From the IMG/VR virus record IMGVR_UViG_3300034068_000367, positions 1 through 32,977 of that record: a stretch of DNA of 32,977 nt; one strand, written 5' to 3'. Positions 1 through 32,977 of the stretch are shown piece by piece. A model generated the notes under the pieces. The model did not search any database. It worked only from the letters and a program-made list of their open reading frames with translations, and was not told the DNA's origin. How positions within the stretch are numbered: position 1 is the first letter of the stretch; the number at the start of each line of letters is the position of its first letter. The DNA comes from a virus. The position numbers and the translations under genes are program-made.

Positions 1-277
1 TTTGATCACCATTATCTTTGTCAAACCATAATAAAGGAAATCTACTTGTATGTCTTGAAGAAATAGTATATGTTAAAGGAGAGTGTGGTCCCGCTAAAAT
101 ATATGTTCTATCTTTAATTTCCCATTTTGGTAACACTGTTTGCGGTTTTGTTTTCGCAACTGGTTGTTCATCTAATGTGTATGTTTCTTCAACACTTTGT
201 TCAAATGTATTTTCTGGTTCAACGTATGTACTTGGTTGAATAGTTTTTGCTTTAGCAGCAGTTTTAGCTTGTGCCAT
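1..277 (-). CDS. Partial gene downstream of the capsid gene, unknown function
   Basis: An open frame starts at the ATG whose complement is at 275-277 and runs leftwards off the window, giving 92 codons without a stop. The protein begins MAQAKTAAKAKT, followed by an acidic, Pro/Thr-rich stretch and then a more ordered part containing LPKWEIKDRTYILAG and SPLTYTISSRHTSRF. It follows the major capsid gene on the same strand but lies beyond a terminator-like hairpin. Its 20-nt leader is identical to that of the scaffold gene, so it may have its own promoter or translation signal. Position suggests a virion (head or neck) protein, but I do not recognise the family. The 3' end is missing. Confidence 0.8.
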   Translation of the reverse strand, partial: MAQAKTAAKAKTIQPSTYVEPENTFEQSVEETYTLDEQPVAKTKPQTVLPKWEIKDRTYILAGPHSPLTYTISSRHTSRFPLLWFDKDNGDQ

Positions 278-297
278 GATAAAATATTATATAATTA
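278..297 (-). promoter_or_regulatory. AT-rich leader, copy 1 of 2
   Basis: The 20 nt directly upstream of the start at 277 are identical to the 20 nt upstream of the scaffold gene (3033-3052). On the minus strand they read TAATTATATAATATTTTATC and then ATG. They contain TATAAT and no Shine-Dalgarno site. This may be a shared late promoter, a translation leader as used in Bacteroidota, or both. Confidence 0.5.
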
Positions 298-314
298 ATT
301 ATTGTTTATTAAAA

Positions 315-350
315 GAGTAAAAATTACCCCCGTAGATTCAACGAGGGTAA
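315..350 (-). terminator. Intrinsic terminator after the major capsid gene
   Basis: On the minus strand, TTACCCTCGT pairs with ACGGGGGTAA (positions 350-341 with 333-324) to give a 10-bp stem with one U-G pair and a 7-nt loop. A run of five U follows (ATTTTTAC). The hairpin begins about 20 nt after the capsid stop codon, so it probably ends the very abundant capsid transcript. Confidence 0.75.
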
Positions 351-369
351 AGTTTACAATTATTTATGC

Positions 370-1854
370 TTATGCTGAAGCAGTGAATAACACGAAGTTA
401 TTAGCACCTTGCACACATAAACATCTTTCAGATAAGAAGTGTACCTCCATTGCATCTAAGTCAGATGTGTAAGCACCTCCAACAGATCCAGTGATCCAAG
501 ATTTCATTCTACGGTCATCAGCTTGTGCAGCTCTATAACGAACGTGTAAGAATGGTCTACGGATGTTAGTTCCTAAAATTTGATCGTAAACTGTAGAAGT
601 TCCAGCTGGAATTAATACACCTTCGATTGAACTACCAACACCTGTCATTGCTCCACGAGTGGAAGCATCGTTTAAGTATTTCCAGTCAGTTTTGTAGAAG
701 TCATAAGACCCTCTTCTGAATCCAGAGAAACCTAAGTTTAATGCCATCTCAGATGAGTTTTCGAATAAACCGTAAGCAACCCCACCTGCTGAACCAGCAG
801 ATAAACCAGCTAACATATCATCAAAATCTAAAGATAATTGACGGTTTAAGAATAACATATTCTCTTCAATCGCTCCTTGAGTATCTAAGTTTTTCAAGAT
901 ATTATCGAAAGAACCTAAACCACCAACTGGGCTAAAGTTATTTAAGATATTTCCTCTGTCTTCAACAGCAGCAAATAAACCTTGTGTACCTTTTTTACCA
1001 GCAGCTAATGCAGCAGATCCTGCAGCAGCTAATTCACCCTCTACAACTGTCATTTCTAAATAGTCTTCAAAACGTAATCTTGTTTCAGATTCAGCTTTTA
1101 AGTACCAGTAGTAACCATCAGCACCATCTTCAGTAGCAATTTCTACCCATCCGATTTGTGCAGTGTCAGATCCATTAACAGCATATTTGTTACGGATAAT
1201 TACTGGAGAGTTATTAAATTGAGTGAATGAAGGTTGAATGCTAGTATAATCATCACCTGTTAAAGTAGATCCTTTTTTGTATTCAGAACCATAAACGAAG
1301 ATTTTTAAATCGTCCATTCCATCTGTAAATCCAGCAGCAGCTAAAGTAGCAGCAGTATAAGGAGCAACAGTTAATGCACCATTTGCAGCGTTAGAAGAAG
1401 TATCATTCGCTCCAGAAACAGTAACGATAGCTTTAACTTCTAATCCTGTTGCAGGATTCATAATAACAATCGTTTGGTTTTTTGAAATAACGTTAGCTAC
1501 ATAATCAGTAGCAACAGAAGGATTCAAATTACTTGCAATCAATAAAGTATTACCTGCAGCACTTACAACGTCTACACCTGTGTATGCAACGTGTAATCTG
1601 TTTTGTTCAGACCAGATAACTTGGTCAGAAGACATTGGCATTTCAGCACCAACCATACGTAAGAAACCAGATAATGTTCTGTTTCCATAACGCTCTACCT
1701 CAGCTTCATAAACTTCTGGTAAATATTGTTGTGCAAATGATACGAAATCCGCGTTACTTGGATCCGTAAAGTTTAAATAGTTTGTGTCTAAAGCTTGTTG
1801 CTTTTGTGACGGCTTAATCGAACCGAAGTTCGGGGTAACATTTACTGTTGCCAT
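370..1854 (-). CDS. Major capsid protein
   Basis: This 494-aa protein is probably the main shell protein of the head. The call rests on its size, on the conserved order terminase, portal, scaffold, capsid, and on the strong terminator after it. The N-terminus has no signal peptide. Readable stretches include QQYLPEVYEAEVERYGNRT near residue 45 and a Gly/Ala-rich middle (AAAGSAALAAGKKGTQGLF). The C-terminus contains GVLIPAGTSTVYDQILGTN and RRPFLHVRYRAAQADDRRM, as expected of a compact HK97-type shell protein. The gene begins 17 nt after the scaffold stop. The length resembles crAss-like capsid proteins, but I cannot prove that relationship by eye. Confidence 0.8.
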   Translation of the reverse strand: MATVNVTPNFGSIKPSQKQQALDTNYLNFTDPSNADFVSFAQQYLPEVYEAEVERYGNRTLSGFLRMVGAEMPMSSDQVIWSEQNRLHVAYTGVDVVSAAGNTLLIASNLNPSVATDYVANVISKNQTIVIMNPATGLEVKAIVTVSGANDTSSNAANGALTVAPYTAATLAAAGFTDGMDDLKIFVYGSEYKKGSTLTGDDYTSIQPSFTQFNNSPVIIRNKYAVNGSDTAQIGWVEIATEDGADGYYWYLKAESETRLRFEDYLEMTVVEGELAAAGSAALAAGKKGTQGLFAAVEDRGNILNNFSPVGGLGSFDNILKNLDTQGAIEENMLFLNRQLSLDFDDMLAGLSAGSAGGVAYGLFENSSEMALNLGFSGFRRGSYDFYKTDWKYLNDASTRGAMTGVGSSIEGVLIPAGTSTVYDQILGTNIRRPFLHVRYRAAQADDRRMKSWITGSVGGAYTSDLDAMEVHFLSERCLCVQGANNFVLFTASA

Positions 1855-1871
1855 AATGTGTTTGTTTTAGT

Positions 1872-3032
1872 TTAAAATTTACTCTTAATTCTTAATTTTG
1901 AAGAATCAACACCATTGATAGCTCTTACTTTAAATCCATTCACGTTAATTTCACCAGCAGACGTTTGTCTAGGTTCTGTTGAAATGTTGTTTGATTTAGC
2001 TAACATCTCTTTAATAGCGTCAGCTTTACCTTGTTCGTAAAAATGGTTTGCAATACTGTCAGTGTTTTCAGCAGCATACATTGCTTTATGATACCCAGTC
2101 ATATCTGTTACTTCACCTTTTTCGTTTAAGAACTTCTTAAGTAGGTTAGTAATGTTTGATTGTTTATCTGCAACAGCGTCAGTATTTTGTAGATTAAACC
2201 TGAATGTTTTTCCACCTGCGTTGAAATCAAAACCTTTGAAATCTTGTGTAAAAAACTTTTTGGTATTATCTTTAAATGCTGAATGCATTTGCTCAACTGA
2301 TTGTTGATCCTCTTTGTATCGATTGAAAAAATCAATTGCTTTTTGTTGATCTGGGTTTACATTAGACTTTAATTTAATTTCATCATAATATTTACTCTTA
2401 AGATCCTCCAGAAAGCTTTTGGCTTTGCCAACCTCTTCTTTGAAAGCGATACGTTTCTTTTTAATTTCTCGCTCGTCGTCTTCTTCTTCATCATACGAGA
2501 ATGTTTCTTCCATGTGAAAGTCAATCTCGTCTAAATCTAAATGTGGTTTTGTTTTCTTGTAATATTCTTTTAATAGAACTTCTGGATTCAACTTAGAATA
2601 ATCCGTATTTAAACGAGTATAATCTTCAATGTCTCCGCCTGTTTCTTCCATAAAAGTAATTAACTTTTCAATATTCTCTGGTAATGGTTTACCTGATACT
2701 TTTAAATCATTAATTGCTTTTTCTGCTTCTGCTTCAAGTTCTTTTGCTTCTTCAGTAGTTTCTGTAATATTAACTACAACTACTTCTTTCTCATCAACCG
2801 GTTCGGTAATGATTTTTTGTTCGGTGTTTCCTTCGACCACTTCTTGCAATCCCATTTCGGGTTGTCCTGGCTGTAACACGCCTTCATCTGTTGTTTGCTC
2901 TTGAACGGCATCGCCTATTGGTTTAGTTGTTAAATCTACTTTTGCAACAGACTGAGCTGATACATGTTTAATAGTAGGAACTTTAGCTCTTTTAATTTTA
3001 AAGTCACCCTCTTGTTTAATTTGTTCTGCCAT
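1872..3032 (-). CDS. Capsid scaffolding protein
   Basis: This 386-aa, very acidic and largely helical protein lies between portal and capsid, the usual place of a scaffold. The N-terminal 100 residues are low-complexity and rich in Glu, Val and Thr (TETTEEAKELEAEAEKAIN). A charged segment around residues 180-195 reads YDEEEDDEREIKKKR. The C-terminal part is helical (MYAAENTDSIANHFYEQGK, ADAIKEMLAKSN) and ends in a basic tail, SSKLRIKSKF, suited to binding the inside of the shell. Scaffolds evolve quickly, so the call rests on context and composition. No protease motif is visible in it. Confidence 0.75.
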   Translation of the reverse strand: MAEQIKQEGDFKIKRAKVPTIKHVSAQSVAKVDLTTKPIGDAVQEQTTDEGVLQPGQPEMGLQEVVEGNTEQKIITEPVDEKEVVVVNITETTEEAKELEAEAEKAINDLKVSGKPLPENIEKLITFMEETGGDIEDYTRLNTDYSKLNPEVLLKEYYKKTKPHLDLDEIDFHMEETFSYDEEEDDEREIKKKRIAFKEEVGKAKSFLEDLKSKYYDEIKLKSNVNPDQQKAIDFFNRYKEDQQSVEQMHSAFKDNTKKFFTQDFKGFDFNAGGKTFRFNLQNTDAVADKQSNITNLLKKFLNEKGEVTDMTGYHKAMYAAENTDSIANHFYEQGKADAIKEMLAKSNNISTEPRQTSAGEINVNGFKVRAINGVDSSKLRIKSKF

Positions 3033-3052
3033 GATAAAATATTATATAATTA
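3033..3052 (-). promoter_or_regulatory. AT-rich leader, copy 2 of 2
   Basis: These are the same 20 nt as at 278-297, ending directly at the ATG of the scaffold gene. Because this copy lies just after the portal stop inside the late operon, a boosting promoter or a translation enhancer for an abundant virion protein is likely. Confidence 0.5.
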
Positions 3053-3063
3053 GTTGTGTTGTT

Positions 3064-5481
3064 CTATTTAGGAGAGAACTGCTCCAAACCAAATCCACCA
3101 AGATTGTCAAACCCTGCTGATTCAAAATCTTTTGGTAATGTATTGTTTTGTCTTTGTTCAATCAATTCAGATTGTTGTGTGGCTTGTAATTTTGTTCTTT
3201 GATCTTTACGATCTTCCATTTTATTAAGTTTCTCTTGCGCTTGAGCAACTTGCATTTGAGCTAATTGCATTTGATAACTAAACTCTTCTGCCATTAATTG
3301 TTTCTTTATCAACGCTTCTTGTTGCATCTTTTGAATCTCAAAACTTAGTTTAGATTGCTCTAATTGTATTTTCTGTTCTGTAATTGCTTGTTGCTTTTGT
3401 ACTTCAGCCATAGCTGTTTCCTGCGCTAACTGAGCGTTTGCTTGAGCTTGTGCTTGTATGTTTGCTTTTTGATTTTCTTGATCCCTTTCTTGTTTCTTTT
3501 TTCTTTTATATTTAAGAGACTGATTAGCTAACTTAATATTTTTAATTTGTCTTAAGTCAATAGCATCTTCAAGATCAATACCACCTGATTGTAAAGCAAC
3601 TTGTATGTTTTGTTCTAATTGTGCTCTTTCTTCTTCATCTGGTTCTAATTCTAAGAAAATACCAAAGTCATGTAAGTTTAAGTTTTGTAATTCTTTTAAT
3701 GTTTCTACCGATGATACCGATATACTTTGCATTAATGAACTTGCTGTTAATGGGAAGTTCAATGAATCAGCTACTCTTCTTGAAATGTTTTCACATATAC
3801 GTAGAGTTAAATATAAACTCGATTGTAATATGTGCCTTGTTGCAGTGTTTGAATTTGCTGCTGCCATTTTTTGTAAACCAACCAAAGCATCTCTGTCTGG
3901 CGTACTAGCGTCTCTTGCTTCATTTAATCCGGTTACATCACGTATCATTTGTAAGTAATACTGATATGTTTGTATTAATGATTGTATCTTGCCACTACCT
4001 GATGAAGTTTGTAATTCCTGTATTGGAATTTTAGCTCTGTTCATATCTCCGTCTTGCGTCATTGATCTACCAACGATACTACCTGTTTGGAAATACATAT
4101 TTAATGCCTCTGCCGGATTATAATTTGTACCATTACCTAAATCAACTTCGGCTAGACCATCAACATCGACAAATACTCCATCCGGAACTAATCTAGCTAA
4201 TACTTGTTGTATTTTTAAATGTGTTAGCTGGATCATATCTGCAAACCCTGTTATACGACTTACTAATGATTCAATTCTTCCTTTATACATTCTTGGTGCA
4301 CAAATAGTATAATTCATTTGTACTCTTGTTGTATCAGCAAATGGTCTCGTCATATTCTCTGCTAGTTTCCATTCTAACATTTTTTCGTGACCTAATATTT
4401 TTGCTCCTGAATATAAAACTTCAATACTTCTTGATACTTTGCTAAATGTATCGCTTTCTGGTGGATTAAAATCATCCGTTTTTTCTAATGCTTTTTCTAA
4501 ACCAACATCTGTTTGTTTAATTTTAAATACTTGATTAGAAAATGTTTTGTATTCAAAATACAACACCTGTACATTAGAAGTGTCATAATCTTGTCCGTAA
4601 TAGTTACGTGTATAATTTACATCACCTGGATATTTTTCAATCTCTTCTAAATCAGCTTTTGTTAAATGTGGAAATTGCATTTTAACCTCTTCTAACGTAA
4701 CAGATCTAACTTCACCAACATAATATATGTCTTCAAAGTTTGGATCCTCTGTGTAAGAATAAACAAGGTTAGCAGGATCAACATAATCTATTGTTACTCC
4801 TTCTGCTTTGTTCCAATTTGTTTTTGATGCCGCAATACCCAAAACAACTAAATCGTAATTTAATCTTTTGTTTATTAACGGATATTTATTGTTATCTAAT
4901 ATTTGACTTATTACTTCTTCTTCAGCTATTTCAATTTCTTGTTTGTAACTTAATTGAAGTCTAATTTCTAATTCTTCTTTATCCTCTGGTAAATTAGCAG
5001 GATCCATAGTATTATATAGATTTGCTCCTAACGTTCCTTGTATTTCATTTAAAAGATCTTTGGCCATCATGTCTTCCAGTATTGCAGAAGCATAATTTGT
5101 TTTCTTTTTAATTGAATCTGGATCTTGTGCGTATGCTTTAATATCGTAGTTCTTGCTAGATATACCGTTAACAACGATGTCAACAAACTTAGGTATAACA
5201 GGAACAGGTTTCCAGTCAAGATTCAAATAAGATAAATCACCATTGATTGATAATTCATCTTTATACTTTTGAACTGATTGCTCACCTCTAGCATATAATC
5301 TTAATCTGTGGAAGTTCTGCCAGTTGGATCCCCATCTGTTTCCAGCACCACCAACTCTATCACCTCTAAACCATTCGTTTTCAATAGCTCTACCTACTTT
5401 AGCTCCGTACTCGTAGCTTTGTTTCTCTGAATCTGGTACTACCTGACTAGGAAAAGAACTATTATTATTAGTATAAACCAT
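3064..5481 (-). CDS. Portal protein
   Basis: An 805-aa portal, the ring through which DNA enters the head. The N-terminus has NWQNFHRLRLYARGEQSVQ, then PVIPKFVDIVVNGISSKNYD, the pattern seen in the long portals of crAss-like and related podoviruses. The middle holds DYVDPANLVYSYTEDPNFED and the RDVTGLNEARDASTPDRDAL segment typical of portals. From about residue 660 the protein is a Gln/Ala/Lys-rich coiled coil (AQAQANAQLAQETAMAEVQ) that probably forms the barrel. The gene starts 3 nt after the terminase stop and so is co-translated with it. The length is well above the usual 450-600 aa. Confidence 0.88.
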   Translation of the reverse strand: MVYTNNNSSFPSQVVPDSEKQSYEYGAKVGRAIENEWFRGDRVGGAGNRWGSNWQNFHRLRLYARGEQSVQKYKDELSINGDLSYLNLDWKPVPVIPKFVDIVVNGISSKNYDIKAYAQDPDSIKKKTNYASAILEDMMAKDLLNEIQGTLGANLYNTMDPANLPEDKEELEIRLQLSYKQEIEIAEEEVISQILDNNKYPLINKRLNYDLVVLGIAASKTNWNKAEGVTIDYVDPANLVYSYTEDPNFEDIYYVGEVRSVTLEEVKMQFPHLTKADLEEIEKYPGDVNYTRNYYGQDYDTSNVQVLYFEYKTFSNQVFKIKQTDVGLEKALEKTDDFNPPESDTFSKVSRSIEVLYSGAKILGHEKMLEWKLAENMTRPFADTTRVQMNYTICAPRMYKGRIESLVSRITGFADMIQLTHLKIQQVLARLVPDGVFVDVDGLAEVDLGNGTNYNPAEALNMYFQTGSIVGRSMTQDGDMNRAKIPIQELQTSSGSGKIQSLIQTYQYYLQMIRDVTGLNEARDASTPDRDALVGLQKMAAANSNTATRHILQSSLYLTLRICENISRRVADSLNFPLTASSLMQSISVSSVETLKELQNLNLHDFGIFLELEPDEEERAQLEQNIQVALQSGGIDLEDAIDLRQIKNIKLANQSLKYKRKKKQERDQENQKANIQAQAQANAQLAQETAMAEVQKQQAITEQKIQLEQSKLSFEIQKMQQEALIKKQLMAEEFSYQMQLAQMQVAQAQEKLNKMEDRKDQRTKLQATQQSELIEQRQNNTLPKDFESAGFDNLGGFGLEQFSPK

Positions 5482-5484
5482 CTA

Positions 5485-7707
5485 TTATATTATTTTTGAA
5501 CTAAAACCTTCGTTATTATATTTTTTAAAACCTAATGACACAGTCTCTTTTGGAGCGTGAAATACAGGCGTGTAAGCGTTTTTGTTGCAAGCCATTATAG
5601 CTAAACCAGAACTAATAGTAGCATCATGCTTAGTTCTATTATTTATATTAAATCTAGACCAGTCATTCAAAGTCTTTTGAAAATACATATCCCCGTAGCC
5701 ACCTTCTAATAAACCTACATATTTGTCAATGTACGATTCAATAGCCGCTGCATGAGCTTGTAACATATCTTGTGAAGCTGAAGGTATACCGCCAATTTCT
5801 TTTTCTGCTGGTGATAACTTATTCCATATCTTATCCGGTCTGTTCATTGAATAACCTCTATATCCCCTTCTTTTTAAATAGTAAAGCAATCTAGGTTTGT
5901 TATTCTCTGCTAGTATTGGCATACCATAAAATACTAAAGCCATTAATACATCTTCAAAAAATATCTCCGCTGTTTGTGGTCTAGCTATATATTCTAAAAA
6001 GAAATGACTAGGCGGAACATCTTCCATTGAAAACTTTGTCAATCCGTGTAAAGCTCCTTTAGAACCTCTACTTTCATCAACTGTTCCTGATATATCGTAA
6101 CTGTCACAACCAAATGCACCGCAATGTTCGTTACCAGGGTATTTAACTCCATTCTTTATAATCACACGATTTTGGAGATTTAGCGGAGGAATCCAAGAAA
6201 TTAAAAATCTACCATCTTTATTTGGTACAAACATCACTTTACTATCTTGTATACCGTTCTCCCATTGGAAGCTACCTTGTGTTATAACATTTGAATTTCT
6301 TAGATCATCATTATAATCTATTTGCTCATATATTTTTGTAAGGTTAAATAATGATTGCTTTGCTTCATCTCTGAATGCGTGTTGTTCTGTTCTTGGAAAC
6401 TGTCTGTAGTATTCGTTTAATGCATCTTGATCTGATTTCAAACCATCAACTTCATTTTGCCAATGCTCAATAACTCCGTAATCAATCCACATATCATCTG
6501 CACCCTTAATAGGTTGCTCAGGTGTTAAGAAAACGGGCATACCAAATTTATCCATGAATCCTTCAAAGTTCCATTCCATTGGTATAAATAAAGAATATAA
6601 TCCAGAGCTTGTTTGACCATTACGGTTACGTTTAGTTACATCTGAATTATAATATAATTTTTTAAAGTTGTCTCCACCTTTATCTAAAGCATTTGAAGTA
6701 GAACCCATCATACACTTACCAACGATCTTACTACCTAACCTTACACAGGTTTTTGTAATACGCCAGTTATTTAAAATGTTATCGGGTCTTTCCCATTTAC
6801 CGCTTTCATCATGAACTAATAATCTTAACTTTTCACCATCATAGCTATTGTCTCCAGTATTCTTCCAGTCAATCGTGGTATCTAATCCTTCAAGCTCTTC
6901 TAATTGCTCTTGGGCATCTAATTTTCTTCTTGTTAATTTTGATGCAGGTATTCTATAAGCTAATTCAGTTTTCGGACGGTCCATACCATCTTGAATTGGT
7001 TTAAAGAAAAAAGGATAGTTTATTGATATAGGTACAACCTTGTCTGTAAACATTTTCTTTGCATCGGCTCCTGACTTAGATAGTATTCCATACCTTGTAT
7101 CAGAACTTAATGTAGCTTGGTTAACTAACTCAGCAGAAGACATAAATGAAAATCCTGAACGTCTATTCTTTAAATAGCACATACCATAACATCTATTATC
7201 TGCTTTACAAGCTTCCCAAAATATAAAGAATACTCTATTGGATTCACGAAAATCCGGAGCACCGACGTCAATCTTGCTCCATTGTAAATACATATAATGT
7301 GTACCGGTTATATAAGTAGGTACACCATTGTTGTAAAAAGAAAAACCTTCTTCTCTGTATTTGAATTCTGCATCAATAAAGTCATACCAATTTTCTTTGA
7401 ATTTATCTGGATATTTATTCCAGTCAAATACGCTTTTGATACGCTCAAGCTCTTTTGGATATTTAGCTTGTTCCCAATATTGTTCTTCTTTTTTATTAGA
7501 TCTTTTGTAAGCGTTTTCAATATAAGGTAATGCAATCTTTAAATTTTGTATCTCTACAATTTCACCAATCTTACCTGTCTTGCTTATAACAATTACGTCA
7601 TGATCTTTATTATATCCGTATTCCCACTTCTTACTTCTATTAAGCTTACTTATAATAGTTGGTTTGATATAATCAGTTAATGTGGTTATTAAATTTTGTT
7701 CGTACAT
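5485..7707 (-). CDS. Terminase large subunit (packaging ATPase and nuclease)
   Basis: This 740-aa motor protein pumps and cuts phage DNA. A Walker A variant, KNRRSGFS, is at residues 180-187 and Walker B, LRLLVHDE, ends at D300-E301. A coupling motif, GSTSNALDKGG, lies near residue 345. The RNase H-like nuclease domain is seen in GCDSYD (533-538), with acidic residues likely to bind metal. Two-domain layout and order match tailed-phage terminases, and the length suits the crAss-like group. Its start codon touches the stop of the small-terminase candidate, so translation is coupled. Confidence 0.93.
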   Translation of the reverse strand: MYEQNLITTLTDYIKPTIISKLNRSKKWEYGYNKDHDVIVISKTGKIGEIVEIQNLKIALPYIENAYKRSNKKEEQYWEQAKYPKELERIKSVFDWNKYPDKFKENWYDFIDAEFKYREEGFSFYNNGVPTYITGTHYMYLQWSKIDVGAPDFRESNRVFFIFWEACKADNRCYGMCYLKNRRSGFSFMSSAELVNQATLSSDTRYGILSKSGADAKKMFTDKVVPISINYPFFFKPIQDGMDRPKTELAYRIPASKLTRRKLDAQEQLEELEGLDTTIDWKNTGDNSYDGEKLRLLVHDESGKWERPDNILNNWRITKTCVRLGSKIVGKCMMGSTSNALDKGGDNFKKLYYNSDVTKRNRNGQTSSGLYSLFIPMEWNFEGFMDKFGMPVFLTPEQPIKGADDMWIDYGVIEHWQNEVDGLKSDQDALNEYYRQFPRTEQHAFRDEAKQSLFNLTKIYEQIDYNDDLRNSNVITQGSFQWENGIQDSKVMFVPNKDGRFLISWIPPLNLQNRVIIKNGVKYPGNEHCGAFGCDSYDISGTVDESRGSKGALHGLTKFSMEDVPPSHFFLEYIARPQTAEIFFEDVLMALVFYGMPILAENNKPRLLYYLKRRGYRGYSMNRPDKIWNKLSPAEKEIGGIPSASQDMLQAHAAAIESYIDKYVGLLEGGYGDMYFQKTLNDWSRFNINNRTKHDATISSGLAIMACNKNAYTPVFHAPKETVSLGFKKYNNEGFSSKII

Positions 7708-7985
7708 TATTTAGATCTCCCTTCTGCAAACCCCTTAAAAACTTTGCTTGCTTTTTCGCTCGCATCTTGAGCATCTAATTTTTGTCTTTCTTCTTCAATA
7801 CGATTAAGTATCTCGAACGCATCGAAGATGGCTAACTTTTTTGTTGCTGCGGCATTTTTTAATTTATCCGCGGCTAAGTCGTCTTCCCCGTTATCTAAGA
7901 TAGCTTCTTCAGCAACCTTAATTAGCTCCAATACCGCTTTGTGTCCAGCTTGGATTATACTCTGCTTCGTCTCCTCTATATTCAT
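7707..7985 (-). CDS. Candidate terminase small subunit
   Basis: A 92-aa, fully helical protein directly upstream of the large terminase, sharing one base with it. Residues 1-35 form a helix-rich N-terminus. The stretch LAADKLKNAAATKKLAIFD followed by AFEILNRIEEERQKLDAQ looks like an oligomerising helical pair, as in small terminases. There is only one possible start (no other Met), and it lies 68 nt inside the 3' end of the GroES-like gene, in another frame. No clear helix-turn-helix is visible, so the call rests on position, size and helicity. Confidence 0.55.
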   Translation of the reverse strand: MNIEETKQSIIQAGHKAVLELIKVAEEAILDNGEDDLAADKLKNAAATKKLAIFDAFEILNRIEEERQKLDAQDASEKASKVFKGFAEGRSK

Positions 7986-8535
7986 ATTTAATTACAATAT
8001 CATTTGATTTCATACAGTATAATCGTTTACCTTCTATAATAAATTCAAATTCTCCGTATGGTTTATATCCTACTAAGTCACCTGGCACTATTTTTGCTTC
8101 ATTTAAGGAGCTATTACCATATTTTAGTATTCCAATAAGTCTTTGCTCTTTTTCTAAGCTAAAACTGTTATTATTTTTTATTGGTTGTATAAAGCAACGG
8201 TCACCAAAAGCTTTCCAATTACCAACATCACCATATAAATATATCTGATCAAAATCTACAAAATACTTGTCTTCGTTAAAGTATGATCTACTGTTTCTTG
8301 GTTTACCCTTTATATCATAAAATCTTCTAAAAACATTATGATGTATTATTACTTTGTCACCAACTTTAATATCAGTTGTTCCAAATAAGGGTACAGCTAA
8401 AACTTCAGCCATATTATTAACAGCTTTAAAAGACTCAATCGATGTGTTAACAACTAAATCTTTATCACCAACTTTAACTGTATTGTCATACCTATTACCT
8501 ACGGGTTTAACAATAAAGCTAAATGCGCTTCTCAT
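7918..8535 (-). CDS. Two-domain GroES-like (cpn10 fold) protein
   Basis: This 205-aa protein reads as two cpn10 domains in tandem. Domain 1 (about 6-103) has VKPVGNRYD, AEVLAVP, IKVGDKVIIHHN and DFDQIYLYGD. Domain 2 (about 109-187) has FGDRCFIQPI, LIGILKYGN, PGDLVGYKPYGEFEF and RLYCMKSNDIVIKYE. These follow the GroES order: start strand, G-E-V-type strand, G-D-x-V turn, roof loop, closing strand. The expected role is co-chaperonin for GroEL or a derived structural use of the fold. It sits upstream of the terminases, 3 kb away from the ordinary GroES. The last 20 residues overlap the next gene. The assignment is by motif reading only. Confidence 0.6.
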   Translation of the reverse strand: MRSAFSFIVKPVGNRYDNTVKVGDKDLVVNTSIESFKAVNNMAEVLAVPLFGTTDIKVGDKVIIHHNVFRRFYDIKGKPRNSRSYFNEDKYFVDFDQIYLYGDVGNWKAFGDRCFIQPIKNNNSFSLEKEQRLIGILKYGNSSLNEAKIVPGDLVGYKPYGEFEFIIEGKRLYCMKSNDIVIKYEYRGDEAEYNPSWTQSGIGAN

Positions 8536-8759
8536 TAGTATTCTAAATCATATTCCACTGAAATAGCCATGTGACTGTTAAATTTCTTCCACGGCATAAC
8601 TTCATCACTTTTCTTTATATAAATATTGTATGAATTATCAACTTCCTCAAATAGTATATGGGAGATTTTATGTCCCCCGTATACTTCTTGATTTACTGAA
8701 TAGTGCATAGCGCTTTCTTTATAATCTGGGCCTATACTTATTTTTCTTATAGAATTCAT
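8535..8759 (-). CDS. Unknown 74-aa protein
   Basis: A small protein of mixed alpha/beta character with NSIRKISIGPDYKESAMHY at the start and YNIYIKKSDEVMPWKKFNS further on. Its start overlaps the stop of the HNH nuclease gene by 4 nt (ATGA), and its stop shares one base with the next start, so it is translationally coupled on both sides. No family recognised. Confidence 0.75.
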   Translation of the reverse strand: MNSIRKISIGPDYKESAMHYSVNQEVYGGHKISHILFEEVDNSYNIYIKKSDEVMPWKKFNSHMAISVEYDLEY

Positions 8760-9088
8760 TTTTTTAAATATTTAATTGCATTTACAAATATTTCTATATT
8801 ATCATTAAAATGAGCTAAGCCTAAATTACATTTCCTACATAATATTCCTCTTATTTTACCTGAAGAATGACAATGATCAATAACCTTATTTTTACCAGAG
8901 CATTTTTCTTTACATATTGCACAAGTATCTTCTATTAGTAAATCTAATATTTCTTCTTCTGTAATGTTATATCTAGACGCTCTATATCTTAAGTTTCTAC
9001 ATTCTCGACAATATCTACTATTATCTACAAGATGAGATTCTATAAAGCATAATTTGCATACTCCTGTTTTTCTAATGACATTAGCCAT
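8756..9088 (-). CDS. HNH endonuclease, endonuclease VII-like
   Basis: A 110-aa zinc-binding nuclease. Cysteine pairs CKLC (11-14) and CREC precede a core with CAICKEKC, then VIDHCHSSGKIRGILC, RKCNLGLAHF and NDN. The D-H-C-H and N residues with the C-x2-C knuckle are the signature of the recombination endonuclease VII family, which cuts DNA branches or acts as a free-standing homing nuclease. Lodged between small late genes and overlapping both neighbours by 4-8 nt, it could resolve branched DNA before packaging or be a mobile gene that settled next to the packaging module. Length is shorter than T4 endonuclease VII (157 aa), as in many stand-alone phage versions. Confidence 0.85.
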   Translation of the reverse strand: MANVIRKTGVCKLCFIESHLVDNSRYCRECRNLRYRASRYNITEEEILDLLIEDTCAICKEKCSGKNKVIDHCHSSGKIRGILCRKCNLGLAHFNDNIEIFVNAIKYLKK

Positions 9089-9338
9089 TACTTTCTTCCT
9101 TTTCGATTTCAGTATAACTACCGTCTTCTAGGTTAATATTAATAGCACCATATTCAGATTCCAATTCTGATTTAAAATCCTCAACTTCTTTGTTGACTTC
9201 AGCAACTTGATGTAATAACGAATGCTTTTGTGTTTCTAGAACACCAATGTTCGTTAACAATACGTTTAAGTCTTTTTGTTGAGCAACGATTTTTTCTAAT
9301 TGATCTTTCTTAATAGTTTTTGTTTCCACTTTTTTCAT
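9081..9338 (-). CDS. Small coiled-coil protein
   Basis: An 85-aa protein. Residues 12-60 show heptad-like spacing of Leu, Val and Ile (QLEKIVAQQKDLNVLLTN and HQVAEVNKEVEDFKSELES), indicating a coiled coil, followed by an acidic tail. It overlaps the HNH gene start by 8 nt. It could be an assembly or chaperone-like accessory factor, but there is no direct evidence. Confidence 0.75.
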   Translation of the reverse strand: MKKVETKTIKKDQLEKIVAQQKDLNVLLTNIGVLETQKHSLLHQVAEVNKEVEDFKSELESEYGAININLEDGSYTEIEKEESNG

Positions 9339-9365
9339 TTTACTTGATTTAATTGTTAATAATTA

Positions 9366-9440
9366 GTAGCAACGTACTGGAGTCGAACCAGTTTAAGCGG
9401 GCTTATGAGACCCGTGAGATACCTTACCTCCCACCTGCTA
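9366..9440 (-). tRNA. tRNA-Met-like gene (anticodon CAT), imperfect acceptor stem
   Basis: Read on the minus strand, the anticodon arm is CGGGT, loop CTCATAA, GCCCG: a 5-bp stem, T33, anticodon CAT and A37. The T arm is perfect (ACTGG, TTCGACT, CCAGT). A D arm can be drawn as GGGA / TCTC with GG in the loop. The acceptor is weak: TAGCAG pairs with TTGCTA (6 bp), but two bases (AC) then separate it from the T stem, while the standard register gives only 3-4 pairs. It may therefore be decayed or need editing. A hairpin (AGCTTA / TAAGCT, 9443-9459) lies just upstream and could guide processing. It could be elongator Met, initiator, or Ile with a modified C34. Confidence 0.6.
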
Positions 9441-9471
9441 TCAGCTTACTACATAAGCTTAGTTATTTTAA

Positions 9472-9942
9472 TTAGCAACTTTTTTTCTTCATTTGCTTCA
9501 TTGGCATTTTATTCATTTGTTTCATTGGGGATTTTTTTGCCATTTGCTTAGCAGGAGTTCTAATATATTTATCCTCAAAACCTTTTTTACCTTCTACTTG
9601 AGTTTTTGTAACAGTAGTAGTGGCTCCGCTTTCTTTACGAGTTTTGTTAGCCGCTTTATTACCAATGGCTGCCTTTTGTCTTTTAGTAAATAAATCACCC
9701 GCCTTATTGCTAGCTTCTATACTATCTGTAGCAGCACCTATTTCAATACCACGATCTCTTTCTGATAGTTTTTTAATGCTTGCGCGCTTCTTAGCAGCTT
9801 CTTCTCCCGCTTTTACTAATCCTAAAGCTTTTTTTACCTTAGGGTCTTCTTGACGCATTGGTGAACCACTCATTAATGTAGGAGAAATTCCTGCTCCAGT
9901 TTTTGTACCGTTACCTCTTCCTGGTGTTTGTTTGTATGCCAT
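9472..9942 (-). CDS. Basic, low-complexity protein (possible DNA-binding virion protein)
   Basis: A 156-aa protein rich in Lys, Ala, Thr and Met. The C-terminus carries short repeats of the form K-Q-M (PAKQMAKKSPMKQMNK, then MPMKQMKKKSC). The middle has ERDRGIEIGAATDSIEAS and TKRQKAAIGNKAANKTRK. Such charge and disorder fit a protein packed with DNA in the head or an internal core protein. The leader is AT-rich, without a Shine-Dalgarno site. Function is inferred from composition only. Confidence 0.7.
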   Translation of the reverse strand: MAYKQTPGRGNGTKTGAGISPTLMSGSPMRQEDPKVKKALGLVKAGEEAAKKRASIKKLSERDRGIEIGAATDSIEASNKAGDLFTKRQKAAIGNKAANKTRKESGATTTVTKTQVEGKKGFEDKYIRTPAKQMAKKSPMKQMNKMPMKQMKKKSC

Positions 9943-9969
9943 TTTGTTTGTTTTGTTTTAGGTTAATTG

Positions 9970-10335
9970 TTATCTTGTTTTTGTGTATATTATTTTTGTA
10001 ACTTTATTAGTGTAACAGTTTGTAGAAGTACATTCCATAGTGCCGTTTTCCAACATCACATAATAGTTTAATGCTTTATCTTCTTCTTTGATACTCGATT
10101 TAATAAATATAGATTCTAAATTAATTCTAAAATCTCTGTTTATAAAACTTTCTCCTGTTACATTGCTTATCTGTTGTACTTTTAATTCACCTGCTGGTGT
10201 TTCCCAAAAGAACAAATGAGAAGATGGTTTATCCGGCATCCACCAACCAATAAGTTGTAATGTGTTAATCTCTTCTTGCGCAAAAGTGTTTAAATTAAAT
10301 AATCCAAACGCTAAAATTAAAATAAGTTTTTTCAT
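9970..10335 (-). CDS. Secreted protein with Bacteroidota-type signal peptide
   Basis: A 121-aa protein starting MKKLILILAFGLFNLNTFAQ, a signal peptide with cleavage expected after FAQ, a style very common in Flavobacteria. The mature part (about 100 aa) has GWWMPDKPSSHLFFWETPA and two nearby cysteines in ECTSTNCYTNK that could form a disulphide in the periplasm. No family recognised. It may act in the envelope of the infected cell, for example in exclusion or lysis, or be a gene taken from the host. Confidence 0.75.
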   Translation of the reverse strand: MKKLILILAFGLFNLNTFAQEEINTLQLIGWWMPDKPSSHLFFWETPAGELKVQQISNVTGESFINRDFRINLESIFIKSSIKEEDKALNYYVMLENGTMECTSTNCYTNKVTKIIYTKTR

Positions 10336-10394
10336 AATGATATAAATTTAATTAGATTAGTATTAATATATATATCACGCATAATATTTACTTT

Positions 10395-10706
10395 TTATTG
10401 TTTTGCATAGGCTTCTGCTTCCCAAGGTAATTTCTTACTACCTTCTTTCATTGTAGCTCTGGGGTATTTTTTACCTTTCCAGAATACATGCGAATCGTTA
10501 TAATCCAAATCACCTCTATTCATTTGATCTAAATGAACCTTCTCATGAGAAATTGTTTTATTCTTTTTTAATACAGCAGGCGAAACATTTTTATTTATAA
10601 GTATACTACCTTTATTTGTAGCCATTCCTAAAACATCCTCACCCATATCTTGTTGATAGATAGGAGTATTATCAATTTCGTATGGACTTCTTAGTTTGAA
10701 CGCCAT
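10395..10706 (-). CDS. Minimal HExxH metallopeptidase-like protein
   Basis: A 103-aa protein with HEKVH at residues 54-58 inside KTISHEKVHLDQM, the zinc-protease motif in a helix, and a possible third ligand in the C-terminal WEAEAYAKQ (E96 or E98). Before it lies a strand-like region, GSILINKNVS. This matches a stripped-down zincin core, often seen as small phage proteins of unclear target. It could trim virion proteins or host cell-wall material, or have lost activity. It lies among small late genes. Confidence 0.65.
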   Translation of the reverse strand: MAFKLRSPYEIDNTPIYQQDMGEDVLGMATNKGSILINKNVSPAVLKKNKTISHEKVHLDQMNRGDLDYNDSHVFWKGKKYPRATMKEGSKKLPWEAEAYAKQ

Positions 10707-10717
10707 AAGTTTATATA

Positions 10718-10882
10718 TTAATTGTTCTCTTCTTTTTTACCACCTATATGCATCCACTTATGTAATGTATATCCTATTGATACCAATAACAAAGTTATTT
10801 TTAAGAATGGTTCTATCGCTGTCATACTTAACATTAATGACACTGAGTTTAGAGTATAAATCTTCAAATCCGTAAATGTCAT
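10718..10882 (-). CDS. Small membrane protein (54 aa)
   Basis: An open frame starts at the ATG complementary to 10880-10882 and ends at TAA (10718-10720). The protein reads MTFTDLKIYTLNSVSLMLSM, then TAIEPFLKITLLLVSIGYTL, then HKWMHIGGKKEENN. It has one clear transmembrane segment (about residues 25-40) with a second weak one before it, and a charged cytoplasmic tail. It fills the gap between two neighbours exactly (3 nt from the upstream stop, 11 nt before the next start). It could be an extra holin or antiholin. Confidence 0.65.
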   Translation of the reverse strand: MTFTDLKIYTLNSVSLMLSMTAIEPFLKITLLLVSIGYTLHKWMHIGGKKEENN

Positions 10883-10885
10883 TTT

Positions 10886-11101
10886 TTATCTTCTTTTAGC
10901 ACGTTGCGTAATAGGCTCAAGTGGTGCACCTCCACATCCACAATCTAATTTTAATTTCATACCATTTTTACCCCCACTATATCCTTGTCCTTTTGGATAA
11001 GCAGACATATCTAATGGTCCGTCCCATAAATGGTTTAATCCAGATACACCAGGTTTTTCCATTTTAACTAAGTGCGGGTCGATTGTTTTATTATTCATCA
11101 T
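10886..11101 (-). CDS. Unknown 71-aa protein with Cys-Gly motif
   Basis: The protein is Gly- and Pro-rich (GVSGLNHLWDGPLDMSAYP, KGQGYSGGKNG) with a C-terminal CGCGGAP motif and a basic end, QRAKRR. The two cysteines could bind metal or form a link between virion proteins. The second codon is also ATG, so the start could be one codon later. Family unknown. Confidence 0.65.
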   Translation of the reverse strand: MMNNKTIDPHLVKMEKPGVSGLNHLWDGPLDMSAYPKGQGYSGGKNGMKLKLDCGCGGAPLEPITQRAKRR

Positions 11102-11119
11102 ATCTTTGTTGTTTAGTAA

Positions 11120-11422
11120 TTACATTTGAGGTTCTTGAGCTGGATCCATACTTGACATTGTTCTATCAAATGAATTTTCCATACCTGTTCCGAATACACC
11201 ATTAATTGTTGATGCACTTTGCGGGCTAAATGGTACAGGTGCACCGCTATTCTTAATATTAGGATTCATTGGCCTTGGCGTAGATGCTAAAGCAGGATTA
11301 GCCATTTTAGGTTGTGATGTTAAATCTGTATTTGCATCCATCTTTGGATTTAAAGCTTGTGATGCGTTTGTATAATTGTCAACTGTCATTTTAGGTTGTA
11401 CATCTTGTAAATAATTTTTCAT
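11120..11422 (-). CDS. Disordered Asn/Pro/Met-rich protein
   Basis: A 100-aa protein with almost no predicted fold. It is rich in Asn, Pro, Ser and Met, with repeated P-K-M or N-P-K-M pieces (VQPKMTVDNY, ALNPKMDANTD, TSQPKMANPAL). It overlaps the preceding gene by 4 nt. This kind of composition suits a linker or minor internal virion protein. No family recognised. Confidence 0.65.
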   Translation of the reverse strand: MKNYLQDVQPKMTVDNYTNASQALNPKMDANTDLTSQPKMANPALASTPRPMNPNIKNSGAPVPFSPQSASTINGVFGTGMENSFDRTMSSMDPAQEPQM

Positions 11423-11865
11423 CGTGTTTTATCTTTATTAACGTTCTTTATTGCTGATTGTAAAACCGTGTCTGTATATGTTTTACCTCTCATTATAGTA
11501 TTTCTTCTTTCGCTTGTCGGTATATCTTCGTCTCCAATCATAATACGGTACATTCTACTTATTAGTTGTTTGCACTTGAAAGAGACTTTATATATATTGT
11601 ATTTTTGAGTTGTATGGTTACGTTTTCTCCAAACCACTATCCACCCTTCTTTTAACAACCTGTCCCAGCGCATCTTATCCCAACTATATGTATAAGTACC
11701 TACCTCATAATCATGTCTAGTAAAGAAATCTAAACAATCAAAGTATATTAACAATTCTAAATCCGCATCAGCAAGACCGTTATTTCTACAAGCCCATCTC
11801 CTAATTATTCTGTAATGTTTTAATAAACCAGATTCACGTAGGTCACTAGCTTCTAACCGTTTCAT
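11419..11865 (-). CDS. Winged-helix-like protein, unknown role
   Basis: A 148-aa basic protein. The central part reads like a winged helix: ADLELLIYFDCLDFFTRHDY (helices), WDKMRWDRLLKEGWIVVWRK (recognition helix and first wing strand), RNHTTQKYNIYKVSFKCKQL (wing and final helix). It could bind DNA as a late regulator or packaging partner. Its start overlaps GroES by 4 nt, and the next gene overlaps its end by 4 nt, so it is made together with the chaperonins. Confidence 0.6.
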   Translation of the reverse strand: MKRLEASDLRESGLLKHYRIIRRWACRNNGLADADLELLIYFDCLDFFTRHDYEVGTYTYSWDKMRWDRLLKEGWIVVWRKRNHTTQKYNIYKVSFKCKQLISRMYRIMIGDEDIPTSERRNTIMRGKTYTDTVLQSAIKNVNKDKTR

Positions 11866-12125
11866 AATACAACAACTATATCTTGTAGTTTTATAACCGT
11901 ATATTTATTACCTTCAAATTCAATAGTATGACCAGCGTGTTTATCATAATATATTTCGTCACCTTCTTTAATGACTTTTATTTCATCACTGATCGATACA
12001 ATTATTGCTTCTTTATATCTAATATCTTCACTATCTTTTTCTTTTAATATAAGACCGTTTTTTGTTTCTTTTGTAGCTTTTACCTTCTTAGGCAAAATAA
12101 CTATATTATTACCTATTGCCTTCAT
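11862..12125 (-). CDS. groES: GroES co-chaperonin
   Basis: An 87-aa cpn10 protein. NNIVILPKKVKATKETKNG is the first strand and the mobile loop that docks on GroEL, DIRYKEAIIVSISDE the central strand, KEGDEIYYDKHAGHTIEF the G-D turn and roof region, and YTVIKLQDIVVVL the closing strand. It is slightly shorter than the bacterial form (about 97 aa). The gene lies after groEL and overlaps it by 17 nt, the reverse of the bacterial groES-groEL order. It should cap the phage or host GroEL ring. Confidence 0.9.
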   Translation of the reverse strand: MKAIGNNIVILPKKVKATKETKNGLILKEKDSEDIRYKEAIIVSISDEIKVIKEGDEIYYDKHAGHTIEFEGNKYTVIKLQDIVVVL

Positions 12126-13662
12126 TAATTCTAAGATTATTGATTACACAATCTGTTGATAAAATAGTTGTAGCAACTGAAGAAGCATTCTTTAATGCAG
12201 ACTTTGTTACAAGTAATGGATCAATAATACCAGCTTTAATCATATTAACTGTTTCACCAGTTATAACATTTAAACCTAAACCTTCTTCTTGTGGTAATGG
12301 TATTTCAATTCCTGCATTTAATAATATTGTATGATAAGGAGCTTTGATTGCGTCTAGTAACACCCATTCCCCTTCTGTTAATCCACCAATATACATTGCG
12401 GCATTTAATAAAGCAATTCCACCACCAGGTACAATGCCTTCTTTAATAGCTGCTTTTGTTGCACAGATTGCATCTTCAACTCTATCTGCTTTTTCTTTTA
12501 ATTCTATATCAGATCCAGCACCTACTTTTACAACAGCTACTTTGCCTGATAATCTTGCTAATCTTCTTTCCAATCTAATTACCTCAGCTGGATTCTTAGC
12601 AGTTTCTAATTGTTTTTTTACTGTATCAATAAGATCCAATACTTCTTGTGAATATTCTCCAACTTGAATAATTGTTTCCGCATCGGTTGTTACAGCTTTA
12701 ATACATGATCCTAAATGTTCTGGAGTTATAAGATCCATATCATCTCCAAGATCTTCGTTAATAATTGTAGCTCCAGTTAATAATGCTAAATCATCTAATG
12801 TATCTTTTTTATTAACACCGTACGTTGGCGCGTTAATAACGTTTGCTTTTAAATTACCTTTAACTTTGTTCATTGCAATTACTGAAAGAACTTGTGGTTC
12901 CATATCCGCAATAATAAGTAATGGTTTTTTTATTTTCATACAGTGTTCTAAAACACCTTGTATTTGTCTAATATTTTCAACTGGTGATTCAATGATAAGA
13001 ACCAAAGCATTATCTAACTCTGCTGCTTTTTTTGAAGCATTAGTTACAAAATGTGAATTAACTAATCCTTTATCATATTGAATACCATCAATAACTTCTA
13101 TTTCTGTAGTATTAAGATCTGACATTTCCATCATTACAATACCATTGTCACCAGCGGCTCTAAAAGCATCTGCAATAACCTTACCTAATTCAGGATCATT
13201 ATTAACAGATATAGTAGCTACGTTATCAATCATATCTCCTGATACTGGTATTGCAACACTCTCTAAATATTTAATTACTTTTTCTGTAGCATTCTCAATA
13301 CCTTCTTTTAATTCTCTGCTACTAGTACCTTTTGGAACTTTATAAGCATGATTCAAAATAGAATGCGTCAATACTGTAGCGGTTGTTGTGCCGTCTCCAG
13401 CTTCTTTAACTGTTTTTCTTGCAGCTTCCTTAAGTAACGTTGCACCCATATTTTCTACTGGATCTAATAGTATAATACTATCTGCTACTGTTACACCATC
13501 TTTTGTAATTACTGGTCTACCAGCTCCATCTTCTAATATTACACATTTACCACTAGCACCAAGTGTTGAACTTACGGCTCTAGTTAATTTAGTAATACCT
13601 TCGAATATCTTATTCTTTGCATCTTCGCCAAAGTTAAGATTCTTTACGATTGCTTCTGTCAT
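12109..13662 (-). CDS. groEL: GroEL chaperonin
   Basis: A 517-aa, full-length chaperonin subunit. ATP-site motifs are intact: ITKDGVTVA (52-60), GDGTTTATVL (89-98, with the catalytic-region Asp), RVEDAICATKAA and EGIVPGGGIALL. The apical domain includes LLIIADMEPQVLSVIAMNK. The protein ends in NNLRINEGNR and lacks the Gly-Gly-Met tail of bacterial GroEL (548 aa in E. coli), so the inner floor of the chamber differs. It probably folds capsid, fibre or other phage proteins late in infection. An AT-rich leader of about 60 nt without a gene precedes it. Confidence 0.95.
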   Translation of the reverse strand: MTEAIVKNLNFGEDAKNKIFEGITKLTRAVSSTLGASGKCVILEDGAGRPVITKDGVTVADSIILLDPVENMGATLLKEAARKTVKEAGDGTTTATVLTHSILNHAYKVPKGTSSRELKEGIENATEKVIKYLESVAIPVSGDMIDNVATISVNNDPELGKVIADAFRAAGDNGIVMMEMSDLNTTEIEVIDGIQYDKGLVNSHFVTNASKKAAELDNALVLIIESPVENIRQIQGVLEHCMKIKKPLLIIADMEPQVLSVIAMNKVKGNLKANVINAPTYGVNKKDTLDDLALLTGATIINEDLGDDMDLITPEHLGSCIKAVTTDAETIIQVGEYSQEVLDLIDTVKKQLETAKNPAEVIRLERRLARLSGKVAVVKVGAGSDIELKEKADRVEDAICATKAAIKEGIVPGGGIALLNAAMYIGGLTEGEWVLLDAIKAPYHTILLNAGIEIPLPQEEGLGLNVITGETVNMIKAGIIDPLLVTKSALKNASSVATTILSTDCVINNLRINEGNR

Positions 13663-13724
13663 GATTTGATTTTATTTAATTTAAGTTGATAGTTGTATTA
13701 TTACGTATATTTTACCATTTTAGG

Positions 13725-14195
13725 TTAAAACAGTTTACTTTTAAATTTTTGATACAACCAAATAATTAATAATAGTAATATAATCCAGAACGATAACCAA
13801 AACCAAAATGTTTTAGCTTCTTTTTTATCTACAACTTTTGTTTTCTCAATCTTACGTTCCTTAGTTATTGTTTTAGCTTGTTTTAAGCTTGTTTTAGACA
13901 CTTTATTATCGTTAGAGTATAAAGTGTTATCTTTCTTCTTTTTGATTAAAATACGAGCATTAAAATACTTTTTACCTTCTACTACAAATTCTTTAGTTGA
14001 ATCTATAGGTACTACTGATATTTCGTAATTCTCAACATCGTATTTAATTTCTGTTTTATTTGTAGTTTGAATAGAATCTTTTTGTGTAACAACTTCTACA
14101 ATTGTTTTATCTTCTACTTTATCTACTTTATTTACTTTTCTGGCACCACACGCTATAAGTACTGTCGATGCTAATATCAATATTAGACTTTTCAT
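13725..14195 (-). CDS. Unimolecular spanin (outer-membrane lipoprotein with C-terminal membrane anchor)
   Basis: A 156-aa protein. The N-terminus has a lipoprotein signal with lipobox L-I-A-C (Cys16). The C-terminus has one transmembrane segment at about 129-148 (WFWLSFWIILLLLIIWLYQ), followed by the basic end KFKSKLF. The part in between is charged and could span the periplasm. An N-terminal lipid anchor plus a C-terminal inner-membrane anchor is the layout of u-spanins, which fuse the two membranes in the last step of lysis. It lies 1 nt after the endolysin stop, in a holin-endolysin-spanin cassette. No similarity search could be run. Confidence 0.75.
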   Translation of the reverse strand: MKSLILILASTVLIACGARKVNKVDKVEDKTIVEVVTQKDSIQTTNKTEIKYDVENYEISVVPIDSTKEFVVEGKKYFNARILIKKKKDNTLYSNDNKVSKTSLKQAKTITKERKIEKTKVVDKKEAKTFWFWLSFWIILLLLIIWLYQKFKSKLF

Positions 14196-14196
14196 A

Positions 14197-14661
14197 TTAT
14201 TCTTTTATTTCAAAATGCATCCAATCATAATTCTTTTCTCTACCTAAAGATATAAACCCGTGCTTGTAAAATATATCAATCATAGCTTTATATTCCGATC
14301 TTGCAAACCTTGCTGTTTTGCTTGTTTCTTTTAATTGATTTCTACCAGGATCTAAATCAATAGCTATTGCCCATGAGTGCATAGACCAATCGTTTCCACC
14401 TCTCATTTTTCTAAAGTTAAAACAACCACCAAATAAATCAATACCTAATTCTTTTATCTTAGCATAACCATATACTCTTAGTAACTCATTAAATACAGCT
14501 AAAAATCTACCTGATACCAACTTATGACATCTCATTTTATGCACAACAGATTCCGTGTCCCAGGCTAATCGCATCGGGTATGGTAATAGTATTGTAACAA
14601 GATAACCATCACCAGTTACATTCGGTTTACCATATTTAGATATTACTTCCTTGGTTGTCAT
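14197..14661 (-). CDS. M15 family endolysin (peptidoglycan peptidase)
   Basis: A 154-aa LAS-type zinc peptidase that cuts the peptide stems of the cell wall. Zinc ligands fit H95 and D102 in [12 protein letters not shown] and H149 in WMHFE, with the usual acidic residue next to the last His. The Gly of the common S-x-H-x-x-G motif is Trp here. It resembles the L-alanyl-D-glutamate peptidase branch (M15C). No signal peptide is visible, so it needs the holin for export. The start overlaps the holin candidate by 26 nt. Confidence 0.88.
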
Positions 14662-14851
14662 TCTTTGCTTTCATTAAACGTTCTACTATATTTGTAACAC
14701 CTTCTATTGTTATATATGAAGTTGCTATTATAACCCAATCTGTGGAAGTAATTGCCGCAGTAAATAAACCTACTGAAGCAATTACAAATACTGTTAATTT
14801 TCTACTAACCCATTTATTTAAAAATAGATCTACTTTTTCTTTATTACTCAT
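14636..14851 (-). CDS. Holin candidate
   Basis: A 71-aa protein with two hydrophobic stretches, [18 protein letters not shown] (about 20-37) and [14 protein letters not shown] (about 39-52), flanked by a charged N-terminus ([12 protein letters not shown]) and a charged C-terminus ([12 protein letters not shown]). Two membrane helices in 71 aa next to an endolysin fit a small class II holin, which opens the inner membrane at the time of lysis. It overlaps the gene before by 8 nt and the endolysin by 26 nt. The role rests on size and context. Confidence 0.65.
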
Positions 14852-15224
14852 TTATTTCTTTAACTATAACTTCACCGTCTACAAGAGCAACTATAGTTTC
14901 CTCTGTGTTAGCAAAAGGAGGCGGTAAAGTTACCATTACAGGATTGATTATTAGTTCAATTTGCTCAGCAATATTTAACTGCATAGCTGGAACATCCATT
15001 GTCTCTTCCATCCACCCAATAACTTGCTCCTCGTTTAATTCAGGGTAAGGTGTGAATGCGTCAGGAGTAGGTGTTCCTACGGCCTGTGCTCCATAAATTT
15101 CCGCTGATATTCCATCTTCGGTTGTACCGTTGTACCTCCAATGCACTGTTGTAACAACATCTTGCATTCCGTCCTCGTCTACTCTGCAATCAAATGCAGA
15201 AAAAATCCATTTGTAAGTGATCAT
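14844..15224 (-). CDS. Unknown 126-aa protein between fibre and lysis genes
   Basis: A small acidic protein: YKWIFSAFDCRVDEDGMQD, then VVTTVHWRYNGTTEDGISAE, then a Pro-rich middle (AVGTPTPDAFTPYPELNEEQ) and VIGWMEETMDV. Similar small proteins that begin with the K-W/T-I..D pattern and V-T-V-H-W-R are common near fibre genes in marine phages, and may help fibre assembly, but this is from memory of the pattern. Its start has a (TTTA)6 leader on the plus strand. Confidence 0.7.
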   Translation of the reverse strand: MITYKWIFSAFDCRVDEDGMQDVVTTVHWRYNGTTEDGISAEIYGAQAVGTPTPDAFTPYPELNEEQVIGWMEETMDVPAMQLNIAEQIELIINPVMVTLPPPFANTEETIVALVDGEVIVKEINE

Positions 15225-15226
15225 AG

Positions 15227-15250
15227 TTTATTTATTTATTTATTTATTTA
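15227..15250. repeat. Tetranucleotide repeat (TTTA)6
   Basis: Six perfect copies of TTTA (TAAA on the minus strand) fill 15227-15250, 2 nt upstream of the start at 15224. As TAAA units this is an AT-rich leader that ribosomes could use, and its length can change by slippage, giving possible variation in expression. Confidence 0.85.
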
Positions 15251-15261
15251 GTTTTTATTAT

Positions 15262-18200
15262 TTATGCCCAAGCCAGTGTTTTCCAACCTGATCCATTAGT
15301 AAACACTTGTATTACTTCATCCTCTTCATTAAATATCATTAATCCTGCCAAAGGACTGCCTATATTATCCCTATCTGCGGTTGACATTGAAGGTGGAAGA
15401 AATCCTTTCGAATTTGATTTCAAATGAAGTATTGCACTTGCGTTTGGACTTGTCGTTCCAATCCCAACGTTGCCGCCACTTGGATTTAAAGATAATTGTC
15501 TTGGACTACCATTTGACAAAGTTGCTTGAATACTTGGCTCTCCTCCGTTTGTTCCTAAATAAAGTGACCTATTTCCATACCCATTATTTGCAATAATTGA
15601 ATATCCATTAGCATCAACATCAAGTTTAGCACCAGGACTTGTTGTTCCGATACCGACATTACCATTAGAAGCAATACGCATTCTTTCGGCTCCGTTTGTA
15701 GCAAAATCTATTCTTGAAAAAGAATAAAGTTCTAAATTTGTTGGTGTACTATATAAATAACCCGTAACTAAATCATTTGCTTTTAAAGTAATTATACTAT
15801 TAGAAGAACCGTTTATTTCAAATGTACCTCTACTTGAATTTCCATATACTGAACTTGTTGTACCTAAAAGTAAATATCCTTCTGAAGTAAGACGCATTCT
15901 TTCTGAAGTTCCCGCAGTAAATTTAATTGGTTGACCATCAGAAACAATATTTAATGGATTACCTGTACTATATAACATAGTCTCATTAGGACCTACGCTA
16001 CGATATGAATAAGTATCACCTACAATATTAGTTTGAATAATTCTTGTTCCGTCAGTAACGCGCATTCCGTCGTCTTGAGTTCCTATTGGTGCAACATTTA
16101 TTTGTAATTTTGTACTTGGACTACCAGTTCCAATACCTACATTGTCATTTGTACCATTTATAAAAAAAGGTGTCGTTCCGTTTGTAATGTTATTAATTGA
16201 AAAACCAGCAGTTGCAACAATTGTATTGTTTTGAATTTGCCAAGTTGGTACGCCTGCACGTTCTATCCTAATAAAAGGCGTTGTAGAATTTAAAGTCAAC
16301 ATTGCACTTGGACTTGTCGTTCCAATACCTACGTTTCCATTAGATTTAAGAACAATTCCAGTAGTAGCACTATTTACAGAAAAATATGTATCCCCATTAT
16401 TGGCTTGATATAATTCAAAACCATCGCCAGAATTATATGTACTTTTTAATTTTAATGCACCCGCTTTTGTTGCCGAATTATCCCCAATACTTAATGTAAC
16501 TAAATTAGTGTAAGAAGTTGGAATTGTCGTTCCAATACCTACGTTACCACTTGAATCAATTCGCATTCTTTCAGCATTGTTTGTACCTAGTACTAATGGT
16601 TGAGTTGATCTAGTGCCCACTCCTAAAGGAACTGCTCCTGATGTATTTACTGTAGATATAGTACCCGTTGCAAATCCTAAGAAAGATACACTTAATCCCC
16701 CTAATCCTAAATTATTACCACTACCGCTTATTAAAATGTTTTTTAAACCCGTTCCATTCCCAACTTGAAAGGCAGCACTTGGTATATTTGTTCCTATACC
16801 TACATTTGCGCCATTATCAAATATTTGGCTATTACCTATTGTATCAGCATCTAGCCACTTTGTCACATAGTTTGTTGTACCTGATCCGTCTACAGCACCA
16901 CCACCAATTGGAATCTCTATAACATTACCTGAACTGTCTACTGCTAATTTTTGAGTAGCTGTTCCTGTGAATGAACCTGATCCGTAGTTGTTAAATTTAA
17001 TTGCACCATTTGAAGCAATACGCATACGTTCATTTAGTGTATCTGAAATTGCTACTGAAAATATCATATCAGTATTAGACCTAAAAAAAGTATTTACTAA
17101 ACTTATTTTACCTGCAACGTAACTTGGATTACCACTATTATTTAACCTAAAATCTATTGCAACACCATTTCCGTTTGCGGGGTTTGTAGATATAAAATTT
17201 TCTAATGCTAAAGAAGAAATAATACCACTTGCATTAGTTGCGGTTGTTTGTAATAATGCGTTTGGACTTGTAGTTCCTATTCCTACATTACCGACTGAGG
17301 TAATACGCATTCTTTCGTTAGCACCTCCAGTGCTTAAAATTAATTCGTTTGAAGATATCCTAAAATTTTTCCAAGCACCAAAACCAGTCGTTGTTGAATA
17401 AATGTCATTTTGAGTAGTGGCAAATCCTAAAGTTAGTCGGCCGTTAGCATTGTCATCAAAGATTCCCTCTCCTGCGACTTGTAATTTTGCGCCTGGGCTT
17501 GTCGTTCCAATACCAACGTTTGTGCCATTGTCAAATATTTGACTATTGCCTAATGTTGTTGCTCCTGTAAATTTTGAAACGTAATTAACTGTTCCACTTG
17601 CATTGGCCTTTGAATTAAATGTAGTCCAATCTGCTGAACTTAACGCTCCTCTATTAACAGCTGATGCTGTAGGCAAATTGAATGTATGTGTATCTGTAGC
17701 AGATGATATATTAAAATCTGTGCCAGCTGTACCCGTACTAAAATATTGTACTTGTTCGGTCAATCCATTTAAAGCGGTTAAACCTGTAGAGAATGTTGTA
17801 ATAACTTCACTAAGGTGTCCATTTTGGGTATGCATTGTAATAGTTCTACCCGAGTGAGTTACATATACTCTAACAGCTAATCTATCAGTAGCCAGTAATG
17901 TAGTTGTAGGAACCGCTAATGGTGTAAAATAAGCATCAATAGCTGTGCCATTAGTAATACCTTCAGGTGCTGCTGAACTACTAGCTATTAAAGTAAAGAC
18001 ACCACCCGAAGAATATTTATATAATTCAACGTAGAAAGATGGAGAACCGCCACTAGAGCTTGCACTAAAGTAAATTTCAAAGTTCCAATTTCCCGCTGGT
18101 ATATTAAGTTGATTTGGTGAGGCTACATCCGTTAAGAATGAAGCTATATATCCATTTGCATTGATAGTAAAATCAGCAGCTGTGCCTGTGTTAGCAACTG

Positions 18201-18414
18201 GACTCATTTGATAATAGCCGCCAACACTTGATGCTGTTCCTCCATTAAAATAGAATACTTGACTAGATCCACCTCCTCCTGGTGATTGAGGAGGAGTGAT
18301 CCATTCTGTTTTAGTTCCTGTAGAAGATAGTACTTGACCAGCTGTTCCTGTAAACCCGAATGAGTCTATAAGTCCAGCTTGTGTTTCTATATCACTTTTA
18401 AATTTTTGGCTCAT
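15262..18414 (-). CDS. Large tail fibre protein with GIGT repeats
   Basis: A 1050-aa fibre. About eight repeats of the type NVGIGTTSP, each with a hydrophobic tail (AKLQV, ALLQT), are spread from about residue 300 to the end. Many are preceded by ERMRI plus S-x-G-N. Beta-rich repeats like this build trimeric fibre shafts. The N-terminus (SQKFKSDIETQAGLIDSFG) is followed by a GTAGQVLSSTGTKTEW motif, common in fibres of marine phages. The C-terminus (GFLPPSMSTADRDNIG, LAGLMIFNEEDE, WKTLAW) is a typical capping domain. It likely contacts the host surface. It follows the next fibre gene by 17 nt. Confidence 0.85.
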   Translation of the reverse strand: MSQKFKSDIETQAGLIDSFGFTGTAGQVLSSTGTKTEWITPPQSPGGGGSSQVFYFNGGTASSVGGYYQMSPVANTGTAADFTINANGYIASFLTDVASPNQLNIPAGNWNFEIYFSASSSGGSPSFYVELYKYSSGGVFTLIASSSAAPEGITNGTAIDAYFTPLAVPTTTLLATDRLAVRVYVTHSGRTITMHTQNGHLSEVITTFSTGLTALNGLTEQVQYFSTGTAGTDFNISSATDTHTFNLPTASAVNRGALSSADWTTFNSKANASGTVNYVSKFTGATTLGNSQIFDNGTNVGIGTTSPGAKLQVAGEGIFDDNANGRLTLGFATTQNDIYSTTTGFGAWKNFRISSNELILSTGGANERMRITSVGNVGIGTTSPNALLQTTATNASGIISSLALENFISTNPANGNGVAIDFRLNNSGNPSYVAGKISLVNTFFRSNTDMIFSVAISDTLNERMRIASNGAIKFNNYGSGSFTGTATQKLAVDSSGNVIEIPIGGGAVDGSGTTNYVTKWLDADTIGNSQIFDNGANVGIGTNIPSAAFQVGNGTGLKNILISGSGNNLGLGGLSVSFLGFATGTISTVNTSGAVPLGVGTRSTQPLVLGTNNAERMRIDSSGNVGIGTTIPTSYTNLVTLSIGDNSATKAGALKLKSTYNSGDGFELYQANNGDTYFSVNSATTGIVLKSNGNVGIGTTSPSAMLTLNSTTPFIRIERAGVPTWQIQNNTIVATAGFSINNITNGTTPFFINGTNDNVGIGTGSPSTKLQINVAPIGTQDDGMRVTDGTRIIQTNIVGDTYSYRSVGPNETMLYSTGNPLNIVSDGQPIKFTAGTSERMRLTSEGYLLLGTTSSVYGNSSRGTFEINGSSNSIITLKANDLVTGYLYSTPTNLELYSFSRIDFATNGAERMRIASNGNVGIGTTSPGAKLDVDANGYSIIANNGYGNRSLYLGTNGGEPSIQATLSNGSPRQLSLNPSGGNVGIGTTSPNASAILHLKSNSKGFLPPSMSTADRDNIGSPLAGLMIFNEEDEVIQVFTNGSGWKTLAWA

Positions 18415-18431
18415 ATTAAATTTGTATTAAA

Positions 18432-19547
18432 TTACCCAACCTTTGTTACTAATACTCTAATAGGATTGGTTGGTGCTGTAGCAAATGTTACCGTTACTGT
18501 ATTTACAGTTGGTCTAGATACGTCAGAGAATATAGTTTCGAATGTTACTGTATCGTATAATTGTACATTAACATCTTTTGTATTTAAGTTGTGCGTTATT
18601 GTTGATGTAACCGTTACTGTAGTAGCATAAGAAGTTGCTGCTGGTGTAGCTAAACTAACTGCTCCTGCTGTTACAACGAAATCAGAAGAACTGAATGATG
18701 CAATACCTGGTTCAGTATAAGTTGCAAGATCAATGTTATTTTGTAATGTAGTCCAATCCGCTAAAGTAGTTGGGGCATTAACATTTGCAATAAGTAAATC
18801 ACCTACCCTAACTTGCTCAGTAAAGAATGTACCATCTGCTGTAACTGCATACGTCCAACCTGTTTTAATTGCTGATGAAGGAGATACATCCAAGTCTGGG
18901 GTATTTGTTGCCGCGTTATATCCTCCTTGATAAACTAAAGCTGCTGTAGTAGAAGCATCAACATAATTTTTAACTAATGTCAATGCATCCATAGGGATTG
19001 CCCCAAATGTAGTCTTCTTAACATTACCATCGGCATCGTCATTAAATAATAATGAATCACCTGAACTTGCTGTAGCTGTAGATCCAACAACAATAAAGTT
19101 AGATGCGCCTACATAATTTAAGGATATAGTACCAGTTGTTGTAATTGTACCACCGGTTAATCCAGCTCCTGTAGCAACCGAAGTTACTGCTGTAGTTAAA
19201 TACCCTTGACCAGTAACAAAATCATAAATTTGATCACCCGTAGCTAATGATGTAGAACCATTAGAAACCGCTGCTGTAACAATAGCTAACGAAGGAATTG
19301 GCCCAGTACCGTTGGTAATGGTTAATTGATTTGATGTTGTAGTTTGAATTTCTGTAATATCACCATCTTGCCCTACATCTACCCAGTTTGTACCATCATA
19401 AAGCTTTAGCTTTTTATTTACAGAATTGTAATATATCTGCCCTTCAACCGCTGTATAAAGCGTTGGGTTAGAAGTTGACGGTTGCACAACCGCGTATTGT
19501 AATTGATTAGTAGTAAGATTTATACTACTTAAATATTGTATTGCCAT
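18432..19547 (-). CDS. Tail fibre or adhesin
   Basis: A 371-aa Thr/Ser/Gly-rich protein. The N-terminus has EGQIYYNSVNKKLKLYDGTN followed by WVDVGQ, a common fibre start. The middle has GYLTTAVTSVATGAGLTGGT and a long NYVDASTTAALVYQGGYNAA segment, frequent in marine phage fibres. The C-terminus (ITHNLNTKDVNVQLYD, TVTVTFATAPTNPIRVLV) resembles the end of the 19553-20299 product, so the two share a receptor-facing domain. It starts 5 nt after the next gene's stop. Confidence 0.8.
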   Translation of the reverse strand: MAIQYLSSINLTTNQLQYAVVQPSTSNPTLYTAVEGQIYYNSVNKKLKLYDGTNWVDVGQDGDITEIQTTTSNQLTITNGTGPIPSLAIVTAAVSNGSTSLATGDQIYDFVTGQGYLTTAVTSVATGAGLTGGTITTTGTISLNYVGASNFIVVGSTATASSGDSLLFNDDADGNVKKTTFGAIPMDALTLVKNYVDASTTAALVYQGGYNAATNTPDLDVSPSSAIKTGWTYAVTADGTFFTEQVRVGDLLIANVNAPTTLADWTTLQNNIDLATYTEPGIASFSSSDFVVTAGAVSLATPAATSYATTVTVTSTITHNLNTKDVNVQLYDTVTFETIFSDVSRPTVNTVTVTFATAPTNPIRVLVTKVG

Positions 19548-19552
19548 AATTA

Positions 19553-20299
19553 TTAATTTATATATGCTTTACCTGAGAAAGCACCGTTAAAAGTTATTGT
19601 TAGATCGTTAACTGTATTATATACAACAGAACCGAATACTTGGTTTTGATCATCATCTACTACAGATACAGATGGGAATTTATCTAAGTTGTGTACTACA
19701 TTCCATACTGCCGATGCCACTAATTGTGTATATACAAAGTTCTTGTCTCCTCCATTTGGGTCTATGTTCGGATTAACAAATCCAGGATAAACAGCAAAAG
19801 CATAAAACTTATCCTGCAATATACTCCCGTGAGCATTTACTGCTTCTATTTCGATGTCAAAGAAATTAGTATTTCCAACAACGGGTGTTATGCTAATAAA
19901 CTTATATATACCGAAATTATTTAGATCATCACACTGAGCAATCATAATAGCTTCACCTACCAATGTGTTTATATAGTCTATAATAACATTACCCGACGTA
20001 GCAAATTTACTTATGCGCAATACTGTAATATTATTAAAAGGTGTACCAGTCCCACTACCATTAATAAAACTAATGGAACCCTGCTTTCTGCCCGGTGCAA
20101 TTTGATTTTGGAAAAAGAAATTGTTTTGACCAGCAATAGCAATAGCGCTTATCTCGTTATAAAACTCAGCAATAGTACCTATTTCAAAATTCTTAGTTAC
20201 ATTTTTCTTTTTACCGTTTACAACCTTAGTTGATGAACCTATAACAAGATCTGTAGCTAGTATGTCTGTATTCCGTTGGTAGCTATAGATTATTGCCAT
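19553..20299 (-). CDS. Fibre-like adhesin (248 aa)
   Basis: The N-terminus (ATDLVIGSSTKVVNGKKKN, TKNFEIGTIAEF) matches the start of the 20301-20918 product. The C-terminus (WNVVHNLDKFPSVSVVDDDQ, VFGSVVYNTVNDLTITFN) matches the C-terminus of the 18432-19547 product. It thus combines a virion-attachment head and a shared tip domain around a unique middle. Beta-rich and without a signal peptide. It overlaps nothing, leaving 1 nt to its upstream neighbour. Confidence 0.75.
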   Translation of the reverse strand: MAIIYSYQRNTDILATDLVIGSSTKVVNGKKKNVTKNFEIGTIAEFYNEISAIAIAGQNNFFFQNQIAPGRKQGSISFINGSGTGTPFNNITVLRISKFATSGNVIIDYINTLVGEAIMIAQCDDLNNFGIYKFISITPVVGNTNFFDIEIEAVNAHGSILQDKFYAFAVYPGFVNPNIDPNGGDKNFVYTQLVASAVWNVVHNLDKFPSVSVVDDDQNQVFGSVVYNTVNDLTITFNGAFSGKAYIN

Positions 20300-20300
20300 G

Positions 20301-20918
20301 TTATACTAATTTTATTTGTTCTACTATTACGCTAAACGTAGGTATTGGTTCAAATGGGTTTGTATCGCTAGAGGCAAATAGCCCACCTTCATCCATCCCG
20401 TTTTTACCTAATCTAAAGTCAAACGTATCGCCCACTTCAAAAGCTTTTGTTATATTATAATGTTGTACATTTGGTGTATAACGGTATTGTGCTAATCCAC
20501 TGTAAGTTGGTGTAAATTGAGTACCATTGTGAAATCCGGCTAACAATAATATAATAGGAGCAATTAAATCACTACCTGTACCAAAACTAGCAGTAGCATT
20601 TATAGTATATAAGCCTGCATCATTAAAAGTTATTGTTCCATCATTCGCTAAAGATACCGGATTATTTATATTCACCTGTGCTGGTCCGATTGGCAAAATC
20701 AATTCTTCTCCGTCGTTTACCACTATATTTTCACTAGCATCGGTCGCTACTAATACTTCTGTAAACTGTATTGGTGTGTTGGCTACAAATAAAACTCGTA
20801 TTGCATCCATTGCAAAGTTCTTAGTTAAATGTGCTGAGCCTTCTTCTTTTATTTCTGTACCCAATAACAAATCACCCATTTCTGGTGTTGCCATTGGATA
20901 TGCGATTATTCCTGCCAT
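20301..20918 (-). CDS. Fibre-like protein with beta-sandwich C-terminus
   Basis: A 205-aa protein. Residues 1-45 (MATPEMGDLLLGTEIKEEG, SAHLTKNFAMDAIRVLF) match the start of the 19553-20299 product, suggesting a common way of attaching to the virion. The rest (DAGLYTINATASFGTGSD, ITKAFEVGDTFDFRLGKNG, FSVIVEQIKL) looks like a jelly-roll domain of the C1q/TNF type found at fibre tips. Likely a receptor-binding or decoration protein. Confidence 0.7.
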   Translation of the reverse strand: MAGIIAYPMATPEMGDLLLGTEIKEEGSAHLTKNFAMDAIRVLFVANTPIQFTEVLVATDASENIVVNDGEELILPIGPAQVNINNPVSLANDGTITFNDAGLYTINATASFGTGSDLIAPIILLLAGFHNGTQFTPTYSGLAQYRYTPNVQHYNITKAFEVGDTFDFRLGKNGMDEGGLFASSDTNPFEPIPTFSVIVEQIKLV

Positions 20919-20936
20919 ATTTATATATTTAGTTTA

Positions 20937-21428
20937 TTAACAATTCCACTTGTCTAATGCAAGTTTTTTTCTAGTTGGTTCACCATTCGGTTTTTTCATT
21001 GGTCCTGGCATACCAGACATTCTAGCACAGAAAGATTTTCTACGCTTTGCGTCTTTACTACCAGGTTTTAACTCAGATGGTTTTTTAGTTACAGCTGTCT
21101 GCAATTTACTACCCGGGTTTTCTCTTCTATAACTTGCAACTCCTTTAGCGTTCAATCCCCCTTTAGGATCTTTACCTTCCTTACGTGTCCAAGCAGCTGT
21201 CTTTTTTAACGGACTTTCTTTTGTAATCTTCTCACCTTCTTTTAACATGCTTTTTGTAGGTTTTTTACCCGAACCAATATTAGCTCTAACATTATCCCAT
21301 AATCCTCTTTGAGAAACACTACCGTCTTTTCTCTTTATCATTTCTTTCTTAGGTGGCGTTTGCCCAGATTTATTACTCATAACCCCCGACTTCTTAGCCG
21401 TAGGCTCAACTTTCTTTTTTGTTGGCAT
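20937..21428 (-). CDS. Basic small protein (Lys/Arg-rich, conserved C-terminal motif)
   Basis: A 163-aa, very basic protein that may bind DNA in the virion. The C-terminal half has GGLNAKGVASYRRENPGS, KLQTAVTKKPSELKPGS, KRRKSFCARMSGMPGPM and KLALDKWNC. It recalls a domain of unknown function shared by many marine phages (DUF6321 by memory). I chose the ATG at 21428 because it lies 1 nt after the upstream stop. An in-frame ATG at 21455 would add nine residues (MVKNIKQDS) and overlap that gene by 26 nt. Confidence 0.75.
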   Translation of the reverse strand: MPTKKKVEPTAKKSGVMSNKSGQTPPKKEMIKRKDGSVSQRGLWDNVRANIGSGKKPTKSMLKEGEKITKESPLKKTAAWTRKEGKDPKGGLNAKGVASYRRENPGSKLQTAVTKKPSELKPGSKDAKRRKSFCARMSGMPGPMKKPNGEPTRKKLALDKWNC

Positions 21429-21429
21429 G

Positions 21430-21675
21430 CTATCTTGTTTTATATTTTTTACCACTTTCCGATTTAGTACCTAAACCATCATTACCTCTATTCTGTGCAG
21501 GCGATTCCCATCTCTGATTCTTGTGATCCCAATCTTTTCCATTAGCACCCTTCGGATCTGCTCTTCTCTTTCTCTGTGCATCCGCTTTCTTTGCTCTTCG
21601 ATCCGGGGTTTTTGCATAAGCCAAATCTCTAGCTGCTTTTTTCTTTGCCGCCTCGGCGCTTAATTTCTGTGCCAT
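21430..21675 (-). CDS. Small basic protein, first gene of the late block
   Basis: An 81-aa, Lys/Arg/Ala-rich protein with EAAKKKAARDLAYAKTPDRR, KADAQRKRRADPKGANGK and DWDHKNQRWE. The frame stays open up to 21783, but the part before the ATG at 21675 (MAQKLSAEAAKK) is hydrophobic and runs through the inverted repeat, so I take 21675 as the start. Probably a nucleic-acid-binding protein. It is the first gene after the divergent control region. Confidence 0.7.
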   Translation of the reverse strand: MAQKLSAEAAKKKAARDLAYAKTPDRRAKKADAQRKRRADPKGANGKDWDHKNQRWESPAQNRGNDGLGTKSESGKKYKTR

Positions 21676-21738
21676 ATAAATAGATTTTAGTATACCTGTA
21701 TCATTACGTATAAATAGTAAAACATACATTGTAATATA

Positions 21739-21786
21739 ATGCGACAATAGCCTACTACTATATAATATACCAGCTAATGTCACACT
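21739..21786. repeat. Imperfect inverted repeat, copy A
   Basis: Left arm GCGACAATAG (21741-21750), 23-nt spacer, right arm CTAATGTCACAC (21774-21785). The arms pair imperfectly (two mismatches). The right arm is the same as in copy B at 31065-31076, and both arms resemble copy C at 23358-23413. It lies upstream of the first late gene and could be an operator or an RNA hairpin in its leader. Confidence 0.6.
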
Positions 21787-21802
21787 GTGTGCGGAATAAA
21801 AA

Positions 21803-21863
21803 ATGTTATCAGATGTATATAAGTAAGGTAATTAAATATGCTATCAGATATATATAAGTAAGG
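21803..21863. repeat. Two 26-bp direct repeats, 35-bp period
   Basis: Copies at 21803-21828 and 21838-21863 differ at two positions. The shared core is TATCAGAT and then TATATAAGTAAGG. Iterated sites of this kind in a divergent region can bind a regulator or initiator, or form tandem promoters (TATATAAG resembles late-type promoter boxes). Confidence 0.7.
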
Positions 21864-21865
21864 GG

Positions 21866-21894
21866 TTATATACCTATTTCAATACTTAACTTTG
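21866..21894 (+). promoter_or_regulatory. Possible host-type (Bacteroidota sigma) promoter
   Basis: TAACTTTG at 21887-21894 fits the -7 box TAnnTTTG used by Bacteroidota housekeeping sigma. A partial -33 box (TTA at 21866-21868) lies at the expected distance. A host-read promoter ahead of the early block would make sense. The evidence is thin. Confidence 0.3.
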
Positions 21895-22014
21895 AAAAGG
21901 AAAATGAATCTGATTTGACCCACCCCCCGGTCTTTTATAAGTTTTGTTGAAAAAGTTTTACCTTTTGCTTTGAACTTCTGGGAATGATTGAGATATTACT
22001 ATAGATATACGTGC

Positions 22015-22135
22015 TGTGCTGTGTGATGTACTGATGTGGTCAGTGTATGTACGTTGTATGATGATGATATGATATGATGATGATGAGATGCAATGCAATA
22101 GCAATAGCGAGCGAGCGCAGCGAGCAACGCGTATA
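22015..22135. repeat. Low-complexity stretch of short tandem duplications
   Basis: A run of short units, each doubled: GATGAT, ATGAT, GATGAT, then ATGCA twice, ATAGC twice and GAGC twice, ending in GCAGCGAGCAACGCG. The short open frames through this stretch have a repetitive, His/Ser/Ile-rich content and are not believable genes. It could be an unwinding element or a slippage product in the control region. Confidence 0.6.
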
Positions 22136-22137
22136 GC

Positions 22138-22170
22138 ATACAGACTGGACACGAGTGATCATTGATAATA
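22138..22170 (+). promoter_or_regulatory. Phage promoter motif, copy 1
   Basis: ATACA, 7 nt, CACGA, 7 nt, TTGATAATA, followed by TAAGTGTAAG. First copy after the divergence point. No protein gene starts between it and copy 2, so together they may be a tandem promoter. Confidence 0.7.
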
Positions 22171-22206
22171 TAAGTGTAAGTAAAATATTAAATGTGAGAG
22201 TATGGC

Positions 22207-22239
22207 TTACAAAACGAATACGACGTCGTCGTGATAATA
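22207..22239 (+). promoter_or_regulatory. Phage promoter motif, copy 2
   Basis: TTACA, 7 nt, TACGA, 7 nt, GTGATAATA, followed by TAAGTGTAAC. It lies 28 nt before the 59-aa gene at 22267. Confidence 0.75.
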
Positions 22240-22266
22240 TAAGTGTAACCAATAACAAATAACATT

Positions 22267-22446
22267 ATGATACTAAAGATTAATAAGAATTTCCGAGTAC
22301 AATTACATAGTGAGTTATCTAACTCCAATAAATTACAACATCCATATAGAATTATAGGGTCTAACCTCTTGATCGATTCGGAGGACATAGAATATGTTGA
22401 GAAGGTATTTAAAAGACTTTGTTTAAGATTCACAATAATAACCTAA
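22267..22446 (+). CDS. Unknown 59-aa protein, first early gene
   Basis: ATG at 22267, stop TAA at 22444-22446. The protein reads MILKINKNFRVQLHSELSNS, then NKLQHPYRIIGSNLLIDSED, then IEYVEKVFKRLCLRFTIIT. It sits squarely between promoter copies 2 and 3, and its stop overlaps the start of copy 3. Codon use is ordinary for the region, though a little richer in CTC and GAG. No family recognised. Confidence 0.6.
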   Translation: MILKINKNFRVQLHSELSNSNKLQHPYRIIGSNLLIDSEDIEYVEKVFKRLCLRFTIIT

Positions 22447-22478
22447 TACAGAACGAATACGACGTTTAAATGATAATA
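22446..22478 (+). promoter_or_regulatory. Phage promoter motif, copy 3
   Basis: ATACA, 7 nt, TACGA, 7 nt, ATGATAATA, followed by CAAGTGTAACTAA. It lies 28 nt before the gene at 22507. Confidence 0.8.
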
Positions 22479-22506
22479 CAAGTGTAACTAATTAAATAAA
22501 ATATAT

Positions 22507-22872
22507 ATGACAACTAAAGTAAAAAAAGTAAAAGTAGAAGAAGTAGTTTTAACAACTAAAAGTAATAAAGAATTATTACAAGAAGCGATAGCGAAGTTAA
22601 CACCTGAAGAGTTAGCTCTAATCTATCCACCAATCGAACGAGCAAACTTTGTAGTAAGAAAGTCTTGGTATGGTCGCAATCAAACGATAACATTTGTCAA
22701 CAACAAAAATCAACGAGTTACTTACAAGCATGATGAAGTACTTGATGTTATGTTACCAAAATTAGCGATAATGCCTTGTTGGATTAAACGTGAATACTGG
22801 TCACAATCAACTGATATGCCAAGTAATGTTAGACATCTAGCGACTGTAGAACAATTAGTATCGGCTGAATAA
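22507..22872 (+). CDS. Unknown 121-aa basic protein
   Basis: The N-terminus is Lys/Val-rich (MTTKVKKVKVEEVVLTTK). Next come an ELLQEAIAKLTPEELALIYP helix and a beta-rich part, ANFVVRKSWYGRNQTITFV and NNKNQRVTYKHDEVLDVML. It has the feel of a small nucleic-acid or host-protein binder, with no recognised family. Translation starts 28 nt after promoter copy 3, at an AT-rich leader. Confidence 0.8.
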   Translation: MTTKVKKVKVEEVVLTTKSNKELLQEAIAKLTPEELALIYPPIERANFVVRKSWYGRNQTITFVNNKNQRVTYKHDEVLDVMLPKLAIMPCWIKREYWSQSTDMPSNVRHLATVEQLVSAE

Positions 22873-22883
22873 GCCGGTGCTAT

Positions 22884-22916
22884 ACACAGAACGAATACGA
22901 CGAACAATTGATAATA
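22884..22916 (+). promoter_or_regulatory. Phage promoter motif, copy 4 (start codon 8 nt downstream)
   Basis: ACACA, 7 nt, TACGA, 7 nt, TTGATAATA. The ATG of the next gene is at 22924, so its mRNA must have almost no leader. Confidence 0.75.
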
Positions 22917-22923
22917 AAAATAT

Positions 22924-23037
22924 ATGAGAACAAACAACAAACACAAGTACATTGCTCGCATTGCGAGAACGAGTACAACATTGGATCAATTTATTACTAA
23001 CAAATTAAAACCTAAAAAAGATGAAAGAAGAAAATAA
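22924..23037 (+). CDS. Small basic protein (37 aa)
   Basis: The frame runs from ATG at 22924 to TAA at 23035-23037 and reads MRTNNKHKYIARIARTSTTL followed by DQFITNKLKPKKDERRK. It is strongly basic and probably binds nucleic acid or a partner protein. It starts 8 nt after promoter copy 4, and its last 17 nt overlap the next gene, which argues for a real coupled gene. A hairpin CTCGC-ATT-GCGAG lies inside it. Confidence 0.55.
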   Translation: MRTNNKHKYIARIARTSTTLDQFITNKLKPKKDERRK

Positions 23038-23245
23038 AGTAATTGGAATACTTGTATTATGCGGCGCATTATTAAGCATTGTAGCACTAACTATAACAAA
23101 TGACTTAGAAGAGCCTAAAACAAGCCCAGAAGAGTCTGGAGCAGTGTTTATTTGGAATGACGACCTAGAAGGAATACCTGCACACGGTCACATTGAGATT
23201 GATACGATAGTAAATGATACAATATACCTGTCACCAGACGAATAA
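23021..23245 (+). CDS. Small membrane-anchored protein (74 aa)
   Basis: Residues 7-26 form a transmembrane segment (VIGILVLCGALLSIVALTIT). The rest is acidic (SPEESGAVFIWNDDLEGIP, HIEIDTIVNDTIYLSPDE). The charge pattern (KEENK before the helix) places the tail in the periplasm. An early inner-membrane protein could take part in superinfection exclusion, but this is a guess. Confidence 0.7.
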   Translation: MKEENKVIGILVLCGALLSIVALTITNDLEEPKTSPEESGAVFIWNDDLEGIPAHGHIEIDTIVNDTIYLSPDE

Positions 23246-23266
23246 CACCCGATTAGGGTGTATAGC

Positions 23267-23298
23267 ACACAGAGGTAACACGGTTCTTTTTGATAATA
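23267..23298 (+). promoter_or_regulatory. Phage promoter motif, copy 5 (6-nt spacer variant)
   Basis: ACACA, 7 nt, CACGG, 6 nt, TTGATAATA. The only copy whose second spacer is 6 nt. It leads straight into a gene-free, highly structured stretch. Confidence 0.6.
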
Positions 23299-23443
23299 CC
23301 ATTGGCCTGGCTTTGAAATAGAGTCGGAAGAGTAGACTCCGCCCTACACGGTATTTAAAAAGTGTGACGTTAGCCTCTTATTATATTACTTAAGACCCTA
23401 ATGTCGCACTTTTGGGAAATTGGGTCGCCAAGGTACTTTTTAA
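23298..23443 (+). ncRNA. Candidate structured small RNA (about 145 nt)
   Basis: No open frame covers this stretch. A closing helix pairs ACC(A)TTGGC (23298-23306) with GCCAAGGT (23427-23434), 8 bp with one bulged A, directly followed by five U. Inside are a hairpin with GAGTC / GACTC arms (23321-23339) and a 16-bp hairpin, AAAAGTGTGACGTTAG with CTAATGTCGCACTTTT (23358-23373 with 23398-23413), which has two G-U pairs. It begins exactly at promoter copy 5 and ends in a terminator-like tract. Function unknown; an RNA that titrates a regulator or the polymerase is possible. Confidence 0.6.
23358..23413. repeat. Inverted repeat, copy C (16-bp arms)
   Basis: Arms at 23358-23373 and 23398-23413 with a 24-nt spacer. 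This is the most nearly perfect of three related copies (A at 21739-21786, B at 31028-31077). It contains GTGTGAC and GTCGCAC. Confidence 0.7.
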
Positions 23444-23470
23444 CCACATACTTTACCTAATGTGTATAGC

Positions 23471-23503
23471 ATACAGAACGAACACGAGACCAAGTTGATA
23501 ATA
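23471..23503 (+). promoter_or_regulatory. Phage promoter motif, copy 6
   Basis: ATACA, 7 nt, CACGA, 7 nt, TTGATAATA, followed by TATGTGTAAC. The next 137 bases up to copy 7 (23504-23640) hold no believable gene, only an AT-rich stretch with GAGGAGCC and a run of six T near 23612. They may encode a small RNA. Confidence 0.75.
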
Positions 23504-23640
23504 TATGTGTAACAAACAAACATAAACAACTAAATAAAAGTCAAAACGAGTGAAATACTAGTAAAATAAGTACTTGAGGAGCCTTGAGAGGAGTGATAAT
23601 AACCTTAACTATATTTTTTCTTATAAATGAAGTATGACCT

Positions 23641-23673
23641 TTACAAGATGAACACGAGAGTTGTTTGATAATA
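23641..23673 (+). promoter_or_regulatory. Phage promoter motif, copy 7
   Basis: TTACA, 7 nt, CACGA, 7 nt, TTGATAATA, followed by ATAATGTAACTAA. It lies 24 nt before the gene at 23698. Confidence 0.8.
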
Positions 23674-23697
23674 ATAATGTAACTAAAAAATAATAAT

Positions 23698-23967
23698 ATG
23701 AGAGTAGTAGAGAGTAGAATACAATATTGGAGTGATGATTATGACCGTAGAGTTTTAATTATTAAAGTGGCTAATACAATTGTGGGTATTGATTTCATGC
23801 AAGGTGATGAACCGTATGACTTTAAGGGTAGGAATGGTGACCCAACTATATTAGAGGTTTACAATGCGGCTAACCCCTATTTATCTGGAGATACCGAAAA
23901 CGAATGTGTGAATCAAGCGATTAATATATGGTTTGATTTGAGTGAAGGAGGTATTGAGTTTAGATAA
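23698..23967 (+). CDS. Unknown 89-aa protein
   Basis: An acidic small protein with SRIQYWSDDYDRRVLIIKVA, then MQGDEPYDFKGRNGDP and ENECVNQAINIWFDLSEGG. It reads as a compact alpha/beta fold. It stands alone between promoter copies 7 and 8, so it is its own unit. Family unknown. Confidence 0.75.
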   Translation: MRVVESRIQYWSDDYDRRVLIIKVANTIVGIDFMQGDEPYDFKGRNGDPTILEVYNAANPYLSGDTENECVNQAINIWFDLSEGGIEFR

Positions 23968-24006
23968 TCTATAATAACGAATATGTTGTCCGCTAAAAAT
24001 GGTCAA

Positions 24007-24039
24007 ATACAAAGCAAATACGATGGTAAAATGATAATA
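24007..24039 (+). promoter_or_regulatory. Phage promoter motif, copy 8
   Basis: ATACA, 7 nt, TACGA, 7 nt, ATGATAATA, followed by ATAATGTAACTAA. It lies 24 nt before the gene at 24064. Confidence 0.8.
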
Positions 24040-24063
24040 ATAATGTAACTAAATACAAATAAT

Positions 24064-24255
24064 ATGGGAGTATATCCAATAACAAAAGAATATAGTGTGG
24101 AAGTAGTTGAAACACTTATTAGAATAGTAACCGTTGAAGCAACGAATGAAGAACAAGCGATTGAGCAAGTTATGAACGATTATAACAATGCGGAATTAGT
24201 ATTAGATAGCAATGACTTTTTTGATGTAGAATTTGAAATTGTAAATAAAGATTAA
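24064..24255 (+). CDS. DpnD/PcfM-like small protein
   Basis: A 63-aa protein. The pattern EYSVEVVETLIRIVTVEATN, EEQAIEQVMNDY and AELVLDSNDFFDVEFEI follows the DpnD/PcfM C-terminal domain found in many mobile elements (E-T-L, V-x-V-x-A, A-x2-x-V, Y, V-L-D-x-D-F). The role of that family is unknown. It leads a short operon of three or more genes: the next starts 1 nt after its stop. Confidence 0.7.
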   Translation: MGVYPITKEYSVEVVETLIRIVTVEATNEEQAIEQVMNDYNNAELVLDSNDFFDVEFEIVNKD

Positions 24256-24256
24256 T

Positions 24257-24442
24257 ATGAAATTAAATTTAGCAAGACGAGAAGCGGTGATAATACAAGA
24301 AGCTTTAGATTGGTTGTATAAAGAATGTGAGGAAGTAATAACATACGATAAAAACCCAGAAACATTTGGAAAAGCATACTATAAAATGCGAATCATTGAA
24401 GACTTACAAGGTGAAATAATAAGTGAATTAAAAAATAAATAA
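24257..24442 (+). CDS. Small helical protein (61 aa)
   Basis: An all-helical protein: NLARREAVIIQEALDWLYKE, then YKMRIIEDLQGEIISEL. It starts 1 nt after the DpnD/PcfM-like gene. Function unknown; the size suits an adaptor or anti-host protein. Confidence 0.7.
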   Translation: MKLNLARREAVIIQEALDWLYKECEEVITYDKNPETFGKAYYKMRIIEDLQGEIISELKNK

Positions 24443-24443
24443 T

Positions 24444-24542
24444 ATGGAAGAATATAGCGATTGTTGTGGGGCATCAAGACATCACATATTTGATGAATTA
24501 TGCGGTGATTGTTTAGAACACTGTTCATTTGACGAAGAATAA
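24444..24542 (+). CDS. Tiny Cys-rich protein (32 aa), possible zinc knuckle
   Basis: ATG at 24444, TAA at 24540-24542. The sequence is MEEYSDCCGASRHHIFDELC followed by GDCLEHCSFDEE. Five cysteines in the order C-C, C-x2-C and H-C, with two His between, can bind one zinc. Similar very short C-C-G-A proteins are common in marine phages. It starts 1 nt after the upstream stop. Confidence 0.65.
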   Translation: MEEYSDCCGASRHHIFDELCGDCLEHCSFDEE

Positions 24543-24565
24543 TATTAACTAATAAAAATATAACG

Positions 24566-24820
24566 ATGATAAAATTAAACGAAGAAAAAGTAAAAACATT
24601 ATTAGCAAAAGATTTAAAAGACGGTCAATTAGCCGTGATTGTTGAAGACTACTCAAATTACAAAGGCAGAATTGTACAAAAATACGGTGATGATTTAGTG
24701 GCTATTGGTTTACCAACAGGTAACGGGTGGTCTTGCAGAGCCGATGAAGTAACTTTAGAAGTAAGAGTATTGCAAGATGGTGAAACATTAACAGTATTAA
24801 ATAATGAATGTTATGTATAA
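24566..24820 (+). CDS. Unknown 84-aa protein
   Basis: A beta-rich protein with DGQLAVIVEDYSNYKGRIVQ, KYGDDLVAIGLPTGNGW and RVLQDGETLTVLNNECYV. It is like a small SH3/OB-type barrel. Its end overlaps the next gene by 17 nt, so translation is coupled. Confidence 0.75.
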   Translation: MIKLNEEKVKTLLAKDLKDGQLAVIVEDYSNYKGRIVQKYGDDLVAIGLPTGNGWSCRADEVTLEVRVLQDGETLTVLNNECYV

Positions 24821-25160
24821 TAAGATAACAACGGAATCGATCAATGCATTCCTAAACGGTAAAGACTACCACAAAGATAATATGTCCGTAACAAAGTTAG
24901 ATGATGGCGTAACTTATATGCGCTTATGGGGTAACCCTATCGCTAAAATGAAATCAGACGGTACAATATATATCTCTACTTGTGGTTGGCACACTAGAAC
25001 GACGTTAATGCGCTTAAACGGTTTGCTATACGCACTTGGTTCCACGTCACGATTACGAATGAAAAAGTTTAAACCGTATTTAAACCACCCAAGTATGGGT
25101 TTATTACCTTGGACTGATGACATTATGGTGAGATACAAACAAGACACGAAACTAATTTGA
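24804..25160 (+). CDS. Conserved phage protein of unknown function (118 aa)
   Basis: The protein contains ITTESINAFLNGKDYHKDN, VTYMRLWGNPIAKM, TIYISTCGWHTRTTLMRLNG and LNHPSMGLLPW. I recall similar small proteins (start of the type I-T..S-I-x-A-F, then S-T-C-G-W-x-T-x-T-T-x-x-R-L) from many aquatic phages, always without a known role. The start could also be the Met at 24813. Promoter copy 9 lies within its last codons. Confidence 0.75.
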   Translation: MNVMYNKITTESINAFLNGKDYHKDNMSVTKLDDGVTYMRLWGNPIAKMKSDGTIYISTCGWHTRTTLMRLNGLLYALGSTSRLRMKKFKPYLNHPSMGLLPWTDDIMVRYKQDTKLI

Positions 25161-25165
25161 TAATA
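25133..25165 (+). promoter_or_regulatory. Phage promoter motif, copy 9 (overlaps a gene end)
   Basis: ATACA, 7 nt, CACGA, 7 nt, TTGATAATA, followed by TAAATGTAACTAA. It overlaps the 3' end of the upstream coding region and uses its TGA stop as part of the -10-like box. Confidence 0.8.
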
Positions 25166-25188
25166 TAAATGTAACTAAAACAAACAAC

Positions 25189-25290
25189 ATGAAAACAAAC
25201 AAAAGATTTTTACGAAGATTATTTATTAAAATTAAATTTGAATTCTTAGAAGGTGCTCGCAATGCATCGTATGTAATTAATAACTTATAA
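25189..25290 (+). CDS. Small basic protein (33 aa)
   Basis: ATG at 25189, TAA at 25288-25290. It reads MKTNKRFLRRLFIKIKFEFL followed by EGARNASYVINNL. An amphipathic, basic helix at the start suggests membrane or nucleic-acid contact. It lies 24 nt after promoter copy 9 and 11 nt before the next gene, so spacing supports it. Confidence 0.55.
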   Translation: MKTNKRFLRRLFIKIKFEFLEGARNASYVINNL

Positions 25291-25301
25291 AATATATAAC
25301 T

Positions 25302-25565
25302 ATGACTAGAATAAACGAATTAAACAAAACAGACTTTAGAGAATTTGTATCAGATATGATTGATACCGATGGCTTAGAATGGGCTCTAAATAGAGTATAT
25401 GAAAATGCAACACTTTCTGAATCTATTGCATTCCACCGCACAAAACGTGGCCACGAATATTGGTCTAACATTTACCATAATGGTTATAAAGTTGAGATGA
25501 CATTAAAAGAAATTGAAGAAAAATTAAATTTAACTCCCAATTCATTAAAGGTAATTCCATACTAA
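25302..25565 (+). CDS. Unknown 87-aa protein
   Basis: A helical, acidic protein: TRINELNKTDFREFVSDMID, then EWALNRVYENATLSESIAFH and YWSNIYHNGYKVEMTLKEIE. No motif recognised. It shares the transcript of the 33-aa gene, and its stop lies against promoter copy 10. Confidence 0.75.
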   Translation: MTRINELNKTDFREFVSDMIDTDGLEWALNRVYENATLSESIAFHRTKRGHEYWSNIYHNGYKVEMTLKEIEEKLNLTPNSLKVIPY

Positions 25566-25597
25566 TACAAAACAAACACGAATAACAATTGATAATA
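25565..25597 (+). promoter_or_regulatory. Phage promoter motif, copy 10
   Basis: ATACA, 7 nt, CACGA, 7 nt, TTGATAATA, followed by TAAATGTAACTAA. It begins on the last base of the upstream stop codon. Confidence 0.8.
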
Positions 25598-25623
25598 TAA
25601 ATGTAACTAATAAATAATATACT

Positions 25624-25800
25624 ATGAATACAATTAAATTTTTATCTGGTAACAGATTATTACTAAACAAAGTACCATACAAAGGTTATACTGTTGGAAA
25701 CTTACCACCATCATTTGCATTTATATACGATGCCGATAACGAAACTGAAGGCGTCACATCATTTTTTAATCACAAAGGTTTAACTTATATAAAAGAATAG
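25624..25800 (+). CDS. Unknown 58-aa protein
   Basis: ATG at 25624, TAG at 25798-25800. It reads MNTIKFLSGNRLLLNKVPYK, then GYTVGNLPPSFAFIYDADNE, then TEGVTSFFNHKGLTYIKE. A small beta-rich fold. It begins 26 nt after promoter copy 10, and the next gene begins 3 nt after its stop. Confidence 0.65.
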   Translation: MNTIKFLSGNRLLLNKVPYKGYTVGNLPPSFAFIYDADNETEGVTSFFNHKGLTYIKE

Positions 25801-25803
25801 TCT

Positions 25804-26025
25804 ATGACAATGCAAGAACTTATCGAATATCGATCAAACAAACGTAAACAAAAATGTTTGCAGCACCATAAAACAATGGTTGCTATACACGGTTATTGTA
25901 AGCCGTTCAATCAAAGTGAGTACAACAAAGTAGCTACTAAACAAAAAGCTAGCTTCACTAAAGGTAAAGGCTTCGCATTCAAGGGATTATGGAATCATAA
26001 TAATATTAATTTTAAAACAGTATAA
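25804..26025 (+). CDS. Small basic protein (73 aa)
   Basis: A Lys-, His- and Gln-rich protein with MQELIEYRSNKRKQKCLQHH, NKVATKQKASFTKGKGF and AFKGLWNHNN. It may bind nucleic acid. The start could be the third codon (also ATG). The next gene starts 1 nt after its stop. Confidence 0.7.
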   Translation: MTMQELIEYRSNKRKQKCLQHHKTMVAIHGYCKPFNQSEYNKVATKQKASFTKGKGFAFKGLWNHNNINFKTV

Positions 26026-26026
26026 T

Positions 26027-26239
26027 ATGAATGTAGTAAAAAGTTATGATGCAATTGTAGGTAAATCATATTATATTGACCCAACATTAGAAACATACGG
26101 CAAAGTATTAAAATTTGAAAACGGCGGTATTTTTTTTGAATTAGAATCAGAAAACAACGGTTATTATATAACTGAGCAGGATAACACAATAGGATTTCAC
26201 GTAAGTAAACACATTGAATTTATAGAAAAAAACGATTAA
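26027..26239 (+). CDS. Unknown 70-aa protein
   Basis: A beta-rich protein: SYDAIVGKSYYIDPTLETYG, KVLKFENGGIFFELESENNG and NTIGFHVSKHIEFIEKND. It is reminiscent of a small barrel with G-K-x-Y-Y motifs. Third gene of the operon from promoter copy 10. Function unknown. Confidence 0.7.
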   Translation: MNVVKSYDAIVGKSYYIDPTLETYGKVLKFENGGIFFELESENNGYYITEQDNTIGFHVSKHIEFIEKND

Positions 26240-26241
26240 CT

Positions 26242-26391
26242 ATGAGTAACAGAGACAAAGCAATGCTTGAGTGTGACAAATTCCACTTATGGCTACGAGA
26301 TAAAGTACAAAGTGTACATTATGCTAACAACGAAAAAATGGCAGAAGCATACGCTAGAGTTTATAAAAATATAATGTTACATACAAACTAA
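26242..26391 (+). CDS. Unknown 49-aa protein
   Basis: ATG at 26242, TAA at 26389-26391. It reads MSNRDKAMLECDKFHLWLRD, then KVQSVHYANNEKMAEAYARV, then YKNIMLHTN. Mostly helical. It follows its neighbour by 2 nt, and its last 11 nt belong to promoter copy 11. Confidence 0.65.
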   Translation: MSNRDKAMLECDKFHLWLRDKVQSVHYANNEKMAEAYARVYKNIMLHTN

Positions 26392-26413
26392 ACACGGACA
26401 ATAATTGATAATA
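26381..26413 (+). promoter_or_regulatory. Phage promoter motif, copy 11 (start codon 8 nt downstream)
   Basis: ATACA, 7 nt, CACGG, 7 nt, TTGATAATA. The ATG is at 26421, so the mRNA has almost no leader. Confidence 0.8.
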
Positions 26414-26420
26414 ATAATAT

Positions 26421-26624
26421 ATGACAGCACTACAAGACAAACTAAGAGACAAAGCATTTTCTAAAATAAGTAATATCACAGTAAAAATAAGAGATATAGA
26501 AAATGATAAAAAATATCATCTATCTATATTAGAAGATGAGCAACTAGACCTTATGATTAGAGGAGCAAAGAGAGATTTAGAGTTATGGAATTACATAGCT
26601 GAATTAGTAGAAAAAGATATTTAA
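26421..26624 (+). CDS. Small helical protein (67 aa)
   Basis: A helical, charged protein: MTALQDKLRDKAFSKISNIT, then LSILEDEQLDLMIRGAKRDL and WNYIAELVEKDI. It starts 8 nt after a promoter motif, a sign of near-leaderless translation. Unknown function. Confidence 0.7.
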   Translation: MTALQDKLRDKAFSKISNITVKIRDIENDKKYHLSILEDEQLDLMIRGAKRDLELWNYIAELVEKDI

Positions 26625-26645
26625 TAACAAACTAAAAATAAAATT

Positions 26646-27002
26646 ATGAAATCAATAGAAAACACATTTGAATTAAAAAGAAACGCAGTTATTGCATCAC
26701 CATCAAGCATCTTTAGCAAAGTAGATGTTATAACTATGTTAGAAGAACTACAAGCAGTTGTATTAAACTTATTAGAAGAAGCAAAAGAAGAAGCAAAAGA
26801 TATTGACTTAAGAGAAAATGTATTACAACAATTCAGAGTTGAATTAGATGATAATCGCTACGGTAGTTACATTGATCTTGATTCAGCGGAATTTAATATT
26901 AATTATGATAATAGAATTGAATTACAAAACATTGAAATAGAAGCAGATGAAATAACAAGTGCATTAGAACGAGCATTTGACAGAGCACAAAACGGTAACT
27001 AA
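26646..27002 (+). CDS. Unknown acidic 118-aa protein
   Basis: Helical, Glu- and Leu-rich: DVITMLEELQAVVLNLLEEA, KEEAKDIDLRENVLQQFRVE, and a C-terminal helix DEITSALERAFDRAQNGN. An acidic patch (LDSAEFNINYDNRIELQN) separates them. Could mimic DNA or bind a host protein, but nothing specific shows this. Confidence 0.75.
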   Translation: MKSIENTFELKRNAVIASPSSIFSKVDVITMLEELQAVVLNLLEEAKEEAKDIDLRENVLQQFRVELDDNRYGSYIDLDSAEFNINYDNRIELQNIEIEADEITSALERAFDRAQNGN

Positions 27003-27016
27003 TAAATATATATACT

Positions 27017-27469
27017 ATGAACTTAAGAAACTTATTAAAAGAAATTAATGATAACGGTGGTGTATCATACAATATTACAACAGGTGATTATAATCCTACT
27101 GATGGTTACATGGTATCATTACCAGGTTATGAAACAACATTATTTCCAGATGATCTTAGCGAACAAGTAATAAAAGATTATATTCTTAAGAACATAGAAT
27201 TTTTAGCAAATGGTAGTGATTATTATCTTGGTGCATGGATTGAAAACAATAGAATATACTTAGATATATCTGTAAAAATTAACGATCTATATGAAGCATG
27301 CTATTCAGGTATTGTTAATGAACAATTAGCAATCTATGATAATGCAAATGCGGTTGCTATACACCTGCCAACACCTCAAAAGTCTGGCACATTTACACAA
27401 CAAGCAACATATAATAAAGAAGCAGCAAAAGCTATTGCAATAAATTATAATTATGTAGTAAATAGATAA
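27017..27469 (+). CDS. Conserved phage protein, unknown function (150 aa)
   Basis: An acidic alpha/beta protein: NLLKEINDNGGVSYNITTGD, DGYMVSLPGYETTLFPDDLS, YYLGAWIENNRIYLDISVKI, and NEQLAIYDNANAVAIHLPT at the end. The pattern (W-x-E-N-x-x-I-Y-L-D, Q-L-A-I-Y-D) recalls small phage proteins of unknown role. It is the last protein gene before the large RNA region. Confidence 0.75.
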   Translation: MNLRNLLKEINDNGGVSYNITTGDYNPTDGYMVSLPGYETTLFPDDLSEQVIKDYILKNIEFLANGSDYYLGAWIENNRIYLDISVKINDLYEACYSGIVNEQLAIYDNANAVAIHLPTPQKSGTFTQQATYNKEAAKAIAINYNYVVNR

Positions 27470-27479
27470 TAATATACAC

Positions 27480-28140
27480 GGTGCATTATGAACGGTTCGA
27501 GTCCGTTAAAATAATTGGAGCATATATAAGTCTCGGTGTTATCGTGGGAAACAGCACGTAACGCTGAATGTGGGATTGGGGTAACCCCGGTCGCGACTCA
27601 GGTAGCAGTGAGTTCGTTAAATAAGAACTGTTAAAACGTTAGTTACTGGGGTTGCGTGAAAATTAACCAAGTTTAGCGACTGGTTGCAACTGAAGCGTGC
27701 ATATAAAGAAAATAACCGGTTTGCACACTAACAAAAGAACTAAGTACTGGGCTATGATGGCATGTTACGACCGACGGGTTTTGGGGTTCGATTCCCCTTT
27801 TAGTTCCAAATAGGTTAAACATTGAATACCTTTGTAAGTTAGAGAAGTCATTAAATAGGAAAGATACCGTTGACTTAGTTGGTATATGCTAATTTACATA
27901 AAGATACTATCAGTAATGGTAGATGTGTTGTTCCCTTGAGAAAGGAATGAGTTAACAAATAGGATTAAAGAGGTAGATCTTTCCTACAACACAAATGAGT
28001 TCTCAGCAAGTAGTTAATCAGATGTGAGTTCAATAATCCTCCCAGTTACACATCGAAAGGAGGTAATTAACTATGTGACCCTACTAGAAGTTTTATACTA
28101 AAAATCACTTGTGATGGTTTAGATAAAGAATAGAGGGTGC
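27480..28140 (+). ncRNA. Large structured non-coding RNA (GOLLD/ROOL-like candidate)
   Basis: About 660 nt without a believable gene and visibly richer in G and C than its flanks. Helices I can draw: 27485-27515 (ATTAT, AACGG / CCGTT, ATAAT), 27538-27562 (GTTA-CGTG / CACG-TAAC), 27574-27592 (8 bp), 27594-27616 (7 bp), GTTAGT / ACTAAC (27638 with 27727), 27833-27842 with 27889-27898 (10 bp) enclosing an H-type pseudoknot, TGTGTTGT / ACAACACA (27924-27931 with 27986-27993), a GAGA tetraloop hairpin (27934-27945), and TAGTTAAT-GATGTG with CACATC-ATTAACTA (28011 to 28073). A tRNA-like fold sits inside it. It ends 12 nt before promoter copy 12. Its own promoter is unclear. GOLLD and ROOL RNAs are large phage RNAs often found with tRNAs; membership is not proven. 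Confidence 0.65.
27737..27808 (+). ncRNA. tRNA-like fold inside the large RNA
   Basis: GAACTAAG (27737-27744) pairs with TTTAGTTC (27799-27806), a full acceptor helix with one G-U, followed by CA so that a CCA end is present. A T arm with GGGG, TTCGATT, CCCC (27783-27797) precedes it, and T8 and A9 are in place. The 39 nt between (length right for D and anticodon arms) do not fold into a standard anticodon stem. It may be a decayed tRNA or a tRNA mimic used by the large RNA. Confidence 0.5.
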
Positions 28141-28152
28141 TAAATTAATAAC

Positions 28153-28185
28153 ATACAAAACAAACACGAATATTAATTGATAATA
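28153..28185 (+). promoter_or_regulatory. Phage promoter motif, copy 12
   Basis: ATACA, 7 nt, CACGA, 7 nt, TTGATAATA, followed by ATAATGTAACTAA. It lies just after the large RNA and 25 nt before the gene at 28211. Confidence 0.8.
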
Positions 28186-28210
28186 ATAATGTAACTAAAA
28201 CAAATTAACT

Positions 28211-28651
28211 ATGAATATATTTTATTTAGACAGAGATCCTGTTAAAGCAGCAAGAATGCACCACTCGAAGCATGTTGTCAAAATGGTATTAGAAGCTGCA
28301 CAATTACTTTGTACAGCGCATCATTTATCCGGTAATCCAGATGATGTACCATATAAGAAGACACACATGAATCATCCATCAGCAGTATGGGTACGATCAT
28401 CACGAGCTAATTACTTATGGTGTTATGAATATATGTTAGCATTAGGTTCTGAATATACACGTCGTTATAAAAAGCACCACTTAACTATTGCAAAGTGTCG
28501 TGAAGTATTATCTAAAGTACCACATGCTATACATGCTGAAGACTTTTGCGATCCACCTCAATGTATGCCAGACGAATACAAAATGGCTGATGCAGTTGAT
28601 GGTTATAAAAAATATTACGAAATTGGTAAAGCTCACTTAAAAGATAAATAA
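28211..28651 (+). CDS. Conserved phage protein with KHVVKM motif (146 aa)
   Basis: The N-terminus FYLDRDPVKAARMHHSKHVV, KMVLEAAQLLCTAHH is a widespread block in aquatic phages (Y-L-D-x-D-P, then K-H-V-V-K-M and E-x-A-Q-L-L-x-T-A-H). Later comes HPSAVWVRSSRANYLWCYEY and a His/Cys-rich stretch, EDFCDPPQCMPDEYKMAD. The many His and Cys residues suggest metal binding. Some databases label this family as a pyrimidine dimer glycosylase relative, but I see no clear catalytic signature, so the role stays open. Confidence 0.75.
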   Translation: MNIFYLDRDPVKAARMHHSKHVVKMVLEAAQLLCTAHHLSGNPDDVPYKKTHMNHPSAVWVRSSRANYLWCYEYMLALGSEYTRRYKKHHLTIAKCREVLSKVPHAIHAEDFCDPPQCMPDEYKMADAVDGYKKYYEIGKAHLKDK

Positions 28652-28652
28652 T

Positions 28653-28886
28653 ATGGAACAATCAGCGGTAGAATTTTTAGTTGAATTATTAAATAATCTT
28701 AATGATAATTTTAATTTAGCATTTAAAGATGAAATTGAACAAGCTAAAGAAATGGAAAAGCAACAACAAGGTTATAGTGAGGAAGATATTAAACATGCGT
28801 TTTTTAGTGGTTGTTATAGTGAAAGAAAAATTAAACCAAGAATAAAATGTTATGAAGAATGGTTTGAAAAATTTAAAAACAAATAA
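28653..28886 (+). CDS. Small phage protein ending in a W-F-x-K-F-K motif (77 aa)
   Basis: Helical and charged: LLNNLNDNFNLAFKDEIEQA, then GYSEEDIKHAFFSGCYSE and CYEEWFEKFKNK. The C-terminal W-F-E-K-F-K-N-K and the D-I-x-x-A-F-x-x-G block are found in many small phage proteins of unknown role. The last codons lie in a junction sequence shared with three other gene borders. Confidence 0.7.
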   Translation: MEQSAVEFLVELLNNLNDNFNLAFKDEIEQAKEMEKQQQGYSEEDIKHAFFSGCYSERKIKPRIKCYEEWFEKFKNK

Positions 28887-28892
28887 GATATG
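28872..28892 (+). repeat. Gene-junction repeat, copy 1
   Basis: TTTAAAAACAAATAAGATAT plus G spans the end of one gene (codons F-K-N-K-stop) and the start codon of the next. The same 21 nt recur exactly at 29332-29352 and 29680-29700, and nearly so at 29541-29561. Confidence 0.85.
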
Positions 28893-29030
28893 GAAGATAC
28901 ATTAAAAAAGTTTATGAAAGAGTATAAACATTTACAGCAGTTCTATAGAACTAAAAAAGAATTTAAAGAACATTTGTTATCAGGAGAAGTAAAAATTAGT
29001 ATTCCTGATATGATTAAATTTATTAATTAA
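28890..29030 (+). CDS. Unknown 46-aa protein
   Basis: ATG at 28890, TAA at 29028-29030. It reads MEDTLKKFMKEYKHLQQFYR, then TKKEFKEHLLSGEVKISIPD, then MIKFIN. Basic and helical. Starts inside the junction repeat, 3 nt after the upstream stop. Confidence 0.6.
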   Translation: MEDTLKKFMKEYKHLQQFYRTKKEFKEHLLSGEVKISIPDMIKFIN

Positions 29031-29040
29031 ATTATAAAAT

Positions 29041-29346
29041 ATGAAAAATATACTAAAATTTAAAGATTTAGCAATTGCATTTGCTAATAATCAAAAAGTA
29101 ACATACTACGATGATGAAAGAGAATTGAATCAAACTTGTAGAATATTTGCACTAACTGAAGATTCGGTATCAATAACGAATGGAATGTATCAGTATGATA
29201 ACTTACCTTTTGACAAAGTCGATATTAGAGAGGATTATAGTAAAGAAGAAGTGTATTCAATCATACAGATGTGTTTAGGTATGAAAGAGTCGGGCAAAAC
29301 AGATATTGAAATTATTAGGCATTTTGAACAATTTAAAAACAAATAA
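29041..29346 (+). CDS. Unknown 101-aa protein
   Basis: An alpha/beta protein: ILKFKDLAIAFANNQKVTYY, then CRIFALTEDSVSITNGMYQY, and a C-terminal helix pair ending IEIIRHFEQFKNK. The end F-x-x-F-K-N-K is the same as in the 28653-28886 product because both lie in the junction repeat. Confidence 0.7.
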   Translation: MKNILKFKDLAIAFANNQKVTYYDDERELNQTCRIFALTEDSVSITNGMYQYDNLPFDKVDIREDYSKEEVYSIIQMCLGMKESGKTDIEIIRHFEQFKNK

Positions 29347-29352
29347 GATATG
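29332..29352 (+). repeat. Gene-junction repeat, copy 2
   Basis: Exact copy of 28872-28892, again covering F-K-N-K-stop and the following ATG. Confidence 0.85.
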
Positions 29353-29448
29353 GAAAAATTTTCAAAATTTGACAATTTATTTATTGGGATAATAATAGGG
29401 TTAGTATTTTCAGCAGTTGTATCTATTCTTGTAAATATTTTTTTATGA
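29350..29448 (+). CDS. Tiny membrane protein (32 aa)
   Basis: ATG at 29350, TGA at 29446-29448. It reads MEKFSKFDNLFIGIIIGLVF followed by SAVVSILVNIFL: a short charged start and one long transmembrane helix up to the end. Its stop overlaps the start of the next gene by 4 nt (ATGA). Confidence 0.6.
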   Translation: MEKFSKFDNLFIGIIIGLVFSAVVSILVNIFL

Positions 29449-29534
29449 CATTAGATTTATTTATACTTTTAGTTTTGCTTTTTCTGTATTTTTTTGCAGT
29501 TATAAGAGCGATATATATTGAATTAAAAAAATAA
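29445..29534 (+). CDS. Tiny membrane protein (29 aa), coupled to the previous one
   Basis: ATG at 29445, TAA at 29532-29534. It reads MTLDLFILLVLLFLYFFAVI followed by RAIYIELKK: one transmembrane helix with a basic cytoplasmic end. The 4-nt overlap with the 32-aa gene suggests the two are made in equal amounts and act together in the membrane. Confidence 0.6.
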   Translation: MTLDLFILLVLLFLYFFAVIRAIYIELKK

Positions 29535-29540
29535 CAACAA

Positions 29541-29561
29541 TTTAAAAAAAAATAAGATATG
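29541..29561 (+). repeat. Gene-junction repeat, copy 3 (one base changed)
   Basis: As at 28872-28892 but with an A in place of the C. It lies ahead of the 41-aa gene rather than across a stop codon. Confidence 0.75.
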
Positions 29562-29684
29562 ATAGTAAACGAAAGAGAATTTTACATTTGGAAATTAGAA
29601 AAATGGTGGGTAGCTTTTAATGCTATTGACTTTAGACCTGAAAATAGAAAACATTTATTTAGTAATTGGTATTGGAGAATTTAA
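29559..29684 (+). CDS. Trp-rich 41-aa protein
   Basis: ATG at 29559, TAA at 29682-29684. It reads MIVNEREFYIWKLEKWWVAF, then NAIDFRPENRKHLFSNWYWR and I. Five Trp in 41 residues is unusual and points to a compact aromatic core or a peptide that binds a protein or membrane surface. Starts inside junction repeat copy 3. Confidence 0.6.
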   Translation: MIVNEREFYIWKLEKWWVAFNAIDFRPENRKHLFSNWYWRI

Positions 29685-29700
29685 AAACAAATAAGATATG
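29680..29700 (+). repeat. Gene-junction repeat, copy 4
   Basis: Exact copy of 28872-28892, here in a different reading frame of the upstream gene (stop at 29682-29684), showing that the DNA or RNA sequence and not the protein end is kept. Confidence 0.85.
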
Positions 29701-29937
29701 GAAAAAGAAATAACAATAGATTATATGGGTGTTGAACTTATTGTAGTAGGAGATTATTATGAGCCAACTCCTTCTGTACAATATGATGCAGATTTTTTAG
29801 GCTATCCTGGTGATGGCCCATATTTTGAAGCAAATGAAATATTTGTAAGTGATTCTAATATAAATATTATAGAGATGCTTATTAGCTTACAATTAAATGA
29901 AATTGAAGAATTAGTATTAATTAAATTAGAAGAATAA
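29698..29937 (+). CDS. Unknown acidic 79-aa protein
   Basis: Strongly acidic: ITIDYMGVELIVVGDYYEPT, PSVQYDADFLGYPGDGPYFE, and a C-terminal helix IIEMLISLQLNEIEELVLI. The pattern of a V-x-G-D/Y-Y-x-P-x-x-x-x-x-D-x-D stretch is common in small phage proteins. A DNA-mimic role is possible. Followed after 3 nt by the next gene. Confidence 0.7.
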   Translation: MEKEITIDYMGVELIVVGDYYEPTPSVQYDADFLGYPGDGPYFEANEIFVSDSNINIIEMLISLQLNEIEELVLIKLEE

Positions 29938-29940
29938 GAT

Positions 29941-30108
29941 ATGGAAATAGACGAAACAAAAATAAACAGAATAGAAGTAATTAACCATGCCGATAACGAC
30001 CTTACAATTGGTAGATTATTAACATTGTATCAAGAACTTGGGGACTTTAATAGTATTCAAATATCAATACAAGATAGCGGAAAAACTTTAAAAATATTTT
30101 TAGATTAA
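29941..30108 (+). CDS. Unknown 55-aa protein
   Basis: ATG at 29941, TAA at 30106-30108. It reads MEIDETKINRIEVINHADND, then LTIGRLLTLYQELGDFNSIQ, then ISIQDSGKTLKIFLD. A small alpha/beta fold. Spacing of 3 nt to the upstream gene and 6 nt to the downstream gene fits a tight operon. Confidence 0.65.
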   Translation: MEIDETKINRIEVINHADNDLTIGRLLTLYQELGDFNSIQISIQDSGKTLKIFLD

Positions 30109-30114
30109 TAAATT

Positions 30115-30366
30115 ATGAGTACAACATTTGGAATACCAGTATATCCAGTAGATGATGCAATCTTACTAGATGAAGAAGGCGAATTACAACCATATATAAG
30201 CAAAAACTTTTTTAATGATATATTTTTTAGATCATTTAAAAATTCAAGATGGCTTAATGATTTTGCAAGTAAATTGCCTGATGAAACAAAAGTATATGCA
30301 TTAGATAATTCACACCAGGGGATATATACAATAGGTGACATTAAAAAATTAATGAAAGAAATATGA
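30115..30366 (+). CDS. Unknown 83-aa protein
   Basis: Contains STTFGIPVYPVDDAILLDEE, GELQPYISKNFFNDIFFRS, and a C-terminal NSHQGIYTIGDIKKLMKEI. Overlaps the next start by 4 nt (ATGA). No family recognised. Confidence 0.7.
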   Translation: MSTTFGIPVYPVDDAILLDEEGELQPYISKNFFNDIFFRSFKNSRWLNDFASKLPDETKVYALDNSHQGIYTIGDIKKLMKEI

Positions 30367-30557
30367 AATTAAAATTAGAAACCCACACAGAAATATTTAC
30401 GACAGAGTTCCTTAATTCTGATGTAGACCTAGAGCAATTTTTCGATGCGTTTAAAGGCATGCTAGTGGCTAATGGCTGGATGCCAATAACAATTGATCAG
30501 CATATAATTGAATTAGCAAACGAATTAAAAGAAAATGTTAACACGAGACCTTATTAA
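30363..30557 (+). CDS. Unknown 64-aa protein
   Basis: Contains LKLETHTEIFTTEFLNSDVD, then FDAFKGMLVANGWMPITIDQ, ending NELKENVNTRPY. The F-x-x-x-x-x-L-x-x-x-G-W block is typical of small phage-encoded helical proteins. Overlaps the previous gene by 4 nt and the next by 23 nt. Confidence 0.65.
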   Translation: MKLKLETHTEIFTTEFLNSDVDLEQFFDAFKGMLVANGWMPITIDQHIIELANELKENVNTRPY

Positions 30558-30747
30558 CTTTTTAAAATTCACTATTACATGGATAGCCAGTAACTTGTCT
30601 ATACCATTCTGGGTAGTTGGGCATGTACATTTAACTGTAAATATATATGAAGACATACACGAGATAATAGCATCATTTGGAATGAATATAATTGTTGCTA
30701 TAGGATTTATAATTGAATACAAAACAAATACGAACAATAAACGATAA
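30535..30747 (+). CDS. Two-helix membrane protein (70 aa)
   Basis: Hydrophobic segments FTITWIASNLSIPFWVVG (about 12-29) and FGMNIIVAIGFIIEY (about 48-62), a basic start and a basic end (KTNTNNKR). The C-terminal codons are also promoter copy 13. Overlap of 23 nt with the upstream gene. Two helices suit a holin-like or host-membrane protein. Confidence 0.65.
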   Translation: MLTRDLINFLKFTITWIASNLSIPFWVVGHVHLTVNIYEDIHEIIASFGMNIIVAIGFIIEYKTNTNNKR

Positions 30748-30749
30748 TA
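30717..30749 (+). promoter_or_regulatory. Phage promoter motif, copy 13 (start codon 4 nt downstream)
   Basis: ATACA, 7 nt, TACGA, 7 nt, ACGATAATA. The ATG is at 30753, the shortest distance of all, so the transcript is likely leaderless. The motif lies inside the end of the 70-aa gene. Confidence 0.75.
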
Positions 30750-30752
30750 TAT

Positions 30753-31019
30753 ATGAGACTAAACGTAAGAATAACACAAGAAGATATTAATAAAATAGCT
30801 GATACAGTTGTTGAAAAGATATTGCGTAAACAAATAGAATATGATTATGCTTATGATCAAGTTCATCAACAGAATTTAACATACGATATGGTATTACAAC
30901 AAATGGTTGGTTTACAACTATTATTATCAGAGTATATAACAACAGAGGCTTATGAAAAAGCAGAGCTTACAAAAACAAAAATACAACAACTTAAAGTAAT
31001 ATTAGATAAATTAAAATGA
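30753..31019 (+). CDS. Small helical protein (88 aa)
   Basis: Helical: RITQEDINKIADTVVEKILR, YDYAYDQVHQQNLTYDMVLQ, then a coiled-coil-like end EYITTEAYEKAELTKTKIQQ. It starts 4 nt after a promoter motif. Function unknown. Confidence 0.7.
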   Translation: MRLNVRITQEDINKIADTVVEKILRKQIEYDYAYDQVHQQNLTYDMVLQQMVGLQLLLSEYITTEAYEKAELTKTKIQQLKVILDKLK

Positions 31020-31027
31020 TAATTAAA

Positions 31028-31077
31028 ATGCGACGATAGGTTGCTAATTAATTATAGTAGCAGGCTAATGTCACACT
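31028..31077. repeat. Imperfect inverted repeat, copy B
   Basis: Left arm GCGACGATAG (31030-31039), 25-nt spacer, right arm CTAATGTCACAC (31065-31076). An inner hairpin, TGCTA / TAGCA, lies within the spacer. Four T follow (31077-31080). It fills the gap before the HTH gene and may act as a terminator, operator or leader hairpin for it. Confidence 0.6.
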
Positions 31078-31092
31078 TTTAAATTTAATATA

Positions 31093-31713
31093 ATGCATGA
31101 TGAAAGAAATATAGAATACTTAAACAAACGAAGAATATTATATAGACAAGATCCTGTTAATGATAAGTGTTCAGCAGAGTATGATTGGGGTTATTACTTT
31201 GAAAATGGAACTCGCGAATGCTATACATTATTTAATTCACGAGCTCAAATTAACACATATAAATCATTGAAATGGCATTTGTATGTATTATGGTATCTTA
31301 ATCATTCAATGAGCCAAGATCAATTTGAAACACTAGCAAAATATATATGTACAAGATCTAATGGATTTGTTACCTTTAATATATCAGAGCATGCTTTAGA
31401 AAATATATTATATGATGTTAGTATGGTTGATTTAGAAAAACCGCCACCAAACAAATTGCGTAAGATTATATTTAAAGACAATACAGGTTTAACAACGTCT
31501 GAAAAACTATCTATTGTAGGACATATAATTGGTAAAAGTAAAAAAGTAACTGAATCTGATATATATGAAGCAATGATTTACATGCATGATCTATCACAGA
31601 AAATAACAATAAAGAATATTGCAGAGCATTTTAAATGTTCAACCAGAACCATACATCGCAATATGAGCAATGAACTTAAAAAAGAAAAAGAATTACTAAA
31701 TAAACAATTATGA
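31093..31713 (+). CDS. HTH protein, possible transcription regulator
   Basis: A 206-aa protein. The C-terminus has a helix-turn-helix at about 171-192 (ITIKNIAEHFKCSTRTIHRN), with a basic helix after it. The N-terminal part (ECYTLFNSRAQINTYKSLKW, HLYVLWYLNHSMSQDQF) looks like an independent helical domain. It lies just behind inverted repeat copy B, so it may bind this repeat or be controlled by it. It leads an operon (31710, 31916, then sigma) with 4-nt overlaps, suggesting the HTH protein and sigma factor are made together. Confidence 0.7.
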   Translation: MHDERNIEYLNKRRILYRQDPVNDKCSAEYDWGYYFENGTRECYTLFNSRAQINTYKSLKWHLYVLWYLNHSMSQDQFETLAKYICTRSNGFVTFNISEHALENILYDVSMVDLEKPPPNKLRKIIFKDNTGLTTSEKLSIVGHIIGKSKKVTESDIYEAMIYMHDLSQKITIKNIAEHFKCSTRTIHRNMSNELKKEKELLNKQL

Positions 31714-31919
31714 CATTTACAGAAAAATATAATGAATATGTACAAGAGTGGATAAAAGAAAATCCTGCATTCTCTGCACCTTATGAGCCTATGCTAGATT
31801 TTGATCAATGGGTTGACAAAGAATTAGAAAAATATAAAATATCTATTAACTTTGGGAGTTATAATGAAACAAAAGAACAGTTTAATAAAATGTGTAAAGA
31901 AAAAAATAAACAATTATGA
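31710..31919 (+). CDS. Unknown 69-aa protein
   Basis: Contains FTEKYNEYVQEWIKENPAFS, APYEPMLDFDQWVDKELEKY and FGSYNETKEQFNKMCKEKNK. Helical and charged. Overlaps the gene before and after by 4 nt (ATGA on both sides), so it is strictly coupled to the HTH and following genes. Confidence 0.7.
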   Translation: MTFTEKYNEYVQEWIKENPAFSAPYEPMLDFDQWVDKELEKYKISINFGSYNETKEQFNKMCKEKNKQL

Positions 31920-32092
31920 AAAATCAATATGTAATAATAGATCTTAGAAATATGGATTTTATGAAAAATAAAGAAGGTAAAATAATTTATTTTGATACTG
32001 AAGAAGACGCCTGCTTAACTTGTGGAATGTATGAGTTTGAAAATGCTTGGGTAATGAAATTAATTTATAATCACATAGAAGAAGAAGAATAA
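31916..32092 (+). CDS. Unknown 58-aa protein, upstream of sigma
   Basis: ATG at 31916, TAA at 32090-32092. It reads MKNQYVIIDLRNMDFMKNKE, then GKIIYFDTEEDACLTCGMYE, then FENAWVMKLIYNHIEEEE. C-x2-C may bind metal. Its start overlaps the upstream stop by 4 nt and sigma starts 1 nt after its own stop. It could be an anti-sigma or partner, but this rests only on context. Confidence 0.65.
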   Translation: MKNQYVIIDLRNMDFMKNKEGKIIYFDTEEDACLTCGMYEFENAWVMKLIYNHIEEEE

Positions 32093-32093
32093 T

Positions 32094-32852
32094 ATGAAAA
32101 GCTACAACTTACAAAATTACTTAAGATATAAAAAAGATGTTATTGTTGGGCAACCGATTAATAAAGCATGGAGTGAATATACACGAGATGAATTGATTAA
32201 CAAGTTTTTACCATTAGTTGAAAACATATCTAGAAAATTCTCAACATCACAACAAGCAGCAGGTGTATTAGATATTACAGATTTAATACAAGAAGGAAGT
32301 TATGGATTAATACAAGCAGTCAATAGATTAGACTGGACACAATTAAACGATTCTAAGGACATAGAAAAAACATTAAAGTCATTCTTATCAAAAAGAATTA
32401 AAGGCTCAATTAGAAGAGCACTAGACATCAATAGAGGTAATATTAAACTTCCAGAGCATAAATTAATTGAAATTAGAAAGGATAATGGCCAGAATAAAGA
32501 AATGGTTGCGATGTTTTTTAATTCTATATTCCTAAGCATTGACGAACAGTTTAATGATGAAGACGATGAGAATATGTTATACCAAGTTAAAGATGAATCT
32601 GAACCATATAATATATGTATTATGAACGCTTATCTTACTTCATTATTAAAAAGACATTTGAATCAAGAAGAATACGATGTGTTAAGATTAAGTTACGGTT
32701 TAGATTGTGATAAACATTCTGCTGTAGCAATTGCAGAACAATTAAACTTCCAAGGTAAAAGTTCTTATGTAAGAGTTTACGAGTTAAAAAAGCAAGCAAT
32801 AGCTAAATTAATTAATAACGTCGATTCCTCACAAGTGCTTGATTTTCTTTAA
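32094..32852 (+). CDS. Sigma-70 family factor
   Basis: A 252-aa sigma-like protein. Region 2 (about 34-110) includes LINKFLPLVENISRKF, the core-binding block DLIQEGSYGLIQAVNRLDW (63-81) and KSFLSKRIKGSIRRAL. Region 4 (about 185-240) shows LNQEEYDVLRLSYGLD, VAIAEQLNFQGKSSYVRVYE and KKQAIAKLI, a helix-turn-helix for a -35-like element. The middle has a longer acidic linker (NDEDDENMLYQVKDESE). It probably redirects host RNA polymerase to phage promoters, perhaps the repeated motif that precedes the plus-strand genes. Starts 1 nt after the previous stop. Confidence 0.88.
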   Translation: MKSYNLQNYLRYKKDVIVGQPINKAWSEYTRDELINKFLPLVENISRKFSTSQQAAGVLDITDLIQEGSYGLIQAVNRLDWTQLNDSKDIEKTLKSFLSKRIKGSIRRALDINRGNIKLPEHKLIEIRKDNGQNKEMVAMFFNSIFLSIDEQFNDEDDENMLYQVKDESEPYNICIMNAYLTSLLKRHLNQEEYDVLRLSYGLDCDKHSAVAIAEQLNFQGKSSYVRVYELKKQAIAKLINNVDSSQVLDFL

Positions 32853-32932
32853 GTTAAATTCAATAAATGACTAAAAAATAATAAAAATACGTAATTATAT
32901 TAATAAGAACATTAACAATTAAATCAAATTAT

Positions 32933-32977
32933 ATGGCAACAAAAACGAATGAAAAAGAGTTAACACTAAATGAAAAG
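32933..32977 (+). CDS. Partial gene at the right edge
   Basis: ATG at 32933, frame open to the end of the window (MATKTNEKELTLNEK). 80 nt of AT-rich DNA without a gene precedes it, so it may have its own promoter. Too short to identify. Confidence 0.6.
   Translation, partial: MATKTNEKELTLNEK

Follow-up and report, generated by a model that had tools for sequence, protein, structure and literature searches.

A tRNA-like RNA and an ornate RNA family outside Rfam 15 as neighboring predicted units in a probable Bacteroidota phage

Introduction

GOLLD and ROOL lie near tRNA islands and form cages made of RNA only; ROOL is an ornate, pseudoknotted RNA of phages and prophages, and GOLLD bound ribosomes in pull-downs and has tRNAs sometimes nearby or inside its linkers (PMC12286853). 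A role for host tRNases in shaping the tRNAs carried by phages has been proposed (PMC10264068).

We analyzed 32,977 nucleotides of viral DNA (IMG/VR record IMGVR_UViG_3300034068_000367, positions 1 to 32,977; hereafter the window), which probably derive from the genome of a phage whose host group is the Bacteroidota. An earlier note, made from the sequence alone, had read positions 27480-28140 as one ornate non-coding RNA of 660 nt with a tRNA-like fold. The structured character of the stretch was confirmed, its unity as a single RNA was not.

Results

From the stop codon at 27469 to the start codon at 28211 no open reading frame reaches 60 aa, in agreement with the gene-free stretch described earlier, and the G+C content reached 0.48 in the RNA stretch vs. 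about 0.27 in the flanking genes. The whole stretch folded at -169 kcal/mol, as compared to -153 kcal/mol in dinucleotide shuffles (z -3.2; 0 of 20 shuffles as good), and the separate halves were weakly better than shuffles (z -1.6 for unit B and -1.4 for unit A, defined below). Since the energies of the halves are weak alone (z about -1.5), the proof of structure is comparative. At gathering score the window gave no match in Rfam 15, and at E up to 10 the region 27400-28250 returned no GOLLD, ROOL or group I intron, the tmRNA model matching over a T arm of 15 nt (E 0.004); across the window and the loci with unit B, gathering and permissive thresholds yielded tRNA, tmRNA, chance matches and nothing else. 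ARAGORN reported no tRNA in the tRNA-like region of the window, and neither sigma-70 promoters nor intrinsic terminators were in excess around the locus.

Positions 28150-28230, outside the RNA, hold one of seven copies of an intergenic repeat in the window (the others at 25565-25630, 24007-24060, 25133-25184, 23642-23701, 26379-26421 and 30717-30763). This AT-rich repeat, AACATACAAAACAAACACGAATATTAATTGATAATAATAATGTAAC, precedes many small genes and is probably a promoter/translation-start unit of the phage. In many arrays the upstream gene is followed by the string TTGCTATACAC, which is at about 27355 in the window and, in L145-L155, at the 5' end of unit A; it occurs also within the window's upstream ORF, and might serve as a promoter or as a recombination joint. 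Downstream of the RNA, the gene at 28211-28651 encodes a protein of phrog_624 that weakly resembles pyrimidine dimer DNA glycosylase. On the minus strand, a GroEL-type chaperonin (Cpn60, E 1e-57) is encoded at 12109-13662, followed by a short ORF (11862-12125) that is GroES-like by eye.

Comparison with relatives, namely loci encoding kin of the window's downstream protein, established that the region comprises at least two separate units on the plus strand, both predicted to be structured RNAs:

27481..27811, plus strand: unit A, a tandem of small structured cassettes with the tRNA-like RNA (TLS) as its 3' end; the whole unit is common to L010
27812..28143, plus strand: unit B, a free-standing ornate RNA of ~330 nt, of a phage family outside Rfam 15

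Locus L010 carries 27450-27811 and then resumes at 28137, passing directly to the promoter-like repeat, without 27812-28136. The equivalent of 27812-28149 is placed in L015 upstream of element M (see below) and TLS, the order opposite to the window, and L124 has the order M-TLS-B as in the window. Unit B occurs alone (2911-3360) in Cellulophaga phage phi14:2 (KC821624.1), a cultured member of the Crassvirales; it is present in one close relative of the window's phage and absent in 18 others, and L010, L012 and L024 keep the downstream gene with B missing. As A and B are found apart and in reversed order, the region is not one RNA: the border falls at 27811/27812, and the tRNA-like part and the ornate RNA, previously placed in one molecule, belong to different units (A vs. 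B).

Unit A contains the following elements:

27491..27507, plus strand: cassette e1, a T-arm-like hairpin (AACGG-TTCGAGT-CCGTT), found by sequence in the window and L010 only
27543..27569, plus strand: cassette e2 (CGTGGGAAACAGCACGTAACGCTGAAT), in 7 records with differing surroundings
27572..27593, plus strand: cassette e3, a GNRA-type hairpin (GGG-GTAA-CCC), also in L143 and L152, absent in L010
27594..27632, plus strand: cassette e4, also in L143, L149, L154 and L010
27638..27732, plus strand: element M, a closed domain of 95 nt with two long-range helices and a hairpin
27737..27808, plus strand: TLS, with acceptor stem GAACTAA/TTAGTTC and T arm at 27783-27797; 12 distinct variants

Cassette combinations in unit A vary among relatives, which differ 5' of TLS in their sets drawn from e1-e4, M and at least three others. 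The covariation proposed as a check on the helices was found in M, where 96.7% of cells were paired over 15 distinct copies and 24 cells were doubly changed vs. 7.6 in shuffles. A first search pattern for M gave 34 matches, most of which look like chance and lie outside RNA loci; true M is confined to the phage group of the window and its near relatives, and L143 and L150 are without it.

The acceptor strands of TLS pair 27737-27743 with 27800-27806, the linker CCGACGGGTT is conserved, and in the alignment of variants one variable arm of very different lengths replaces the D and anticodon arms. The complete acceptor and T arm described in the earlier note recurred in 15 further contigs (most of 48-67 kb) and in L124 and L051; the acceptor is nearly invariant, so that its pairing rests mainly on complementarity and on one variant (L124). 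TLS lacks the cloverleaf of a canonical tRNA, with its D and anticodon arms, and ARAGORN did not call it.

Genes resembling tRNA-Leu adjoin M or B in L011, L014, L019, L072, L083, L110, L128, L137 and L138. They have acceptor, D and T arms (AGTCAGGTGGCGGAA...CAGGTTCGAATCCTGTCCTGACT), the anticodon arm being replaced by unrelated and often much enlarged middles, and those of L013, L014, L103 and L133 have an additional hairpin in their D loop.

The core of unit B consists of six helices (P1, P3-P7) and a pseudoknot of the P5 loop, within ends AGGTTAAACA...GGGTGCTAA, and about 150 of its positions are highly conserved:

27812..27831, plus strand: P1, the 5' hairpin of B, stem AGGT/ACCT, with the conserved loop TAAACATTGA
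27907..27922, plus strand: P3, hairpin CTATC/GGTAG, 5 of 5 pairs changed on both sides
27924..27993, plus strand: P4, TGTGTTG (27924-27930) with CAACACA (27987-27993), 99.7% paired, enclosing P5 and a variable slot
27931-27934 and 27944-27947, plus strand: P5, TTCC with GGAA, 5 of 5 pairs changed on both sides
27937..28005, plus strand: PK1, P5 loop TGAGAA (27937-27942) with TTCTCA (28000-28005), 99.2% of cells pairing
28010..28074, plus strand: P6, GTAGTTA (28010-28016) with TAACTAT (28068-28074), carrying a pseudoknot cassette (CCTCC/GGAGG)
28078..28143, plus strand: P7, ACCC (28078-28081) with GGGT (28135-28138), with a variable slot and the conserved 3' end GGGTGCTAA

The window has P1 and P3-P7 in this order together with the loop TAAACATTGA and the 3' end GGGTGCTAA, the features that define the family, and 60 copies (median 340 nt) were recovered with all elements in the same order. 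The stems of P1 change in step around the fixed loop (AGTCGT/ACGACT, ACTCAT/GTGAGT, TGGGT/ACCCA). Over 41 copies, 91% of cells in the proposed helices pair, and covariation, the check suggested for related phages, was evident in 126 doubly changed cells vs. 38 +/- 5 in shuffles and 31-48 with slid partners. The search seed spans the 3' strands of P4 and PK1 and the 5' strand of P6, strands whose invariance therefore owes something to the way copies were picked, and P1, P3, P5 and P7 lie outside it; for PK1, nearly invariant and with its 3' strand in the seed, covariation cannot be shown and the evidence is complementarity only.

A covariance model of B (R1) matched the window at 27883-28144 (77.5 bits, E 3.6e-14), the window being one of its training sequences, and it matched 33 of 34 held-out loci, found with a shorter seed and outside model building; in the non-matching locus, L182, the seed sits near the end of the retrieved DNA. 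The 31 distinct held-out rows gave 109 doubly changed cells vs. 30 in shuffles, in an alignment fitted to R1 and thus leaning towards it, and all 7 pairs of P6 vary on both sides in this set. The helices contain 62 G.U vs. 29 A.C cells, an excess that points to the plus strand as the RNA. A coding signal, which would have spoken against an RNA, did not appear: none of the 60 copies has a reading frame open throughout, and their lengths fall in all three classes modulo 3. Unit B is almost certainly a real RNA family, so far unlisted, and a literature search by context and loop sequence among open-licence papers returned nothing relevant.

The two pseudoknots that had been predicted fared differently. 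The crossing helices GATGTG/CACATC and CCTCC/GGAGG (28021-28063), of which the latter is the pseudoknot of the window's P6 cassette, stood at 18 vs. 9.7 in shuffles (p about 0.02) and were seen again in L134. The complementary letters of the H-type pseudoknot (AAGTCA/TGACTT and ATACC/GGTAT, 27845-27885) are in place but do not rise above shuffles (p about 0.15), and the P2 slot that holds this putative fold is not conserved. That slots P2, P5, P6 and P7 generally hold pseudoknots was not supported, and the idea that B slots regularly contain T-arm-like hairpins was discarded (1 of 201).

Four slots of B (after P1, and inside P4, P6 and P7) vary in sequence and length, and individual cassettes turn up again in different combinations. 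In P6 the window's cassette has 94% identity with the one of L134, in P7 89% with the one of L051; L134 and L090 have a P7 cassette 100% identical over 52 nt, and L133 has P2 and P6 in common with L103 and P7 with L099 (100%, 52 nt). Cassettes were also met in another slot, as the P2 cassette of L051 resembles the P6 cassette of L120 (93% over 46 nt) and the P7 cassette of L105 that in P2 of L130. These identities establish, at the level of sequence comparison, that B cassettes are exchanged between phages and sometimes between slots, a pattern in which common descent with loss may have a share besides recombination.

Two further small elements were noticed. Element N (TAGCTAAGCTGTGTAAAGC...GAAGCTA, about 47 nt; L051 1667-1701, minus strand, and 20 other contigs) lies often directly 5' of B and also elsewhere, and is apparently a further small RNA family. 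A 90-nt cassette (TGTATAATCACTGGGGACTAT...TATTATACA; L151 5403-5492 and 11 other contigs, 87-98% identity) sits in arrays as well as 5' of B, in phages that otherwise differ.

The 25-nt core pattern of B was found in 69 IMG/VR contigs and an 18-nt pattern in at least 119. A scan of 84,980 genomes of bacteria and archaea for the core gave no match, nor did one of plasmids for its consensus. Three candidate carriers were rejected: a Prevotella Lak megaphage and Pseudoalteromonas HM1, to which the covariance model gave 12.9 and 14.7 bits, and a Dulem virus, which had no covariance-model match. Among 24 records searched whole, 22 had one match, one had two overlapping matches and one, fetched for another pattern, had none; in L095 and L081 there are hints of another copy nearby. 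The window's terminase family, phrog_6681, is encoded in 28 of 44 records (43 of them B carriers) and is missing from most records of 150-306 kb; occurring with and without it, B crosses phage lineages.

A tmRNA scoring above the Rfam cut-off was present in 11 phages with B, and in seven of them it follows B on the same strand at a distance of up to about 300 nt (42 nt in G012, 59 nt in G007 and 66 nt in G015). Phage phi14:2 has a tmRNA-like gene 0.7 kb downstream of B (46 bits, cut-off 47), and in L178, L196 and L198 B is inside arrays of 17-22 tRNA genes. Other 3' neighbors are tRNA-like genes, a second B copy, M and protein genes. The Bacteroidota -7 motif is weakly enriched upstream of B (7 of 57 vs. 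3.4; 9 of 200 random sets as high), and the search for this motif and for sigma-70 recognized no promoter there.

In the record of phi14:2, three tiny reverse-strand proteins (gp007-gp009; KC821624.1 3106-3431) are annotated over or beside B, which was thus overlooked in annotation. The tmRNA-like gene of this phage (4031-4502, tag GSSVQKLAMVA) lacks an annotation, and small ORFs overlap it.

Discussion

The earlier interpretation, a large structured phage RNA with a tRNA-like fold, was supported as regards the kind of RNA and not as regards the single molecule or the membership in GOLLD/ROOL. In our judgement the chances stand about even for a combined account by analogy with those RNAs. To what comparison shows, a plus-strand non-coding RNA locus with unit A as a set of domains ending in TLS and unit B as a separate RNA, it adds a trans-acting role of a GOLLD/ROOL-like kind for B. 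Both units would be transcribed with the tRNA/tmRNA island of the phage during infection, tRNA processing enzymes would release TLS, and B would then act in trans as a stable folded RNA, as proposed for GOLLD and ROOL. Its constant core might be the contact surface for other B copies or for the translation machinery, and its outer arms might vary freely or under host selection.

The main rival, which we consider unlikely, would see TLS and B as decoys that bait or sponge host RNases, anticodon nucleases or RNA-guided defences, the arms being the product of an arms race. Cassettes exchanged around fixed cores agree with it, as do the retention of the tRNA top half in TLS, with unrelated arms in place of the anticodon side, and the shaping of phage tRNAs by host tRNases that has been proposed (PMC10264068); a decoy, however, could do without a core of about 150 strongly conserved positions, B mostly comes as a single copy, and no defence target was pinpointed. 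A cis-acting leader (riboswitch, attenuator or processing element for the downstream gene) would fit the frequent position of B directly 5' of a same-strand gene, but is improbable given that the 3' neighbor changes each time (tmRNA, tRNA-like genes, second B, M, unrelated ORFs), that 18 of 19 relatives are without B, and that L010, L012 and L024 have the downstream gene without it.

One RNA of 660 nt and of GOLLD/ROOL type, as the earlier note proposed, appears quite improbable: the gene-free structured stretch is continuous, tRNAs are sometimes within GOLLD linkers (PMC12286853) and L124 repeats the M-TLS-B order, yet the halves occur separately and in opposite order and neither GOLLD nor ROOL matched. 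We give very little credit to a self-splicing or self-cleaving ribozyme, such as a group I intron that has degenerated within a tRNA region; despite the compact pseudoknotted core, the conserved ends and the clean presence or absence in a tRNA region, no group I, group II or ribozyme family matched in the window region (E up to 10) or at other B loci (E up to 1), and B lies between genes, interrupting none, with no flanking exon pair found. Equally remote is a DNA-level element whose hairpins would be recombination or packaging sites, the RNA being incidental: cassettes do move between slots and loci, but pairing is kept while the helix sequence changes, G.U cells exceed A.C cells (62 vs. 29), and single-stranded loops are fixed.

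We put forward tentatively, as a possibility, a combinatorial RNA system in which a pool of small cassettes would be reshuffled by recombination onto fixed scaffolds (B, TLS and tmRNA-side arrays). If true, each phage would bear a different arm set on a constant core, a principle of RNA evolution and host interaction that we found undescribed for phage RNAs such as GOLLD/ROOL.

Unit B adds a family of more than 100 phage contigs, not in Rfam 15, to the few large structured phage RNAs on record, such as GOLLD and ROOL. The cultured carrier phi14:2 makes expression, deletion and structure directly testable, and the link to tRNA arrays and tmRNA, together with a constant core and swapped arms, offers a handle on the role of ornate phage RNAs.

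Comparison with known systems

TLS has the T arm in common with tmRNA (15 nt, E 0.004) and also resembles it in having no anticodon arm; it differs in that its acceptor strands, only about 60 nt apart, are too close for a tag reading frame and a chain of pseudoknots. A tmRNA, which had been listed for checking, is accordingly not what the window holds: 15 nt of 374 model positions match, and ARAGORN found none. For B, tmRNA is a separate gene and its tandem neighbor in several phages. With respect to phage tRNA genes, TLS keeps the acceptor and T arms, whereas one variable arm takes the place of the D and anticodon arms. Nor did a group I intron, also on the list, emerge at E up to 10, and the genes flanking B are both intact.

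Membership of GOLLD or ROOL was not borne out, no Rfam covariance-model match being obtained in the window or in 20 + 15 related loci. GOLLD, which forms a 14-mer nanocage, and B are both large ornate phage RNAs near tRNA islands, with a conserved core and a less conserved part; many GOLLD members exceed 800 nt, whereas B measures about 330-340 nt and its variable parts are four separate slots with exchanged cassettes. ROOL, highly expressed and forming a closed nanocage, is like B ornate, pseudoknotted and near tRNA islands, but it measures 659 nt in the studied case, B being shorter, with no sequence or covariance-model match between them, and it is known from phages and prophages, whereas the B core pattern was not found in bacterial genomes. 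The location near tRNA islands that marks GOLLD holds for B, which lies in tRNA arrays or beside tmRNA or tRNA-like genes in many phages and next to TLS in the window. The suggestions of a kind of RNA that adjoins tRNAs and of a possible new class were well placed. Many B copies have a protein gene 3' and not a tRNA, which we count against our best reading, along with the smaller size of B and its unrelated sequence, the weak promoter signal, and a folding energy that by itself does not distinguish B (z -1.6). That reading, drawn from sequence comparison, is that B is a new phage RNA family of the same kind as the ornate phage RNAs and not homologous to GOLLD or ROOL, which would, like them, act in trans.
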